Shown here piece after piece: positions 1-64,000 of a DNA stretch of 64,000 nt. Under the pieces are notes generated by a model that worked only from the letters and a program-made list of their open reading frames with translations, made no database searches and was not told where the DNA came from. Position 1 is the first letter of the stretch. The number at the start of each line of letters is the position of its first letter. The DNA lies in NCBI GenBank assembly GCA_017302795.1, contig JAFLCB010000006.1:186001-250000 (forward strand), given 5' to 3'. Both the position numbers and the translations under genes were made by a program. The stretch comes from Deltaproteobacteria bacterium. GTDB lineage: Bacteria; Bdellovibrionota; Bdellovibrionia; Bdellovibrionales; JAMPXM01.

Positions 1-1121
1 GCAAGCTCAAGCTCCGCGCGCTTTTCTATCAAGACCTGGTTCCACGGATGCTCGGTCTTATACTTTTTAAATTCTGATTGGATTTCTTTCCAACGGGCCT
101 GTGCGGCCACAATGCGGTCGCGGAGGACCTGGACCCGCTCTCGGCTTGCGCCACGCGCAATAATCCTTTTCTCATCCATCGCAATTCGCGCTTTCAATAT
201 TTCATCTGCCGATACTTTCTTCAGGCGCTTAGCTAGACCAACAACTGCCAGCAAAGCGATGACCCATTTGCTAGGGTCCCACTGGTACCATCGGACACCG
301 TTTCGATAGTCGGCTTGGAAATAATGGTGGTAGTTGTGATAGCCTTCGCCAAACGTAAGGAATGCCATAGTAAAGCTGTCGCGAGCGGTGTTTTTATCCG
401 TGTAAGGCTGACTTCCAAACTTGTGAGCCGCCGAGTTAATAAGAAAAGTACTGTGTTGTGAAAGTACAATGCGAGTCAGTCCGCCGACCAAAAGACCTGG
501 CCAAAAACCGAAGCCAAATACCATTCCCAAGAGGCCAGGAACAATGAAGCCCATAAAAGTCGCAAAGAAAAGGTAGTACTTATCTTGAAGTTTAACCCAG
601 CGATGCTGGGCAAGGTCGCGCGGGATAACGTCGACATCAGGATGGTGATCCTTGATCAACATCCAGCCTAAATGTGCATGAAAGAACCCTTTGTTTATCG
701 TGTACGGATCCTCATCCGTATCGACCTCGCGGTGATGACGGCGATGATCGCTGGCCCAGCGAAGTGCCGAGCCCTGAAAGGCCATAGACGCGACCATTAA
801 AAACATCATTTGAACCCACATGGGTACGTCAAAACTTCGGTGCGCAAAGTAGCGGTGGTAGCAGACGGTGATGCTGAGGTTCGAAATTGAGTAGAGGACA
901 ACGAGGAATGCCGTCAGCTCCCAGCTCCAGCCATTGTTGTACATATAAAGCGGTAATAAAATCACGGCCAACATCGGCGTCAGAACTAAGAACACCGCAC
1001 TGACCCAGTTGATTTCGCGTAGCAATTCTTTGAAACTCATTTCAAGAAATCGCTTGGGATGAGAGGCGCGCGAATTTGCGTTAATTTGAACAGGGCCTGA
1101 TATTTGACTGTCTTGATTCAT
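1..1121 (-). CDS. Acyl-CoA/acyl-lipid fatty acid desaturase (C-terminus runs off the window)
   Basis: Membrane di-iron desaturase that would introduce a cis double bond into fatty acyl chains and adjust membrane fluidity. Reading the minus strand from ATG at 1121 gives about 373 codons before the window edge. The three histidine boxes are visible: HRYFAH (residues 89-94), HRRHH (126-130) and HNYHH (262-266). Hydrophobic segments lie at about 41-60, 70-88, 101-115 and 182-215, as expected of the delta-9 class. The tail after the third box is basic and probably coiled-coil, and longer than usual. The gene is divergent from the esterase at 1229. The stop codon is not in the window, so the gene is partial only by truncation. 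Confidence 0.93.
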   Translation of the reverse strand, partial: MNQDSQISGPVQINANSRASHPKRFLEMSFKELLREINWVSAVFLVLTPMLAVILLPLYMYNNGWSWELTAFLVVLYSISNLSITVCYHRYFAHRSFDVPMWVQMMFLMVASMAFQGSALRWASDHRRHHREVDTDEDPYTINKGFFHAHLGWMLIKDHHPDVDVIPRDLAQHRWVKLQDKYYLFFATFMGFIVPGLLGMVFGFGFWPGLLVGGLTRIVLSQHSTFLINSAAHKFGSQPYTDKNTARDSFTMAFLTFGEGYHNYHHYFQADYRNGVRWYQWDPSKWVIALLAVVGLAKRLKKVSADEILKARIAMDEKRIIARGASRERVQVLRDRIVAAQARWKEIQSEFKKYKTEHPWNQVLIEKRAELEL

Positions 1122-1228
1122 GTTTCCTCGTCGTGGCCGAGATTTACTTCTATTCTAAAAAAACAGATCAAGAGTTGCACTCTAAAAAAGTGGAAAGATT
1201 GCTGAAAGATTTAAGAAAAGGAAGCCTC

Positions 1229-1978
1229 ATGTGTCGTCTTCTTGCTCAGCTCGAACTGAATCCATCTTGCGGTTTGCACCATCCCCGAACTTTCTCGGCT
1301 TCCGTTTTAGCTCTGCTACTTTCAACCGCAGCGTTCGCTTCTGGTCCCCCGGCTGGCGGTTCTGTGTCAGCAGATTCCCGAACCGAGACAGTCATCGTCT
1401 TCATAGGAGACTCCTTGACGCAAGGTTACGGAGTTCGATCCGAAGAATCTTATCCAGAACTTGTTGGAGATCGACTTCGCAAGCGCGGCTACAAGGTGAA
1501 AATTATCAACGGTGGAATAAGTGGATCCGTGACGGCAGAAGCAGATCGCCGTTTACGCTGGTATTTGAAAGCCAAGCCGCAAATTTTGGTTCTTGCGCTA
1601 GGTGCCAACGATGGAATGAAGGGGTCACCACCAGAAGTAATTGAAAGCAATTTAAGAAAAGCGATTGATTTAGCGAAGGCAAACAACATTGAAGTCGTGT
1701 TGGGCGGCTTGAAAATGTTTACCAACCTCGGTGACGATTACCTGAGGAAGTATGAATCGGTGTTTCCGCGGCTTTCAAAATCGACAGGAGCTGCGCTTAT
1801 TCCGTTTCTATTAGAGGATGTAGCGCTGCAAAAAGAATATAACCAATCTGACATGCGTCATCCCAATCCCAAAGGGCACGAAATAATCGCGGATCGGGTG
1901 ACTTCGGTTTTAGAAAGCACAATGACGAAAAAGCTCGGGCTTGTTCCGGTACTTCCGACGAAAAGCCAGACGAAATAA
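1229..1978 (+). CDS. tesA: TesA-like GDSL/SGNH arylesterase/lysophospholipase, secreted
   Basis: Periplasmic SGNH-fold esterase/thioesterase acting on acyl esters or lysophospholipids. A signal peptide (hydrophobic SVLALLLSTAAFAS, about residues 25-38) precedes the catalytic domain. Block I is GDSLTQ (60-65) with the nucleophilic serine, block II is GGISG, block III is GAND, and block V is DMRHPNPKGH with the catalytic Asp and His. The frame stays open upstream to a GTG at 1133. ATG at 1229 is preferred because AAGGAAG precedes it by a few bases and it places the signal peptide near the N-terminus. It is followed by ybbA and ybbP homologues, the same trio found in Escherichia coli, which supports the TesA assignment. 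Substrate is unknown. Confidence 0.9.
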   Translation: MCRLLAQLELNPSCGLHHPRTFSASVLALLLSTAAFASGPPAGGSVSADSRTETVIVFIGDSLTQGYGVRSEESYPELVGDRLRKRGYKVKIINGGISGSVTAEADRRLRWYLKAKPQILVLALGANDGMKGSPPEVIESNLRKAIDLAKANNIEVVLGGLKMFTNLGDDYLRKYESVFPRLSKSTGAALIPFLLEDVALQKEYNQSDMRHPNPKGHEIIADRVTSVLESTMTKKLGLVPVLPTKSQTK

Positions 1979-2001
1979 TTAGAGCAAACGAAGGAATAAG
2001 T

Positions 2002-2760
2002 ATGAATGAACCTGTATTGGTTTGTCGGTCGGTCAAGAAATCCTATCCGCTAGCTGCGGCAGATCGAGGAGCAACAGCTTCTCGATTGGAAGTCTTAAAA
2101 GGTATCGATTTCGAAGTTCGAGCAGGGGAACGTTTGGCAATTATGGGGCGGTCGGGGGGCGGTAAATCGACACTGCTCGGATGTTTGTCGGGCTTAGATC
2201 AAATTGATTCCGGTGAAATTCATTTACTAGGCAAAAACCTAGCTGAAATGTCAGCGAACGAGCTCAATGCGTTCCGCGCAAGCACCATTGGGATAGTTTT
2301 TCAGCAATTTCAACTTCTCGACCACTTTACCGCGCTTGAAAATGTTCGGCTTCCTTTGGATCTTGCCGGAATCGCTCCTGAAACCGCGGATGCACTTGCG
2401 AAAGAAAAGTTGGACCGCGTCGGTTTGGGAGGGCGCGAGACCCATTTTCCGGATCGCATGAGTCGAGGTGAGTGCCAACGGGTTGCGATCGCTCGCGTGC
2501 TAGCAATGGGAGTGAAATTGATCTATGCGGACGAGCCGACGGGCAGTTTGGATGTCAAAACTGGCCGGGATGTCATGGATCTTTTGTTTGCCTCGGCCAA
2601 AGAGTCGGGCGCAGCGTTGGTGCTTGTCACTCACGATCCACTTCTTGCGAGACGATGCGACCGGATTTTGAGAATTGAAGACGGAGTTTTAAAGGACGGG
2701 CCACTGGTACTCGAGCTTTCGGACGATGCTCCATCCACTGAGCAGGCACCACGTGTCTAA
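2002..2760 (+). CDS. ybbA: ABC transporter ATP-binding protein, YbbA/LolD family
   Basis: Cytoplasmic ATPase of a MacB/LolCDE-type (type VII) ABC system. Walker A is GRSGGGKST (residues 49-57); the signature region reads MSRGECQRVAIAR, with Cys where Gln is usual; Walker B is LIYADEPTG, followed by SLD and a switch histidine in THD. Length (252 aa) suits the family. It begins 23 bases after the esterase and its 3' end overlaps the start of the permease, so the three genes look co-transcribed. In E. coli ybbA is divergent from tesA and paired with ybbP. The substrate of YbbAP systems is not firmly established; envelope lipid or acyl handling with TesA is an inference from linkage. Confidence 0.9.
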   Translation: MNEPVLVCRSVKKSYPLAAADRGATASRLEVLKGIDFEVRAGERLAIMGRSGGGKSTLLGCLSGLDQIDSGEIHLLGKNLAEMSANELNAFRASTIGIVFQQFQLLDHFTALENVRLPLDLAGIAPETADALAKEKLDRVGLGGRETHFPDRMSRGECQRVAIARVLAMGVKLIYADEPTGSLDVKTGRDVMDLLFASAKESGAALVLVTHDPLLARRCDRILRIEDGVLKDGPLVLELSDDAPSTEQAPRV

Positions 2761-5263
2761 AGCGGGCCGCTACTTTCGAACAGACCTTCGGCGATCTGTT
2801 AAATCCAATTGGATTGCTATTGCAGTTTTGACTCTCAGTTTTCTTGGTCCGGTTGTTTCTAGTATTTTGCGATCCTCGGTGGAAAGTTTTTTGTCTTCCA
2901 ATTCTCGTCGTATTTTAACTGCGGATTTAGCGATCACTGCTTACCGGCCGATTCGAGAAGATGAAGTTGATCGAATTCGCACGGAATACGGTGTGAAGCG
3001 CGAAGTTCGTGAAATTGAATTTGTGACGATGGCGGTGGGGCGCGAAGAGCGGGGAAATCTATTAGAAGTGCACGCGGTTGAACCTAAGTTTCCTATCGAC
3101 GGAGAATTTCAGTTTGCAGATGGAACTAAGGGATCTGGTGGGCCCATGGGCGAATCTGTCTGGCTGTCTTCGGACGCAGCTTTGGCCTTGGGCCTTAGCC
3201 GATCTGACAAACTTAAGCTGGGTCGGTTGGAATTCAACGTAGAAAAAATCATTCAACAGGCGCCAGGGATTTCGCGAGCCGCATTTGGTTTTGCACCGCG
3301 GGCCTATATTCCCATTGATCGCGCTAGCTCCACGGGACTACTTGGTTTTGGTAGTCAAATTTACCACCGTGTCTATTTGGAGACCTCTCGGCCTGCGCCG
3401 GCGGACGAAGTGAAGGAAAAGTTGGGCGATCCCGATCTCTTCTTGCGCACGCCAGATGATTCGGTTCAAGGGCTCGAGCGCTTCACGGGTTTTGTTTCGC
3501 TTTATTTGGCGGTGGTCTCTGTTTCGTTGTTCGCGTTGGGTTGGGCCGCGGCCTTTTACATCATACGTACGCAAGCCATCGAGCGTATGCGACAGACAGC
3601 AATCGCCATGGTTTTCGGCGGAACTCGGCGATCGATGCTTCAGTTTGAGTTCTTGAGGACGCTCGCCGTGACAGTGATTGCCGCATTCACTGCGCTCGCA
3701 ATTGCAAGAGTCGCAGCCGAGTTCCTAGAACCAGTTATTGCGGCTGCTCTCTCAAAAAATGTTCCTGGTGTCTTTCAGATTTCAATGTCGATCCGAGACT
3801 TTTCTGGTCTGTTTTTAACAGCCATTGTCTCTGCTTTGTTGTTCACGCTTCCCTTTGCATTGCGTTTACAAAAAGCCCAACCGCGCGAGCTTTTCGATGA
3901 TTCGGCGCTTGCGCCGCCCCAGGAAACTCGCGCCGACTTGCGAGCGACGGCAGTGATGCTTGCGATTGGCTTTGCGACGCTGACAGCCCTCGCTGCCTGG
4001 ATCACACGCGACGCCAAACGAGGCCTCCAGCTTGCTGCGGGATTTGGCGCAGCGACGATAGTGATTCACTTCGCGGGTGTACTGGTATTTCGGCAACTGG
4101 CGAGCTCCTTTCGAAAAGTTGGAAAATCCGCATTTTTTCGCCTGGTTGGGCTGCAGTTGTCGCGGGCGAGGTTTGCCGTTCGACTCTCGTTTCTCGCGAT
4201 TGGACTTTCGACCTTTGTTTCCAGCGGCGTTGGTCAAATCATGATTTCGCTTGGGGATGAACTCGGCTCTGGCGGACGTTTAGATTCAGCACCAGATTTT
4301 TTTCTGTTCAACATTCCGGAATCAGAAGTCGAAAGTCTTCAAAATACGGTGGGCAAATTTGGTATCCAGCTCGATTTTTTGTCGCCGATGATTCTCGCGA
4401 GGCTTCAGGCTAAAAATGGTGAGGGTCTCGAATCTGAACAATTTCGGAAGTTTCCCGTTAGAATAACGTGGAGAGAAAAGCCAATTGCGAGCGAAAAGAT
4501 TCTCGAAGGCGATCCGCTACCAGAAAAGTTTAATGAAGCCGCAGGTCGGGTGCCCCTACTGAGCGTCGAATCCCGCTTTGCGGAACGAAACGATCTCGCG
4601 ATTGGCGATCGATTGTCTTTTGATGTTCAAGGCGTTCCGATCGAGGGAGAAGTCGGCAATTTGCGCCAAGTGCGATGGACAGACTTCAATCCGAATTTCT
4701 TTATTTCATTTCAAGGTGGAGTTTTAGAAGACGCGCCGAAAACGTGGCTTGCGAATATCCGCGCCAAAGACCGCAGCCAGCGCCCAGAAATTCAGGCCGA
4801 AATCGTAAGAAAGTTTCCTGATCTTTCGATCATTGATGTCAGTCAGACCTTAGAGAAAATTGTCGCACTTATGCGTGCGATTCTTGGCCCCGCAGAATTC
4901 GCGGCATGGCTTGCCTCACTGTTCTCAGTTTTTGTTTTAGTGACGGTGGTAGTGCATTCGACCGTTCTCAGGGCGCATGAGATGACCCTTTTTAGGGTTC
5001 TCGGCGCAGAGCCGCATCGCGTTAGGTGGCTTTATCGGACAGAGTTTGCTTTGGCCTCGGGGCTTGGTTCTCTGATTGGCGCTTCCGGCGGTCTGGTCTT
5101 AGCGTGGTTTGTCTCGACGCGATTTCTTGATCTCGAATTTCGACCTGATATTGTCCGTTTTTTGATCACGATTTTCGTCGGATTGACGCTTGGCACTTTA
5201 CTGGGAGAATGGCTTTACCGGCGAACTTCGCGAGGGCTTGGATTCGAGCGCCGGGTCGTGTAG
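2726..5263 (+). CDS. ybbP: ABC transporter permease, YbbP/FtsX family
   Basis: Large inner-membrane permease (845 aa), partner of the upstream ATPase. A TM helix at about residues 30-45 is followed by a large periplasmic domain, a FtsX-type bundle around 260-385, four further hydrophobic segments (about 405-500), a second periplasmic region and a C-terminal FtsX bundle (about 730-835). This duplicated FtsX arrangement with about ten helices is typical of YbbP rather than four-helix LolC/E. ATG at 2726 overlaps ybbA by 35 bases. A GTG at 2753, overlapping the ybbA stop, is an equally plausible translationally coupled start. Confidence 0.87.
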   Translation: MLHPLSRHHVSKAGRYFRTDLRRSVKSNWIAIAVLTLSFLGPVVSSILRSSVESFLSSNSRRILTADLAITAYRPIREDEVDRIRTEYGVKREVREIEFVTMAVGREERGNLLEVHAVEPKFPIDGEFQFADGTKGSGGPMGESVWLSSDAALALGLSRSDKLKLGRLEFNVEKIIQQAPGISRAAFGFAPRAYIPIDRASSTGLLGFGSQIYHRVYLETSRPAPADEVKEKLGDPDLFLRTPDDSVQGLERFTGFVSLYLAVVSVSLFALGWAAAFYIIRTQAIERMRQTAIAMVFGGTRRSMLQFEFLRTLAVTVIAAFTALAIARVAAEFLEPVIAAALSKNVPGVFQISMSIRDFSGLFLTAIVSALLFTLPFALRLQKAQPRELFDDSALAPPQETRADLRATAVMLAIGFATLTALAAWITRDAKRGLQLAAGFGAATIVIHFAGVLVFRQLASSFRKVGKSAFFRLVGLQLSRARFAVRLSFLAIGLSTFVSSGVGQIMISLGDELGSGGRLDSAPDFFLFNIPESEVESLQNTVGKFGIQLDFLSPMILARLQAKNGEGLESEQFRKFPVRITWREKPIASEKILEGDPLPEKFNEAAGRVPLLSVESRFAERNDLAIGDRLSFDVQGVPIEGEVGNLRQVRWTDFNPNFFISFQGGVLEDAPKTWLANIRAKDRSQRPEIQAEIVRKFPDLSIIDVSQTLEKIVALMRAILGPAEFAAWLASLFSVFVLVTVVVHSTVLRAHEMTLFRVLGAEPHRVRWLYRTEFALASGLGSLIGASGGLVLAWFVSTRFLDLEFRPDIVRFLITIFVGLTLGTLLGEWLYRRTSRGLGFERRVV

Positions 5264-5304
5264 ACCTAATCGTCAAGTTTCAAATTTTTTGGAGAGCGCG
5301 AAAA

Positions 5305-5904
5305 ATGAATGCCTCACGCATCAATACTAACAGCAGTACAAGCAGTCATGCTCCTTTGATATGGCCCGTCGCAGGAATACTTCTTCTTGCGTCCCTTGCG
5401 CGGGTTATCCCCCATACGGCAAACGTCACACCATTTTTTGCAGTGGCGATGGCCGCTGGCGCATGGCTAGGGCGAGATCAGCTTAAACTGACGTCCGCCT
5501 TAGCGATTGGTTCGATGGCTATCAGCGATCTCTTCTTGGGTTTTCACTGGACGATGCCGTTCGTTTACGGAGGCCTCTCACTTGGTATTCTTATCGGCGC
5601 ATTTTCTAGCCCAAAACTTTTGAAAACAGAAAACCGGACGCTTCGTTTACTTAAGTGCGTCGCCGTCGCCGCGGCTGGAAGCACGGGCTTCTTCATCGTT
5701 TCGAATTTCGGAGTATGGGCAGTCGGCGAAATTTATCCCTTAACAATGGAAGGCTTCGTTGCCTGTTTTGTTATGGCAGTTCCGTTTTTCCTGAAGAGTT
5801 TGGTTTCAGATCTGTTTTTTGGTTCGCTCTTTCTAATGGGTGTGGCTCAATTGGCTTCTCGTCGCGCTGTAGACCTACAAGATGGAGCTCTCAATGCCCG
5901 ATAA
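5305..5904 (+). CDS. DUF6580-like multi-pass membrane protein
   Basis: A 199-residue integral membrane protein with about five hydrophobic segments (roughly 15-33, 45-62, 75-95, 110-135 and 150-185). Residues TPFFAVAMAAGAWLG and the spacing of conserved Asp/Trp (SDLFLGFHWTMPF) resemble the DUF6580 family of putative small transporters related to ECF S-components. The frame is open from 5209, but ATG at 5305 has GGAGAG eight bases upstream and removes a non-membrane extension overlapping ybbP. Its last 11 bases overlap the ferredoxin gene, suggesting coupled translation. Function and substrate are unknown; the family name is from memory of the pattern, not from a search. Confidence 0.75.
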   Translation: MNASRINTNSSTSSHAPLIWPVAGILLLASLARVIPHTANVTPFFAVAMAAGAWLGRDQLKLTSALAIGSMAISDLFLGFHWTMPFVYGGLSLGILIGAFSSPKLLKTENRTLRLLKCVAVAAAGSTGFFIVSNFGVWAVGEIYPLTMEGFVACFVMAVPFFLKSLVSDLFFGSLFLMGVAQLASRRAVDLQDGALNAR

Positions 5905-6127
5905 AATGGATCAATGGCCGCAAAACATGAAAGGCAAATTCTACGTCGACAAAACTTGTATTGCCTGTGACGCTTGCTGCATTGCCGCTCCCGACAATTT
6001 TAAGATGAATGAGGATGCGGGCCACGCCTTTTTATCAAAGCAACCCGCCTCGCCGGAAGAAGAGTCACAGTGCAAAGAGGCGATGGAAGGTTGCCCCGTA
6101 GAGGCCATCGGGGCCGACGGCGAATAA
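5894..6127 (+). CDS. Small [4Fe-4S]/[3Fe-4S] ferredoxin
   Basis: A 77-residue acidic single-cluster ferredoxin, cytoplasmic electron carrier. After the N-terminus come the cluster motif CIACDACC (CxxCxxC with an extra adjacent Cys) followed by AAP, and a late CP pair in EGCPVEAI, the fourth ligand of Fer4 proteins. The ATG at 5894 is chosen over 5882 because GGAG lies six bases before it. It overlaps the end of the membrane protein gene by 11 bases. The redox partner cannot be read from the neighbourhood; the membrane protein is the only co-transcribed candidate. Confidence 0.88.
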   Translation: MPDKMDQWPQNMKGKFYVDKTCIACDACCIAAPDNFKMNEDAGHAFLSKQPASPEEESQCKEAMEGCPVEAIGADGE

Positions 6128-6129
6128 AT

Positions 6130-6942
6130 TTACTTAACCGCGGTTGTTTGAATCAGCGTGCGGGTCGGGTATGGAATCTCAACATTGTTCTCAGTAAACG
6201 CTGTGTTAAGAGCGCGGTAAATTTCCGACTTGATCGTTACGACGTTCTCAGTCTCTGTCCACACGTGAATATCAAAGTCGACGGAGGACGCTCCGAACCC
6301 TTTCATCAAAAACAGCGGCGCTGGGTGTCTCATCACCTGCGGGTGCCCATGAAGAGTCTCGGTAACGATGGCTTCGACTTGTACCAAATCAGAAGAATAA
6401 GCTACGCCTACCTCGAGGTCGACCCTTCGAATCGGGAAATAGGAAAGGTTGACGATATTTGATTTGACCAAGGTTTCATTCGGGATACGAACCATCATAT
6501 TGGTAAAGGTTCGAATCTTCGTTGAAAGCATATCAATCGCAACAACTTCACCTCGCAGATCACCAATGACAATCGAGTTTCCAACGACGAACGGGCGTTC
6601 AAACATCAGGAAAAGGCCACTGATTAAATTGGAGGCTGAGGTTTGTGCGGCAAAGCCTACGGCTACTGTCAGAATTCCAGCGGCACCAAGCAGTACCTTT
6701 AAATCAAATCCCAAGCTGTCGAGTGCCGCTGCAATCGACAAAAGTATCAAACCGAAATAGGCAACTTTTTCGAAGAGCATTTTCTTTTGGATGTCGAGAT
6801 TGCGCATATTCCCGATTGCCTGGCGGGCCCGGCGCGCAAGAAAAAAGCCAACAAGTAACACAATCGCGGCGGTAGCGACCGAGAAAATGTGCTTCTTCGT
6901 TATCAGCAGCATGATGTCGTTAGCCCACTCTTTGACTATCAT
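6130..6942 (-). CDS. mscS: Small-conductance mechanosensitive ion channel (MscS family)
   Basis: Inner-membrane channel that opens under membrane tension and releases solutes during hypo-osmotic shock. The 270-residue product has three TM helices (about 17-37, 57-77, 84-110). The pore helix TM3 has the Gly/Ala pattern GAAGILTVAVGFAAQT, followed by the family signature NLISGLFLMFERPF and the beta domain with VGNSIVIGDLRGEV. The cytoplasmic vestibule ends near the C-terminus without extensions, so this is a minimal MscS. It overlaps the upstream gene by four bases (ATGA), indicating one operon with translational coupling. Confidence 0.93.
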   Translation of the reverse strand: MIVKEWANDIMLLITKKHIFSVATAAIVLLVGFFLARRARQAIGNMRNLDIQKKMLFEKVAYFGLILLSIAAALDSLGFDLKVLLGAAGILTVAVGFAAQTSASNLISGLFLMFERPFVVGNSIVIGDLRGEVVAIDMLSTKIRTFTNMMVRIPNETLVKSNIVNLSYFPIRRVDLEVGVAYSSDLVQVEAIVTETLHGHPQVMRHPAPLFLMKGFGASSVDFDIHVWTETENVVTIKSEIYRALNTAFTENNVEIPYPTRTLIQTTAVK

Positions 6943-7859
6943 CCTCGCTCCCTAAAGAAGCTCTCAACACTTGTGCCGATGTTAGACCCGAATGCGGCGA
7001 TCGACTTAATCCCATTTGCCGCGGCTCCTGGCGCCGTGCTTTTGGTAACTGTGCGAGCAGGCTGAACCAGGACAGGTGTGCCGGCATCTTTGGGAAACAG
7101 CTTTTCGATTTTCGGCTGCAGGGTACTCGTCACGTCGAGGGTCAATGACTCTGTCCAAAACCCAGTTTGGGGCGAATGGTACAGCGAAAGTCGTCCGCAC
7201 GGGACCGTGACCTCATTAATCATCACAGTAGCTCCGCCCTGATTGATCAAATGGATCGTGCAACCTGCATAATCAAGTCGAGGTTTGTGATCGCTCCAGC
7301 GATCGATTGATAGAACAGGTACTGGGCAGAAGCCGACAGTGCCAACCTGCGCATCGGATCCCAGCCAGGTCACCGCGAGCGGATGTATGGGAATTTCGCA
7401 TGCCTCGCGCGAACTTCCGTGGGCCGTCGCGATGTCCACCCGAATCACGAGCGGCAAAAGAAAACCGATCGACAGCTTTTCTCCCGCTTCAAGTGCGGCC
7501 TGAAATGGAATTTTCAGCCTCAGGTGCGCATCAGGCAAGACAGGTGCGAAAATTAGATCTTCGTTAGGACTGGTAGATGGAATTGTCAGATTTTGAACGG
7601 GTGAGGGATGATATCGGCACAGGGCCGAGGGACTTGGAGTTCTTGTTGCCGCGGCCGCTTCAGTGGAGATTCCCGCTAACCGTCTTGCAAAGGTTGAACT
7701 TGAACGATGGATCTGTTTCCAAGAAATTCGCCAATTCGATTCGCGGCGCTCGGTCAATAATTCCAAAGGGCCGATCGACCAAAGATCAAAACGATCATGG
7801 GTTTGGCGATGGCGCCCCCACCAGGTACTTAGTTCAGTCGATTTGTCGAGATTGTTCAC
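6939..7859 (-). CDS. Uncharacterised protein coupled to mscS (possible DUF432 relative)
   Basis: A 306-residue protein with no signal peptide or TM helix. It is rich in Trp and beta-type sequence: WWGRHRQTHDRFDLWSIGPLELLTERR compositionally at the N-terminus, then alternating hydrophobic strands (LSIGFLLPLVIRVDIATA, RLDYAGCTIHLINQGG). The layout resembles the poorly characterised DUF432 proteins, but this was not verified. The start is GTG at 7859 without a strong Shine-Dalgarno, so the N-terminus is uncertain. Its stop overlaps the mscS start by four bases, which is the best clue to function: it may modulate or assist the channel. Confidence 0.7.
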   Translation of the reverse strand: MNNLDKSTELSTWWGRHRQTHDRFDLWSIGPLELLTERRESNWRISWKQIHRSSSTFARRLAGISTEAAAATRTPSPSALCRYHPSPVQNLTIPSTSPNEDLIFAPVLPDAHLRLKIPFQAALEAGEKLSIGFLLPLVIRVDIATAHGSSREACEIPIHPLAVTWLGSDAQVGTVGFCPVPVLSIDRWSDHKPRLDYAGCTIHLINQGGATVMINEVTVPCGRLSLYHSPQTGFWTESLTLDVTSTLQPKIEKLFPKDAGTPVLVQPARTVTKSTAPGAAANGIKSIAAFGSNIGTSVESFFRERG

Positions 7860-7947
7860 AACACAACGCTAGCAATCGATTGGCGCGACCCGCAAGGACC
7901 GTGTACAGTGAAATGGTGCAGCAGGCGGAATCTTTAGGTTAGGAAAT

Positions 7948-10293
7948 GTGATCGTGGCAAAGCTATCAGACAGAACATTACCAAAGACAGTTCGACTGAA
8001 GTCGACTCAAAAGAAGAAGCCGAATCAGGGATCGAACCAAGGGTCGACAAAACAAAGCGCTAGAAAGAAAGTGCGATCTTTTGCTGCAAGTCGGAAGACC
8101 GCAATCGAGGCGGCGAATGAAATATGCGAGGACCCGTCTCGCGACGGATCCCGAGACCTTAAATCCGAGTTTCTAAATCGCGAAGTGGAATGGCTCGAAT
8201 TCAATTTCCGAGTTTTAAATGAAGCGACGGATCGTCGCACTCCTCTACTTGAGCGCGTCCGATTTCACGGAATTTATTCGTCGAATTTAGACGAGTTTTT
8301 TATGAAGCGAATCGGTAGCCTGCGCCACCAAGTAGAAGTTAGAAGCAAACGGATGGCTGGTGGAATGACGGCCGATGAGCAGCTTGCTACCATCCGAAAA
8401 ATGGTACAAAGCCAGCAATCCAAACAAGCTGAGTCGTATCACAAAACATTGCGGCCTGAACTCAAAAAAAATGGAATTGAATTACTTGAATGGCGCGATT
8501 TGACGTCTACGGAACGTCTGATTGCAACTCGTTACTTCCGCCAAAATGTATTTCCGGTCTTGACGCCTTTGGCGGTCGATCCAGGATTGCCATTCCCTTT
8601 TATTTCCAGCCTATCGGTCAGCTTCGGCGTGACTCTCCGGCATCCTGATCGCGATGAAAAGCTTTTCGCTCGGATCAAGGTGCCGCGAATTTTTCCACAG
8701 TGGATAAAGCTGAAGCCCGATTCAACTGCAAACGAAGTTGACACTTTTGCCGGAAGCGCGCGCTTTGTCTCGCTCCTCGATGTTATTCATTTCAACTTGC
8801 GCGATCTTTTTCCAGACATGGAAATTCTAGATGTGATGCCGTTTCGAATTACTCGCAACGCCGAAGTCGAACGTGAGGAAGACGACGCTGAAGATCTTCT
8901 TGAAATGATTGCCGAGGAACTTAAACAGCGTCGCTTCGGTGAAGTCGTTCGACTCGAACACGGGCCGAACCCTGATCCTTGGATGCTTCGCTTTTTAACA
9001 GATGAACTCGAGCTCACCGAGGATGCTGTTTACGAAGTAAAAGGTTTGTTCGATTACACAGATTTAAAACCGGTTCTTGATCTGCCGTTACCACAGTTGA
9101 AATTTGAACCTTGGACCCCGCTCGTCCCGCCAAGATTGATGGACGAAAACGCGGATATTTTTGATTTGATTCGAGAAGAGGACCTGTTGGTTCATCACCC
9201 GTATGAAAGCTTCGGTGCAAGCGTCGAGCGGTTTATTCGGCAGGCGGTCGAGCAGCCAACTGTACTCGCAATCAAAATGACTCTTTACCGGACCGGCGAT
9301 GATTCTCCGTTTATCCCGCTTTTGATTCGAGCTGCAGAACAGGGTAAACAGGTCGTGGTCTTGATCGAACTAAAGGCTCGCTTTGATGAGGCGCGGAATA
9401 TTCATTGGGCCCAGCAGCTAGAAAACGCTGGAGTTCACGTTGTATATGGCGTCGTCGGTTTGAAAACGCATGCGAAGACGGCACTGGTAATACGTCAAGA
9501 GGCGAAAGGTGTTCAGTGCTACGTCCATTTGGGGACTGGAAATTACCACAAGCAGACGGCGAAGCTTTACACGGACATTGGCTATTTCACCGCGAAGTCG
9601 GCTTATACAGAGGACGTCGTCGAACTGTTTCATTTCCTCACGGGTCGAAGTTTAAAGCGCACTTATCACAAGCTTTTGGTCGCGCCGGCAGAGATGAAAG
9701 ATGGGATTTTAGCTAGAATTCGCAAAGAAACTGAGTACGCGAAAGAAGGTAAGCCGGCTAGAATTATAGCTAAGTGCAATTCCCTCGAAGAACGTGACTT
9801 GGTTCGTGCCCTTTACGAGGCGTCGCAAGCGGGGGTTGAAATTGATCTTATTGTGCGAGGATTCTGTTGTCTTCGCCCTCGCGTAAAAAAGTTGAGTGAA
9901 CGCATTCGCGTGATCTCAGTGATCGGACAATTTTTGGAGCATTCAAGAATTCTCTTTTTCTCTGGCGGTCATCAAAACCCATTGGATGGTGAGTTCTTAA
10001 TTGGCTCTGCGGATCTCATGTACCGAAATCTTTTAGGTCGAATTGAAACTATGTCACCCATTGATAGTCCGTCGGCAAAAGAACGGCTTTGGGAACTGTT
10101 GGACACTTTACTTTCTGACCGAAGAACATCTTGGGAAATGCAATCGGATGGCACCTATGTGCAGTACCAACCACGGACAACCAGCGAGCAAGATGGCACG
10201 CATCAGCGATTGATGGCATCGACGCGTGCACGACATGCCGCCGAGCTAAATCTCCTTCAAGAGCGCCAACAAGATAGGCAGCCAGAGGGATGA
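7948..10293 (+). CDS. ppk1: Polyphosphate kinase 1
   Basis: Catalyses reversible transfer of the gamma phosphate of ATP onto a growing polyphosphate chain. The 781-residue product carries the PPK1 N-terminal domain (FLNREVEWLEFNFRVLNEA at about 73-91, then SSNLDEFFMKRI). The catalytic domains carry KMTLYRTGDDSPF and KTHAKTALV, where His508 is the expected autophosphorylated residue, and later HLGTGNYH. The first 70 residues are a basic Lys/Arg/Ser extension not typical of the family. Start is GTG 7948 or GTG 7954, both following AGGA. Its last four bases overlap sixA. It heads a phosphate-metabolism block. Confidence 0.96.
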   Translation: MIVAKLSDRTLPKTVRLKSTQKKKPNQGSNQGSTKQSARKKVRSFAASRKTAIEAANEICEDPSRDGSRDLKSEFLNREVEWLEFNFRVLNEATDRRTPLLERVRFHGIYSSNLDEFFMKRIGSLRHQVEVRSKRMAGGMTADEQLATIRKMVQSQQSKQAESYHKTLRPELKKNGIELLEWRDLTSTERLIATRYFRQNVFPVLTPLAVDPGLPFPFISSLSVSFGVTLRHPDRDEKLFARIKVPRIFPQWIKLKPDSTANEVDTFAGSARFVSLLDVIHFNLRDLFPDMEILDVMPFRITRNAEVEREEDDAEDLLEMIAEELKQRRFGEVVRLEHGPNPDPWMLRFLTDELELTEDAVYEVKGLFDYTDLKPVLDLPLPQLKFEPWTPLVPPRLMDENADIFDLIREEDLLVHHPYESFGASVERFIRQAVEQPTVLAIKMTLYRTGDDSPFIPLLIRAAEQGKQVVVLIELKARFDEARNIHWAQQLENAGVHVVYGVVGLKTHAKTALVIRQEAKGVQCYVHLGTGNYHKQTAKLYTDIGYFTAKSAYTEDVVELFHFLTGRSLKRTYHKLLVAPAEMKDGILARIRKETEYAKEGKPARIIAKCNSLEERDLVRALYEASQAGVEIDLIVRGFCCLRPRVKKLSERIRVISVIGQFLEHSRILFFSGGHQNPLDGEFLIGSADLMYRNLLGRIETMSPIDSPSAKERLWELLDTLLSDRRTSWEMQSDGTYVQYQPRTTSEQDGTHQRLMASTRARHAAELNLLQERQQDRQPEG

Positions 10294-10916
10294 TACTTAT
10301 CTACGTGCGACATGGAATAGCAATGGAACGAGACGAGTTCGCTCGCCATTGTATTGAGTACGGAATCGAAGGCGACGACGAGCAGCGTCCTCTTACTGCA
10401 GAGGGAAAACGCAAAACCAAGCGGGCTGCTATGGGCTTAGCTCGCGCGCTAGATTCACTGCTCATGGCAGGCGCAAGTCCGTCTCGAGCGTTACAGATTA
10501 GACCGTTGATTTTGACAAGCCCATTGCTTCGCGCTCGGCAAACCGCTTCGATACTTAACAAGACGCTGGAGAAAACTGGAATTCGCGGAAAATCGAAATT
10601 GCCATTGATCGCCGCCTCACTCTCGCCAAACTCAGATCCTCAAGCATTCCGTGATTTTCTCTACGCACACCTACATTCCGACCGTTCGCATAGGGTTCAT
10701 TCGAGTACGGTCGTCATCGCTGTCGGTCATGAACCCTACTTGGGACGAAGCGTATGTTGGTGGATGATGGGCGAAGCGAAAGCACGTTTTCCACTAAAAA
10801 AGGGTGCAGCGACTTGTCTCGAAATCGGCGCTGCCATGGCGCCTGGAGAAGCACGCCTTTTGTGGGCGCTACCGCCTTGGGCGCTGCGAGCTCTAGAAAA
10901 AGGCTCAACTCGCTAA
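10290..10916 (+). CDS. sixA: Histidine phosphatase superfamily protein, SixA type
   Basis: A 208-residue branch-1 histidine phosphatase. The catalytic RHG is at residues 8-10 (LIYVRHGIAMERDE) and the second active-site His is in VGHEPYLG. SixA enzymes dephosphorylate phosphohistidine on HPt or PTS proteins. Here the ATGA overlap with ppk1, itself a phosphohistidine enzyme, invites the idea that it acts on polyphosphate metabolism, but that is inference. It is longer than E. coli SixA (about 160 aa) because of an insert around 25-50 and a longer C-terminus. It converges on ppx with seven bases between the stop codons. Confidence 0.88.
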   Translation: MILIYVRHGIAMERDEFARHCIEYGIEGDDEQRPLTAEGKRKTKRAAMGLARALDSLLMAGASPSRALQIRPLILTSPLLRARQTASILNKTLEKTGIRGKSKLPLIAASLSPNSDPQAFRDFLYAHLHSDRSHRVHSSTVVIAVGHEPYLGRSVCWWMMGEAKARFPLKKGAATCLEIGAAMAPGEARLLWALPPWALRALEKGSTR

Positions 10917-10923
10917 AAAAGCT

Positions 10924-11892
10924 TCAAATGAGGCTTTCGAGTAGACCGTCCCGGAGGCCCACAAACGGCACGTTTAGCGTGTCGGTTGGAATTGACTCCA
11001 TGACTGCCAAAGTAACGAGCGCTGCGGGAACTACGACGTCCGCGCGATCGTTTTTAAGCCTAAGGTAATGCATACGTTCTTTGACGGTGATCGAAGCTAG
11101 GTGATCTGTCAGTTCAGAAAGCTCATCGAAGGTCATCGAATAAATGGAAGTTTTCGAAAGTAAGGCAACTCTTAACTTTCCCAGGCATTCAAAGTTGCCG
11201 CCAGTGCCAATCGCAAAATCGATGGATTTGGTTCTCAGGTGCTCTCTTAAGAAAGCCCGCACGGGTTTAAATGATTCTTCGATGATTTCTGGAAGGTGCT
11301 TTTCTTTAAGCCCTTTTGCTTCCAGTGCTTCTAGTAAGCGAACGGTTCCCAGAGGGAATGTCTGAGTGGCGCGAATTTTTCGATCCTCGGCGATTGTTAG
11401 TTCGACGCTTCCGCCGCCAATATCAATCAAAACGGCCCGTGCGCCTTCTAGATCTACACGTTTTGAAACGGCCGAAAAAATTAGTCGCCCTTCTTCGAAT
11501 CCGTCGATGACCTGAATCTGAAGCCCGGAAATCTTTAAGACTTCAGCAACAACTGCATCGCGATTGCGTGCTTCTCGCATCGCCGACGTACCAACTGCGC
11601 GGACTTGTTTGACCTCGTGCTCTTTTATGAATCGGCGAAACTTAATGAACGTTTCAAGGGTGCGTTCGATGGATTTTTTCGAAATTTCGCCGCTAGAAAA
11701 GGTGTCTTTTCCAAGCCGAACACCCTCACGAAACTTTTTTAGAACTTTGATTTCGCCTTTTTCGTCGATTTCCCCGATAACTAGTCGGATCGCGTTGGAG
11801 CCCACGTCGATTGCGGCAATGCGACTGCCCGGCTGAAGTCGAGGTTTCGTGTTTGCATTTGGCGTAGTTAGCGTTAGCGACGAGATGGTCAT
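10924..11892 (-). CDS. ppx: Exopolyphosphatase / Ppx-GppA phosphatase (short form)
   Basis: Actin-fold phosphohydrolase that removes terminal phosphate from polyphosphate or hydrolyses pppGpp. The 322-residue product has the ASKHA phosphate-1 motif AAIDVGSNAIRLVIGE (about 27-42), EARNRD and the phosphate-2 motif DIGGGSVEL. Long PPX enzymes carry a C-terminal HD-like domain; this protein ends after the catalytic fold, the short form seen in many bacteria. The gene converges on ppk1-sixA, placing synthesis and degradation of polyphosphate back to back. It is divergent from the PHP gene across a 121-bp gap. Confidence 0.94.
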   Translation of the reverse strand: MTISSLTLTTPNANTKPRLQPGSRIAAIDVGSNAIRLVIGEIDEKGEIKVLKKFREGVRLGKDTFSSGEISKKSIERTLETFIKFRRFIKEHEVKQVRAVGTSAMREARNRDAVVAEVLKISGLQIQVIDGFEEGRLIFSAVSKRVDLEGARAVLIDIGGGSVELTIAEDRKIRATQTFPLGTVRLLEALEAKGLKEKHLPEIIEESFKPVRAFLREHLRTKSIDFAIGTGGNFECLGKLRVALLSKTSIYSMTFDELSELTDHLASITVKERMHYLRLKNDRADVVVPAALVTLAVMESIPTDTLNVPFVGLRDGLLESLI

Positions 11893-12013
11893 ACGTCATA
11901 ATAGCGTTGAACCGGCCATGAAAATCAAGACCTAACAGATCTCAAACCTTAGACTGACAAACTCTCTGGCAATTTGAGTGCACCATAGATCCATAACTTC
12001 GGGGAGGTGACAG

Positions 12014-12769
12014 ATGATTTTGGCAGACTTGCATGTTCACTCGACCTTTAGCGATGGAAAGCTAACAGTATCTCAACTTGTCGATTTCTACGGCAGTCGC
12101 GGCTTTGGCTGCATTGCAATCACCGATCATATTTGCGAGAGAAAAAGTTTTCTTGGGTTCGCCGCTGACGCTCTTAAATATAGCGTCAATGAAAATCAAT
12201 TTGATACTTACATTGGGACAATCGAAGAAGAGGCCAAGCGCGCCTGGCGCGAATATAAAATGCAGGTCTTGCCGGGTTTTGAGTTGTCAAAGAACTCCTG
12301 GTCTCATCATCGTTCGGCTCACGTTATCGGCATTGGCGTAAAGAAGTGGTTAGGGGCCGAGCTTCCAATCCAAACAATGACTCGCGAGCTTCGCTCTCAA
12401 GGAGCGATCACGATCGCAGCACACCCTGTATTTACTGGCGTCTTAGAGCCTCAAACCCTTCATCTTTGGCACAATCGAGAAACGTTAGCTTTAGAGTTTG
12501 ACGCCTGGGAAGTCGCCAGTGGGCGCCACTTTTTTAACCAGGTTTTCAATTCCGGATTGCCGTTGATTGCCTCAAGCGATTTGCATCATCCGAAACAAAT
12601 TCACTCCTGGAAGTCGTTGCTAAAAGTTCGTCGAGGAGAATCTTCATCAGAAGCTGTTCTTGATGCTGTCCGCGAGCAAAAACTCGAATTTGGTTTCTGG
12701 AATGAGGCGCGCGGTCAGATCGAATCGACTGGCGCAACTTGTCAACCCGTGATGACGCCACTTTCCTGA
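12014..12769 (+). CDS. PHP-domain metal-dependent phosphoesterase
   Basis: A 251-residue PHP-fold hydrolase. The metal-binding motif DLHVHSTFSDG starts at residue 5, followed by ITDH, the glutamate in LPGFELS, the histidine in IAAHP, and SSDLHH near the C-terminus, so the metal-binding set appears complete. Families of this type hydrolyse nucleotide or sugar phosphates or 3',5'-bisphosphates; the substrate cannot be read. A strong GGGGAGGTG precedes the ATG. It lies between ppx and pstS on the same strand as pstS, 59 bases upstream, and may be co-transcribed with it. Confidence 0.87.
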   Translation: MILADLHVHSTFSDGKLTVSQLVDFYGSRGFGCIAITDHICERKSFLGFAADALKYSVNENQFDTYIGTIEEEAKRAWREYKMQVLPGFELSKNSWSHHRSAHVIGIGVKKWLGAELPIQTMTRELRSQGAITIAAHPVFTGVLEPQTLHLWHNRETLALEFDAWEVASGRHFFNQVFNSGLPLIASSDLHHPKQIHSWKSLLKVRRGESSSEAVLDAVREQKLEFGFWNEARGQIESTGATCQPVMTPLS

Positions 12770-12828
12770 GGTTCTATATGCCAGATCAAACCAGAATCGA
12801 AAAATGAACTGCAGCGGCCGGAGGCCTT

Positions 12829-13896
12829 ATGAATGAAGTGTCACTGAAATCCTCGAAGAAGTCTGTCGTCCGGTTGCTTCTTACGGCCGCATTCCTGTCG
12901 GGAGTTGTTACCGTCGGAACATCGGAAAGGGCGCACGCCACAAAGCTTTTGATGACTGGTGCGGGTTCGACATTTATCAATCCGCTTTTTTCGAAATGGT
13001 TCTCTGAATACAATAAGAAGTATCCAGGCGTTGAAATTAACTACCAGTCTATCGGCTCCGGTGGCGGGATCAAGCAGCTGCAAAAGCGAACCATCAATTT
13101 TGCTGCGAGCGACGTGCCCATGAGTGAAAAAGAAATGGCTGATGCCGGCGCACAGGTCCTCCATTTTCCAGTCGCGATTGGCGCCGTAGTCCTATCGTTC
13201 AATCTTCCAGGCGTTGCATCCGGATTGAAGCTCGACGGAGCGGCCGTGTCCGCAATAGTCAGAGGTCAGATCAAGAAATGGGATGATCCTAAAATCAAAG
13301 CCTTGAATCCAGGCATTGCGCTGCCGTCGAAGGCCTTGGTTTTTGTTTATCGTTCGGATTCTTCGGGCACAACCGGAGTCTTCACAGATTACCTCAGCAA
13401 AGTTGACCCGAGTTTCGCCAAAGAGGTCGGTGTAGGGAAAGCATTGAAATGGCCGACGGGTCTCGGTGGCAAGGGCAATGAGGGAGTTACCGCTAACATA
13501 AAAAATACCGAGGGTGCGATCGGCTACGTCGAGTTGACTTACGCGCTAAATGAAAAACTACCAATGGCTGCTATTAAAAATCAGTCTGGCGTTTTCGCTA
13601 CAGCCAATCTTTCATCGGTTACCGAAGCGGCAGCCCAATCGCTCAAGATGATTCCCGCGGATTTTATAGTTTCGCTCACCAACGCGGCGGGAACTAAAAC
13701 TTATCCGATCGCTTCTTTCACTTACCTTTTAGCGTTTGAGAAAACGGCGAAGCCCGCTGGCGATGAACTGGTGAAGCTGATGAATTGGGCATTAGATCAT
13801 GGCCAGGCATATGCTGCGCCATTGGGATATGCGCCATTGCCAAAAGCGCTGGTCGCCAGAATGCGCGGAAAAGTCGGATCGATCGCAGCTCCTTAA
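12829..13896 (+). CDS. pstS: Phosphate ABC transporter substrate-binding protein PstS
   Basis: Periplasmic phosphate receptor of 355 residues. A signal peptide (about 13-35, LLLTAAFLSGVVTVG then AHA) precedes MTGAGSTFINPLF, the conserved phosphate-loop region. It is followed by YQSIGSGGGIKQ, FAASDVPMS and YRSDSSGTTGVF, all PstS signatures. Start ATG 12829 follows GGAGG. No pstC, pstA or pstB follows; the next gene is a convergent DNA glycosylase three bases away, so the permease must be elsewhere. I saw no convincing Pho box upstream. Linkage to ppk, sixA and ppx fits phosphate storage physiology. Confidence 0.95.
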   Translation: MNEVSLKSSKKSVVRLLLTAAFLSGVVTVGTSERAHATKLLMTGAGSTFINPLFSKWFSEYNKKYPGVEINYQSIGSGGGIKQLQKRTINFAASDVPMSEKEMADAGAQVLHFPVAIGAVVLSFNLPGVASGLKLDGAAVSAIVRGQIKKWDDPKIKALNPGIALPSKALVFVYRSDSSGTTGVFTDYLSKVDPSFAKEVGVGKALKWPTGLGGKGNEGVTANIKNTEGAIGYVELTYALNEKLPMAAIKNQSGVFATANLSSVTEAAAQSLKMIPADFIVSLTNAAGTKTYPIASFTYLLAFEKTAKPAGDELVKLMNWALDHGQAYAAPLGYAPLPKALVARMRGKVGSIAAP

Positions 13897-13899
13897 ATT

Positions 13900-14625
13900 C
13901 TATTGCACTAAGTCTTGGCGCTTCAGCACTTTGCAGACTTTCGAAAATACTGAGTCCAACATGGGCTCGGTCAGTCTTCTTGTATTAGTGTTTTGTCGTG
14001 ACGGGTGGTAGCTGCCAATCAGGTGGCGAGTGATTCCCGCCCGATCTCCAAATTCAAAGTGAGCGAGGTGAGAGAATTTGGGCCTCGGCTTGGGCATCTT
14101 GCAGGCCCACGTGATTTCGTTTTCAATCGCAGTAAGAGTGCTGTTCCAAGCGATTTGGCCAAGCGCAACAATCACACGAGCATCGGATTTTAGAATACTG
14201 CTCTCGAGATATGGCCTGCAGTTTTCGATTTCATTTGGATTCGGTCGATTATCCGGGGGTGCGCAATGGGCGACAGCAGTGATAACAGAATCGATCAATT
14301 TATTATCGTCTTTCGATTCAAAGCCAGTCGTTTTGGCAAAGCCGGCCTTGTGAAGCGCGCGATAAAGCCACTTCCCCGAGTCGTCGCCGGTAAACATTCG
14401 TCCAGTGCGGTTGGCCCCGTGCGCCGCTGGTGCAAGTCCCACAATCAATAGCTTTGCGGGGTATTCGCCGAAATCGGGTACGGGCTTCATCCAATAGCGC
14501 TCGTTCGTAAATGCTTTGCGCTTAAGCACGGCGCCTCGTCCGACGGCTTCGCAATGTTTGCGAAGTCGAGGGCACCGAGTACATTTCGTTATGTCGGATG
14601 GAGTTGGGCCAGTCGACATTGTCAA
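13900..14625 (-). CDS. Uracil-DNA glycosylase, family 5 (UDGb)
   Basis: Base-excision repair enzyme that removes uracil and other deaminated bases from DNA. The 241-residue product has a CTRCPRLRKHC cysteine set near the N-terminus and further cysteines (CAPP, ENCRPY) for a [4Fe-4S] cluster. Motif A is GLAPAAHGANRTGR, characteristic of family 5 because the catalytic Asp/Asn of family 4 is replaced by Ala; the late motif is GSYHPSRQNT. The ATGA overlap with the upstream ferredoxin gene indicates a two-gene operon. The two could share iron-sulphur biology, but that is inference. Confidence 0.92.
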   Translation of the reverse strand: MTMSTGPTPSDITKCTRCPRLRKHCEAVGRGAVLKRKAFTNERYWMKPVPDFGEYPAKLLIVGLAPAAHGANRTGRMFTGDDSGKWLYRALHKAGFAKTTGFESKDDNKLIDSVITAVAHCAPPDNRPNPNEIENCRPYLESSILKSDARVIVALGQIAWNSTLTAIENEITWACKMPKPRPKFSHLAHFEFGDRAGITRHLIGSYHPSRQNTNTRRLTEPMLDSVFSKVCKVLKRQDLVQ

Positions 14626-15017
14626 AAATCAGTTGCCGATTTTCCGGTTCCGATTCCGGTAGGTCCGACTCGACCGAGTTCAATAGCGTCTAGGTGTTCC
14701 ATCAGCTGATTCTTGATGTCCTGAAGATTTGATTTATCGACCTTCAAAAGGAATGTGCCGAATGGGTAGATGGCGATCGCGATCCCTTTTGAGCAAAAAT
14801 CCAAACAAGCCGAACCATTCACTCGGCATTTAACCGCGTCGTCGGGCGAATATGATGCTGCGGAATTTCGTTTTGCAACTTCGTCCTTCAGCCATTCTTT
14901 GAGTTCCGCTCGAACATCTTCCGCGCCCAAGGGGCCACAGGATCTTTTTTCGATATTGGCGCGCGTATTTGTACAAACAAGAACGTGAAGATCGTACGGA
15001 CTAGTTTTCGTTTCCAT
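14622..15017 (-). CDS. Thioredoxin-like (2Fe-2S) ferredoxin
   Basis: A 131-residue protein of the thioredoxin-fold ferredoxin family. It begins HVLVCTNTRANIEKRSCG, the CxnC pair of this family, and has the second pair in VNGSACLDFCSKGIAIAIYP. The C-terminal 15 residues are Gly/Thr rich and look disordered. It overlaps the UDG gene by four bases and is transcribed first. It likely carries electrons in the cytoplasm; the partner is not evident. Confidence 0.85.
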   Translation of the reverse strand: METKTSPYDLHVLVCTNTRANIEKRSCGPLGAEDVRAELKEWLKDEVAKRNSAASYSPDDAVKCRVNGSACLDFCSKGIAIAIYPFGTFLLKVDKSNLQDIKNQLMEHLDAIELGRVGPTGIGTGKSATDF

Positions 15018-15180
15018 AGCTTTTTCTCTTTTCAGTCTAGTTCCAAAATGGGCGGTGCCATTTTCGTTCTCGCAACGCGACGACGGCGCTCAGATCTGTT
15101 TTAATTTCACTTGCGCTAGCACAGTTTTCGCATCACCATCAAGACATACACCAAGGGACCGCTTTTAAACACGAAGTTTG

Positions 15181-15206
15181 AAAGCTGGGTTTAAAAGCTG
15201 GGTTTA
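15181..15206. repeat. Tandem duplication of a 13-bp unit upstream of a small ORF
   Basis: Two perfect copies of AAAGCTGGGTTTA lie head to tail in the gene-poor stretch after the ferredoxin promoter region. The following 60 bases contain a short GGCT/AGCC hairpin and a GC-rich element ending just before a strong ribosome-binding site. This could be a leader with alternative structures; nothing more can be supported. The rest of 15018-15272 holds no gene I can recognise. Confidence 0.6.
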
Positions 15207-15272
15207 AGTGACTCGGCTAAAAGCCTGACGGTAAAGCGCCGGCCCGGTGAATCTTACGAAAGGGGGACTGAC

Positions 15273-15374
15273 ATGATTATTTCCAACAAGCACCTTACTG
15301 AGAGCTGTGGCCTCATCCGCGAGACTGCAACAGATGTGGTCCCTCGAATGCTACTTGGCGATCTCGTCAAGTAA
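15273..15374 (+). CDS. Small ORF, 33 residues, with strong ribosome-binding site
   Basis: ATG at 15273 follows GAAAGGGGGACTGAC, a good Shine-Dalgarno at proper spacing, and runs 33 codons to TAA at 15372. The peptide begins MIISNKHLTESCGLIRE and ends LGDLVK. It is mildly amphipathic, with a single Cys and no TM helix or signal. It is the only element with good translation signals in the 579-bp gap between 15017 and 15597. It may be a leader peptide, a small protein or chance; coding status needs experimental or comparative support. Confidence 0.45.
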   Translation: MIISNKHLTESCGLIRETATDVVPRMLLGDLVK

Positions 15375-15540
15375 TGGTCGTTGCAGCCGCAAATATCGAA
15401 ACTTTCAAATTCGAAAAATAAAAGAGCAAGTGTAGCGCCTTGATTTTTTTGTTCCCGGTACCGAGGCAGGGTTTACCGAGTTCACGTGTCTGACCAAGTT
15501 TCGTTTTTTTTTAGCTCACCCATATCACAAACAAAAATCA

Positions 15541-15567
15541 GGCGTTCGCTAACGGTTAGCGCACGCC
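15541..15567. promoter_or_regulatory. 27-bp near-perfect palindrome before a small hypothetical gene
   Basis: Arms GGCGTTCGCTAAC and GTTAGCGCACGCC flank a single central G; 12 of 13 positions pair. It ends 29 bases before the ATG at 15597. No T-run follows, so it is not a simple terminator. It may be a repressor operator or a 5' UTR hairpin. The preceding 15375-15540 contains T-runs and A+T-rich bases but no gene I can identify. Confidence 0.6.
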
Positions 15568-15596
15568 GACTAACTTAATTAAATATAGGTAATAAA

Positions 15597-15893
15597 ATGT
15601 ATAAAAAATTAACACAAGAAAATCGATGGTGGACGAATCAGGTGTCCACCGCTTCAAAAAAGCAGACCGAGTTCAAATTGGTAACTGCTAACCATGGAAC
15701 TTCGAAGATCAACGGCGCCGCTGCTTCGCTTGCGGTGCGCGCGATCCGCTTCGTTGGCTGGTTGACGGCTGCATGGGCGTGGGCATTCACTGCCGAGCTC
15801 ATTAGAAAAGTGGGCGGAGGAAAAAGGCCATTGAAGCGTCACGAGTTTGAGTCCAACGAACTCAAGCGAGGTAGCTTCGGCGATGTCTTCTAA
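15597..15893 (+). CDS. Hypothetical protein, 98 residues, one possible membrane segment
   Basis: Not recognised. A 98-residue basic protein with a moderately hydrophobic central stretch (about residues 43-65, SLAVRAIRFVGWLTAAWAW) that could be a TM helix or amphipathic membrane anchor. The C-terminus is charged, with KRPLKRHEFESNELKRG. ATG at 15597 has only a weak AGGT upstream. It is flanked by a palindrome upstream and a strong hairpin 28 bases downstream, so it looks like a self-contained transcription unit. Confidence 0.6.
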   Translation: MYKKLTQENRWWTNQVSTASKKQTEFKLVTANHGTSKINGAAASLAVRAIRFVGWLTAAWAWAFTAELIRKVGGGKRPLKRHEFESNELKRGSFGDVF

Positions 15894-15920
15894 CTTCATC
15901 ATCCATCGAAAAAATCTCTC

Positions 15921-15983
15921 GGAGCTGTGGAGCGCGCTTAGGCTTGGCATAAGCGCGACCCACAGCCTCCGTGTTTCCTTTTC
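15921..15983 (+). terminator. Strong hairpin followed by T-rich tract
   Basis: GGAGCTGTGG-AGCGCGCTTA at 15921-15940 pairs with TAAGCGCGACCCACAGCCTCC at 15950-15970, with a few mismatches, across a nine-base loop. The following GTGTTTCCTTTTC is T-rich. It probably terminates the 98-residue gene. The remaining 185 bases before the next gene contain no recognised element. Confidence 0.65.
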
Positions 15984-16168
15984 GCAATCGCGATCAGAAC
16001 CCTGAAATTAAGTAAGTCTCACAACTGACCTCTTAGACGCGCAGCCCCAATATGGTACCAGTAGGACGGCCGTTTTTCGTCACCCGTAGGTGGTGTCAAA
16101 AAGGGTTGGCTCGGTCGTTGCCTAGCAGCTTCTCGAGATCTGGGTCTTAGCGAGTGAAGGGCTAAAGA

Positions 16169-17122
16169 GTGAACAAGCAGCCGCAATCACAAATCGAAAG
16201 CGAAAGTTTCCGCCAAGAAAGCGGTCGCTTGGGCTTTTCGACGGCCGCACTCTTTATTGCCTTTGTTCTGTTATTCGCGCTTCTTTCTAATCTAATTGCA
16301 TCAACGGCCAACGCTCAAGCGGCCGCCTTAGCAAACGACCCAGCCACACTGGCTGCATCTGCTGACGAGTCGGGAAATCAAAGTCCATTTGCCTATAGCG
16401 GACAATTTATCTTCGAGACGACAAGAACGGCCGACGAAGCCGAACCGATTTCGTATACGGGATGGTACCAAGCTACGGCTTCTGCCACCCACAAAAAGTC
16501 TGCCCTCACAGGAACCGCCCGCTTGGGTTACACCCGCGAGTATTCGTATCAGCGCGACGACGGAAGCAATGGTGCCTTTGATAACCCAGGTTTATCAGTG
16601 GCCAAGAGCTTTCGCAGTGGCAAGGACTTCGAAACTAACCTTTTGGATTCCGTTTCTGTAGCTCTTAGTGGTGCGATCGGTGCGAACGATGAATCTCGGC
16701 GGCGCACGTTTTTATGGTCAAATGGTGTCAGCGTCACAGGTGCGAAGGCGATTGGGCGGTTCAATCTCCGTCAGTCGTTTGGTTACACGCATTCCTTTTT
16801 TGAATACGATATTCGCGACAACGGAGTCGTAAATTCACCGGACAGCGTTCGCAGCGTATCGATGCTATTTTATTCCGTGAATGATCGCGTGTCATTGGGC
16901 GGAAGCTTTACCTATGGATATTCGATCAGCTTCCAAGGCGTCGGCCGAGCTACGACTATGGCTCAGGTCAGCGCTGACTATTCTTTTTCGGACAGAATCT
17001 CGGCCTCTATTGGAGTTGCGTCAGAGCGCGGAACTTTAGAGCCCGACGGCCAAACCAATCGTATCCGCATTTATGCGCCCGAGGCGGCGCAATATTTCGC
17101 GGATCTGATTATTTCGCTGTAA
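16169..17122 (+). CDS. Probable outer-membrane beta-barrel protein
   Basis: Not assigned to a named family. A 317-residue product starting at GTG 16169 (GAAGG upstream). A long signal peptide (hydrophobic about 25-47, ending STANAQA) is followed by alternating-polarity strands with aromatic girdles, for example FAYSGQFIFETTR, TARLGYTREYSYQ, RQSFGYTHSFFEYDI, SLGGSFTYGYSISF and QVSADYSFSDRISASIGVAS. This pattern is typical of beta-barrel porin-like proteins. The C-terminus (YFADLIISL) is hydrophobic and could be a barrel-assembly signal, though it lacks a terminal Phe. The large lipoprotein protease gene follows 87 bases downstream on the same strand, suggesting co-expression at the cell envelope. 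Confidence 0.75.
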   Translation: MNKQPQSQIESESFRQESGRLGFSTAALFIAFVLLFALLSNLIASTANAQAAALANDPATLAASADESGNQSPFAYSGQFIFETTRTADEAEPISYTGWYQATASATHKKSALTGTARLGYTREYSYQRDDGSNGAFDNPGLSVAKSFRSGKDFETNLLDSVSVALSGAIGANDESRRRTFLWSNGVSVTGAKAIGRFNLRQSFGYTHSFFEYDIRDNGVVNSPDSVRSVSMLFYSVNDRVSLGGSFTYGYSISFQGVGRATTMAQVSADYSFSDRISASIGVASERGTLEPDGQTNRIRIYAPEAAQYFADLIISL

Positions 17123-17209
17123 GTGATTTTTCGAAAAATTTTAAAGTTAGTGACCGACAACAGGAAAGGGGCCGTTATGCAGGCTCTACGAAGTGAACAG
17201 GATTCGAAA

Positions 17210-20200
17210 ATGGTTGGCAACTTCAAGCAGATCGCCGTGCTTGCGACAGCGATACTCGCTTTGGGTCTTTCGGCCTGTACGAAGTCCAAAGAGACCAAAT
17301 CAATGGTCAGTCCCGACGCTTACGTTTCGAAGTCTGACTTCGAAGGAAAGACATTTTCTCTCGTACGCGGAATCGAAGAAGCGGATTCAAACAACGTTGT
17401 TGGCGCGATCCCGGGGTTTTCACAAGACTATGGCTTCGTCACAGTTCGAATTACCGAGACCGAACTTCAGCTGATCGAAGTGTTCAATCCGCAAAATAAG
17501 TTGGCAACCCAGTCCATCGTCGCGTCATACGCTATAAAAGATCATTTCGACATTCAGCGCGAAGAAAACGACTTTAAAGAGACGACGCACAAAATTGTTG
17601 AGAACCGCGAGAAACCGTGGAATTTGCGCCAGTTTATGCGTGTTGATTTTAGTCGTCCGACGAACGAGAAGTCGAAGCTTTCGTCATCGACCGATGACAA
17701 TTCAGCACCAACAGAGAACGTCGTCCAGCTTTCCGATATGAAGAAAGAAGCCGATGGTCACATGTCTTGGCTGACAGAATTTTCTGCCGCTGGTGGCTCA
17801 TTCTGGTGGGGAGTAGAAAGCAATTCTCGTGTTGTTGCTCGGACTCACCTCATGCCAATTAAGCAAAGCGACTTTCAGCGCATTAATTACCGAGAAAAAG
17901 ACTTTCAAAAATTTGGCTATTTCTATACTCGGCAAAGTTTCGAAAACCCAGAAAAGGGTTTTCTTGATTCTGAACTGGAAGACAATACCTTTGCGATTGT
18001 CCACAATGTTTGCGAACCCGGGCGCACAGACAACGCGGGTAAGCCACTTTCTTGTTCGACGAACAAGATTGTTTGGCACCTTTCGAAGGGCTATGCCGAA
18101 AAGTACAAGGATGTCACTCGTCGCGCTGTTCGCGAGTGGAACGACGCATTTAAAAAGAGCTTAGGTCGTTCTGATGATGTCGTAGTCTTGGATGAATCTA
18201 AAGAAGTAGACATGGTTGATCCGCGTTACAACACTTTGGCCTATTATGGTGCGAAATCACCGGGTGGCTTATTGGGTGTTGCACAGTGGGCTTCTAACCC
18301 GGTCACAGGTCAGATTCTGGCCGCGCGAGCGACCGTTTACGAGGATGGGATTCGCGGAACACTTGGGTGGGTCGACGATATCATCACTTTAATTTTAAAT
18401 GATGAAGAAGTCCGGAAAATGTTTTTGGCAACGGACGAGGAAACCCAGGAGCGTCTTGCGAAGCTTTTCTCAAGCACGGGCGGATTTAAGGTTCAAGAGG
18501 ATGTCCAAAAGCTTCGCATGAGCATGGGGCTGCCGGCACAGCCAGCAGAAAAGAAATCTGCTTCTTCGTTTCGCGCATCCGAAGTCAAACGTTCGCCATT
18601 CCAATCTCCCCGTTACCGCAAGGAAATGGCGCAGAAACTTTCTGAGCCCGTCGGCAGATCTCTTGCCAAAAAAGAAGCGCTCATGAAAAAGGCGCCAGAG
18701 CTATTCGCTACTGCTGAGCTTGATCGTATTGGTGGATCGATTGGAAGCTTTGATGATGCGTTTGGACTCTTGGGAGCAAAACGTGCCTCGAAAAGTCGTC
18801 TGCCTCCTATGAACGGTTTAGAGAACCTTCACGATGTCGGAAACAGCCTTCGTGAGGAACGAGCTCGAATGATTAATCAAGCTCATTCCGGCGTTCACGG
18901 CGCAGAACTAGTTGAAGAGGCGGCGCTTCGATATATTCGCAAGATTTTAGCGAAGTATCCGAACGTCAATGACTTCAAAACACAAGCTTCAGCTATAAAA
19001 AATGAAGTTGATGTCATGACCTTCTACACGACGATGCTCCACGAAATGGGACATACGTTTGGTCTTCGTCACAATTTTCATGGCTCGGCCGACGCTCCTC
19101 ATTACCATCCCGAGTATCACCGTTTGACGAAACAAATGGAGCAAGAGGCTTCGTTGCCGCCTGACCAAAAGACGGTGACGCCTTATGATCTTCACCCTTA
19201 CATGTTCTCTTCGATCATGGACTACGGCGGCGACTTCTACTCTCAAGTTGGCGGCCTCGGACCTTACGATGTTGCAGCGATCAAGTATGGCTACAATCGA
19301 TCGATTGATAAAGAGCAAGATCAGGTTGTTAAAGCCGGATTCAAGTTCTGTACGGACCACCAAGTTAACGATTCGATTCTTTGTCGCCGATTTGATAAAG
19401 GGCGAAACGTTTCTGAAATCACGTTTAACTTGATCGAGGATTATCACCAGAATTGGATACTGTCGCATTTCCGCCGTGATCGCGCGACGTTTGAACGCCG
19501 GGCACGATCGTACCCGATGGCAGCATTGACGCGTTATTTCGTGCCTGTCCGCCAGGTCATGGATGAATTCCTTTACTCATTGATCGACGCGAAAGATGTC
19601 GCGGCTGGTGAAAATGAATGCGGAATGGAGCACTGGAAAAAATCTGTAGATGCAGGCGAAATCGTTAACGTCTGTGATCCACTCCAGGCGGAACTTGCGG
19701 GCGTGGACGCTACCAATATTGCAACTTTTGAAGCGGGTCTCTTTGGTAAAAACGGACCGTTAAAGAATCCTATGGAGTACACTCCCTACGGTTTGGCTGA
19801 TTTGGTCTTTGCAAACTCGATCGCAAAGCAATTCTTCACAGAAGTGCTTGGTTCGACAGAGCCGGGAACTTATCTTGCCGAGCCGACAGGTTCAGGTCAG
19901 TTTGCACTGCAGGCACTGCCTGAAGGTGGAAACATGGACGAGCACCTCGCGGAATTCGCGAGCGCGCGCGGTCTTCCAACGACACCAGAATTCATTGGTC
20001 AGCTCAAAAGTTTTGTTGGCCGAATTGAAGTAGGTAGATACGGAAAGCCGTTCGTTTCTGAATCGGACGAATCGGGCCCTTTTGTTCGACAAAAAAATAT
20101 CGGTTCTTTCTGGGATAAGTACGCAGCGATGATTGCCCTTGGCCTCAAAGACATCGGTGTTGAGAAGTATTACCGTCGTTCAATGACTGGCAATGCGTAC

Positions 20201-21286
20201 GCTTATCCGCACACGATGGAATTTGCGCGAACGTCGATAAAAGCCATGATTACGCAAAAGGATCGAATTTTGACGATCCCGTTCAAGACTCCACGAGGTA
20301 TTGTACCAGCGACCGTCGAGCCATCTTTAAACTTAGATGTGAAGTCGATAGGGACGATCACAGCACTTGTCGATTTCGTATCTGATTCGGATGAATCGAT
20401 CGCGGATTCACTTCGAGTTTGCTCTGTGAACGAACTTGGATGTCGTGCCGGTTTTAACCAAAAAACCGTGGAATTTACGACTACTAGTGGCCAAGATGTA
20501 TTCCGAACGGTCCAGACGTTGAAGAATGACTCGATCGCGTTTGATCTTCTCACGGAGGCTGCAGTTCTGGATAAGGACCGGAAAAACTGGGTTCAGAAGC
20601 AACAGAAGGCTTCGGATACAATTGCTACGAACCTGATGAAGATAAATGACCTAAAAACAGCTCGTCCGCTAGTTCAAAAGGCTCTTCAGGATTTAGAAAT
20701 TAAGGAATTGAACGATTTGCTTCCTGCAGTATTTTCCGACGAAACAACAGAGTTATCGATGTGGAGGCTTGCTAATTTGGCAGCAGCCAACGCAGAAGAC
20801 ATTCCGTTGTTCCAAACCATGTTTCTAACTCAGAAGGCAGGCGGAGATGTGGCTGCAATAATGCAGGTGCTTGAAAAAACGGTGAAGGATCTTGATCCAA
20901 ACGATGAGTGTACTGAGCCTGTTCCTGCTCCAGAACCAGCTGGCGCACCGGGCCTCGGTCTGTTGCCAACAATAGTTGGACTAAGCGGAGAAGGGGAGAG
21001 TCCGGCCATAAACCCACCCGGCAACTCGAGTGGACCGGTTGCAACCGAGCCTGTAACTCCAGTGGATCCTGAACGCTGCGCTCCGATTTTCGCCCGCCGT
21101 AAACAAGTTGTAGCTGCTACTAAGGAACTGGGTAGTTTTGTGAAAGAGGTTGGCGGAGTCATTAGCGATTCGATTCAAATTCGAGTTGCACCACTTCGAG
21201 TAAAGCGGGCGACGGATGAGCTCGCTCGCGCAGAAGCGAGTATTCGGTTGATCCGTCGGGTCTTAAAGGCGACGGGCCTCGAGTAA
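17210..21286 (+). CDS. Giant zinc-dependent metalloprotease lipoprotein
   Basis: A 1358-residue lipoprotein of the large DUF5117/zincin type. The ATG at 17210 gives a clean lipoprotein signal (AVLATAILALGLSAC) with lipobox Cys at about residue 23; an ATG at 17177 would add 11 polar residues. The zinc motif HEMGHTFGLRHNFHG starts at His611, giving HExxHxxGxxH, and is followed by a met-turn-like SSIMDYGGDF. The C-terminal 400 residues are helical with a Pro/Gly-rich linker (PVPAPEPAGAPG) near 1250. It probably acts at the outer membrane or outside the cell, degrading protein. It follows a beta-barrel candidate and ends at a strong terminator. Confidence 0.88.
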   Translation: MVGNFKQIAVLATAILALGLSACTKSKETKSMVSPDAYVSKSDFEGKTFSLVRGIEEADSNNVVGAIPGFSQDYGFVTVRITETELQLIEVFNPQNKLATQSIVASYAIKDHFDIQREENDFKETTHKIVENREKPWNLRQFMRVDFSRPTNEKSKLSSSTDDNSAPTENVVQLSDMKKEADGHMSWLTEFSAAGGSFWWGVESNSRVVARTHLMPIKQSDFQRINYREKDFQKFGYFYTRQSFENPEKGFLDSELEDNTFAIVHNVCEPGRTDNAGKPLSCSTNKIVWHLSKGYAEKYKDVTRRAVREWNDAFKKSLGRSDDVVVLDESKEVDMVDPRYNTLAYYGAKSPGGLLGVAQWASNPVTGQILAARATVYEDGIRGTLGWVDDIITLILNDEEVRKMFLATDEETQERLAKLFSSTGGFKVQEDVQKLRMSMGLPAQPAEKKSASSFRASEVKRSPFQSPRYRKEMAQKLSEPVGRSLAKKEALMKKAPELFATAELDRIGGSIGSFDDAFGLLGAKRASKSRLPPMNGLENLHDVGNSLREERARMINQAHSGVHGAELVEEAALRYIRKILAKYPNVNDFKTQASAIKNEVDVMTFYTTMLHEMGHTFGLRHNFHGSADAPHYHPEYHRLTKQMEQEASLPPDQKTVTPYDLHPYMFSSIMDYGGDFYSQVGGLGPYDVAAIKYGYNRSIDKEQDQVVKAGFKFCTDHQVNDSILCRRFDKGRNVSEITFNLIEDYHQNWILSHFRRDRATFERRARSYPMAALTRYFVPVRQVMDEFLYSLIDAKDVAAGENECGMEHWKKSVDAGEIVNVCDPLQAELAGVDATNIATFEAGLFGKNGPLKNPMEYTPYGLADLVFANSIAKQFFTEVLGSTEPGTYLAEPTGSGQFALQALPEGGNMDEHLAEFASARGLPTTPEFIGQLKSFVGRIEVGRYGKPFVSESDESGPFVRQKNIGSFWDKYAAMIALGLKDIGVEKYYRRSMTGNAYAYPHTMEFARTSIKAMITQKDRILTIPFKTPRGIVPATVEPSLNLDVKSIGTITALVDFVSDSDESIADSLRVCSVNELGCRAGFNQKTVEFTTTSGQDVFRTVQTLKNDSIAFDLLTEAAVLDKDRKNWVQKQQKASDTIATNLMKINDLKTARPLVQKALQDLEIKELNDLLPAVFSDETTELSMWRLANLAAANAEDIPLFQTMFLTQKAGGDVAAIMQVLEKTVKDLDPNDECTEPVPAPEPAGAPGLGLLPTIVGLSGEGESPAINPPGNSSGPVATEPVTPVDPERCAPIFARRKQVVAATKELGSFVKEVGGVISDSIQIRVAPLRVKRATDELARAEASIRLIRRVLKATGLE

Positions 21287-21337
21287 GAGTTTAAAAAATA
21301 TAGTTTAGGGGGGAATGAGAGTTCTCGTTCCTTTGAG

Positions 21338-21369
21338 CGGGAGGATTGAATCCTCCCGTTCTTTTTTTA
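21338..21369 (+). terminator. Intrinsic terminator after the metalloprotease
   Basis: A perfect 10-bp stem, CGGGAGGATT pairing with AATCCTCCCG around one central G (in practice a slightly larger loop), is followed by GTTCTTTTTTT. It sits 51 bases after the protease stop and separates it from the SDR gene. Confidence 0.9.
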
Positions 21370-21422
21370 TTCGGGCTATACTTCCGCGAGTTGGCAATTC
21401 ATGAAAAGAGAGTGGGGAAACG

Positions 21423-22181
21423 ATGAAAATCTCTGGCGCGCGGGTTTTGGTAACGGGCGGTAACCGAGGAATTGGACTGGCACTCGCGGAAGCGTTCAAG
21501 AGCGCCGGCGCGGAAGTGACTGTTGGAGTTCGTGACCCGTCCCTGGTCAAAGGTTTCAAGGCGCTCGAACTAGATTTGGGATCACGGGGCTCGATTGAAT
21601 CTGCTCTGCCTGATATTTTAAAATGTGAGTTTGATATTCTGGTCAACAATGCAGGCTTGTTGACTGGCGGATTGTTGGAAGATCAGCCGCTCGACGAGAT
21701 CTATGCAATGTACCAAGTGAATCTGGTTGGACTCACGCATCTCACTCGCGCAGTTCTACCTGGAATGGTGGCAAGAGGTCGGGGAAAAATAATTAACAAC
21801 TCGAGCGTTTCGGGCGTCATGAATTTTCCAATGGCGTCGACCTATTCAGCGGCAAAGACCGGAGTGATTGCATTGTCGGCCTGTCTAAACGCAGAGCTCA
21901 GTGGAACCGGTGTTTCTGCTCTGGTGATGGTCACTCCGGGAGTAAAAACGCGGATGTTTGATGAGATTCCAAAAAAGTACGGAGCAAAAATGGATCTCGC
22001 CCTTTTAGAAGGTGCCATTCGTCCAGAAGATTGGGCTGCAAAAGTCATTGAGGCGGTTCTGGATGATCGCGATATTTTACTTCCGTCCGGATCGACACGC
22101 GTTGGTCTTCTGCTGGCGCGCTATACTCCGAAGGCCTTCAACGCGTTTGTTGGGACCAAATTTCAACGATCAGGTGGGTAG
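21423..22181 (+). CDS. Short-chain dehydrogenase/reductase (SDR)
   Basis: A 252-residue classical SDR oxidoreductase. The Rossmann motif TGGNRGIG (about 11-18) binds NAD(P); NNAG follows at about 75; the catalytic triad is seen as Ser in NNSSVSG and YSAAKTG (YxxxK). The C-terminal region is long and basic. The substrate cannot be inferred. The start ATG 21423 follows GAGTGGGG. It lies between two transcription-limiting structures and seems monocistronic. Confidence 0.9.
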   Translation: MKISGARVLVTGGNRGIGLALAEAFKSAGAEVTVGVRDPSLVKGFKALELDLGSRGSIESALPDILKCEFDILVNNAGLLTGGLLEDQPLDEIYAMYQVNLVGLTHLTRAVLPGMVARGRGKIINNSSVSGVMNFPMASTYSAAKTGVIALSACLNAELSGTGVSALVMVTPGVKTRMFDEIPKKYGAKMDLALLEGAIRPEDWAAKVIEAVLDDRDILLPSGSTRVGLLLARYTPKAFNAFVGTKFQRSGG

Positions 22182-22241
22182 GATCGTCGCTCCTACTCCT
22201 CAGTGACTCATCATCTAGACTTCCGTCCTGCCGGCTTTTTC

Positions 22242-22270
22242 TTGTCGCCGCGATATATATACCGCGACAA
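22242..22270. promoter_or_regulatory. Inverted repeat just before the next start codon
   Basis: TTGTCGC at 22242-22248 and GCGACAA at 22264-22270 flank an A+T-alternating core containing TATATATA, eight bases before the ATG at 22279. The core could hold a -10 element or the whole unit a 5' UTR hairpin masking the ribosome-binding site. Function is unproven. Confidence 0.4.
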
Positions 22271-22278
22271 TACACCTT

Positions 22279-23619
22279 ATGGATTTGAACGGCCTCATCA
22301 GGCTCATCTTTGCTAAGAACGATCTCTTACTTGGGATATCGATCTCGCTACTTTTAATTGTTACGGTTTTGATGTTGATTCGATCGGTGATGGAAGATCG
22401 CCAGAGCGAAAAACGTGGTGGTTCGGCGGATCTCGATCCCAAAGCGTTGAACAATGCAATTGAAGGAGCGATGAAGAAAGTTCTGGCCGACAAAGGCATC
22501 CAGGGTGCCATCGGCGCGGCGGCTGGCGCTAGCAGTCAAGCGGGTGCTCAAAGTGGTGAAGGTTCGGGGTTTACTGCCGATGCTTTGGAACTGAAAAAAG
22601 CATTGAGCGAAAAAGAAGCGAAAATTTCTGCGTTGATGAGCGATCTCGATGCTCTGAAGGTTCAAATGGAGTCTTCGACTTCGGTTTCTCCAAATGGAGG
22701 GCCAGCTGCAGAAGGCGCTGATATCGGCGCACTTCAAGCAAAGCTTGCAGAGCTTCAGGCAAAGCTTGCCGAGTATGAGATTATTGAAGACGACATTGCC
22801 GATCTCTCGCTGTTCAAAGAAGAAAATAAAAAATTGAAGGCCGAACTTGCGACCCTAAAGGCCGCTGTGGAAACCGCGCAAACCCAAGTGCACGCCGCAA
22901 ATGTATCAGTTGAAGCTGCGCCCCGGACCGATGCCCCAGTAAAGGATCCTGTTCAGATCGCTCAAGCTGCAGTAACTGCAAGACCACCGGCGGAAGAATT
23001 TAAATTAGATGAAAATGATGCGGTGATGGGCGAGTTTGCGCAGGCTTTGGCGGGTCAAGTTCCGATCGCACCCAAAGCCGAAACATCGTTCGAAAAGGAC
23101 TTGGTCGTATCCTCGGATTTAGCGCTTTCAGATCCTCAAGCCGCAATCGATGCGTTGCTCGCAGAGGGCTTTCCTGAACTCGACGAACCTAAGCCGCAAG
23201 AAGTTGCTGATCCGACAGTTGATGTAGAAACTACGGCTGATGTTGAACCAGAGCCAGAAGCAGCGGTTGATGAGTTTGCTGCAGCACTCGAGAGCGGAAA
23301 CGACCCCTTTGCTGGCGATCTCGATACGGGAAAAATCCAAGCAGAAGTTTCCAAACTTGCCGCAGAGTTGGCAAGTATGGCGGCTTTGGCAGATACCGAT
23401 AGCTCGGTCCTGGATGATCAGCTAGACACAGAAAAGCTTATGGCCGAAATGGGAATGGCTGATGCCGACGTCGAGAAGCCGCAGATCGTTGAATCTGGAG
23501 CGCCGGAGCAAAAGCCTTCCGCGAAAACAGCTAGTAGTTCGATTCAAATGGAAGATGACTTGCTTGCAGAATTTAAGGATATGGACTTTCAATCGGCTAA
23601 AAACCCGAAGGGGTCTTGA
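22279..23619 (+). CDS. Acidic membrane-anchored coiled-coil protein
   Basis: Not recognised by family. 446 residues: one TM helix (about 17-38, LLLGISISLLLIVTVLMLIRS), a Gly/Ala-rich linker, a coiled coil at about 100-205 with repeated LQAKLAEL heptads, then a long acidic disordered tail rich in Glu, Asp, Ala and Pro to the end. The topology suggests an inner-membrane scaffold with a cytoplasmic tail, somewhat like FimV or TonB-linked adaptors, but no motif confirms this. The HEAT-repeat gene follows two bases after its stop, so the two are in an operon. Confidence 0.7.
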   Translation: MDLNGLIRLIFAKNDLLLGISISLLLIVTVLMLIRSVMEDRQSEKRGGSADLDPKALNNAIEGAMKKVLADKGIQGAIGAAAGASSQAGAQSGEGSGFTADALELKKALSEKEAKISALMSDLDALKVQMESSTSVSPNGGPAAEGADIGALQAKLAELQAKLAEYEIIEDDIADLSLFKEENKKLKAELATLKAAVETAQTQVHAANVSVEAAPRTDAPVKDPVQIAQAAVTARPPAEEFKLDENDAVMGEFAQALAGQVPIAPKAETSFEKDLVVSSDLALSDPQAAIDALLAEGFPELDEPKPQEVADPTVDVETTADVEPEPEAAVDEFAAALESGNDPFAGDLDTGKIQAEVSKLAAELASMAALADTDSSVLDDQLDTEKLMAEMGMADADVEKPQIVESGAPEQKPSAKTASSSIQMEDDLLAEFKDMDFQSAKNPKGS

Positions 23620-23621
23620 AC

Positions 23622-24386
23622 ATGGTATCTATTCGTTTTTTGGTTTTGGCAATCGCGGTTCTAGTTGTTTCGATAAACGCGAATGCCGCAATTAAGAGTC
23701 GTGGTTCGATTGACGGACAAGCGATTGACAAAGAAATAAAGGCGTCTATGCGCCAAACGTTGTTGGCATTGGATCTGCCGTTTGCGAATCGTATTGCATC
23801 TTTGCGATCACAGGGACCAGCTGGCTACAAAAATCTGCGCTCTATCATGTTCGACCCTGAAAGCAAGATAGATGCTCGATGGCGATCCACGATGGCAGTC
23901 GGTCGGCTAGGTGGACGCTTGAGCTTGCCAGAACTTGAGCGAGCGTCGAAAGCGGATGTGTGGGAACTTCGAAGTGCGGCTTTGATTGCGGTTTCTCGAA
24001 TCGACCGCCGCACAGCTTCGGTTTGGGCGAGAAGGCTTCTCAAAGACAAGGCACTTCTTGTGCGGTTGACAGCAGTCGAGACCCTCGAGGGTATTCAAGA
24101 CCGCGCAGCCGTCGCGGACCTTTGGGCGCAATTGGACAATCGACAAAACTTCAAACGTAATCGCAGTTTGTTTATCCGTCGGCGGATCGTCGAGGCATTG
24201 ACCAGGTTAGAGTCGCCCGAATCATCGGCGCGATTTGCATCGCTGTTAGACGAAGATGATCCACAGATTTTAAATTCCGCTATCACAGCGTTAGAAAAAC
24301 TAACCGGTCAAACAATGGGTAAGCCAACCGACCCATTAGCCCGCCGCCGCGCCCTCTGGCAGCAATGGCAAATGTCGCGCGGATGA
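23622..24386 (+). CDS. Secreted HEAT-repeat protein
   Basis: 254-residue protein with an N-terminal signal peptide (RFLVLAIAVLVVSINANA) and alpha-helical repeats of HEAT/PBS-lyase type: KIDARWRSTMAVGRLGG, DVWELRSAALIAVSRID, ALLVRLTAVETLEG and a final DDPQILNSAITALEKL. Such repeats form a protein-binding solenoid in the periplasm. ATG 23622 is chosen because AAGGGG lies eight bases upstream; the TTG at 23616 is less likely. Its stop codon is inside the first copy of a palindromic repeat. Likely partner is the coiled-coil protein encoded immediately upstream. Confidence 0.78.
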   Translation: MVSIRFLVLAIAVLVVSINANAAIKSRGSIDGQAIDKEIKASMRQTLLALDLPFANRIASLRSQGPAGYKNLRSIMFDPESKIDARWRSTMAVGRLGGRLSLPELERASKADVWELRSAALIAVSRIDRRTASVWARRLLKDKALLVRLTAVETLEGIQDRAAVADLWAQLDNRQNFKRNRSLFIRRRIVEALTRLESPESSARFASLLDEDDPQILNSAITALEKLTGQTMGKPTDPLARRRALWQQWQMSRG

Positions 24387-24465
24387 ACCCGCGCGCTAAG
24401 TAACCAGTCGCGCGGATGAACCCGCGCGCTTAGTAACCAGGTCGCGCGGATGAACCCGCGCGCTT
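24374..24465. repeat. Three tandem REP-like palindromic repeats
   Basis: Three copies of GTCGCGCGGATGAACCCGCG followed by CGCT begin at 24374, 24407 and 24441, with spacers TAAGTAACCA-like and a period of 33-34 bases. Each is an imperfect palindrome: GCGCGG and CCGCGC arms around ATGAAC. The TGA stop of the HEAT gene lies inside the first loop. The array sits between convergent genes and may serve as a bidirectional terminator or be a REP/BIME-type element. Confidence 0.9.
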
Positions 24466-24474
24466 AGCTCCCGC

Positions 24475-25143
24475 TTAAGGGGCTGAGGGATCTTGAGTCT
24501 TCTTGTTGGCTTTTTCGTTGGCCTTGCCAATCGCGCGCGCCAGCTGCAGTTCGCGGCCGATTCGATACAAGATGACCTGCTCTTCCAGACCATCGCTTTT
24601 CTGTGAAACGGGTTCCGAGAAAAAATCCCGAAGCACTTCTGGTCGCTTAGTGACTTGAACTTTAATTGCTGGTTTTTCTTCCGATCGACCTCGCACGAGG
24701 CGAACCAAAATGCGGTATCGGTAGCCAGGGGAAAACGCGTTTGATTCGTGCGGGCCGCGGAAGCGAGCTTCGCCTTTGATGTAATCTGTTTCGAAAATTC
24801 CTGCTTCCGTGTTGTCGACTTTCTGCGGGTAGCGAATCATGGATTGCTTGAGAGCAATTTCAACATCTTCGTAGTTCGCATAGAAAACGCGCGAGTAGGG
24901 ACCACCGCTGCTTTTTCGTTCTTCTAGTCTTTCCGTTGCTGTGGTGCAGCCGATAAGGCCCAAAGAAAGACCTGCGGCCAGAGAAAATGAAACCAGAGAA
25001 AATGAAACCAGAGAAAATGAAACCAGAGAAAATGAAACCAGGGATCTTGAAAGAAGAGCCGAACAAACCGTTCGGCTCTTTAACGTCCGACACGATGATC
25101 GACTAAAGATCAACGGCGCTCTTTGAGATGTGCGACAGTCCAT
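24475..25143 (-). CDS. Lipoprotein of unknown function with repeat-built signal peptide
   Basis: Function not recognised. The mature part (about 155 residues) is predicted to begin at the Cys of LSLGLIGC and contains charged strands such as RYRILVRLVRGRSEEKPAIKVQVTK, then a C-terminal basic helix. The hydrophobic region of the signal is built from four copies of a SLVSF pentapeptide. The start is uncertain: in-frame candidates are TTG 25161, ATG 25143 and TTG 25113. All lie before a terminator-like hairpin and overlap or abut the upstream gene. No in-frame ATG, GTG or TTG lies between the hairpin and the repeat. ATG 25143 gives 222 residues and an unusually long n-region. Confidence 0.6.
   Translation of the reverse strand: MDCRTSQRAPLIFSRSSCRTLKSRTVCSALLSRSLVSFSLVSFSLVSFSLVSFSLAAGLSLGLIGCTTATERLEERKSSGGPYSRVFYANYEDVEIALKQSMIRYPQKVDNTEAGIFETDYIKGEARFRGPHESNAFSPGYRYRILVRLVRGRSEEKPAIKVQVTKRPEVLRDFFSEPVSQKSDGLEEQVILYRIGRELQLARAIGKANEKANKKTQDPSAP
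24980..25039. repeat. Four perfect 15-bp tandem repeats inside a signal peptide
   Basis: AGAGAAAATGAAACC occurs four times without mismatch or spacer. On the minus strand it encodes LVSFS four times, in frame, forming the hydrophobic core of the lipoprotein signal peptide. Because 15 is a multiple of three, copy-number change would alter core length without breaking the frame. Confidence 0.95.
25054..25080 (-). terminator. Perfect 11-bp hairpin after the 497-residue lipoprotein gene
   Basis: AAGAGCCGAAC and GTTCGGCTCTT pair perfectly across a five-base loop. On the minus strand it begins 22 bases after the TAG at 25103 and is followed by CTTTC, a weak U-tract. It looks like the terminator of the upstream lipoprotein gene, yet it lies inside the 5' part of the downstream reading frame. 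Confidence 0.75.
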
Positions 25144-26596
25144 CGACGATACTTGGTCCAAGATTTACACCTGATCCTTTCGCTGATGCGCCAAAGAGGA
25201 CCTCCCATCGGTGTGAACCGGAAATGGGAGCACCCATTTCTGGCAGCTCCATCGTCGAGCTCCAGCCGGCAGCGTAGATGTCCCAAACTGGAGACTTCTT
25301 ATCGAGCTGCGTTTTGCCAGATGTGACTCGGTCGACTTTGCTTAGGGTCGCATAGGTCGCAGCTGGAGTCACGGAAGCAACGGAAGCCTTCGGCGGATTA
25401 AGGCCCAGAGTCGAGCCCTTAGCTGTTGGTGCTTTAGGAAGCTCAAGGAAGTCAAGAGTCGTCGTAGCTCCGTTCGGCGCAATGACTGCAGAAAGTGCAT
25501 CAGCCGCAGCACCAGAACTTGGTGCGTTCGTTTCACGAAGCGCACCAACCACAAGGCCCGCCGCACCTTTTGGAGTTACAAGCTTTCGAGTTTCCGATGG
25601 GTTCAGTTTTTTGACATCTGTTGGATAGAGAAGTCCTGCATTGTAGGCCACTGCAACGGCCAGAACAGTTTGGCTCGATGGAAATCTTGGGGCCGTTACA
25701 CTCAGTTGGTCGTCAAATTTTGTGGCGGCAATAGAAAGATCTTGGCTTGTCGATGGGCTTGAAAGCGAGATGTCTTTGATCGATGCACTTTTGAATTCGA
25801 AATAATTCAAAACGTCGAAAAATGATTTTCCACCGCGAAGGTCATCAACCACTTCTTCCAATGGAAATCGCGCGTGCGCGGCAACCATTTTCCAAGTGCG
25901 AGGTTCTGGCAAATAACTTCTGAAGATCGGTTTGTCTAAAGTGATCGTAAAGAAATAACGCTCTTCTTGTTTTGGAATTGAGATATTGCTTGGAATGTCG
26001 ATCGCTTGTCCCATGATTGTCATAGTGTCGAACTCAAGGCTTACGAGATCCGTGATTTGCAGCGATGCTAGCTGATCGCGGCGAAGGGCCGGAAACACGA
26101 TTCCAACGTCGACCCAGCCGTCTTTTACAAGATTTTTGAATCCTGTAGTCTTTCCTTTGAGCTCCATTTTTTGATTTGCGACATTGCGACGAAGTTGAAG
26201 TGCAGACGCCGTAGGCATTTGCCCCATCCAAGTTGCGCGAATAAAACCCGCTGCTTCGACCGTCACAGGTTGCGCGTCCGTCCACGCTTTAGGCAGTGCA
26301 ATTTTTCCGTCAGTATCCGTGGTCAAAATGTTGCCCGGAAAAGGGACATTTTCACGAAGACCGATCATGACCTTTGCTTGCGAAAGAGGCGCGCCGGAAG
26401 CGTCACCGATGACCAGATGGCCTGCAAGGGGTTGCATAACGATGGCCGCGTCCGAGTTCACTTTCGAAGTGAAGACACTTGGACCTTTTGAACATCCTGC
26501 TGCTGAAATAAGCAATGCCAGAGCGACCCATAAAGACGTTGCGCGTACATCCGACTTATTCGCTTTTTGATTTCGGTTCCTTGAAAAAATTGACAT
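25103..26596 (-). CDS. Large lipoprotein with carboxypeptidase-regulatory-like domain
   Basis: 497-residue lipoprotein: basic n-region, hydrophobic SLWVALALLISAAGC with lipobox Cys at about 35. Residues about 50-115 resemble a carboxypeptidase regulatory-like beta sandwich (LVIGDASGAPLSQAKVMIGL, ILTTDTDGKIALP). The rest is beta/loop-rich with a Thr/Ala/Pro-rich linker near 370-420; no catalytic motif seen. ATG 26596 is preceded by GGAGGGG at good spacing. It likely resides in the outer or inner membrane periplasmic face. Function unknown. Confidence 0.8.
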   Translation of the reverse strand: MSIFSRNRNQKANKSDVRATSLWVALALLISAAGCSKGPSVFTSKVNSDAAIVMQPLAGHLVIGDASGAPLSQAKVMIGLRENVPFPGNILTTDTDGKIALPKAWTDAQPVTVEAAGFIRATWMGQMPTASALQLRRNVANQKMELKGKTTGFKNLVKDGWVDVGIVFPALRRDQLASLQITDLVSLEFDTMTIMGQAIDIPSNISIPKQEERYFFTITLDKPIFRSYLPEPRTWKMVAAHARFPLEEVVDDLRGGKSFFDVLNYFEFKSASIKDISLSSPSTSQDLSIAATKFDDQLSVTAPRFPSSQTVLAVAVAYNAGLLYPTDVKKLNPSETRKLVTPKGAAGLVVGALRETNAPSSGAAADALSAVIAPNGATTTLDFLELPKAPTAKGSTLGLNPPKASVASVTPAATYATLSKVDRVTSGKTQLDKKSPVWDIYAAGWSSTMELPEMGAPISGSHRWEVLFGASAKGSGVNLGPSIVDGLSHISKSAVDL

Positions 26597-26689
26597 ATAT
26601 CCCCTCCGTTTGCTGACTGGGATATCCGACCTAAAGCTGAAAATAGTGTCAATTCTACATAGATGAATGGCGCAAGTGGTCGAGGATGC

Positions 26690-27100
26690 TTAAATCGAGA
26701 GCGATCGAAGGTATTTTAGGCGCAGGTCGGTGTGTTCGAGCCGGCACTGATAAACCAAGAGATCATGCCCCTGGCTCCCGAGCATTTCGGCACCTTTTAG
26801 GAGGCAATCGACTTCCCGAAACCCGGTCCAAGCCGTCTGCGACTTTTCAAGTCGAGCGCGAGTGGCCGTTAACGTTTCGGGTGAGCGAACACTATGATCT
26901 ACGGCTCCCACTTTGGTGATAAGCTGGCTGTAAACAGTTTTGAGATCCGCCTCTAGAATGGCGAGCTTCGTAAGGGCGCATTCCGCGTACTCGCCTATGT
27001 TTGAGTCTGTGCAATCTGCTTCGCCAGCATCCGCAGAAATTGCAGATAAGGCGATCAATGCAAGAGCCACCGCCGTGCGGATGATTTTCAAAGTCGTCAT
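26690..27100 (-). CDS. LprI-like (DUF1311) secreted protein
   Basis: 136-residue secreted protein: signal peptide ending ISADAGEA, then a Cys-containing helical domain: ADCTDSNIGEYAECA at the start, then YSQLITKV, SQTAWTGFREVDC and LVYQCRLEHTDLRLKYL. This is the DUF1311/LprI N-terminal pattern, in which the Mycobacterium member inhibits lysozyme. Cysteines are spaced for two disulfides. A role in protecting against lytic enzymes is plausible in a predatory bacterium, but that is inference. Confidence 0.85.
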   Translation of the reverse strand: MTTLKIIRTAVALALIALSAISADAGEADCTDSNIGEYAECALTKLAILEADLKTVYSQLITKVGAVDHSVRSPETLTATRARLEKSQTAWTGFREVDCLLKGAEMLGSQGHDLLVYQCRLEHTDLRLKYLRSLSI

Positions 27101-27276
27101 TTTTAAGTCGGCCTTTCGGGGAGAAGTAGAGGACTGGTATTCAATTTCCGGCGCACTTCTAAATCGATCGAAGACCCACGGTCATGTTGGCCGTCTTCTT
27201 TTAACGCCAATTGTTCAATAGAAAATCTAATGGGATTAGCTTTGATTTGCGCATACTTGCCGGGCAGTAAGTTTAG

Positions 27277-27297
27277 AGTTTGTCACAAACTTTGACA
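27277..27297. promoter_or_regulatory. Overlapping palindromes TGTCA-N7-TGACA and AGTTTGT-C-ACAAACT
   Basis: Two overlapping inverted repeats, the first at 27281-27297, the second at 27277-27291 and perfect. They sit in the 337-bp gap between the LprI-like gene and the tRNA, about 180 bases upstream of the LprI start and about 90 upstream of the tRNA promoter. The half-site geometry suits a Crp/Fnr-family dimer, but no target can be proved. The rest of 27101-27276 contains no recognised gene. Confidence 0.45.
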
Positions 27298-27388
27298 CCT
27301 TCCTCCTGCCATCGTCGGTGGCTTACGTCAGTGGACGTTCGTCGATTGACCCTGCAAAGTTGTCATGAAGGGGACCGAAATCTGTCGC

Positions 27389-27417
27389 TTGACGGGGCCG
27401 AAGGTTTTTTCTAGGTT
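27389..27417 (+). promoter_or_regulatory. Sigma-70-like promoter of tRNA-Met
   Basis: TTGACG at 27389-27394 and TAGGTT at 27412-27417 are separated by 17 bases. Transcription would start around 27424, about 14 bases before the tRNA. The GGTT-rich -10 is imperfect. Confidence 0.5.
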
Positions 27418-27437
27418 GGGCCCTCTACTTTGGCCGT

Positions 27438-27514
<77 letters not shown>

Positions 27515-27518
27515 TTTT

Positions 27519-27549
27519 AAAACCAATCCGCGAGGATTGGTTTTTTTTT
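27519..27549 (+). terminator. Intrinsic terminator of the tRNA gene
   Basis: AAAACCAATCC pairs with GGATTGGTTTT across a GCGA tetraloop, followed by a T9 run. It starts five bases after the tRNA CCA. Confidence 0.95.
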
Positions 27550-27646
27550 GCCGTCATTAGAATACCTTTCTGACCGGCCCTTAGGCCTGGATCAAGCTAT
27601 TGCGCTCAAATTTCAGTGCTTAGTTGAGAAAAGCCGATAGAGCTTC

Positions 27647-28900
27647 ATGAGCTGGCGGGCCATGTTCATCTGTCTTTTGCTGATTTTTAACTCGGCGGTC
27701 TGTTGGGCCGACGGGGCGCATTTCTTTTCAAATGGTGATGTCGTAATCAGTGAGCTTTTTGGAGCGGAATTTAGCGAATCATCTCGCACCGACTCAGCCA
27801 ACTGGATGAAATCCAATGCGGGAGTTCGAAGCAGTGTCACTCAAAACAAAAGAGACCTTGATTCTCCAAACGAAGAAATGAAGCGCAAACTTGATGCGGA
27901 GGCTGTGAATGTTCAATTGCGTCGGCAATCGCTGAACCTGATCGGCATGGAAATGGGCAACTCTGATCGCGCGATCTATTACCCCTTTGGTGGCGCCGAT
28001 TCGCAGTCACCGTTTTTACTTCAGCCGGCAGTTACAGATGTATTCCTACAGACCGCCGATGATTTTGGTTCACTGAACGACATTTCTAAACTGTCCCAGT
28101 TGAAATCCTTTGAAAAAATAGGAGGCTATTGGGCAGGTTTTGATAGCTTTCGAGATCTCTATCAAATGCAGGAGGAAAATAGTCTGAAGGGCACTGGATT
28201 TTCATCGGTTGCGCGGCTTCAGCGACATTTGAAAGCGGAAGTCCTAGGAATATATCCACTTGAAATTTCTTCGGATGGTAAGTTGTCACTGCAAAGCCTT
28301 AGAAATGATGAGATTGCCAAGAATGCCCTTGTGGTATTTCGGGATCCGATTTCTGGCAAGGTCAAGCGATTGTGGCAGTTTCAACATAATCTCGGAGATG
28401 AAAAATCCCACTTTCCGAAACTTGCTGCGCGTTTGAAATTTGGTACGATGATGATCAAAGCGGCCCCTTCTATGATGTTTGAAGAAACAGCATTTCGACA
28501 AAATGCTCTTGCGATCTCAAATGACGCGGCCATCAGAAATGGTGCCACTGTGGTCTCGGATGTACGAATAGCAAGCAGTGGTTATGGTCTTAAGGGAAAT
28601 CATCCGCAGCCGTTATTCAAAAGAAACTCGCAGTTAAAACGAATCAAAATTTCGCACCAATTCGGATTTTCCTACGGTTACTCGTCGGGCACCAACAACG
28701 TCGTCTATTTGGCCAGTTCCGACGCCTTGGTGAACAGCTCGACCCCACTTTCCGAAGTGAGCTCATCGATGGTCAATCTCGGTTTACTGAATCAAGCTAA
28801 CGATTTTCCAGAGATGGCCTACCAGCCGGCAAAAGGCGCCTTTCAGAGGGCCGCAGAAGTGTGCTGGAAAATGTTTGAGAAGTTGAAATTGAAACGGTGA
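27647..28900 (+). CDS. Secreted protein of unknown function
   Basis: Not recognised. 417 residues with a signal peptide (FICLLLIFNSAVCWADG, cleavage near residue 22-25). The mature protein is soluble-looking, rich in Ser, Asn and Phe, with segments such as AGFDSFRDLYQMQEENSL and KNALVVFRDPISGKVKRLWQF. The C-terminus ends in a basic helix (AEVCWKMFEKLKLKR). No catalytic motif or repeat seen. ATG 27647 has no strong Shine-Dalgarno; ATG 27662 is an alternative. It is the only gene on the plus strand between the tRNA and the LysR gene, and converges on the nitroreductase. Confidence 0.7.
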   Translation: MSWRAMFICLLLIFNSAVCWADGAHFFSNGDVVISELFGAEFSESSRTDSANWMKSNAGVRSSVTQNKRDLDSPNEEMKRKLDAEAVNVQLRRQSLNLIGMEMGNSDRAIYYPFGGADSQSPFLLQPAVTDVFLQTADDFGSLNDISKLSQLKSFEKIGGYWAGFDSFRDLYQMQEENSLKGTGFSSVARLQRHLKAEVLGIYPLEISSDGKLSLQSLRNDEIAKNALVVFRDPISGKVKRLWQFQHNLGDEKSHFPKLAARLKFGTMMIKAAPSMMFEETAFRQNALAISNDAAIRNGATVVSDVRIASSGYGLKGNHPQPLFKRNSQLKRIKISHQFGFSYGYSSGTNNVVYLASSDALVNSSTPLSEVSSSMVNLGLLNQANDFPEMAYQPAKGAFQRAAEVCWKMFEKLKLKR

Positions 28901-28937
28901 TATTTCGCCAATTTGCGCTTCCGTCGGATTCTTGGGC

Positions 28938-29627
28938 TCAATAGAAATTTGACACTTCGGAAAATGGCTTTCTTGAAATTTCAGGTAGGGCAATGGGTAT
29001 TTTCGGATAGCCGGCTACTATGATCATAAACGGACGATAGGTTTTATCTAGCTTAAGGACCTGGTTCAAAAAGTACATAGGTTTCGGCGTGTGTGTGAGT
29101 GTGGCAATTCCAGACTGATGAAGTGCGGAAATCAAAAAGCCAGTGGCAATCCCGGTAGATTCGATCGGATAGTAGGCACGTAGGGGCGCATCTGGCTTTT
29201 CACGGTTTTCAATGCATGTTCGACTGAAGACAGCAATGAGTGTTGAAGCTTCGGTTAGGTAGGGCTTTTGGTGATTCGTTCCAAATGGCTTTAAGTCTTC
29301 GAGCCACGTCGCGGGCGCTTTCTCGTGGTAAAATTCGAACTCGACTTTCTCAGCGGCGTCGCGAATTTGTTTTTTTACTTCTGGATTCTGAATGATGGCA
29401 AAGAACCAAGCTTGACGGTTGGCTCCGCTTGGAGCAGACGCCGCGATTTTTACTGCGTTTTCGAAAACGCCCAATTCTATCGCACGGTTGCTGAATGACC
29501 GAATGGATCTGCGTTTCAGCATGGTATTCAAAAGGTCGTGCGAGACCTCAAGCGGACTAGAAGCTTGATGTTCGTAAGTCGTCGGCATTATCTGCGGCTC
29601 AAATTTGGTCGTTAAGCGTGATTCCAT
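28938..29627 (-). CDS. Nitroreductase-family FMN enzyme
   Basis: 229-residue flavin oxidoreductase. The FMN-binding start MLKRRSIRSFSNRAIE and ASAPSGANRQAWFFA are the two hallmarks of the family, and TGIATGFLISALHQSGI near residue 165 is the conserved central helix. ATG 29627 is chosen because GAGGAG, overlapping the upstream TGA, precedes it by seven bases; an earlier TTG-type start would overlap more. Last gene of the four-gene operon. Family substrates include nitro compounds, quinones and FMN itself; the electron donor is normally NAD(P)H. Unusual to see in one transcript with a cytochrome. Confidence 0.9.
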   Translation of the reverse strand: MESRLTTKFEPQIMPTTYEHQASSPLEVSHDLLNTMLKRRSIRSFSNRAIELGVFENAVKIAASAPSGANRQAWFFAIIQNPEVKKQIRDAAEKVEFEFYHEKAPATWLEDLKPFGTNHQKPYLTEASTLIAVFSRTCIENREKPDAPLRAYYPIESTGIATGFLISALHQSGIATLTHTPKPMYFLNQVLKLDKTYRPFMIIVAGYPKIPIALPEISRKPFSEVSNFY

Positions 29628-29637
29628 GTTTTGCTCC

Positions 29638-30336
29638 TCAAGGAAGTCCAAGTTCTATCCACTTGGTCAAAACCGCGATTTCTTTTTCGGTCACTTTTGG
29701 AATTCGAGCAATCGGTGGCGGCATTGGCTCGACCGGGTCTTGCACGATCGAAACGATGTAACTTTCCGCAGGCTTTTCGAAATCCAAAAGTTTTACGCCG
29801 CCAAAAAGTCTGTCGCGGGAATTGAAAAATGCTTGGCGCGATGACAAATCCACAAACTTCGCCTGTCCCTGCGGGTTGTGGCATACAAGACATTTGGGGA
29901 AAATCAGGTTTACAGAGATTGAAGCCCAGTCCGGCTGTAGAGGGAGTTGCGCTGGGGGTGGCAGCTCCGAATCGAATGGAGCACCTAAACTAATCCAATG
30001 GGAGAGCAATTGTTTTTCTGTCTGCGAAAGCGGGGGACCGCGTTTGGGCATTCGATCGAGATCGATGGCTGTTTGAATACTTGAGAGCTCTCGTTTCACA
30101 CTCTCATAGTTGGAATAGTTCGAATGACACGTGACGCAGTTTGGATCTAGGACGCGTTCAGATACGATTTTGAAAGTGATGCTAGCTTCTCCTAGATCCT
30201 TTTGAAAAGGAACCTCACTCAGCGCCTTCGAATTAGAATAGTCGCATGCAGTCAGGAGAAGTGCGACTAACGCTCCGATCAAGACGAGACATTGGCCGGA
30301 AGGTTTGAGACGGGAAAGGCGCTGAATGAGGGACAT
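29638..30336 (-). CDS. Periplasmic di-haem c-type cytochrome lipoprotein
   Basis: 232-residue lipoprotein (LVLIGALVALLLTAC lipobox) with two haem-binding motifs: CVTCH and CLVCH about 80 residues apart. Each is followed by planctomycete-type C features such as LSHWISLGAP and LTKWIELGLP, which recur as paired helices. It resembles the PSCyt1/haem-c domain found with secreted enzymes. ATG 30336 follows AGGAG by about seven bases. Located between the YHS protein and the nitroreductase. Probably membrane-anchored, facing the periplasm. The redox role in the operon is unknown. Confidence 0.87.
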   Translation of the reverse strand: MSLIQRLSRLKPSGQCLVLIGALVALLLTACDYSNSKALSEVPFQKDLGEASITFKIVSERVLDPNCVTCHSNYSNYESVKRELSSIQTAIDLDRMPKRGPPLSQTEKQLLSHWISLGAPFDSELPPPAQLPLQPDWASISVNLIFPKCLVCHNPQGQAKFVDLSSRQAFFNSRDRLFGGVKLLDFEKPAESYIVSIVQDPVEPMPPPIARIPKVTEKEIAVLTKWIELGLP

Positions 30337-30372
30337 AGAAGTCTCCTGAAAGTTAGATTTGTTTTCCAAACA

Positions 30373-30873
30373 CTAGAGGCGCGGATTTTCGCCACTGATT
30401 TGTTTCCAGAAGCTATCGGCACGTGATTCGTATCCGACCAAGTCTGAATCAAAACCTGCTTTTGCTCGGCGGCTGACGAAGAAGTGAAGTCGACTTCCAG
30501 AAAGCGTGTAGATCTCTGGTTGAATGTCGACTTTCGACCCCGAGGCCATCGCGAATGCGCACCAGCCGCCATAGGTCGGTTCATACTTGTCGGCGTTTTG
30601 CACGAATAGGTCTAGGTTTGCTGATGAGGCAAAGAAGTAAGTCGCGCCCATGTAGTCGAGTCGGAATTCTTTTGCTCCAGCCACCGGTTTTCCGCCGCCT
30701 TCTGGAAAGTAAGAAACCGGGTCATAGCCTTTTAGCGCAATCGCAAAGCCTGGTTGCACTTGCGAATCAAGGTTGTATTCCGCGGTGTTGCGAACTGCCT
30801 GGGCAGAGGCAGGTGAGGGTTGAAGGGTCCATGCAGAAAGGACAGCGAGTAGGGAAAGTAGTGCGTATTTCAT
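30373..30873 (-). CDS. Secreted YHS-domain protein
   Basis: 166 residues. Signal peptide ending PASAQA, then a YHS-type region: FAIALKGYDPVSYFPEGG, then KEFRLDYMGATYFFASSAN, PTYGGWCAFAMASG with the Cys-containing core. YHS domains commonly bind metal or occur with copper/haem enzymes. Here a single Cys remains in the motif, so classic two-Cys metal binding is not assured. It is 37 bases upstream of the cytochrome gene and 26 bases after the spondin-like gene, one operon. Confidence 0.87.
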   Translation of the reverse strand: MKYALLSLLAVLSAWTLQPSPASAQAVRNTAEYNLDSQVQPGFAIALKGYDPVSYFPEGGGKPVAGAKEFRLDYMGATYFFASSANLDLFVQNADKYEPTYGGWCAFAMASGSKVDIQPEIYTLSGSRLHFFVSRRAKAGFDSDLVGYESRADSFWKQISGENPRL

Positions 30874-30899
30874 ATCGTGATCTCCTTTTTCTGTTTAGT

Positions 30900-31670
30900 T
30901 TAGTGTTTCAGCTTTACTTCAATTTGAATTCCGCCAGATGTTGGCAGCGTGATGCCCAACACTTCTTTCGCGCCGAACCTTTCTTCGAGTCCCATTTCCA
31001 CGCTTGCAAGGTAGCCACTGAAAGCGCGAATTGCTGACGGCATTGCTTGCGGAACAGAGATTTCGCGAAGACAGCTGACAGCGTCTTTCGCAGTTTTGCA
31101 TTCATCGGCGTTAAGGTACCCACCATCAAATTTCGCGTCTTCAAAAACGCCTGTAACAACAGTGCGGTCGTGGGAAATGCTCGCCGTTGAAACATGTGCT
31201 TTCAGGGCTTGCAGCGTGTGGCTTCCGACGCTCGCTAGGCCGCACACGTCCTTCGATTTACCGTACATAGTTTCGAAGTGGAGACTTTGCGCTTTCGTGT
31301 CGTTCACGCTGATCTCGACGTCAACAGATGCGCCAGGGGCAATTGGGCCAGCCGACTGCACGACCGACGTGTTCAATCTGTCCATGCGAAGTTCGGCGGT
31401 TCTGGTTGCGGCGTCGCCCATTTGGCAGAGCTTCACGAAGCCTGGTGTCGCGACGAGGCCCAGCTCACTCGCAGCATTTGCTCCGTTGCGAACGTAGATA
31501 GCGGCAGGCGAAAGTGGCATGTTAGACCCATTGGTGATTTTCACCGTGTACATGATCGGTGCTGCTTCTGCAGCGATGGATGCAAGGCCCGCAACCAGCA
31601 TCGTGGCCAGCGTCGTGGTCAAGGTCTTGCCTAGATTCGAGGGCATTTTCTGCGAAGTGTACTTTTTCAT
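30900..31670 (-). CDS. Secreted spondin-domain-like protein
   Basis: 256 residues. A signal peptide ends AAEAAPI. The domain starts YTVKITNGSNMPLSPAAIYV, the spondin-N pattern of an ITN strand followed by PLSP. Two Cys pairs (LCQMG, DVCGL, DECKTAKDAVSCL) could form disulfides. The second half (VSTASISHDRTVVTGVF onwards) is less recognisable and ends in a strand-rich EVKLKH. It is the first gene of the operon and nearest the LysR promoter region, so probably the most abundant product. Role may be adhesion or substrate binding at the cell surface; the domain assignment is by eye. Confidence 0.75.
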   Translation of the reverse strand: MKKYTSQKMPSNLGKTLTTTLATMLVAGLASIAAEAAPIMYTVKITNGSNMPLSPAAIYVRNGANAASELGLVATPGFVKLCQMGDAATRTAELRMDRLNTSVVQSAGPIAPGASVDVEISVNDTKAQSLHFETMYGKSKDVCGLASVGSHTLQALKAHVSTASISHDRTVVTGVFEDAKFDGGYLNADECKTAKDAVSCLREISVPQAMPSAIRAFSGYLASVEMGLEERFGAKEVLGITLPTSGGIQIEVKLKH

Positions 31671-31740
31671 ATTTCATCCTCTTCAAAGGGGGCCGCAATT
31701 GACTCCCGTTCCTTAAGATGAGGATTAACGTGAAACAGGG

Positions 31741-31759
31741 CTCTATGTATTGATTAGAG
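31741..31759. promoter_or_regulatory. LysR-type operator between the operon and its regulator
   Basis: CTCTA-N9-TAGAG at 31741-31759 contains a T-N11-A core, the consensus geometry of LysR-type binding sites. It lies in the 161-bp gap between the spondin-like start (31670) and the LysR start (31832). Expected to serve both divergent promoters. Confidence 0.6.
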
Positions 31760-31831
31760 AAACTCATGTTTGAAGTAACTAACACTTAATCGTTTGCGAC
31801 TACTGGAATGAGTGTGTTACTTGCCTAGGCC

Positions 31832-32731
31832 ATGGCAAGAGACCTCAATGTCGATCAAATTAAAAAGCTCTGGATTCTTCAACTTGTGATAGAGGAGGGG
31901 AGTCTTAAGAAAGCTTCTCTTCGAGCAAAGGTGACCCCGAGCGCCGTTTCACAGACTGTGACGGCACTTGAGCAATCTTATGGGCGTCCACTTCTTGTTC
32001 GTGAAAAAAATGGGGTAGTACCGACAGCGGACGCGGTAGCTGTACTCGAAATTGTTCGACCGGCCTTCGAAGCGTTCGAACGCCTTCGAGCCTACTCGGA
32101 TGTACCGCTACCGAAAGTCAGCTGGATCAGTTTCGGGACATACGAAAGTATAGCGGTCGATGTGCTACCAGGTTTTGTTCGAAGTTTAAAAGTAAAGCTA
32201 CCTAGTGTTCGTCTGAGTGTGAGAATAAGTCGCACGGCCAATCTTTTGACGATGGTTCGAAAAGGCGAATTGTGCTCGGCGCTGATCACAGAAACCGACG
32301 ACCTTGATCGGTTTTATGTCAAAGAGGTCGCGGAAGATAGACTGGGATTTTTTGTCGGCCGCGGGCATCCCATGCTGAAGCTAGGATGGAGCTCTTTGGA
32401 AAAGTACAGCTATGGATCTCTTTCGTCAGGTAAAGATGGACTTCCCCGTTACTTCACGAAATTTCTGAAAGGCGCAGGAAGCCTAAAGCCAAATCTTGTA
32501 AGCGACAGTTTTGAGGCGTTGCGCGCGGCAGGCGCAGCCGGTGTGGTGCCAGTGGTTTTACCAGCGAGAGTCGCCAGACGTAACGATGATCTCGTCGAGA
32601 TCACTCCGCATAATCTGCGCGATACTGGCCGGCATCGCTTGCTGATCGTAAGCCAAGCGTCCTGTGACCGTCAGGAAACAGATTTCGTCGCCAACGAGGC
32701 GTCCGTTCATTTGAGACGACAAAACGTTTAA
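31832..32731 (+). CDS. LysR-family transcriptional regulator
   Basis: 299 residues: N-terminal winged helix-turn-helix (about 7-65, with ASLRAKVTPSAVSQTVTALEQSYG), then a type-2 periplasmic-binding-like effector domain from about 95 on. The divergent four-gene operon starts 161 bases away, so it is the likely target together with autoregulation. The effector cannot be inferred. It ends four bases before the convergent DUF1304 gene. Confidence 0.92.
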   Translation: MARDLNVDQIKKLWILQLVIEEGSLKKASLRAKVTPSAVSQTVTALEQSYGRPLLVREKNGVVPTADAVAVLEIVRPAFEAFERLRAYSDVPLPKVSWISFGTYESIAVDVLPGFVRSLKVKLPSVRLSVRISRTANLLTMVRKGELCSALITETDDLDRFYVKEVAEDRLGFFVGRGHPMLKLGWSSLEKYSYGSLSSGKDGLPRYFTKFLKGAGSLKPNLVSDSFEALRAAGAAGVVPVVLPARVARRNDDLVEITPHNLRDTGRHRLLIVSQASCDRQETDFVANEASVHLRRQNV

Positions 32732-32735
32732 GAAG

Positions 32736-33134
32736 CTAGAAGATGACGAAAGCGAGTGCGAGAGCGGCCGGACCCGCTTGTAGTAAAAACCCGCGCAGAT
32801 TATTTGCAGATAAATACAAAGCTAATCCGGCGGCAATCATCGAGAGTAGCGAGTAGCCGACGAGTGCTTTCCCGATTGCCATCCCAAGTTCTGTGCTGAA
32901 TCCAAATGTTTCGGAAGAAAAGAATATAGCATTTCCAACTAGAACCGCCATAGCGAGAAATAAGTTGTAGTAGCCTTGGTTCAAAGCAAGTAGGCGGGTG
33001 TGCTCCACTTGTTCTTTGGTGCGAAGGTTGAAGATCCGATTCACTTTCGCGTGGCCCCAGAAAATACTTTCCAAAGCAAAGAAGCCGACGTGAATCAAGG
33101 CTGGCAAAATCGAAAAGAGAATGGCGTATTTCAT
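32736..33134 (-). CDS. DUF1304 family membrane protein
   Basis: 132 residues, four TM helices (about 5-24, 50-72, 80-102, 110-130). The conserved pattern is ALIHVGFFALESIFWG near the start, then NQGYYNLFLA with the Asn-Gln-Gly-Tyr signature of the family. Function unknown. Convergent with LysR and divergent from the next gene by about 63 bases. Confidence 0.88.
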   Translation of the reverse strand: MKYAILFSILPALIHVGFFALESIFWGHAKVNRIFNLRTKEQVEHTRLLALNQGYYNLFLAMAVLVGNAIFFSSETFGFSTELGMAIGKALVGYSLLSMIAAGLALYLSANNLRGFLLQAGPAALALAFVIF

Positions 33135-33197
33135 CTGATCATGTTTTCCTCAGCCGAGGTTACAAACAAGCATAATCTTAAAGTTAGGGAGTCCAAA

Positions 33198-33773
33198 TTG
33201 GGTTGGAAGGTGGGTCGGCAGGTAAAGCCTTTCCTTGGCCAGTACTCGAGTAGTGTCATAGAGGTGCGACAGACAAGTCGAAAGCTTGTCGTCGTTGAAA
33301 GTTTGTCGTCTCAGGCGCGTGCCGCTGGTCTGCTGATGTCGTTTGGACTGTATTTGACCTACGTTGCCATTTTTCACTTCAAAGATATTAACGGAGGCTT
33401 TTTCGGAATTGCCGTGATCGCCGCTGGAGGCGCCATTGGGCTTTGTTTTGGGTCCAAGGCGATAGTTCGCATTTATGAATCGCCTGCTGTTGAATTTGAC
33501 TATTTTGACCAACAGATTTGTTTTCTCGAAAGTTCAAGAAAGCGGCGTGTTGCCAGAACAGTACGCTTTACAGACGTCGAGGCAATTCGAATTCAGTTAC
33601 ACAGGTCTCTTGGGGGACGTGCTACGTCTGATGAATTGTTGTTCGAAATAATGCTTCGTGCACCAACCGAGGAAAATTTTGCAGTTTGCATTTCCGAAGA
33701 TCGCGTAAGACTAGATGAAGTTTTAACCGCGCTTTCCCAGAACACACGGCTTAACGTGGTTCATGCTACATAA
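33198..33773 (+). CDS. Two-TM membrane protein of unknown function
   Basis: Not recognised. About 191 residues with two TM helices (SFGLYLTYVAIFHF and IAVIAAGGAIGLCFG), then a soluble C-terminal domain (about 85-185). The TTG at 33198 is preferred over ATG 33141: AGGGAG lies six bases before the TTG, and an ATG start would leave only six bases between divergent genes. The frame is open from further upstream. Low certainty on the N-terminus. Confidence 0.6.
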   Translation: MGWKVGRQVKPFLGQYSSSVIEVRQTSRKLVVVESLSSQARAAGLLMSFGLYLTYVAIFHFKDINGGFFGIAVIAAGGAIGLCFGSKAIVRIYESPAVEFDYFDQQICFLESSRKRRVARTVRFTDVEAIRIQLHRSLGGRATSDELLFEIMLRAPTEENFAVCISEDRVRLDEVLTALSQNTRLNVVHAT

Positions 33774-33896
33774 TGAACGGTTACTCTTTTAACGCCTGCA
33801 GTAATTTAAATAGGTTTTTTCCGCTCAGTTTATAAACGTCAAAGTCATCGTCGTCCCGATTGCATGTCGAGTCGTTCCCGAATAGGTCTAGAAGAT

Positions 33897-34145
33897 ATGG
33901 AAATGTGGCTTGTCTTTGCAGCAATTGGAGTATTCGTTGGCGGAGCAGCCGTTTATCTGGCATTTATGATTTTCTTGCCAGAATGGGTGGGGATCACAGG
34001 TAAAACGGCGCTCGAGGCCGAACAAAGCCACCGTGGTGAGGCTCCGAAAGATTCCGCGGAAATGAGTCCGGGTAGTATTTCACCAGGTAATATTGCAATT
34101 GAAGCCGATACCGAATCCGACACCACAGGCAAACCTGATTCTTAA
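33897..34145 (+). CDS. Small single-TM membrane protein with acidic tail
   Basis: 82 residues from ATG 33897: TM helix MWLVFAAIGVFVGGAAVYLA right at the N-terminus, a short loop, then a Ser/Glu/Asp/Gly-rich disordered tail. An ATG at 33864 would add 11 residues. The ribosome-binding site is weak. No function assigned; could be an envelope stress or regulatory small protein. Confidence 0.55.
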   Translation: MEMWLVFAAIGVFVGGAAVYLAFMIFLPEWVGITGKTALEAEQSHRGEAPKDSAEMSPGSISPGNIAIEADTESDTTGKPDS

Positions 34146-34248
34146 TGCCTCGCTCTCAAAAAAAGACGCGCCCGTTTCCGTGCGCGGCGTTCGAAATCTT
34201 AAATTACGACGACCATCAAATTAACGGACGATCGTCGATACTTTACGG

Positions 34249-34650
34249 CTACAGAGGTTGGCAGCCGTCCATGTAGCAGCGTCGGCTGACCTGATAGCAA
34301 CGATCAAGAGCTGCATCGCGTGCAGCGGGCATATTTGGACCGCGACCGTAGAACGCCATGCCTCGAGCATTCACAGCGCGGCACTGAACGCCACGAGCGC
34401 GCGGTGGACGTGGCGGACGATAAGGTCTGTCGTATCCGCCGCCCCAGCGAGCTCTATAGAGGTCGGCACCCATCGCCTCCAGTTCGGTGGCCTCTAGGTC
34501 CGTTTCGGAATACGCCATTTCTTCAAGAGACATAAACTCCATCGATTCGGATTCTTGAGCAAAAGAAGCTGGAGCGAATCCTATTGCCGTAACAGCAGAT
34601 AGAGCTAAAGCCAGGCCGAATTTAGCGATGTGAAGAGATACAGTTTTCAT
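34249..34650 (-). CDS. Small secreted cysteine-containing protein
   Basis: 133 residues: signal peptide ending APASFAQ, an acidic region (ESMEFMSLEEMAYSE), a Gly/Arg/Pro/Tyr-rich linker (WGGGYDRPYRPPRPPRARG), then a 45-residue C-terminal domain with four Cys (VQCRAVNARG, DRCYQVSRRCYMDGC) suited to two disulfides, DUF4189-like in spacing. Monocistronic. Role unknown. Confidence 0.75.
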   Translation of the reverse strand: MKTVSLHIAKFGLALALSAVTAIGFAPASFAQESESMEFMSLEEMAYSETDLEATELEAMGADLYRARWGGGYDRPYRPPRPPRARGVQCRAVNARGMAFYGRGPNMPAARDAALDRCYQVSRRCYMDGCQPL

Positions 34651-34857
34651 GTGAGCCCCTTTTAGAATTGCGGTTTGGCGCGCGGCATCGTGGTGTCATC
34701 TTGGACGCTGCTGCGCCTGATTTTCGTAATTGAAAATCGCGTAGAAAAGGGAGGGGCAAAATCTGGACCTACTTAAAAAAATCCCGCCTACCTGCGAAAT
34801 CAAAATGGTGAGGTTTTAGGAGAAGCCAGTATCACCAAATACAGGATTTTGACGCAG

Positions 34858-37125
34858 CTATACTGGGGTGGCATTGGCACCGGGGACAAAGTGATCTTTC
34901 GCCAAGGCTTTCACTTTCACCATGTCGGCCACCAACCAAATTAGATCGCCATCGGCAATCACCCAGGAAGAGTCGGGATTCAGCGTTCTTGTTCGATCGC
35001 GCTCAATTCCAACTACAATCCCTTCCGCATCTTCACGCAAGCCGCAATCGCGAAGACTGGATCCGATGTACCGCGAAAGAGCGTCATTCGACGATTGGAT
35101 TAAAAGTGGTACCAATCCAAAAGCAGTAACGCTGAGGTCATTCGGTTCAATGGCACTTTCCTCGATAAATTTTCGAGCAAAGAAAATTTGCGAATCCTGA
35201 CCGATCACGAAAAGTCGATCATAAGGCATAAGCACAAAGTCGCGGGTCGGAGCGAGAACGCGCTGAGAGCCACGCTCAATAAGTGAAATCATAATACCGT
35301 AGCGATCCTTTAGTCCCGAACCCATCAACGTCTGCCCCACAATCTCGCTGTTAGGAGAAACAACCATTTCAGAAAGTGTTGCATCCCACGGTGCAAGAAG
35401 CGGCCGGTGCACCGGTGCAGGAGTGTGGTCAGAGTTTTCAAGATTTTGGACGAAACGGGTTTCAATTCTTTCGTAGATCGGAGCCGCAAATTTTGCGGTG
35501 AGGAGAAAGCCAACGGTTGCTAGCCCGGCAAGAGCGCCAAGAATGGAAGAACCTGGGTCAAAGACATTCATGAGAAATGTAACCAAGAGAAAGGCTAACA
35601 GTGCTCGTGCCAATAAAAATCCTGGTTTCAAACGCGCCAGTCGAGATGCTTCACTTTCTTTAAGTGAGTCCGTCGAGCCACCAAAAACGACGGCCCAGAG
35701 AAAGGGCGCGGCAAGTGTCAAGCCAAAGGCCGTAAGGCCCGCCGAAAGCCAGATCGATGGCCCAAACATACCCTCAGCAAACGGTAAAACAAAGTGATCA
35801 AACGCGAGCCCAACGGCGATAGTCAAAATGGATCCAAACAAAAGCCGTGCGCCAAATGACTTCCAAATTAAAATTCCAAGGTGGCTTTCAGTTTGCTCTT
35901 GATTTGCTGCAAGTTGATAGCGTTCTAGTAGCTGCCTGGCAGTTTTCGGTAGCACCTTTTCAATTCTGTCGCAGAGTGGCCCGGCGAACCTCAAAAGGTA
36001 CGGAGTCGTGAACGACGTCAATATAGAAACTGCCACCGCGATCGGGTAAAGGAAATCGCTTGTCACTTTCAATGTGAGACCAAGCGTTGCGATGATGAAG
36101 GAAAATTCACCTATTTGAGTCAAGCTGACGCCGGCATGTACGGCTTCTCTCAGCGGTCGACCAGCGACGAGCGCACCAATCGTCGCACTCGTTAACTTTC
36201 CTCCAATGATAACGAAAGAAAGCACCAAAATTTCAAACCAGTAGGTAACTAGGACATCAGGCTTTAATAGCATTCCGACCGAAACAAAAAAGACAGCGGC
36301 GAAGAGGTCCCGCACGGGATGAAGTAAATGATCGATCCGTTTTGCTTCGCGAGTCTCGGCAATCAAGGATCCCATGACGAACGCGCCGAGGGCCGGTGAA
36401 AAGCCAACCCCTGTCGCGATCATGACCATCAAAAGACAAAGACCAATTGCCACAACAACAGCCGTCTCGTCCGTGAGCACATTTCGAATTCGATTTAAAA
36501 AAGATGGCAGTAAGTAGATTCCAACTAAAAACCAGAGCAAAAGAAAGAAAGTGAGTTTGAGCGACGAACCGAGCAATTCGGAACCGGATAGCGTTTGCGT
36601 GACTGCGACCGTCGACAGTAAGACAAGTACTAAGATCGCCACCAGATCTTCGAAAATCAAGACGCCGAAAACCAGAGCTGAAAAACGTTGCCCTTTTAAG
36701 CCCAATTCATCGAACGCACGCATGATGATGGAGGTAGAAGAGATGGAAACCATTCCTCCTAAAAAAAGCGCATCCATTTTTGACCAGCCAAGCGCAAGGC
36801 CGGTCAAAAATCCGAGCCCCATCATCGCGGTAATTTCAAAAAGAGCTGTTACTCCTGCACTTTTTCCGACCCGCGCCAGCTTTTTGAAGCTGAATTCAAG
36901 CCCCAATCCGAAGAGCAAGAAAATGACGCCTATTTCGGCCCAAACCCGAATGCTATCAGGCTCCTTTACGGTTGGAAAAAATGGGAAGCCGGGTCCAACC
37001 AAGAATCCGGCGATGATATATCCGAGGACAACCGGTTGCTTCATCTTTCTGAACAAGATGGTCACGATCGCTGCAGTGACTAGGATGACGCCGAGATCAG
37101 ATATGAGGTTTGGAAGATGAATCAT
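34858..37125 (-). CDS. Cation:proton antiporter, KefB/CPA2 type, with two RCK-C domains
   Basis: 755-residue integral membrane protein. The first 390 residues form a Na+/H+ exchanger domain (about 12 TM helices, with GLELSF-like motif GLGLEFSF and GGMVSISSTSI). A second membrane-like segment about 425-570 follows, and then two TrkA-C/RCK-C domains (about 590-665 and 680-750) are visible, without the NAD-binding TrkA-N between. Such antiporters exchange K+ or Na+ for protons. It is flanked by a hypothetical secreted protein and a small lipoprotein; likely monocistronic. Confidence 0.9.
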   Translation of the reverse strand: MIHLPNLISDLGVILVTAAIVTILFRKMKQPVVLGYIIAGFLVGPGFPFFPTVKEPDSIRVWAEIGVIFLLFGLGLEFSFKKLARVGKSAGVTALFEITAMMGLGFLTGLALGWSKMDALFLGGMVSISSTSIIMRAFDELGLKGQRFSALVFGVLIFEDLVAILVLVLLSTVAVTQTLSGSELLGSSLKLTFFLLLWFLVGIYLLPSFLNRIRNVLTDETAVVVAIGLCLLMVMIATGVGFSPALGAFVMGSLIAETREAKRIDHLLHPVRDLFAAVFFVSVGMLLKPDVLVTYWFEILVLSFVIIGGKLTSATIGALVAGRPLREAVHAGVSLTQIGEFSFIIATLGLTLKVTSDFLYPIAVAVSILTSFTTPYLLRFAGPLCDRIEKVLPKTARQLLERYQLAANQEQTESHLGILIWKSFGARLLFGSILTIAVGLAFDHFVLPFAEGMFGPSIWLSAGLTAFGLTLAAPFLWAVVFGGSTDSLKESEASRLARLKPGFLLARALLAFLLVTFLMNVFDPGSSILGALAGLATVGFLLTAKFAAPIYERIETRFVQNLENSDHTPAPVHRPLLAPWDATLSEMVVSPNSEIVGQTLMGSGLKDRYGIMISLIERGSQRVLAPTRDFVLMPYDRLFVIGQDSQIFFARKFIEESAIEPNDLSVTAFGLVPLLIQSSNDALSRYIGSSLRDCGLREDAEGIVVGIERDRTRTLNPDSSWVIADGDLIWLVADMVKVKALAKDHFVPGANATPV

Positions 37126-37282
37126 ATTGAAACCATAGCGAGGATTGGGGGGCCGCTCAAGACTTGGTTCAAACTGAGACGGAGTGTCGAATGGCGCTCA
37201 CAATTGGTTCTTTCAGTCGCAGGAACGTTAACTTAAGTTTCAGACGCCCGAAGAGTAGGGAAGAAAGAACGGAGAATCACCA

Positions 37283-37519
37283 ATGCTTAAATCGACTCAA
37301 CCAACGGCAGCTAGAACGAACAAAAAAATGGACATTACTCGTGGAGTCTTGTTGATCGTCGGCTCGTTGAGTCTTGGGCTCTTGTCGGCGTGTTCAAATG
37401 TAAAGTCGGAAGTTGTCGCGAGCAAAACCGAGGCGTCGTCTTCGTTGACGCGCCAATATGTCGGGCACGCAAGCCGTAATTCTCTGTGGTCGATTGAACA
37501 TCAGTCAAAGAACAACTAA
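37283..37519 (+). CDS. Small lipoprotein
   Basis: 78 residues: basic n-region, hydrophobic VLLIVGSLSLGLLSAC with lipobox Cys near 37, then a short Ser/Glu/Lys-rich tail. ATG 37283 follows GGAGAATCACCA. A second ATG (37328) would give a shorter n-region. Of unknown function; mature form would be only about 42 residues. Confidence 0.65.
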   Translation: MLKSTQPTAARTNKKMDITRGVLLIVGSLSLGLLSACSNVKSEVVASKTEASSSLTRQYVGHASRNSLWSIEHQSKNN

Positions 37520-37547
37520 TTAAACATCACTTGGTAGTCGGTTACGG

Positions 37548-38849
37548 TTGACACGGCTTGGTTGCCGGATTCAAGTTTTCGGTGTGGAAAATCTATTTCG
37601 AAACCGAACCTTAAAAGTTTTGATTGTTTGTGCCTCTCAGATTTTTACTATTTTTACTTTTCACATGGATGTCTCGCACTCGTTCGAAATGGACGCCGAA
37701 TATCGGTCCATTCCGACTGAACGGGGTTTCGAGCTGATCGATCCATTGCCAATTGATAGCGAGTACCAATCGGACCTTTTGACCTACTCAACAACTGCGA
37801 CGGACGTTTTGAGTTTTTCGAGCCCCAGACATTTCTACCTCTCAGCGGGCAGCTTATCTGCGACCCAGTTCGACTTTCAGTTGCGCGCGCAAGTCTTGGA
37901 AGCGTTAAACCCGAATCTGGTTTTTAAGTTCCTTCGCACCGAACAGGAGAACTATGAAGAAGCCGTTCGAAGTTCGTTCGTCGAACTTCAAGCGCGATTA
38001 GCGGAAAGTTCAATTTGGTTTGCTGCGTATGGGACTCTGGCACGCCTAAAAAAAGAAGACGACGTTGGCTTCGCGGTTCTATGGCGCCGAGACGAAAATC
38101 ATGAGCTCCGACTTTTTGCTACTTTTGCTGACTTCACTCGTTCGGACAGAAATGATGCAGGTGATTTTTTTGTAGACTCAGGGCCGATGGCGATTGGACT
38201 CAAGTGGGTTCGCAATCGATCTAAACTCTATCGAGAACTGTTGCTTCGGCGAGAATCCGCAGTGGAATGGAGGGATCCAATTTCGAGTCGGTCCTACACT
38301 TTTGCACATCGTTTCGCTTCAGGAATTTTTCGTCGAACTGATTCGGATGACGATCGGAGTTGGCTGGCACTTCGGTGGCAATGGGATAGCAAGCACACCG
38401 GAATTATTTCGTTGGATGCTACGGGCAGCGCGACCGCTCGAGATGTGGTTGATCGCGACCGGCACCAAATTGAATTGCGACGAAACTTTTTCTTCGATGA
38501 AAAGTGTTCAACGCAATTAGGTGTTCTTTGGGTCGCTCGTAGTTGGAGAGATGAAAGTGGTCGCGAGCTTCAGCATCATAATTTAAGTCCCTTCCTCAGC
38601 GTTCGTCTTGATTCTGGAAATGGGGGATTCGAGATGGGAATTGAAGCGACGAAATTTGAAGCTCTCGGAGATCTTTCACTGGGCTCAGCTACTGTGCGAA
38701 CAGAAGCGATCGAATCGCGTCTGAACGGGCGCTACTATTTTACCTTTGAAAACGACGCAACGCTTTCGCTAGCACTGACTTTTGATGTAGATCGCGCTGA
38801 AGGCGGGGCCTTTGAGGGTGGACATGGAAAATTTCAGACTACCTTCTAG
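37548..38849 (+). CDS. Probable outer-membrane protein of unknown family
   Basis: 433 residues read from TTG 37548; GTG 37584 and a later ATG (37665) are possible starts. A signal-like segment LKVLIVCASQIFTIFTF lies near residues 23-39. The remaining sequence has alternating strands with aromatic ends (RHFYLSAGSLSATQFDFQL, GRYYFTFENDATLSLALTF), a beta-barrel profile. It converges on pirin with adjacent stop codons. Unrecognised; barrel call is by eye. Confidence 0.6.
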   Translation: MTRLGCRIQVFGVENLFRNRTLKVLIVCASQIFTIFTFHMDVSHSFEMDAEYRSIPTERGFELIDPLPIDSEYQSDLLTYSTTATDVLSFSSPRHFYLSAGSLSATQFDFQLRAQVLEALNPNLVFKFLRTEQENYEEAVRSSFVELQARLAESSIWFAAYGTLARLKKEDDVGFAVLWRRDENHELRLFATFADFTRSDRNDAGDFFVDSGPMAIGLKWVRNRSKLYRELLLRRESAVEWRDPISSRSYTFAHRFASGIFRRTDSDDDRSWLALRWQWDSKHTGIISLDATGSATARDVVDRDRHQIELRRNFFFDEKCSTQLGVLWVARSWRDESGRELQHHNLSPFLSVRLDSGNGGFEMGIEATKFEALGDLSLGSATVRTEAIESRLNGRYYFTFENDATLSLALTFDVDRAEGGAFEGGHGKFQTTF

Positions 38850-39722
38850 CTAGTCTGGGATTTCTGACTGCTCTTTCCATTTTTTCTCTGCTTGCGCAAT
38901 CAGCGCCTCGTCTGAAGCGACATAGTTCCATTTCATGTGTCTGGGACCATCCAGGGGGTCCCCACCGAACACGGCGAGGCGGGTTCCAGGTCCAAGTTCA
39001 ATTGGATACATCTTTGGTTCCGACGTTCCGTCCTGATCTCCGGTGAAGGTTGCATCAAGTACTAAAAGTTGACCAGCCACGATGACCCCGTGATCTTGCG
39101 TCGTGACAGTACCTTCTGCAACATACAGTGCAAGTTCACGTTCTCCGATTTCAAGATTCAAGCTATGTGATTTCGAACTGGCTGAGTCAAAAACCATAAA
39201 ATACGCCCGAGATGGAAACTGCGTTTCAGCAAACTTTCCTTGGTATTCTCCCATCAGCAGTTGGCAGACGACATCTTTCCCGAGCGTCCACGTAGGAAGG
39301 TCAGCTCCTTCAAGATGATGAAAAGAAGGCTCGCATTGCTCTTCGTCTTGGGGAAGAGCAATCCAAAATTGTAACCCATGAACCTCTTCCGTGAGGCCCT
39401 GCTCAATATGAGTGATCCATTTACCGGCCGTCATAAGATTGAGTTCTCGTTCGCGAATAACCTGTTCGCTTCCAAGCGAGTCTTTGTGCAGGATTTCACC
39501 CTCGAACAAGTAGGTCGCTGTTGCGAGCCCAATGTGAGGGTGCTCGGCTACGAATAGCGGCCTTTCGGATTCGATCGGGCCGATATGATCGAGAAACACG
39601 AACGGGCCAACGTGGCGTCGTACTGTTCCTGCACGAGCGAATGGAAGCACCCGGCGAATGGTCAATTCACCAAGGTCATGGACACGGGCATCAATCAAAA
39701 GAGCATTGGTATTCAAAGTCAT
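38850..39722 (-). CDS. Pirin-family protein
   Basis: 290-residue bicupin. The N-terminal cupin holds metal-site residues in FLDHIGPI and EHPHIGLATATYLFEGEI with His/Glu ligands (EHPHIG, HGLQFW); the C-terminal cupin follows from about 175. Pirins are Fe-binding proteins with quercetinase or regulatory roles. The conserved HPHxG metal motif is intact. ATG 39722. Confidence 0.92.
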   Translation of the reverse strand: MTLNTNALLIDARVHDLGELTIRRVLPFARAGTVRRHVGPFVFLDHIGPIESERPLFVAEHPHIGLATATYLFEGEILHKDSLGSEQVIRERELNLMTAGKWITHIEQGLTEEVHGLQFWIALPQDEEQCEPSFHHLEGADLPTWTLGKDVVCQLLMGEYQGKFAETQFPSRAYFMVFDSASSKSHSLNLEIGERELALYVAEGTVTTQDHGVIVAGQLLVLDATFTGDQDGTSEPKMYPIELGPGTRLAVFGGDPLDGPRHMKWNYVASDEALIAQAEKKWKEQSEIPD

Positions 39723-39822
39723 GAGTGGGATTTAGCTCCAAATTGGAACTAGAGTCACGCTTTGGCTGGACATAAAATATCGCACTTTGTTTTATACAGA
39801 AATTCGTCATTACATATCGTCT

Positions 39823-40839
39823 ATGGGACAGGTCATTCGAGTTCGAAATTTAAACAAAACATTTCTCCGCTCTAAAAAGCAGTCATCTCTGCTTCAGCGA
39901 CTAAATCCGTTTGGACAAGTGCAGGAACAAATGACGGCGCTTAAGTCTTTGGATTTGGACATCGACAAAGGCGAATCACTTGCGTTTATCGGCCCCAATG
40001 GCGCTGGCAAATCAACGACGATTAAAATTCTTACCGGAATCTTACATCCAACGACGGGGGAGGCAGAAGTACTTGGGCTCGTGCCCTGGCGGGACCGTAT
40101 TCAACTTTCCTACCGAATTGGGTCGGTGTTTGGGCAAAAGTCTCAGCTTTGGCTACATTTGCCGGCGACTGACACATTCGAACTTTTGTCCAGAGTCTAT
40201 GAGCTTGATCGAGCGAAGTTTAAACGACGTCGCGACGAGTTGATTTCCCTATTCGAAATCGAAGAATACAAAGACGTTCCGGTCAGGAAGCTTTCGCTTG
40301 GTCAACGGATGCGCTGCGAGATCGCAGCCAGTCTCTTGCACGAGCCCGAAATTCTTTTTCTCGATGAGCCTACAATCGGCCTCGATCCGGTAGCGAAGTC
40401 GAGCATCCGCGATCTTATACGGCGAGCTAATTCGGAAACCGGTGTCACCGTGTTTTTAACGTCGCATGATGCGGGCGATATCGAAAGCTTGTGCCGGCGC
40501 ACTGTTATAATCAATCGCGGAACGTCGGTTTTTGACGGCCCGACAAATCAACTGCGCCGTCAGGTTTTAAAGAAAAAAGAAATCGATTTGAAGCTGAGAA
40601 CAGAAATTTCAGAATCTGCCGCCGCGAGCCTGATGCGTGAGGGCGTCGAAGTACTGAAGGCGAAGGGATACGGCTTGAAAGTTTCCGTCGACACAGAGCG
40701 TGTTGGAATCGATCAAGTGGTCGGTGGCTTGTTAGGTCAGTTTGATGTTGAGGACATTGTCATCGCTGCCGCGCCTTTGGAAGAAATCATCGCCGCGATT
40801 TATTCGTCTAAAGACGTCACATTGTTGGGAAGGCCCTAA
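39823..40839 (+). CDS. ABC-2-type exporter ATP-binding protein
   Basis: 338 residues from ATG 39823 (open frame extends to 39787). Walker A GPNGAGKST, a Q-loop near FGQKSQLW, signature KLSLGQRMRCEIA, Walker B ILFLDEPTIGLD and switch His in LTSHD. The extra C-terminal domain (about 240-338) is typical of the viologen-exporter/antibiotic-export DrrA-like ATPases. First gene of a three-gene exporter. Confidence 0.92.
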   Translation: MGQVIRVRNLNKTFLRSKKQSSLLQRLNPFGQVQEQMTALKSLDLDIDKGESLAFIGPNGAGKSTTIKILTGILHPTTGEAEVLGLVPWRDRIQLSYRIGSVFGQKSQLWLHLPATDTFELLSRVYELDRAKFKRRRDELISLFEIEEYKDVPVRKLSLGQRMRCEIAASLLHEPEILFLDEPTIGLDPVAKSSIRDLIRRANSETGVTVFLTSHDAGDIESLCRRTVIINRGTSVFDGPTNQLRRQVLKKKEIDLKLRTEISESAAASLMREGVEVLKAKGYGLKVSVDTERVGIDQVVGGLLGQFDVEDIVIAAAPLEEIIAAIYSSKDVTLLGRP

Positions 40840-40841
40840 GT

Positions 40842-41669
40842 ATGTACGTTAATATGAGATCGATGTCGCTTACCTCTGAAGCGATTAAGCTTTTTGAAAT
40901 CGCAAGGATCACTTTGCGATCGCGCTTTCGATATCTTTGGGACATGATTGGGTCGACGCTGTTTTTGGCCGTCGTGATGTTCGTGTTCAATCGCCTTTGG
41001 ACAGTGACCTACGCAACTGGTGGTTCGAAAACGCTGGCGGGTTTTACACTCGATCAAATGATTTGGTATTTGGTCGCGACCGAAACCATCATCATGTCGA
41101 TGACGCCTATTCACCGGCACATCGAACGCGAGATTCGCGAGGGCGACGTCGCAATTCGTCTTAACAAACCCTATAGCTTTCTAGGTTTTCACTGGAGCGT
41201 TTTTATCGGTGAAGGCCTTTTAAAGGCGGGGATCCTGATCTTGATCGGCGGCAGCGTCGCGATGGCTATGAATGGACCGATTCCGTTTCAGCTATTAAGT
41301 GTGCCTGCCTTGTTTCTTACTTTTTTGCTGACAGCGACTCTCAGTTTTCTCTATGGCTCAATGATTGGACTCTTGGCTTTTTGGACGGAAGACGTCACTG
41401 GGTTTTATTTCATCTTTGATCGCATCAAGTGGCTCTTAGGAGGTTTTTTGATGCCGATCACTTTGTTTCCAGAATGGCTTTTTAAAATTGTCGAATGGAT
41501 GCCATTTTCGCTGATGATCTTTCGTCCCGCAAGCTTAGCTGTAAAGTTTGATTGGTCGACTTGGGCGGATTTATCCATGCGTCAGCTTGCGCTAATTCTA
41601 TTCATGGGTGTGATTGCCCAGGGCGTTTATCGATTGGGCGTGCGTCGGCTTGACGTCAACGGGGGCTAA
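40842..41669 (+). CDS. ABC-2-type permease, first subunit
   Basis: 275 residues; six TM helices starting at about 37. The motif with IHRHIEREIREGDVAIRLNKP is the cytoplasmic loop common to the two-permease ABC-2 exporters of the viologen-exporter (VexDEF-like) class. It starts two bases after the ATPase stop and stops just before the next permease: one operon. Confidence 0.88.
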   Translation: MYVNMRSMSLTSEAIKLFEIARITLRSRFRYLWDMIGSTLFLAVVMFVFNRLWTVTYATGGSKTLAGFTLDQMIWYLVATETIIMSMTPIHRHIEREIREGDVAIRLNKPYSFLGFHWSVFIGEGLLKAGILILIGGSVAMAMNGPIPFQLLSVPALFLTFLLTATLSFLYGSMIGLLAFWTEDVTGFYFIFDRIKWLLGGFLMPITLFPEWLFKIVEWMPFSLMIFRPASLAVKFDWSTWADLSMRQLALILFMGVIAQGVYRLGVRRLDVNGG

Positions 41670-41670
41670 A

Positions 41671-42447
41671 ATGTTTCGATTTATGATTGCGATGATGAGG
41701 ACTGGATTTGCATCGGCCATCGAATATCGTGCAAGTTTCTTCACTCAGGTTTTCGGCATGATGATCAACGATTCACTCTGGGTTGCATTTTGGATTTTGT
41801 ATTTTCAACGTTTCCCAGTCTTAAATGGTTGGGGGCGTGAAGATCTGTTCGTGCTGTGGGCGGTGATCACCTTCTCGTTTGGTATAGCGTTCGGTCTGTT
41901 TGCACAAGCCTTGCGCTTGTCAGAACTAATCTCTCACGGTCAACTAGATTACTACTTAGCGTTGCCTAAAAATGTACTGTTGCATTTGTTGGTAGGACAG
42001 ATTCGACCAGCAAATCTGGGTGATTTGTTTTTTGGCCCGGTTTTGCTGATGCTGTTTGTCGATATGTCGCCGATGAAATGGGTCTGGTACCTGATTGGCG
42101 GTGTACTTGGTGGTTTGATTTACTTGTCCTTTTTTGTCATGGCTGGCTCGCTTGCTTTCTACGTTGGATCAAGCGAAGGGATTTCGAGTACAATCGGCAA
42201 TGCACTGATACATTTTTCGACATATCCGACTCGGATTTTCGATGGTTGGACCCGCGTCCTCTTATTTACGTTGATTCCGGCAGGCTTCATCGCGGAGGTT
42301 CCTGTCGATCTTGTGCGCCGTTTTGAGTGGGCCGATTTGGGCTTGCTTCTGCTTGCGGCGGTCGGATTTAGCTCGCTTGCCTGGTGGATTTTCCATCGCG
42401 GCTTACGGCGGTATGAATCAGGAAATCTGATTGCGATGCGGTCGTAG
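41671..42447 (+). CDS. ABC-2-type permease, second subunit
   Basis: 258 residues starting ATG 41671, one base after the previous stop. Six TM helices; a loop with LRLSELISHGQLDYYLALPKN parallels the IREGDVAIRLNKP of the first permease, showing the two permeases are distant paralogues. Heterodimeric exporter; drug, lipid or viologen-like substrate is unknown. Confidence 0.88.
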   Translation: MFRFMIAMMRTGFASAIEYRASFFTQVFGMMINDSLWVAFWILYFQRFPVLNGWGREDLFVLWAVITFSFGIAFGLFAQALRLSELISHGQLDYYLALPKNVLLHLLVGQIRPANLGDLFFGPVLLMLFVDMSPMKWVWYLIGGVLGGLIYLSFFVMAGSLAFYVGSSEGISSTIGNALIHFSTYPTRIFDGWTRVLLFTLIPAGFIAEVPVDLVRRFEWADLGLLLLAAVGFSSLAWWIFHRGLRRYESGNLIAMRS

Positions 42448-42493
42448 CCCAGAAGGGCGTGACAAACTTAGCTGGTGGACCTAGCTTGCTGGT

Positions 42494-43312
42494 ATGAGTG
42501 CGTCGTCATCAGGTGAAAGTTCATTGCGTCAATCGAGTCTTTTTGTCGGACACGGGAGTCCGATGAATGCGATCGCGGACAATTCCTACGCGAAAACTTT
42601 GCGAGCGATGGGTGATCGACTGCGGTTGCAAAAACCGAAAGCGGCGGTCGTCTTCTCATCGCACTGGGAAACGGACGGGTTGCAGGTGTTGACAGCCCCC
42701 GAGCCGCGAACGATTCACGACTTTTACGGATTCCCCAAAGCACTCTTTGAAATTCAGTATCCTGCGAAAGGCGACGTCGAGCTCGCACAAGAGGTGGCCG
42801 AAGTTTTAAAGCATGAACCAGCCGTGCCAACCACTCAGTGGGGTTTTGATCACGGGGTTTGGTCAGTGATGCGCCACCTCTGGCCAGACGCGAACTTGCC
42901 GATCGTGATGGTTTCTGTTTCAAAACGACTTGATCCGGAATCCCACATTCGCATTGGCGAACAATTGCGGTACCTCCGTGATCAGAAAGTTTTGATCCTC
43001 GGTAGCGGGAACATTGTTCATAATCTTCGTGAGATCAATCGAGACGCCGAGGCCACGCCTTATGCTTGGGCTGTCGAGTTCGATGCGAAAATAGCGGATG
43101 CATTGAAAGTACGCGACGCCAAAACTCTAGCTGGAGCAACTCGCGCGAGTGATATGGCCTCTCGAAAGTCGTTACCAACCCGCGAGCACTATATGCCGCT
43201 TCTTCCAGTTTTCGGTGCTAGCTTTGCAGACGAAAGTCCTCAGTTTTTTATTGAAGAGATGCAAAACGCTTCGATTTCTATGCGTTCCATCATCTATGGA
43301 CGCGATGCCTAA
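42494..43312 (+). CDS. ygiD: Class III extradiol dioxygenase, YgiD/DODA type
   Basis: 272 residues. The LigB-fold metal ligands appear as VGHGSPMN (His), FSSHWE (His), FDHGVW (His-region) and GSGNIVHN. This is the 4,5-DOPA extradiol dioxygenase family (YgiD), Zn or Fe enzyme. Short polar extension at the N-terminus. Overlaps by a few bases the Nudix gene downstream. Confidence 0.9.
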   Translation: MSASSSGESSLRQSSLFVGHGSPMNAIADNSYAKTLRAMGDRLRLQKPKAAVVFSSHWETDGLQVLTAPEPRTIHDFYGFPKALFEIQYPAKGDVELAQEVAEVLKHEPAVPTTQWGFDHGVWSVMRHLWPDANLPIVMVSVSKRLDPESHIRIGEQLRYLRDQKVLILGSGNIVHNLREINRDAEATPYAWAVEFDAKIADALKVRDAKTLAGATRASDMASRKSLPTREHYMPLLPVFGASFADESPQFFIEEMQNASISMRSIIYGRDA

Positions 43313-43784
43313 CCAATTGCAAAACACTAAACTGCAGATGGCGAAGGGGCAAAATCCGGAGCCTTCAATAAAAGGTCCGATTGCAGTTGTGGCAGCAGTT
43401 ATTCGAAACAGAAATGGACAGATTCTGCTCGCCAGGCGACCCGATTCCCATTCGGTTGCCGGCGGACTTTGGGAATTTCCGGGCGGGAAGATTGATGCTG
43501 GCGAATCGCCGGAGGAAGCGCTTCGCCGTGAAATCCGGGAAGAATTGGGAATCGAGATAAAAGTGCAGGGCCTGATTGATGTCGTCTCTCACGTTTATGA
43601 TATTTCCTCGCTTTCCAAACTACACATTTTGTTGATGGGCTATTTGGCAGAATACGTCAGCGGAGAAATTCGACTCCAGGATGTCGCCGAAGTTGAGTGG
43701 GTGCCGGACGACCAGCCGCCAGCACATCACTTCGCGCCGGCCGACGTTCCATTCGTTGAAAAGGTTTGGCCGAACAGGCGATGA
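43305..43784 (+). CDS. mutT: Nudix hydrolase (MutT-like, 8-oxo-dGTP diphosphatase)
   Basis: 159 residues from ATG 43305 (frame open from further upstream; ATG 43296 and 43339 are also possible). Full Nudix box GX5EX7REUXEEXGU at GGKIDAGESPEEALRREI then REELGI. Core VAAVIRNRNGQILLARRP is MutT-like, as is the C-terminal VEWVPDD. Cleans the nucleotide pool of oxidised purines. Its 3' end overlaps the convergent SpoU-TrmO gene by 58 bases. Confidence 0.9.
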   Translation: MPNQLQNTKLQMAKGQNPEPSIKGPIAVVAAVIRNRNGQILLARRPDSHSVAGGLWEFPGGKIDAGESPEEALRREIREELGIEIKVQGLIDVVSHVYDISSLSKLHILLMGYLAEYVSGEIRLQDVAEVEWVPDDQPPAHHFAPADVPFVEKVWPNRR

Positions 43785-45403
43785 AGAGTCTTGTCCCCAT
43801 GGGGATCGGCAAAATCCGCCAGTTCGAAGGCAGTGTAACCGGACGCGACGTCCATGATCTTTAATGTCGGCACCGGTGATTCGGAAATTGTTGCGGACAT
43901 TCGCCAAGTGCGAAATGCCACTTGAAAGTGAGTGGTTGAATCCAAAGAGGAAGTCGTTATTTCTGAAACTCGCTTTCGACTTTGATCCAAGGGCTGATAG
44001 CGAAGCTGTTCTTCAATGAAGCCGCGTAGACGATTTTCACCATTTGATTCTAGCCAATCGAGTTTTTCTTCGGCCATTGCGGATTCTTCAATTGAATAAG
44101 GCTCGGGGAGTTCGTCGACCCATCCTGCTTTAGCTTCTGGAAATGAGTCCGCCTGGGGCAGATAAGGTTTTATGTCGTAAATAGGAGTTTCGTCTAAAAG
44201 ATCATGGCCCTCGATTAAAAGATTTCGTCCCTCCACTTTCAGAAGCCGAACGCTCGAAAGACCGATTCGGTTGGGGCGGTGAGGCGAGCGAGTTGCGAAC
44301 ACGCCGCGCTTCTCTCCATCGCCTCTCGGCGGACGCACCATCGGAAGCCAGCCTTGGCTTTCGTGAAATCCAAACACCAGCCACACTCGTTCGAATCCGG
44401 CAAGCGATTGAAGCGCTTGTTCAAAGTTTCCGGGGCGACCCTGAAAACGTGGATAGAGGCGAATCCATGCCTGTGAAGCACTTTCGCCATAGTTCGCCTG
44501 TCGGGGTGCTGCTTGAGGCACGGAATGTCCGCCTTCGATTTTGCCGATCGCGTGGAGTAATTCGATTTCCGAAGAAACTAGATTTACTTCACGCCACCTA
44601 TTTGCGGCGATGCCAAAAGAGATGCCAACATTTAAAGAGTTCTTGGAACCAAGAGTTGAAATGCGGACGACGTGATCGCATTTTTTTAGAGTTTGCGAAT
44701 CGACACCAAAGCGCTCGTTACCTAAGATCACCGCTGACTTTTCTGGCCACTGGAAAGTCTCTAACGCTTCGGCTCCGGGTGCATTTTCGAGTGCGATGAC
44801 GGAGAAGCCGGATTCTTTCAGCGCTGCGATAGCAATTTCTGTTCGGTCAAAATTTTTAACGGTTAAAAGCTTGTCAGTTCCCATCGCGGTCTTAAGAGGA
44901 TCAGCCGTATATCCAGTTAGCCATACTTCATTCGCTTGAAAGGCTTCGCTGGTTCTATAAATCGCTCCGACGTTAAAGGCAGATCGAAGATTTTCACAAA
45001 TGACAATTCGCGGTAGGCGTGATTTGATTTCCGCAGCATTTGTGCTTGGTTGGTTGCCGTCTTGTTCGGAAAAAAGAAATTCTTCATCGCGAGCAGCTCT
45101 CCCGCTCAATCTTTCCAACGGCACCAGGAGGGCCATCAAATGCCTTGGGCCCAGTTTCGCATCTACCTTTGACGCAAGCTCGGAAAGCTTCTTGACCAAT
45201 GCGTGCTCGCCGTCGCTCATCCGTAGAAGGCAGTCGCGAAACTTATCCTCAGCCATCTTCAATCGATAGGCAGGGGACAAAACATCATTTTGCGGATCTT
45301 CACTGCTCCAGTCGCGGGTAAACTCTAATTCTAATTCAAGGCCTGCTTTTAGAGCGGCTTCTAACAGTTTATGATCCGCAACTGTAAATCCGCTTGTAGT
45401 CAT
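43727..45403 (-). CDS. Fusion of SpoU-type RNA methyltransferase and TrmO
   Basis: 558 residues with two enzymes in one chain. Residues 1-130 are helical, without recognised motif. About 130-275 is a SPOUT methyltransferase: RSAFNVGAIYRTSEA (motif 1), AVILGNERFG (motif 2), NSLNVGISFGIA (motif 3), a 2'-O-ribose RNA methylase. About 308-425 is TrmO (tsaA/YaeB), which methylates N6 of t6A37 in tRNA: FERVWLVFGFH, KRGVFATRSPHRPNRIGLSS. The last 90 residues are linker and tail. It starts on the last base of the metG stop codon, one operon with metG. Confidence 0.9.
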   Translation of the reverse strand: MTTSGFTVADHKLLEAALKAGLELELEFTRDWSSEDPQNDVLSPAYRLKMAEDKFRDCLLRMSDGEHALVKKLSELASKVDAKLGPRHLMALLVPLERLSGRAARDEEFLFSEQDGNQPSTNAAEIKSRLPRIVICENLRSAFNVGAIYRTSEAFQANEVWLTGYTADPLKTAMGTDKLLTVKNFDRTEIAIAALKESGFSVIALENAPGAEALETFQWPEKSAVILGNERFGVDSQTLKKCDHVVRISTLGSKNSLNVGISFGIAANRWREVNLVSSEIELLHAIGKIEGGHSVPQAAPRQANYGESASQAWIRLYPRFQGRPGNFEQALQSLAGFERVWLVFGFHESQGWLPMVRPPRGDGEKRGVFATRSPHRPNRIGLSSVRLLKVEGRNLLIEGHDLLDETPIYDIKPYLPQADSFPEAKAGWVDELPEPYSIEESAMAEEKLDWLESNGENRLRGFIEEQLRYQPLDQSRKRVSEITTSSLDSTTHFQVAFRTWRMSATISESPVPTLKIMDVASGYTAFELADFADPHGDKTLHRLFGQTFSTNGTSAGAK

Positions 45404-47574
45404 TACTTTACGCGGTCGCCTGGTTTGGCGCCAGCATCTGGAGAAAGGATGAAAAGACCCTTGCTTGCTCCATCGGTCGGGTCAGACGCAGCGAGAACCA
45501 TTCCTTCACTCATACCGAACTTCATTTTTCTTGGCGCCAGGTTTGCGACAACCACGGTGAGGCGACCTTCGAGCGTAGCGGGGTCATAAGCCGACTTAAT
45601 TCCCGCAAACACTTGGCGCGTGCCAAGCGGTCCGAGATCAATTTGTAGCTTCAAGAGCTTATCTGCTTCCGGGATCGCTTCTGCTTTCACGATTTTCCCG
45701 ATGCGAAGATCAACTTTGTTGAAGGTGTCAATATCAAGGAAGCTAGGTTCACCAGTCGAGGAGGTAGTTTCAGTCATAGAATTTCCTTTCGCGTTTGCGG
45801 GCGGCGAAGATTTCGCCTGACCAGTCGAGCTGGTCGTCGCGCCAGCGCTCGCTTTTCGCACTTCGCCGACTTTTTCGTTTTCTTTTTTTGTTGCTTCAAT
45901 CATTGCTTCAACTTTTGCGGTTTCGATGCGAGTTGCGAGGTGCTGGTATTCACCAATTTTAGTTCCCAGCAGCGTTTTTGCTGTGTCGGCCCAAACATAG
46001 GGTTTTTCGTTAAGTAGTGCCGCTACTTTGTCCGCAAAGTCTGGCAGAACTGGCTTTAGAGAAATCGCAATGAGACGGAAGACATTGAGAGTCGTAGTTA
46101 ACACCTGGCGTGTTTGTGACTCGTCCGTTTTTATCATTCCCCAAGGGGCTTTCTCGTCAAAGTACTTGTTTGCTTCGTCGGCAATCTCGCGAAGAACTCC
46201 CAAAACTTTCGCGAAATCCCGCTTTTCGTAAAAGTCTGCGATCTCGGGTAAAAGCGGTCGGATTTTTTTCGCAAGCAACGTTTCTCCATCCGCATCAAGG
46301 CTTGTCGATAGCTCGGATCCCAAACGTTTCCCAAGCATCTGCGCACCACGAGAACCAAGATTGGTAATTTTTCCGACGAGATCGGAATTCACACGGTTGA
46401 CGAAATCGTCCAAGCCAAGATCGATGTCTTGCAAAGCAGAATTCAACTTCGACGCAAAATAATAGCGCAAATAACTAGCGTCGAGGTGGTTGAGATAGGT
46501 GCGTGCAGAAACGAAAGTGCCTTTTGATTTCGACATCTTCTCGCCGTTGACAGTCAGAAAGCCATTAACGAAGACCTCTGTTGGAAGCTTTCGTCCCGCA
46601 GTTTTCAACATCGCTGGCCAAAACAGCAGATGAAACTTGATAATGTCTTTTCCAATGAAGTGAAAAATCTCCGAAGGTTTTCCCCCGGCATCGACTGGTT
46701 TCCAATAGTCATCGACGGAGTATCCGCCTAGTTTTCCAACGGGCGAGTTGCACCACTGTTCGCTGGACGAAATATAACCGATCGGTGCGTCTAGCCAAAC
46801 ATAGAAATATTTGTCAGTCGTTCCTGGAATTTTGAATCCAAAATAGGGGGCATCTCGAGAAATGTCCCAATCCAAAAGTTCGCCGTCAATCCATTCGCCC
46901 AATTTGTTTGCGACTTCTTCTGGCGCGTGACTGGGAACCCAGTCCTTCAAAAAAGTTTGAAAGTTTGAAAGTTTAAAGGCGATCGTGTCTGATACCTTCA
47001 GCGTGGGGGCGGATCCGCACATTGAACAGCCTGGATTTTTCAAATCCGTTGCGGCATAGGTTGCGCCGCACTTGTCACAGCTGTCGCCGTACTGTTCGAC
47101 GGCGCCACACTTGGGACATGTTCCTTTGACGAAGCGATCGGGCAGGAACATTTTGTCGTGATTGCACCAAAGCTGTTCACGTGGTTTGACGACCGTGTGG
47201 CCCGCATCGCGCATTTTGATATAAAACTCTTCCGCGAGTTTTCTATTTTCTTCGGTATTGGTTGAAGAGTAATGGTCAAACTGAATTCCGAAATCAGAGA
47301 AGTCTTGAAAATGATCTGCTTGTGATTTCGCAATCAGTTGTTCAGGTGTGATACCAAGCTCGCGTGCTTTTACCATGATCGGAGTACCGTGGGTGTCGTC
47401 GCCGCAAATGTAAATGCAGTCGCGGCCGGTCATGCGATTCCAGCGAACCCAAAAATCTGCCTGCATATACCCGACGAGGTGGCCAATGTGGATTGGTCCA
47501 TTGGCATAAGGCAGCGCTGCCGTGACAAGGCGTTTGGGTGACTTCATTTCTGTGTTTGCGTTGTTGTTGGCCAT
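45403..47574 (-). CDS. metG: Methionyl-tRNA synthetase with C-terminal tRNA-binding domain
   Basis: 723 residues. Class I synthetase: HIGH-type motif PIHIGHLVG, zinc-knuckle CPKCG and CDKCG and a further CSMC, then KMSKS in EKMSKSKGTF, followed by the anticodon-binding domain and a C-terminal EMAP/Trbp111 OB fold (about 625-723, DLRIGKIVKAEAIPEADKLL). Heads an operon with the SpoU-TrmO fusion, consistent with a tRNA-centred unit. Its gene ends overlapping by one base. Confidence 0.97.
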   Translation of the reverse strand: MANNNANTEMKSPKRLVTAALPYANGPIHIGHLVGYMQADFWVRWNRMTGRDCIYICGDDTHGTPIMVKARELGITPEQLIAKSQADHFQDFSDFGIQFDHYSSTNTEENRKLAEEFYIKMRDAGHTVVKPREQLWCNHDKMFLPDRFVKGTCPKCGAVEQYGDSCDKCGATYAATDLKNPGCSMCGSAPTLKVSDTIAFKLSNFQTFLKDWVPSHAPEEVANKLGEWIDGELLDWDISRDAPYFGFKIPGTTDKYFYVWLDAPIGYISSSEQWCNSPVGKLGGYSVDDYWKPVDAGGKPSEIFHFIGKDIIKFHLLFWPAMLKTAGRKLPTEVFVNGFLTVNGEKMSKSKGTFVSARTYLNHLDASYLRYYFASKLNSALQDIDLGLDDFVNRVNSDLVGKITNLGSRGAQMLGKRLGSELSTSLDADGETLLAKKIRPLLPEIADFYEKRDFAKVLGVLREIADEANKYFDEKAPWGMIKTDESQTRQVLTTTLNVFRLIAISLKPVLPDFADKVAALLNEKPYVWADTAKTLLGTKIGEYQHLATRIETAKVEAMIEATKKENEKVGEVRKASAGATTSSTGQAKSSPPANAKGNSMTETTSSTGEPSFLDIDTFNKVDLRIGKIVKAEAIPEADKLLKLQIDLGPLGTRQVFAGIKSAYDPATLEGRLTVVVANLAPRKMKFGMSEGMVLAASDPTDGASKGLFILSPDAGAKPGDRVK

Positions 47575-47653
47575 AGGTTGCTAGGATGGCAGAGATCATG
47601 CGAGTCGTCACCCGCGTAGTGTAGGCACGCGCAAAAGGCTCGCGTAAAAGATT

Positions 47654-47715
47654 GCTTTAAGCGAACCTTTTCATTAGAATGATCTATTTTTAATAAGCAT
47701 AATCATGGCTTAAAG
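47654..47715. promoter_or_regulatory. Inverted GCTTTAAGC / GCTTAAAG boxes before a Crp/Fnr gene
   Basis: GCTTTAAGC (47654-47662) and GCTTAAAG (47708-47715) are short opposite-facing boxes in the 149-bp gap between divergent metG and the Crp/Fnr gene. The nearer box is eight bases before the ATG. Possible autoregulatory sites; short and A+T rich, so low certainty. Confidence 0.35.
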
Positions 47716-47723
47716 TTTCTTCT

Positions 47724-48524
47724 ATGGAACAAACAGTAGATCTGATTCTCCCCACATCACGTGACTCTCAATTCCAAATCCTGACATTCGAGCCCGGAGT
47801 GATTTTGGTTCGTTCAGGTCAGCCGTTGCTTGGTCTGATCACAGTTATCAAAGGGCGGCTAAAACGAAAACGACAGTACCCTGCCGGCGAATTCCTAGTT
47901 GGCATTGCGGGTCCAGGCGATCGAATTGGAATTTTCGAACTGCTTGAAAGTATGCGGCATGGTGAAGGAGCGCGCCATGGCGAAACACTGGAAACGATCG
48001 GTCATGTTGAGGTGCAAATTGAACCTGCAAGCGTCGTAGAGGTCCGTCTTCGAGCCTTTCCAAAAGAGGTTCGCGACCTTGTGACGAAAGGCGTCGGAGA
48101 TTCAAGGTTGGACACGGCGAGGCCGTCCCGATTTTCAATGAAACTTCGTCGACCGCTGGACTTGTTGCCCGTTAAGGCTAGGGTAGCGGCTACGCTTTGG
48201 AACCTGATGGAATCTCACGGGGTGCGCGGGGCCGACGGCGTCCTTCTGGATTTGGATTTGACGCGCGAAGAAATTGCCCACCTTGCAGGTACTGTCTACG
48301 AGTCTGTCATTCGAATGTTAACCAAATTCAAAAACGATGGTTTGATTCAATTGGAAGGCCGAAAGATTTTAATTAAGGACGAAACTCTCCTCGCGAGAAC
48401 CGCGCAAATAGTGTTAGATCGTCCAGAAACGGGAGTAGATCGCCATGATTCGAGATCTGATAAAGAAGCCGTCGTCGAAAATCACGGTTCGAAAGACAAC
48501 AGCTCTTCCAAAGAAGCGTGCTGA
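47724..48524 (+). CDS. Crp/Fnr-family transcriptional regulator
   Basis: 266 residues: cyclic-nucleotide-binding-like beta roll (about 20-110, GVILVRSGQPLLGLITVIKG) and a C-terminal winged HTH (about 175-225, LTREEIAHLAGTVYESVIRMLTKF) characteristic of the family. No Fnr cysteine cluster is present. After the HTH a Ser/Lys/Asp-rich tail of about 35 residues overlaps the next gene. Ligand unknown. Confidence 0.87.
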   Translation: MEQTVDLILPTSRDSQFQILTFEPGVILVRSGQPLLGLITVIKGRLKRKRQYPAGEFLVGIAGPGDRIGIFELLESMRHGEGARHGETLETIGHVEVQIEPASVVEVRLRAFPKEVRDLVTKGVGDSRLDTARPSRFSMKLRRPLDLLPVKARVAATLWNLMESHGVRGADGVLLDLDLTREEIAHLAGTVYESVIRMLTKFKNDGLIQLEGRKILIKDETLLARTAQIVLDRPETGVDRHDSRSDKEAVVENHGSKDNSSSKEAC

Positions 48525-49143
48525 AATAGAAGCGCTTCTGACCAAAGAGGGTGTCGAGCGATTTCTGAATGAGATGGGCCGTGGTGCGCTAGAAGCTTCG
48601 GTCGAGACCTTCACTGAAACGGCGAATGAAACTTCCACGGAAGCTTCTACTGAAACTTCGGCCGATAATTCCGCCGATAATCTGCCCGACGTGAAACTCG
48701 GACTAGGCGACACTGTAACAGTGAAGCTGGTCGCGCTTGAATTCGCGGGTTTAACTGGACTCGCGCAAATGTTAGTTGCTGCTAAAGCTCCCAAGAGTGT
48801 CAAACCTATGATTGAAAGCACTCCAGTATTCGAAAAGGTTGGGGCTGGACTCGATTTGGCCTACGGCCTACTTCGTGGCGGACTCACTTTTTCAAGCAAA
48901 GTGACGGAATGGAATTCCGACGCCGACGCTCTGACCTACGTAGACGAGGGCATTCAGCTGCCAAAACCACTCACTTCTTGGAAGCACACTCACAGAGTTA
49001 CCGACAGTGATGAGGGTGGGATGATCATTGATGAGCTGACGGTCGAAGTTGATCCGGCGATTGCTGCGCCCGTAGTAGAAAGCGCGCTGCGTCTTCATCT
49101 GGATAGTCGCGCGAAAGCCTATAAAAAAGTTTTCGAGGCTTAG
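48445..49143 (+). CDS. SRPBCC/cyclase-like protein with Thr/Glu/Ser repeat
   Basis: 232 residues. It begins inside the Crp/Fnr gene with an 80-base overlap in another frame; the first ATG may be replaced by an internal start. After a basic start and a helix, an 8-residue-type repeat of TETSTEAS-like composition (about 52-80) forms a linker. The C-terminal 130 residues look like an SRPBCC ligand-binding fold (LTYVDEGIQLPKPLTSWKHT, then TDSDEGGMIIDELTVEV and AHLDSRAKAYKKVF-like end). Fold call by eye. Confidence 0.6.
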   Translation: MIRDLIKKPSSKITVRKTTALPKKRAEIEALLTKEGVERFLNEMGRGALEASVETFTETANETSTEASTETSADNSADNLPDVKLGLGDTVTVKLVALEFAGLTGLAQMLVAAKAPKSVKPMIESTPVFEKVGAGLDLAYGLLRGGLTFSSKVTEWNSDADALTYVDEGIQLPKPLTSWKHTHRVTDSDEGGMIIDELTVEVDPAIAAPVVESALRLHLDSRAKAYKKVFEA

Positions 49144-49210
49144 CCTATTTCAGGCGACGCAAAATCCCGTTGAGTTAAAACTCGGTATGAGAGGGTTTCA
49201 AATACTGATA

Positions 49211-49231
49211 GACAAGTTAGCTCAACTTGTC
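49211..49231. terminator. Hairpin between convergent genes
   Basis: GACAAGTT and AACTTGTC pair perfectly over a five-base loop, 24 bases beyond the minus-strand stop at 49255 and 68 bases beyond the plus-strand stop at 49143. There is no clear T-run on either side, so it is only a candidate bidirectional terminator. Confidence 0.4.
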
Positions 49232-49254
49232 GGCGACTTTCTCGTCCGAGCCGT

Positions 49255-50637
49255 TTATTTTTTGATTCTGAGGATTCGTTTTTCGAATTGAAACTTTGCA
49301 AAGTAAAACGCTTTTCGGATCGGCCGAGAGACCGTAAAGTAGAACTGAAAAGCATGGGGGCGAATGAGGTGAAAAGGTAGTGTGATCGAGTAAAGGGCTC
49401 GACCCCACGCAACTTTAGTCACCGTCGGCCAATCGATGTAGTAAAGATGCCGAATGGGCCACGAAAGAGTAAAGTAAACTTTAAAGGCTTTTGGTTTCAG
49501 CCAGTAATAGGGCTGCTTTATCATCCCAAGCGTGCCGCCGTAGCGATGGTAACAATCGACAAAAACGTTGACCGGTAAATCAAGACTTGTTTTTCGCAGA
49601 AGCCAAATCGCAGCTGCCTGGCTTGGTCCCTTGGCAAAGAATGGGATTGATCGCGAATGGATCGAGAGTAAATCTCGGCTGGTGATCGCTTGGCCGTCCC
49701 GGAAAATTCGGATTTTCAATGTCGTGTCGGACTTTCTGAAAAGCTCACGAACTTGAATTCGTGAATAGGTGTGCAGCGGTCGCGCAAGCGGAATTAGGCC
49801 GACCGCGTGGTGAGATTGATTCTTAGATTTTAGCCAAGTCGTTACGTCCTCTTGAAGTTTGTGACCGTCAAAGTTTTCTCGGTAAAGAATTTGTGAATTG
49901 GCAGAAAATAGATTTTCCGGCTCGTGCTCGGTGATCGATTTTTCATTAAAACAGGCTAAGCTGTTCTGACCGTCACCAACATAATCTAAGTACAGCCATC
50001 CGTCTTTCCGGTCGCAAGTAAACAACGTACGGGCTTCCGGCGGTAGGTGATAGGTCTGCGGCACATAGGCCTGGAGGCTTATGTGAAAGTGAAATTCGGG
50101 GTGATATATTTGAAGGTAGTGGCGAACAAGATCCTCAAGGTCGTCGGCGGCTTTGAATAGCTTTCCCGTTTTGATGTTAGTGGACTTAATCTCGGAGCAA
50201 GCTTTTAAAACACCTTCCAGGACAGTTCGCTTGCAGTAGGGCGCGATGTCTGATTCAGCAAATGGAAAAACTGGTTTCTGCTCCCTACGATCGTGATCAA
50301 CAGTTACTCGTCCTATTATTTCGCGAAGCGTTTTCAGTCGCCGAGTGATTTTGTTCCGGTAATACGGCTCATCTACAAAAAGTGAACCGAAGTTAAAGTG
50401 CCAAAGACTTTTGCGGCTGATCTCTTCAGCGAAAGCAGCTGCCCACTGTTCTTGGAAGGGGCCGGGCAAAAGTTCGAACGCAATCCAGGTGCGGTCGGTC
50501 GAGTTTTTTTTCTCGGGAATGTTTTGCTTTAATGTTTGAGGCTTCAGAGGGTGTCGCGAGGCCGCTGCCGCAAACGTTCTTGCTTCAGGTTCTACTGCTG
50601 AATTTTCTAAGACCCCAAATTCAATTCGAATGGGCAT
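49255..50637 (-). CDS. Uncharacterised 460-residue protein divergent from radical SAM gene
   Basis: Not recognised. No signal peptide or TM helix; high in aromatic residues. Two related segments near the C-terminus, starting KPKAF (residue 381) and RPHAF (426), share the pattern [KR]P-x-AF-x-x-YFT-x-S-x-PIR-x-x-[YF], a 45-residue period. Middle parts include GWLYLDYVGDG and NVFVDCYHRYGGTLG. It starts at ATG 50637, 72 bases from the divergent radical SAM gene, so shared regulation is likely. No enzymatic motif seen. A partner or substrate of the radical SAM enzyme is a guess. Confidence 0.7.
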   Translation of the reverse strand: MPIRIEFGVLENSAVEPEARTFAAAASRHPLKPQTLKQNIPEKKNSTDRTWIAFELLPGPFQEQWAAAFAEEISRKSLWHFNFGSLFVDEPYYRNKITRRLKTLREIIGRVTVDHDRREQKPVFPFAESDIAPYCKRTVLEGVLKACSEIKSTNIKTGKLFKAADDLEDLVRHYLQIYHPEFHFHISLQAYVPQTYHLPPEARTLFTCDRKDGWLYLDYVGDGQNSLACFNEKSITEHEPENLFSANSQILYRENFDGHKLQEDVTTWLKSKNQSHHAVGLIPLARPLHTYSRIQVRELFRKSDTTLKIRIFRDGQAITSRDLLSIHSRSIPFFAKGPSQAAAIWLLRKTSLDLPVNVFVDCYHRYGGTLGMIKQPYYWLKPKAFKVYFTLSWPIRHLYYIDWPTVTKVAWGRALYSITLPFHLIRPHAFQFYFTVSRPIRKAFYFAKFQFEKRILRIKK

Positions 50638-50709
50638 GAACGCCTTTTCTTAGAGTTTCGTGCCGTATTTGATTGTGCAAACGCTAACGTCATTTGCTAT
50701 AAACTGTCT

Positions 50710-51747
50710 ATGTCCGATGCATTGACTGATCTCAATAAGTCGATTCTTTTGGCGACCGGCAATGGTCGAGGAAGCTTCTATTCTCCGGAAGAGCTTATGA
50801 CTCTTCGAATAAATAGTTGGCAAGGGTGGCGCTGTGCCGCGGGATTTGAAAATATCCACATTGGTCCAATCGGCCAAGTGACGGGCGCAGCCTGTTCAAT
50901 GCCTTGCGATATCGGCAATATTTTTGAAGGGCCGCTGAACTTTCCAAAAGATTGGCTCACATGCGAAGTGAAGTGGTGCATGTGTGGCGCAGCCATGCGC
51001 TTGAGAAAGGCTAAAACAGACGATTTGCGAAGCGAACTTGAACGAGAAGATCTTGTCGAAAAAGTGAAGGCCCCTTTGGCCTCCGTCGATGAGGCTCGCC
51101 TCGTAACGTCACCATTTTTGGACGGAGTCCGGCGGTTCCCGAAAACAGTGACGTGGGATATTTCTAAGCGCTGTAATTTTAATTGTTCCTACTGCCATCC
51201 GAAAATTTCTAACCAGACGGACCCGTTGCGGTCGCGCGATCAGGTTTTCGGCGCGGTTTTCAAAATCATCGAAGGGTTTGGACGCGGCGATCGGATCAGT
51301 TGGGTCTTCGCTGGTGGAGAACCGACGCTTCATCCTTTTTATGATGAACTTTGCGAAGTGCTCTTTCGCAAGCAACACCTGATCCATACTCAGACCAATG
51401 GCAGCCGCCTCCCCAGTTACTACGCCAAGCTTATTCATTGGAGTAATATTGGGATCAGTGTGCATCTCGAGTTTTCTCCGCCTGAGAAAATTATTGAAGT
51501 GACCCGCGCTGTTTTGGCTGAGAAAGCCGCCGATGAGCAATGTGCGAAACATTGGTTCGGACTGCGAATTATGACGCCGCCGGGCTGGTTTCAAAAGTCT
51601 CGCGACCTTATGGAGCAGCTGCAGGCATTGCCTGGATTTAAAGAACACGGACTTGTCTTCATGTCGGCCACCTACGACCGCGAAAACCGCGATGAGATGA
51701 TGCCTTACCCCGAAGACGAGTATCGGGAAATCCTCGCTCGTTCTTAG
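50710..51747 (+). CDS. Radical SAM enzyme with N-terminal extra cysteines
   Basis: 345 residues. The radical SAM cluster CxxxCxxC is at 155-162 (CNFNCSYC) with the GGEPT motif about 60 residues later. The first 100 residues carry six Cys (42, 62, 66, 85, 90, 92) in an arrangement resembling a SPASM-type auxiliary cluster (WRCAAGFENIHIGPIGQ, then CSMPCDIGN) that is normally at the C-terminus. SPASM enzymes modify peptides. It starts 72 bases from the divergent unknown gene. A TldD/TldE pair lies about 3.5 kb away. Confidence 0.85.
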   Translation: MSDALTDLNKSILLATGNGRGSFYSPEELMTLRINSWQGWRCAAGFENIHIGPIGQVTGAACSMPCDIGNIFEGPLNFPKDWLTCEVKWCMCGAAMRLRKAKTDDLRSELEREDLVEKVKAPLASVDEARLVTSPFLDGVRRFPKTVTWDISKRCNFNCSYCHPKISNQTDPLRSRDQVFGAVFKIIEGFGRGDRISWVFAGGEPTLHPFYDELCEVLFRKQHLIHTQTNGSRLPSYYAKLIHWSNIGISVHLEFSPPEKIIEVTRAVLAEKAADEQCAKHWFGLRIMTPPGWFQKSRDLMEQLQALPGFKEHGLVFMSATYDRENRDEMMPYPEDEYREILARS

Positions 51748-51867
51748 GGACGCGGCTTGCCTCTATGAGAGCCTATCTGAGTGCGGTGTTTGCGAGTTTC
51801 TCGTCTAAGTGAATGTCTCTTCCGAGCAAGTGTCTCGACCAAGCAGAGCTCTCGTTTGAGAATTTTC

Positions 51868-51980
51868 GGGGACCGGGGATCGGGGATCCGGGATCGGGGA
51901 TCGGGGATCCGGGATCGGGGATCGGGGATCGGGGATCCGGGATCGGGGACCGGGGACCGGGGATCCGGGGATCCGGGATC
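51868..51980. repeat. Heptanucleotide GGGGATC tandem array
   Basis: About 16 units of GGGGATC with variants GGGGACC and alternating GGGGATCC/GGGATC, 113 bases in all, followed by GGTTTTTTG. The repeat begins 120 bases after the radical SAM stop. It has multiple GGATCC palindromes and runs of four G. Possible slipped-strand, G-quadruplex or terminator function. Confidence 0.95.
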
Positions 51981-52435
51981 GGTTTTTTGTTATATGAAGA
52001 AGCGGTTTCTTTTTAAAAGTTTCAATTCGCCTGTCCGATCAATTAGTCGTCAATTCCCATGCGGGATGCGCCCACGCTCGTTCCCGATTCTGTAAACGTG
52101 ATAGCTGTAATTTCAAGGGTGAAGCGACTTTTTTCGGAGTCGCTCATCGGCATCACCCGCTAAAAAACTTTCCTAATTCGACTTCTTGATGGACCTTACT
52201 TCCCTCTTAAGGCGCTTTGCTTCGTGGCGGCTCCAGTCAGCGCAGTACCCTCGCTTCAACCCAAGAAAGTTGCGGACTAAGAACCAAATGCAGCCGGTTT
52301 TGCGGCCAAGCTGAACTTGACTTTATACCATCGGTCACGTAGAGATGGTCGCTCTCAATCAGCAAGGAAACGACAATAAAAAACGTAAAGAACTTGGTAA
52401 AAAAAGCCGCTCGATCGAGCCACGTGGACTCGTCA
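51981..52435. other. Gene-poor stretch after the repeat array
   Basis: No convincing gene. A nested hairpin lies at 52117-52158: GGGTG with CACCC outside, AGCGACT with AGTCGCT inside around a T-rich loop. It is not followed by a T-run. The rest has no recognised promoter, tRNA or small ORF. The reading frame of the following gene is open from TTG 52394, but there is no strong ribosome-binding site before it. Confidence 0.6.
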
Positions 52436-53146
52436 ATGCGACGGGGTAGCGTGGCAAAAGCACAGCACTCTGAGCGCCGAGATCGAAATCCGCGAAGCGG
52501 TCAAATGGCGATGCTTAAGTCGAAGAAATCGGCTTATGGAGGTCAGTTAAGAAATACCCGTGCTGGGCGAGAGGGCGCGCGGCCTCTGTCCGTCCGAGAT
52601 TCCATGCACCTCGTCCTTCGATCCTCCAAGGCGAAAGGCGAATGGTCATTTTTGCGTTCGCGAAACGCGAAAGTAGTGAAGTCGGTTGTCGAAAAATTTG
52701 CGTTTGTCTACGGCGTGAAGATTCTTTCGCTGGTCAATGTAGGCAATCATCTACACCTCCACATTCGGCTTGGAAGCAGGTTCAGCTACAAGCCGTTTGT
52801 TCGAGCTATCACCGGTTCGATTGCAATGGCAATCACGGGAAAAAATCGCTGGACTCAAGCGAGGATTGCATTGGCGGAGACGATTTCACCGGTGAGTGCG
52901 GCGCAATCCGCCACAGCGATCACTTCTGCGGAAGCGATTGGGGTTGCTACCGCGGTAGCTACGCGATTTTGGGATCATAGACCTTTCACCCGGGTTGTAA
53001 GTGGCTTTAAGGCTGCGCGGCGACTTATTGATTATTTGAGAATTAATGAAATGGAAGGCTGGGGCTTTAGTAAATTTGAAGCGCGCGGGATGTTTGAAAT
53101 CGAACGCAAACTTCAGCTTGGAATTTCAACATGGGGAGCTGGCTAG
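52436..53146 (+). CDS. HUH tyrosine transposase-like protein (REP-associated type)
   Basis: 236 residues from ATG 52436; the frame extends to TTG 52394 and an internal ATG at 52505 or 52511 is possible. Basic N-terminal region, then a Y1-transposase-like domain from about 50: MHLVLRSSKAKG, a helix, NVGNHLHLHIRLGSR with the HUH histidines (105-109), FVRAITGSIAMAITG, then RFWDHRPFTRVV and DYLRINEMEG where the Tyr may be catalytic. Resembles RAYT proteins, which mobilise REP palindromes. No IS ends seen. Likely domesticated or single-copy. Confidence 0.75.
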   Translation: MRRGSVAKAQHSERRDRNPRSGQMAMLKSKKSAYGGQLRNTRAGREGARPLSVRDSMHLVLRSSKAKGEWSFLRSRNAKVVKSVVEKFAFVYGVKILSLVNVGNHLHLHIRLGSRFSYKPFVRAITGSIAMAITGKNRWTQARIALAETISPVSAAQSATAITSAEAIGVATAVATRFWDHRPFTRVVSGFKAARRLIDYLRINEMEGWGFSKFEARGMFEIERKLQLGISTWGAG

Positions 53147-53328
53147 TACAACTTTCAGCTGAGAGGGTTTGGCCTGAGCGATTTGGATCACCAGTTGTGG
53201 CGGATTGACATTGACGGTTTGAATTTAACGCTGCCGTGTTTGCGCTATGAAAATTGAAGATTTTTTTGCCAATTTCTGCCATTGGGGAACCAGCTTCCTC
53301 TTGCGCTCCCTAGACCAGATTATGCGCG

Positions 53329-53393
53329 AGCACAGGTCTTGCCTTAACCTGGAAAGGTTTTGTCTGAATCAGCACAGGTCTTGCGTTAACCTG
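53329..53393. repeat. Two 23-bp direct repeats, each an inverted repeat, before a secreted protein gene
   Basis: AGCACAGGTCTTGCcTTAACCTG at 53329-53351 and AGCACAGGTCTTGCgTTAACCTG at 53371-53393 differ by one base and are 42 bases apart (four helical turns). Each has CAGGT/ACCTG half-sites with a nine-base spacer. The second copy ends two bases before the annotated ATG at 53396, suggesting binding by a dimer near the translation start. Confidence 0.85.
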
Positions 53394-53395
53394 CA

Positions 53396-54184
53396 ATGGA
53401 CCACAAGCCGGCCGTGAGTCAGGCTTTCTGCACCGAATGGAGTCGTCAGTTGAGTTTGCGTTTGAGCGGGTTTTTCCTCACTTTTTTACTTTGTGTCCTG
53501 CCGTTGATTGGCAGCCGCGCACTTGCGCAATCTGCTGAGCTAACTCAGGGCGAAGCTGGGAGTGAGGTCCAAACTGGTCATCAAATCCTGGTAGGTGGAG
53601 ATTCCGGGCAAGTCACGGATGCGCCAGCGGTGACAAATACTCAAGAGCATGGGGCCGCATCCAATACCTCCGCTGCGGAGGATAAAAAAATATTTTCGAA
53701 GGACGCCGTCAGTCCCGACGGGCGGAAGGACAGTGGCGTGGCACTGCCATGTTTGCGCGATCTTGGGGTCATCGATTGCATACTGACCTATGGATTTCGG
53801 GTGATCGAATTTCATGCGATTGGTGAAGAGGTCATCGCCCGGTTTCAAAGGCTTGATGGGACGGTGAACGATGCGGACGTCATAGTGATGAGTTCTCACA
53901 TCGAAGATGCCGCACTGAATGATCGAATCAATCTTGACGAGAGCCCCGTTATTTTTGCTCAATTTCAGCAGCTCTCTGGCGCTAGGTATGAGATTCCTCG
54001 AACTGCAAATGAGATAAAGCGATCGCTTGGTTTTTCTGAGGAGACGCTGATCGCCCCAGTGGACTGGTTGGAAATTCTAAAAGTTCATTTGGAACGAACT
54101 CTTTCAACTACACCCACTGTTAGTGATTTAATCTTGGACTTATTGGGAGTTGAACTAAACCCAGTCGTAATTGAAGCTAACTGA
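53396..54184 (+). CDS. Secreted hypothetical protein
   Basis: 262 residues; not recognised. Signal peptide with a long n-region (LSGFFLTFLLCVLPLIGSRALAQ, cleavage about 44), an acidic/Ser-Thr linker, and a C-terminal domain (about 115-262) with two Cys (LPCLRDLGVIDC) and alternating beta-alpha pattern. The ATG is close to the second repeat copy; a downstream TTG start (53451, beginning LSLRLS) would free the repeats from the coding region. Its last 30 bases overlap the convergent oxygenase gene. Confidence 0.65.
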   Translation: MDHKPAVSQAFCTEWSRQLSLRLSGFFLTFLLCVLPLIGSRALAQSAELTQGEAGSEVQTGHQILVGGDSGQVTDAPAVTNTQEHGAASNTSAAEDKKIFSKDAVSPDGRKDSGVALPCLRDLGVIDCILTYGFRVIEFHAIGEEVIARFQRLDGTVNDADVIVMSSHIEDAALNDRINLDESPVIFAQFQQLSGARYEIPRTANEIKRSLGFSEETLIAPVDWLEILKVHLERTLSTTPTVSDLILDLLGVELNPVVIEAN

Positions 54185-54793
54185 AATTCGCTCGCGTTTC
54201 GAATCGAGCGGGACTGTAGGAACCTCGTGGCGAAGCCAGCTTTCAAACAAAACAACGTCGCCCGCCTTGGGTTTTAGCTCAAAAAATGGTTGGTCCTCTT
54301 TAGGTGCCTGAGGATGGCGCGGTGGCTGCGCCATGAAACGTTCCAGTCTCGGGTCTTCGAATTTGATCGGGCTAGTGCCAGGCGGAGTAGTAACGTAGAA
54401 GGTGCCGCTGACGACCGCAAGCGGATGCAAGTGTAAGCTATGGTTCGCGCCTGCGGGCATGATGTTGACCCAACAGGTCACCATTCTTAAGCGGCCGCCG
54501 CCTAAATTCCAGTTCTGCATTTTTGAAAAACGAGCGACGTGTTTGTCTAAGTATTTTTCCAATTCCGCAAATGGTGGGAACTGGGAATGAAGAGCGTCCA
54601 TCGAGCCATAGGAAGTAAATCCGCCTTTGTAGTTGGAACGCGACCAGGCCTGACCGTCTTCGTCGATGTCGCGAATGATGTGCGCATCGCGCTCGATCAC
54701 TTTCCGCAGACGATTCGCTGAGTTGCTTGAAGGCGAAGAGTGTGCCAGCGGAGCCTGATAAATTCGCGTCGGAAAAAGCGTGTGTGTAGCCAC
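54155..54793 (-). CDS. 2OG-Fe(II) oxygenase-like protein (TIGR02466 type)
   Basis: 212 residues. HSLHLHPLAVVSGTFYVTTP supplies the double-stranded beta-helix strand with the putative iron ligands H-x-H, then EDPRL and FESWLRHEVPT with the distal His, and RISVSFNYD with the Arg that binds 2-oxoglutarate. Proteins of this kind are putative dioxygenases with unknown substrate, sometimes in phages. N-terminal LFPTRIYQA fits the family start. Confidence 0.83.
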   Translation of the reverse strand: MATHTLFPTRIYQAPLAHSSPSSNSANRLRKVIERDAHIIRDIDEDGQAWSRSNYKGGFTSYGSMDALHSQFPPFAELEKYLDKHVARFSKMQNWNLGGGRLRMVTCWVNIMPAGANHSLHLHPLAVVSGTFYVTTPPGTSPIKFEDPRLERFMAQPPRHPQAPKEDQPFFELKPKAGDVVLFESWLRHEVPTVPLDSKRERISVSFNYDWV

Positions 54794-54847
54794 ACCGTTT
54801 TAATAGCATTACTGGGCATGATTACAAACGCTATCAGACTTCGGTTT

Positions 54848-55138
54848 CTAGAGGGCCAAGGGGTCTTTCATCAGAGGTTGGCCGTCGGAACCAACGGCCA
54901 CTCCCGCCAGAGGATCTAAAGCGTTGTCCCGATTGACTGCATGAGGTCCCGGCTGGCGAAACCCGATTAAACGCTCTGTTGCAGCGGTTACCGCTAGGTT
55001 CGCGAAATGGCGAGATTCCGCACGAATAGTCGTTGCGACAAATTCAGCTAGCCATTCTGCCGTTGACGCAGTGTTTGCTCCAATTTCTCGCACTTTTTCG
55101 ATGGATTCCTTCAGTTCAGTCTTGTTTCGTAGGATCAT
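54848..55138 (-). CDS. Small conserved-looking helical protein
   Basis: 96 residues from ATG 55138, chosen because AGGAGGTTCATTT precedes it perfectly. N-terminal 65 residues are predicted helical (ELKESIEKVREIGANTASTAEWLAEF excerpted as ELKESIEKVREIGA and EWLAEFVATTI); the C-terminal 30 are Gly/Pro/Asp-rich. No Cys, no signal peptide. Gene is between a 2OG oxygenase and tldD, which runs in the opposite direction. Not recognised. Confidence 0.65.
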   Translation of the reverse strand: MILRNKTELKESIEKVREIGANTASTAEWLAEFVATTIRAESRHFANLAVTAATERLIGFRQPGPHAVNRDNALDPLAGVAVGSDGQPLMKDPLAL

Positions 55139-55326
55139 AAATGAACCTCCTGCTTTTAACAGTGTAGGGCTGTTTTCGGATTTGGCGAGACACAACCAAT
55201 GGGTATTCCGTCAGTTTTGACGTTTATAAAGTCTGTTTGTCGAAGCTTTCTTCTTGAGAATCCTCCTGCTAGGCTTTGGTACGCCACAGGCGCACTTCAC
55301 TGGATCGTGAAGGAAAGGGTTTGGAC

Positions 55327-56733
55327 ATGTTATCTCAAGGAGTTGTCAAAAAGGTCTTGGACGCGGCACTCGAGCGCGGCGCGCAGTTTGCCGAGCTTTT
55401 TGTAGAAGACACTTACCAGAGTGAATTGCGCCTTGTTGACTCGAAACCGTCCAATGCCGTGATTGGCCGTTTGAAGGGCGCCGGAGTGCGTGTTTTCTAC
55501 GGCCATGAACAGGTCTACGTGACGACCAACGATCTAACTGAAGCGGGCCTTCTTAAGGCGGCCCGGACGGCGGCGGCCGCGAAGCCCGTCGCGGGCGGCG
55601 GAGTGACTCGTGTCGAGTCAAAGGCCTTCCGACCAGAGGAGTTTGATCAAATTCATCATTACCTGACCAAGCCTTGGGAGTACGACTCTGGCAAAAAGTT
55701 TCAACACTTAGTGACGATGGACAAAGCCGCTCGAACTCGCTCGGCGATGGTCACCCAAGTTGAACCGTTCCTATTAGAAAAGTGTCAAAAGATTTTGGTC
55801 GCCAACAGCGACGGGGTTTGGGCAGAAGATGAGCGCAATTACGTGCGTGCCGGCTGCAATGTTTCACTTGAAGATCAAGGTAGTCGGGAATCTCAGCACA
55901 CTCGCCTTGGACAGGTTGGAACCAGCGAGTGGTTTGACACCGTTGATTTTTCGAAACTTGCGACCGACGCGGTTGATCGAGCGAAGCTTCTGATTCACGC
56001 AGATTACGCTCCTGCAGGAGAATTCCCGGTTGTGATCGACAACGGATTTGGCGGAGTGATTTTCCACGAGGCTTGCGGCCATGGACTGGAAACAACTTCG
56101 GTGGCGAAAGACGCCTCGGTGTTTTGTGGAAAGAAAGATCAGAAAATTGCGGAAAGCTGTGTCACGGCCATCGACGACGGAACAATCGCAAACGCATGGG
56201 GTTCTTTGAACGTTGATGACGAGGGAATGAAGACGAAGAAAACCGTTTTGATCGAAAATGGTGTTTTGAAAAGCTACATCGTTGACGACATGGGAGCGAA
56301 GCAGACTGGTTTTGCGCGCACGGGAAGCGGACGAAGACAGAGTTACAAGTATGCTCCAGCGTCACGTATGCGGAACACTTACATCGCGGCTGGCAGTGAT
56401 AGTTTAGACGATATGATTCGCGACATTGATTTCGGGATTTACGCCAAAGAAATGGGTGGTGGATCCGTTTCGCCAGGAACAGGCGATTACAATTTTGGCG
56501 TGACCGAAGGTTGGCTCATTCGAAACGGAAAACTTGAAAAGCCAGTGAAGGGTGCAACTTTGATCGGGCGCGGAATAGAAACTTTAGGTCGCATCACTAA
56601 AGTGGGATCGGATCTTCGTTTGCAAGATGGTATGTGCGGTTCGGTCAGCGGAAGTATTCCTACGACCGTAGGACAGCCGGCATTGCTGGTTTCAAAAATC
56701 CTTGTAGGCGGACGTGCCGGGGGTGCGAAGTGA
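55327..56733 (+). CDS. tldD: TldD metalloprotease subunit
   Basis: 468 residues from ATG 55327 (AAAGGG upstream). The zinc-binding HEACGH is at 247-252, in GVIFHEACGHGLE, as in TldD. With TldE it makes a heterodimeric protease that cleaves unfolded peptides and matures microcin B17 or degrades CcdA in E. coli. The following gene overlaps by four bases (GTGA). Confidence 0.95.
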   Translation: MLSQGVVKKVLDAALERGAQFAELFVEDTYQSELRLVDSKPSNAVIGRLKGAGVRVFYGHEQVYVTTNDLTEAGLLKAARTAAAAKPVAGGGVTRVESKAFRPEEFDQIHHYLTKPWEYDSGKKFQHLVTMDKAARTRSAMVTQVEPFLLEKCQKILVANSDGVWAEDERNYVRAGCNVSLEDQGSRESQHTRLGQVGTSEWFDTVDFSKLATDAVDRAKLLIHADYAPAGEFPVVIDNGFGGVIFHEACGHGLETTSVAKDASVFCGKKDQKIAESCVTAIDDGTIANAWGSLNVDDEGMKTKKTVLIENGVLKSYIVDDMGAKQTGFARTGSGRRQSYKYAPASRMRNTYIAAGSDSLDDMIRDIDFGIYAKEMGGGSVSPGTGDYNFGVTEGWLIRNGKLEKPVKGATLIGRGIETLGRITKVGSDLRLQDGMCGSVSGSIPTTVGQPALLVSKILVGGRAGGAK

Positions 56734-58172
56734 ACGAAAACGTAGGGACACACGAGCAGGGCACATTCGATTACGGCACGATTGAAAAGGGCTTTCAAAC
56801 GCTCTCGGAATTAGCCAGAAAAGATGGCGTTGATCTTGAGCTGATTGTTGAACGCGGTGAAATGCTGGGACTCTCGGTTTCACAAGGGAAGCTAGAAAAG
56901 TTTGATAGCTCACAAAGCCAGGTCGGAGGCCTAAGAGTGCTGATGAATGGCGTTGAGGGTTATAGTTGGACGGAAAGCCTGCATGACGAAGACCTTGTCG
57001 CTGCCTACCGTGACGCCCTGGAAAGTGCAAAGTTTTCGGCCCGTGGAAACGTCATGCGATCAGTTGAAGAGCGAGCAAAGGAAATGATTGAGCTCTGGGG
57101 ATCAGGTGCCTCAGTCGTCGTGAAAGAAGATCCGGCTCTTTTTAACGACACGCTTGGAAAAGTATCGATGGATTCAAAAATCGATCGCGCAAAAATGCTG
57201 GAGTTGAAGTCTAAGGAGCGCGATTCGCGGATCGCAAATGTGCCGTACAATCGCTATAGCGAAACAAGCGGCGAAGTGATGATATTCAACTCGAAAGGCG
57301 TTCGCGCTCGTCAACGTCGAACGGGAGTCATGGGTTATACCTATTGTCTTGCAAAATCAGGTGAGGAATCGCGGATGGCTGGCGAAAGCTTCTTTACACG
57401 AAACGCGACCTCGGTTCCAATCGCAGAGACAGCGGCGCTTGCCGCGGAGAAAGCAGTCAATAAACTAGGTTCTGTTTCGCCAGAAACTGGGAGATATCCA
57501 ATCGTGATCGATCGAGAAGTAGCGGCCGAGGTTTTCGGATTAATCGCCGACTACTTTTCAGCGAAATCGCTAGCCGAACGTACTACGATTTACGGAAAAA
57601 GTCCCGAGCCATCGGCCAATCTTGGTCAAGTGGTTGGAAGCGCAGTTCTGCAAATCTCCGATGATCCGCAGTTGGACGGTGGAATCGGCAATCGCCCGTT
57701 TGATTCAGAAGGCGTGCCGACAAGGAAGACTCTTCTCGTCGAAAATGGCGTGCTGAAAGCGTTCTTAACGAACTCGGTGTATGCAAAGCGCTTAGGTCTT
57801 CCACACACTGCGAACGCCAGCCGGTCCGCACGTACTCAGCTGGACGTGGGGCCGTCAAATTTGGTTGTGTCTGAAGGTTCGGAAACTTTCGAGCAGCTGA
57901 TGGCGACGTATCCAAAAATGATTTACGTCACAGATTTCACTGGCTACCACGCCGGGTTCCAACACGGATCTGGATCTTTCAGTTTTCAGAGTGAAGGGGA
58001 GCTTTGGGAAAACGGAAAGAAAGTGAAGTCTCTTTGCAATTTCGTCGTCGCCGGATCCATCGACGAAATGTTAAAGGGACTTGAAAAAGTAAGTTCGAGG
58101 CTTTCGCCGAAATCTTCCTCGGTGATTGCGCCCGATTTATTAGTCAAATCATTGTCAGTCGCGGGTGCTTAA
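56730..58172 (+). CDS. tldE: TldE/PmbA metalloprotease subunit
   Basis: 480 residues from GTG 56730. PmbA pattern GGLRVLMNGVEGYSWTES early on and the C-terminal domain VTDFTGYHAGFQHGSGSFSF. Lacks the HExxxH of TldD, as is normal for TldE. Translationally coupled to tldD. Confidence 0.94.
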   Translation: MNENVGTHEQGTFDYGTIEKGFQTLSELARKDGVDLELIVERGEMLGLSVSQGKLEKFDSSQSQVGGLRVLMNGVEGYSWTESLHDEDLVAAYRDALESAKFSARGNVMRSVEERAKEMIELWGSGASVVVKEDPALFNDTLGKVSMDSKIDRAKMLELKSKERDSRIANVPYNRYSETSGEVMIFNSKGVRARQRRTGVMGYTYCLAKSGEESRMAGESFFTRNATSVPIAETAALAAEKAVNKLGSVSPETGRYPIVIDREVAAEVFGLIADYFSAKSLAERTTIYGKSPEPSANLGQVVGSAVLQISDDPQLDGGIGNRPFDSEGVPTRKTLLVENGVLKAFLTNSVYAKRLGLPHTANASRSARTQLDVGPSNLVVSEGSETFEQLMATYPKMIYVTDFTGYHAGFQHGSGSFSFQSEGELWENGKKVKSLCNFVVAGSIDEMLKGLEKVSSRLSPKSSSVIAPDLLVKSLSVAGA

Positions 58173-58197
58173 TTTTACGTACCGACAGGTGCGCCCA

Positions 58198-59268
58198 TTA
58201 GGCGGCGTTCTTTTTTATTCCAGTGGCCTGCCGATTAGTGGTCACAGTGAAAGTTGGAAACGAGAGAACAATGCCCCCACCCAATTGGGCAGGGGCGACC
58301 AAGAGGTTCTCAGCCGCAAGGGCATAGGCCCTACTAACGCTTAATATCGTGTGATCAAAACTAAAATGTCGAAGATCATTCGTTAAATGCTTCCAAGCAG
58401 TGAAACACAGCACCTGATCGGTAGGGTTAAATTCGAAATGTCCTGCTTCGCCTTGAGCGTTGAGTTCATCAAGCAAAGCAGCAATTTCGATGAGGGACTT
58501 GCCAGAGATTTTCAAAAGGGGTGCGTGTGCCACAAAGACCGGAATTTCATCGGGGATTCGAATGACGATTTCAATAGGTGAGTCGGTCTTTGTCGCAGGA
58601 GCAACAACGATCGCAGTTTTGTTTCCAGCATTTCGAATTTGAAAACCGAGGTCAGACTTCAAGGATTTAGTTATCTCTGCAAATACTCTCTCGGTACTGC
58701 CTTGAAACAAAACTTGTCCGTTGGATACGAAGCGTGATGGTGGAACGACCGTGCGGGTCTCGAAGCGCGAGTTATAGAGTTCAAAAGAAAAATCTCCCGC
58801 TATCGCGCTGTCGGTCAGGCGATCTTCAAGCGTTCTAGCAAAGGCGATAACATTTAAAATATCAATCGTCAGGTTTTCGACTTCATCGGTTGAACGACCC
58901 TTCTGGCCAATATAGGAGGCGCGAATTCGAAGACCACCTTTTGAGTTATTCAACGCTGGATCTATCGGCAGAACAGTCGCTCCACGCAGTCCGAGGTTTT
59001 CTACGCAGGCCAATCGCTGCAATTCTTCTAACGACATAGTCGCAAGACATAGCGGCGACAGATCGATCGAGGTTGAGAACATTTGGTATTGGTGATTGAC
59101 GAGAGTTCGGGCGACCTCGATTTTCCAAGCGGGAAGGCCGTCAAAGCGAATTTCAATATTGTTTTGTTCCAACACTTGCACATTTGCGTCGGACAGGACC
59201 GATCGCATTGAAACCGCAAGTCTTGGGATGGCCTCTGCCATCATCGAGCTATCTCGGATATTTTCCAC
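58198..59268 (-). CDS. Two-domain YbjN-like protein
   Basis: 356 residues, GTG start at 59268 (ATG 59244 or 59241 also possible). Two halves with similar helix-strand layout: one around LVNHQYQMFSTSIDLSPL then FARTLEDRL, one around IRIPDEIPVFVAHAPLLK then YALAAENLL, each ending in a long helix. The pattern suggests duplicated YbjN / type III chaperone-like domains. No catalytic motif. Converges on tldE. Confidence 0.6.
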   Translation of the reverse strand: MENIRDSSMMAEAIPRLAVSMRSVLSDANVQVLEQNNIEIRFDGLPAWKIEVARTLVNHQYQMFSTSIDLSPLCLATMSLEELQRLACVENLGLRGATVLPIDPALNNSKGGLRIRASYIGQKGRSTDEVENLTIDILNVIAFARTLEDRLTDSAIAGDFSFELYNSRFETRTVVPPSRFVSNGQVLFQGSTERVFAEITKSLKSDLGFQIRNAGNKTAIVVAPATKTDSPIEIVIRIPDEIPVFVAHAPLLKISGKSLIEIAALLDELNAQGEAGHFEFNPTDQVLCFTAWKHLTNDLRHFSFDHTILSVSRAYALAAENLLVAPAQLGGGIVLSFPTFTVTTNRQATGIKKNAA

Positions 59269-59464
59269 TTTTGATACACTCCCGCAAACGTTCCACTTGA
59301 GAGCCTAACTAGATCAGTCTGCTTTGGTTTCGGGTACCGTTGAACTGAAATCGTGAAGAAGTCCTAACATTTAACAAAATGTTGGGCCTCGCATCTCAAT
59401 TCGGGAATCATAATAAAATGCAAATCAACTTGAAACACCAGCCGGCGAGCTTGGGCTCTGGCCG

Positions 59465-62434
59465 CTAGTGATGCGCGGCTCGATCTGCTTCCCATTGAAG
59501 TCGGCTTCCGTCGGGCGATGGAATGACCTCAAGTCGTTGATCAATTTGAGATTTCAATTCTTGAACGTGCGAAATAACGCCAACCATTCGTCCCCCAGCC
59601 TGGAGGTCGACGAGCGTCCTTAGAGCTAGGTCGAGTGATTCGGAATCCAGCGTTCCAAAGCCCTCGTCGATGATCACAGAATCGAGTTTGACGCCGCCAA
59701 GATCGGCCTGAACCACATCGGCAAGACCCAGAGCGAGGCTCAACGCAGCCATAAAGGATTCGCCACCGGAGAGCGAATCGGCATGACGTTCTTTTCCCGT
59801 CATCGAATCCTCAACGCTCAAACTTAAACCCTGGGATTGCGCCAAATTCTGTGTCAGTGCTGGACGTCGAAGAAGATAGCGACCGCGACTCATTCGCCCA
59901 AGGCGGAGGTTTGCTTGATCGAGCACATCCTCGAATCGACTTTGCAAGACAAATCTCGCCAGTGGCACGGCTAACCTGTTATGAGCTCGATCGCCTGACA
60001 GCAGACCGTTAATTCGGATGGATCGTTCGGATTCATTTCGAATTTTATTTAGCTTTTTTCTGTCAGAATCGATGCTACCGGAGATCCGTTGTAGATTTTC
60101 ATCTTCCACTCTAAGCCGCGCTAAAAGTGTCTCGCTGCTTTGAAGCGCGAGGCCTACTTCTTGGAGCTCGGTTCGAAGGGCAGCAACCGTCGTCGACCTC
60201 GTGTCTTCAGGTAGGAGCAAAGTCAGTTCCGACAAGCGACGCAAACCTTCTTCTCTCGCCGCCTTGGCTTGAATCTGTTTTGTTTCGAATTCCCGTACGG
60301 CAGTTTGGCACCGATCGCGGTCACTTTTTGTAAAATTCCAATTGGGAATATCGACCGTAGGATGAGTTTTTCCGACCGAAAGGAGCTCTGTCTCACGCAT
60401 TGATTCGATTCCTTGAATTTCTAACTTCAGTGCCGCGATTTCAGTGTCTTTGGCGGATAGGATTCCAGTTAGATTAGCCAGCTTCGAATCGAAAGTTGTG
60501 AGTTCATTTGTGGTTTGTGCGATGAAAGCTTCTCGTGCTTCAATTTGTTTTTTCGCCTCTGAGCCTCGAGCGATAACTAATTCAAGATCGCGATCGGCAG
60601 GTGCAATCTCTTCGAGCTTACTTTGAAGCTCACGCTCTCTTTTTGCGATTGCTTCAAATTTTACATCGTGGCTAGCGACGAGACTTGAAAGTTCTTGACG
60701 AGTTTTGATCAGCAGAAGGGCATGGCGCTCGGTTTGCCCAGCGAGCGCGGCAAAGTCAGTAACGGGTTTGGAAATATTAATTCCGGAATTCCGGGAAGCT
60801 TTCAGACCAAGTGATTCGATGAGGTTGTAGATTGACAAGAGACTTGCTTTACGCTGAGCGATTAGAGTCGAATGTCTCTCGCGAAGTTTGGAGTGGTTTT
60901 CTTGTGCCTTTTTTAAAGTGCCGAGATCGACTTTTGGCGATGTACCTGCCATTGCAGGTCTTGGATGTTCAAGACTTCCGCAAACGGGGCATGGATCTTT
61001 TTCTTTCAATTGGAGAGCAATTCTTGCGGCTTCAGCTTGGTGATAGGCAAGTTCCATCTGGGCAACCAAGTGATTTGAAGTTTCCGCCTCTTGACGCTCG
61101 GTGCTTGAAAGCAAGACATCTGTTTTCTCCAATGTCACCAGCGAATCTAAAATTGCAGGGGCCATCTTGTCGGCCATCGTTTTTCGGCTAGCCATGTCTT
61201 TGTTGAGGTCCGTGAGTGCCAAGCGTTCTTGATTGAGCGACATTTGCTCTTTGCTGAGTGCGCTAAGGACCGGAAAAAGCTCGCGTAACTTTTGATATTC
61301 AATTTTGAAGTCTGCAAGCCTAGGCACCCTAGCGGCCTCGTCTTCGAGGCCCAGTTTTAGCCTCTGAATCGTCGCTGCCAAAGAGTTAGATTCTTTTGCG
61401 GCAACATCACGTCGATTGATGAGTTCAGCAAGCTGCCGAGTCGCGCGGCCATAGTTTTCATTGAATGAACGGTAATTTCCCAAGAGATCATAAAGTTCAA
61501 ATTTTGAGCGATCATCGTCTATCGCCCCGCGTGTCTCTTCTAGGCTTGAAAGTTGGCCATCAATTTCGACTAAACGTCGAGACGTGGATTCAAAGTCTTC
61601 CTTCAGCTTCAGGTGGTCCCGAAGTGCAGTTGTCTGAGCACGTAGGTTTTCGGCTTTGGCCGACGCAAGGCCTACTTCGTTCATTATTGATTGAAGCCGA
61701 GTTGGAATTTCTTCTGTGCTGGCAAGTCCAGTGGACTTTAATTTCGCTTCAATTTCTTGAACTTGCTGTTTCCACTGCGTTTCGAGATCACGAACGTGTG
61801 TGGCAACGAAACTTTGCAATCGTGAAAACCGATCGGTTTGGAAGAGTCGCTCTAGAATTGTTTGCCGTTCCGAGCTGGTACTAGAGAGAAACTCCCGAAA
61901 CTTACCTTGCGGCAGAATCACGACCTGGCGAAATTGCCGTTCGTTCATCCCGAGAAGAGTTTCAATTTCGCGATCAACGGATTCCAATTTTGATGCGACA
62001 GGAATCCAGTTTTCAGTTTTGGAAATTTCTTGCGTGAAGGCTTGCGCACTTGTGGGGAGAGCGCTGTGAAAGCGCCAAAGTTCCGCGCTCCCTTTCAGTT
62101 CGGTGAAACCGTCTCCGCGTTTTTTGGGTACTTGCTGGCTGGGAATGCGGTGAACGCGAAAGGCTTCCTCACCGACGGTGAAAATGAGTTCAGTTTCTGT
62201 TGGAAGACTATTGTCGGCGAGGTGGGAGCGAAGTGCGCGGAGATCCTTTTCTCGCTCCGCGGTGCTGGGGCGCCCGAAAAGTGAAAAACACAAACCGTCT
62301 AAGAGTGATGTTTTTCCTGCACCAGTACGGCCGTGGATCAGAAACAGGCCGCCGTTGAAGACGCGGAAAAAATCGACGGTCTGGCTAGTTGCAAAAGGAC
62401 CGAATGCTTGAAGCCGAAGTTGCACTGGTTTCAC
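59465..62434 (-). CDS. sbcC: SbcC exonuclease subunit (Rad50-like ATPase)
   Basis: 989 residues from GTG 62434; the open frame reaches 62488. SbcCD cuts hairpins and blocked DNA ends. Walker A GRTGAGKTSLLDG, long coiled coil, zinc-hook CPVCG about halfway, then LSGGESFMAALSLALG and Walker B VIIDEGFGTLD. It lies 13 bases after the sbcD stop if GTG 62434 is used, or overlaps sbcD otherwise. Length matches the family. Confidence 0.95.
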   Translation of the reverse strand: MKPVQLRLQAFGPFATSQTVDFFRVFNGGLFLIHGRTGAGKTSLLDGLCFSLFGRPSTAEREKDLRALRSHLADNSLPTETELIFTVGEEAFRVHRIPSQQVPKKRGDGFTELKGSAELWRFHSALPTSAQAFTQEISKTENWIPVASKLESVDREIETLLGMNERQFRQVVILPQGKFREFLSSTSSERQTILERLFQTDRFSRLQSFVATHVRDLETQWKQQVQEIEAKLKSTGLASTEEIPTRLQSIMNEVGLASAKAENLRAQTTALRDHLKLKEDFESTSRRLVEIDGQLSSLEETRGAIDDDRSKFELYDLLGNYRSFNENYGRATRQLAELINRRDVAAKESNSLAATIQRLKLGLEDEAARVPRLADFKIEYQKLRELFPVLSALSKEQMSLNQERLALTDLNKDMASRKTMADKMAPAILDSLVTLEKTDVLLSSTERQEAETSNHLVAQMELAYHQAEAARIALQLKEKDPCPVCGSLEHPRPAMAGTSPKVDLGTLKKAQENHSKLRERHSTLIAQRKASLLSIYNLIESLGLKASRNSGINISKPVTDFAALAGQTERHALLLIKTRQELSSLVASHDVKFEAIAKRERELQSKLEEIAPADRDLELVIARGSEAKKQIEAREAFIAQTTNELTTFDSKLANLTGILSAKDTEIAALKLEIQGIESMRETELLSVGKTHPTVDIPNWNFTKSDRDRCQTAVREFETKQIQAKAAREEGLRRLSELTLLLPEDTRSTTVAALRTELQEVGLALQSSETLLARLRVEDENLQRISGSIDSDRKKLNKIRNESERSIRINGLLSGDRAHNRLAVPLARFVLQSRFEDVLDQANLRLGRMSRGRYLLRRPALTQNLAQSQGLSLSVEDSMTGKERHADSLSGGESFMAALSLALGLADVVQADLGGVKLDSVIIDEGFGTLDSESLDLALRTLVDLQAGGRMVGVISHVQELKSQIDQRLEVIPSPDGSRLQWEADRAAHH

Positions 62435-62447
62435 GATTTCACTGCTT

Positions 62448-63647
62448 TCATGGCTGAACCTCGTGATCTTCTTTCGTAAAGCGACCAAGCATCTCGACTA
62501 ACCAGCGAAGATCTTCCTCGGAGAGTGGCTCTGTGGCAGCCGCTTGACCGAATTGCATCAAAATTTCGGCATCCGAAAGTTCCCGACGCATGTTTCGATG
62601 AAGTCGATCGGAGGACTCGGCACTTTCTCTTGTCCAATCCGTCTTTCGACTGACGTGAAGAAGCCCCGGAAGGACAGCGCTCAATCGACGATAGGCCTCA
62701 AAAGGCATCGCGGTTTCGGTCAACAGGGCAATGATGTAGTCCTCTCGTTTTTCTTTTTCTTTCTGCCGCTCGGTTTCGATGAGATCTTCGAGCGCGCCCT
62801 CAATGACTCTTAACTTTTTAGATCTCTGAAATGGAGTGAATCTAAACAGATCATCTTTTTCGGTCGATCCGAGTCGGATCTCACAAACGCCTTTTTCCTG
62901 ATCTGCCTCGGATTGTGAGTAGGGGAAGAGCGATCCACTGTAACGAATTTTCTCCGTCTTAATTTTTTGCGGACGGTGAAGGTGTCCAAGCGCGACATAA
63001 TCGAAATCTGATAAAAGTTCGGCTGGTACCATTTCGCTTCCACCGACCGAAAGCGGTCGCTCGGATTCGGAAATTTCGCCACCTGTGACGTAGGCATGAA
63101 GCATAAGTACGATGCGGAATCCGCGCTCGCGGTGAATTTTGATTGGCGTCGCTAGACTTTGCAAAATTAGTTTCAGCGCTTCTTCGTGACTTCGCACGGG
63201 AGTTTCAGTTTTGAAGAAGTGCCCCCACTCTGTTGGCTCGAGGTAAGGGATGCCGTAGACCGCGACCTTGTTTTCGCCCGCGATATGTTCGAATGGATGA
63301 AAGATAGAATCGCAGGTCGAAAAAACGTGGAGACCGGAGGCCCTCATAAGTTCTGCGCCCATTCCAACGCGAGTGTTTGAATCGTGGTTACCAGGAATCA
63401 TGCAAACGGGTATTTCTAGCTTTTGAACGACTTCCGTTAAAAACCTACTGAGCACCCGAATCGCATCTTCAGGCGGAACGCTCCGATCGAATAGATCTCC
63501 AGCTAGCAATAGAAAATCGGGCCGCGCGCCAGGCGATTCAAACCGCTCGAGCAATTCTTTGAGCGCGGATTCTTGATCTGCCAACAGTGGCCGCCCAAAA
63601 AGGGTCTTTCCGAGGTGCCAATCTGAAGAATGAATGAAGTTTACCAC
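62448..63647 (-). CDS. sbcD: SbcD nuclease subunit (Mre11-like)
   Basis: 399 residues, GTG start 63647. Metallophosphoesterase motifs DWHLGKTLFGR, LLLAGDLFD, GNHD (PGNHDS), and later GHLHRPQ all visible. C-terminal helix region contacts SbcC. Operon with sbcC. Confidence 0.95.
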   Translation of the reverse strand: MVNFIHSSDWHLGKTLFGRPLLADQESALKELLERFESPGARPDFLLLAGDLFDRSVPPEDAIRVLSRFLTEVVQKLEIPVCMIPGNHDSNTRVGMGAELMRASGLHVFSTCDSIFHPFEHIAGENKVAVYGIPYLEPTEWGHFFKTETPVRSHEEALKLILQSLATPIKIHRERGFRIVLMLHAYVTGGEISESERPLSVGGSEMVPAELLSDFDYVALGHLHRPQKIKTEKIRYSGSLFPYSQSEADQEKGVCEIRLGSTEKDDLFRFTPFQRSKKLRVIEGALEDLIETERQKEKEKREDYIIALLTETAMPFEAYRRLSAVLPGLLHVSRKTDWTRESAESSDRLHRNMRRELSDAEILMQFGQAAATEPLSEEDLRWLVEMLGRFTKEDHEVQP

Positions 63648-63712
63648 GGATGGTATGTAACAAATTTGACGTTCGATTGGGAACTTGCTGGTATGGGACA
63701 GCGGGGGGCGTT

Positions 63713-64000
63713 GTGAGAATTCCGGTCGTTTACTCTCAATTGATGGTTGCAGACAGTGGGCATAGTGTCTCTCCGTCGGCTTCTAAACCAGCAATGGTTG
63801 CAGCGGCCCTCAAGCAGCATGGTTATCCAGTAGATTTTTTTGAGCCCAGTCCTGTGACAATCGAAGATTTTATTCGGGTTCATGACCCACGCTTTGTGCA
63901 GGCGGTTCTGGAGGGCCGTGAAGACAACGGTTTCGGCAATCGCTCGGCAGATGTCGCTAGGTCGCTACCCTACACCAGCGGATCGTTGTTGACCGCAGCC
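63713..64000 (+). CDS. HDAC-superfamily deacetylase/acetylpolyamine amidohydrolase, N-terminal part
   Basis: Translation from GTG 63713 gives 96 residues to the window edge. HDPRFVQAVLEG and NGFGNRS followed by the SLPYTSGSLLTAA end match the start of arginase/deacetylase fold proteins (class II HDAC, acetoin utilisation AcuC or acetylpolyamine amidohydrolase). A G-rich GCGGGGGGCGTT precedes the GTG. Divergent from sbcD across 65 bases. Catalytic residues lie outside the window, so function cannot be confirmed. Confidence 0.75.
   Translation, partial: MRIPVVYSQLMVADSGHSVSPSASKPAMVAAALKQHGYPVDFFEPSPVTIEDFIRVHDPRFVQAVLEGREDNGFGNRSADVARSLPYTSGSLLTAA

Follow-up and report, generated by a model that had tools for sequence, protein, structure and literature searches.

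The analysed window is a stretch of 64,000 nucleotides of a Bdellovibrionota genome (contig JAFLCB010000006.1, positions 186,001 to 250,000), in which a radical SAM enzyme gene diverges from the gene of a larger protein, its partner (Table 1). The divergent ORFs lie as originally predicted, with their start codons 72 bp apart, and a TATAAA whose end is six bases ahead of the enzyme's ATG would suggest a leaderless transcript of the enzyme gene. A consensus scan of the shared upstream region returned no sigma-70 site. The shared 72 bp would not by itself prove that the two genes are a functional pair.

Table 1 Features of the divergent gene pair, in window coordinates (R, radical SAM core; S, auxiliary cluster domain; P, partner family)
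Feature	Position	Strand	Details
Radical SAM enzyme gene (S-R order)	50710..51747	+	345 aa; PF04055 45.3 bits, permuted matches to R-S paralogues, alignments A1 and A7
Auxiliary cluster domain S (Twitch/SPASM-like), N-terminal	50740..51045	+	residues 11-112; C42, C62, C85, C90, C92, K100
Radical SAM core R	51136..51609	+	residues 143-300; C155-x3-C159-x2-C162 and GGEPT
37-bp stretch 5′ of the enzyme gene, near-identical in G002	50673..50709	+	contains TGCTATAAA, extended -10-like, at 50695-50703
Partner gene (P family, divergent, C-terminal tail)	49255..50637	-	460 aa; P-family profile E 1e-14
P-family core	49696..50508	-	residues 44-314; without H-x2-FE and N-x2-IH-x2-E
Duplicated aromatic segment, copy 1	49438..49521	-	residues 373-400
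Duplicated aromatic segment, copy 2	49303..49386	-	residues 418-445
C-terminal tail with SRPIRKAFYFAKFQFEKRIL	49258..49359	-	common to glycosyltransferases and R-S paralogue

Other features lie beyond the enzyme gene. A tandem repeat of the GGGGATC/CCGGGATC type occupies 51865-51985, about 120 bp 3′ of it, and positions 52394-53146 give a weak match to an IS200-like (Y1) transposase (E 2.5e-4, under the Pfam cut-off). A 2OG-Fe(II) oxygenase gene (PF13759, E 5e-31) lies at 54155-54793 on the reverse strand, with a similar gene after the pair in genome G002, and 55276-58172 holds two genes which by eye read like TldD and TldE from their sequence, their order being kept in G002. These TldD/TldE-like genes were considered as proteases of a RiPP system and set aside, since they do not adjoin the pair in G001.

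A radical SAM enzyme with its auxiliary domain first

The enzyme belongs to the radical SAM superfamily by its PF04055 score, against a gathering score of 29.5, together with the CxxxCxxC motif, and the radical SAM core was the only match in a Pfam search. The motif was found at residues 155-162 as predicted from the sequence, and so were six cysteines within residues 1-100 (42, 62, 66, 85, 90 and 92). The window enzyme is circularly permuted, with the cysteine domain ahead of the core (S-R) rather than behind it (R-S). Its residues 147-302 match positions 7918-8364 of contig C10 from the same genome (E 2e-10) and its residues 20-94 match positions 8596-8820 (E 4e-6) in the same 453-aa frame; that paralogue thus has the core ahead of the Cys domain, opposite to the order in the window enzyme. 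The two orders also stand side by side in a tandem at locus L047, with permuted matches of E 5.5e-9 and 2.1e-9.

R and S profiles run over all ORFs fetched found R-S in 167 ORFs and S-R or S-S-R in 64, counts that are not deduplicated; the scans were pattern-based with an upper limit on hits, so that locus and gene counts throughout are samples, and E-values of the self-built profiles hold for the ORF sets used here. R and S are also encoded as separate genes, as in bacterial genomes G029, G036, G048 and G219 and in viral contigs (L301 and others), with split pairs overlapping by 4 bp in L015, L301, L029 and L131. Rarer layouts include two proteins of about 650 aa with the order R-S-x-S (L133:505-2472 and L135:526-2472), in which the second S follows a stretch with no detectable core, and ORFs with two radical SAM cores per chain (L173:7989-10574 and L207:3048-4982). 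Relatives come from Bdellovibrionota MAGs and uncultivated viral contigs, where "viral" is the IMG/VR label and viral genes were looked for by eye at L230 only. Among 50,697 deposited phage records there was no match for the window enzyme, a viral S-R enzyme, a viral P protein or the P protein of genome G017, and an R-S enzyme was matched at the level of the core only.

In a quick tree of R cores, of whose 102 inner branches 40 are open and whose midpoint root serves drawing only, 35 of 36 S-R proteins fall into a single clade (93% SH-aLRT), the remaining sequence, from L241, being a very long branch. An AU test did not reject a single clade of all 36 (p 0.70), and the constrained tree scores better. 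The tree is consistent with S-R having arisen once, which is the simplest reading. As it is midpoint-rooted, we take R-S to be the older order from its wide spread and from the family STM4011, which has the same order. The existing split genes suggest a probable route, by which an R-S gene was divided into two ORFs and the halves were re-fused once as S-R. None of the papers searched treats radical SAM, SPASM and circular permutation together. N-terminal Twitch domains are already known (N_Twi_rSAM); what is new is this S-R variant of the R-S family.

The N-terminal cysteines had been described as a SPASM-like pattern at the wrong end of the protein. That description holds, and homology to the C-terminal domain of the R-S paralogues explains the displacement; membership of the SPASM family itself was rejected. 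A SPASM domain has a seven-Cys motif and two auxiliary clusters. The window protein has five conserved cysteines and gave no Pfam match for SPASM (PF13186) at E <= 1, the R-S relative L342 giving a marginal one (E 0.037). C42, C62, C85, C90 and C92 are each present in 27 of 27 S-R proteins; among 142 R-S proteins C42 and C90 are invariant, C85 is found in 141, C62 in 112 and C92 in 108. C66 occurs in the window protein alone in the same comparison. Five of the six cysteines are therefore conserved in distant relatives, so that poor conservation, which the original prediction had named as counting against it, is not what is seen. (Alignment A3, in which the window row has L for I34, served searching and profile building only.) With four cysteines kept in almost every member of each architecture and the fifth in most, there are enough for one [4Fe-4S] cluster, and five conserved cysteines rather than seven make a single-cluster, Twitch-like domain likelier; Twitch-like is the best label for S, if not a proven one.

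Structure comparison points the same way, though no PDB match is significant: the window S domain was modelled with a pLDDT of 92.7, and its two top-probability matches among PDB folds, over about 40 residues and with E > 1, are radical SAM enzymes, the sactipeptide enzyme 5why and BtrN (4m7s). A PDB sequence search with the S profile gave no credible match. BtrN and 5why have an auxiliary [4Fe-4S] domain beside a radical SAM core, as is predicted for the window protein. In these and similar Twitch/SPASM enzymes, however, that domain is C-terminal, unlike the N-terminal one described here. N_Twi_rSAM (NF033640) does have an N-terminal auxiliary (Twitch) domain, and its genes often adjoin S-R genes, but its N-terminal cysteines are spaced C-x17-CC...CxxC as against C-x19-C...C-x4-C-x-C in the window. 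Membership was rejected at 30.2 bits against a cut-off of 170, over residues 142-254 of the R core only, as was homology of the two auxiliary domains (hhalign probability 0.1, unlike Cys spacing). The nearest named relative on the R-S side is STM4011 (NF038073), which L342 matches near full length (E 3e-14), if at just 52.9 bits against a cut-off of 200, and whose C-terminal part is matched by stand-alone S proteins (E 5e-6). STM4011 has R before S, and the window protein, at 22.7 bits against 200 with its best stretch within the radical SAM core, is not a member.

The partner protein and its shared tail

The partner had been described as a protein with no known domain, and searches of Pfam, NCBIfam, PHROGs, PADLOC and PDB sequences agree. 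A profile from which the window's genus was left out assigns it to the P family, as a divergent member. The motifs H-x2-FE and N-x2-IH-x2-E, almost universal in that family and present in G017 and in viral members, are absent from the proteins of the window, G001 and G002. An AlphaFold model of the partner is good across most of the stretch from residue 50 to 320, and past residue 325 its confidence is very low. A fold search with P gave no match and a PDB sequence search none that was convincing. PqqD/RRE-like N-terminal extensions, an idea formed by eye for the P relatives L088-L090, found no Pfam match at E <= 5. A P domain is fused to an aspartyl/asparaginyl beta-hydroxylase (PF05118) in L109:1-2349, and in L093 a look-alike gene stands beside P.

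The motif AF-x2-YFT-x-S-x-PIR occurs twice in the partner, 45 residues apart, as was reported for this sequence, and the two 28-aa segments around it align with a BLOSUM62 score of 75, where 1000 shuffles reached 46 at most. The duplicated segment ends in a tail that has, in 101 residues, 18 K/R, 3 D/E and 24 aromatic residues (net charge +15, 24% aromatic). An amphipathic helix was considered for it and dropped, the moment being modest and the stretch instead basic and aromatic. The final 34 residues of the partner have matches at the C-terminal ends of the R-S paralogue on C10, of GT2 glycosyltransferases and of several further, unassigned proteins in the order. The duplicated aromatic segment is thus a local version of a glycosyltransferase tail and not particular to this gene pair. 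Since the tail is also found in G004 and G020, genomes without an S domain, it is not specific to this system but a general tag, most simply an address to a membrane or a complex.

These observations bear on whether the pair is a RiPP-like system in which the repeated aromatic C-terminal segment of the partner is a core substrate, cross-linked or otherwise modified by the enzyme. A duplicated, aromatic and basic segment would suit such a role, peptide modification is common among radical SAM enzymes with Twitch or SPASM domains, and the partner is the faster-evolving of the two, being only 40% identical to its G002 counterpart as against 82% for the enzyme. The occurrence of the same tail on GT2 glycosyltransferases, on an R-S radical SAM paralogue and in genomes lacking the S domain argues against it, as do viral P proteins whose genes overlap that of an R-S enzyme and which end without the tail. 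Reading of two intergenic regions showed no obvious dedicated precursor peptide. We consider this reading improbable; the tail is probably not the substrate of the S-R enzyme.

Gene neighbourhoods of S-R enzymes and P proteins

The window's genome, G001 and G002 all carry P and S-R head to head and are the only searched genus members with either gene; G003 and G004 have neither, and in G017 the P and S-R genes both lie at contig ends. Within 3 kb of 34 distinct S-R loci, a sample from which the G002 pair is missing through masking by a longer spurious ORF, we found an N_Twi_rSAM-type gene at 23, an R-S gene at 14 and a P gene at four. A viral scan seeded by P alone gave an R-S gene overlapping and directly 3′ of P for 33 of 53 distinct P genes, again a sample, and no S-R gene in the searched flanks of any of the 53. 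At L238:8939-10620 P directly follows separate R and S genes between which lies an ORF that reads like an ATP pyrophosphatase. The usual partner of P is the unpermuted R-S enzyme, and P beside S-R is nearly restricted to the window's genus.

The suggestion of a functional pair therefore holds in kind, with P in viruses tied to this radical SAM family and the pair kept in three of three genus members, and fails in detail, P standing elsewhere beside R-S and S-R mostly beside N_Twi_rSAM or R-S. Co-occurrence in other genomes, which the original prediction had proposed as its test, was found in G001 and G002; P lies near S-R, however, in just those four of the 34 loci. If the two genes were chance neighbours with unrelated functions, one would expect what is seen at the 30 S-R loci with no P nearby and the 53 viral P loci with no S-R. 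We regard this as quite unlikely nonetheless, given the conserved head-to-head order in three genomes, the link of viral P to R-S enzymes and one viral contig, L232:2150-13492, where a mostly overlapping gene run holds five N_Twi_rSAM-type genes and two P genes together with one each of R-S and S-R. Since the parts are co-located more widely, as in L232, the pair is a local arrangement of co-travelling parts.

Such neighbourhoods could also mean that S-R and R-S form a heterodimer, two mirror-image chains acting on one substrate, with P dispensable. R-S directly precedes S-R, often overlapping it, at L230, L231, L233, L237, L239, L241, L264, L047 and L122, and the R-S genes that adjoin S-R come mostly from a single region of the R tree. 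In the window genome, however, the R-S paralogue lies on a different contig (C10), and 20 of the 34 S-R loci, some on short contigs, have no R-S within 3 kb, which leaves the heterodimer a tentative alternative.

A possible role at the cell surface

The explanation that we prefer, at a probability of about 0.5, joins a permuted Twitch/SPASM-type radical SAM enzyme to P as an accessory protein, the most likely role being to modify a glycan or glycoconjugate of the cell surface by radical chemistry. The enzyme should cleave SAM at its CxxxCxxC cluster, and the 100-residue S domain, which precedes the core, should hold one further [4Fe-4S] cluster by means of its four or five conserved cysteines; by analogy with what is thought of canonical Twitch enzymes, that cluster may serve in substrate binding or as an electron relay. 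The partner, having lost the His/Glu motifs of its family, is probably a subunit for binding or scaffolding, and its basic aromatic tail, which GT2 glycosyltransferases and this genome's R-S paralogue also carry, would hold it at the membrane. The enzyme belongs to multi-radical-SAM modules of N_Twi_rSAM, R-S, S-R and P in Bdellovibrionota and uncultivated viruses.

The inferred function is that a glycan or glycoconjugate of the surface is tailored by radical chemistry at the membrane. It is suggested by the tail common to glycosyltransferases, by locus L230, where an R-S/S-R pair lies a few genes past ORFs that by eye resemble tail proteins, and by the host-recognition clusters of pelagimyophages, in which radical SAM cassettes occur with tail fibres and glycosyltransferases (PMC7029224). 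The resemblance is that the radical SAM genes, there as here, belong to uncultivated viruses and have tail-fibre and glycosyltransferase genes nearby; the domain order, the split forms and the P family are not described in the parts of that account drawn on here. A bolder possibility, which we hold to be speculative, is that the mirror-image R-S and S-R paralogues, P and N_Twi_rSAM form one multi-radical machine, common to viruses and predatory bacteria, that modifies surface glycans or tail proteins, with the split R and S genes as living intermediates of the permutation.

Linked as it is to these enzymes across many uncultivated viruses, the P family, which has no recognised domain or fold, is a defined target. 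An auxiliary domain found behind, before and apart from its core amounts to a natural experiment, indicating that it need only be nearby and not covalently placed, and the stand-alone S proteins allow tests in trans.
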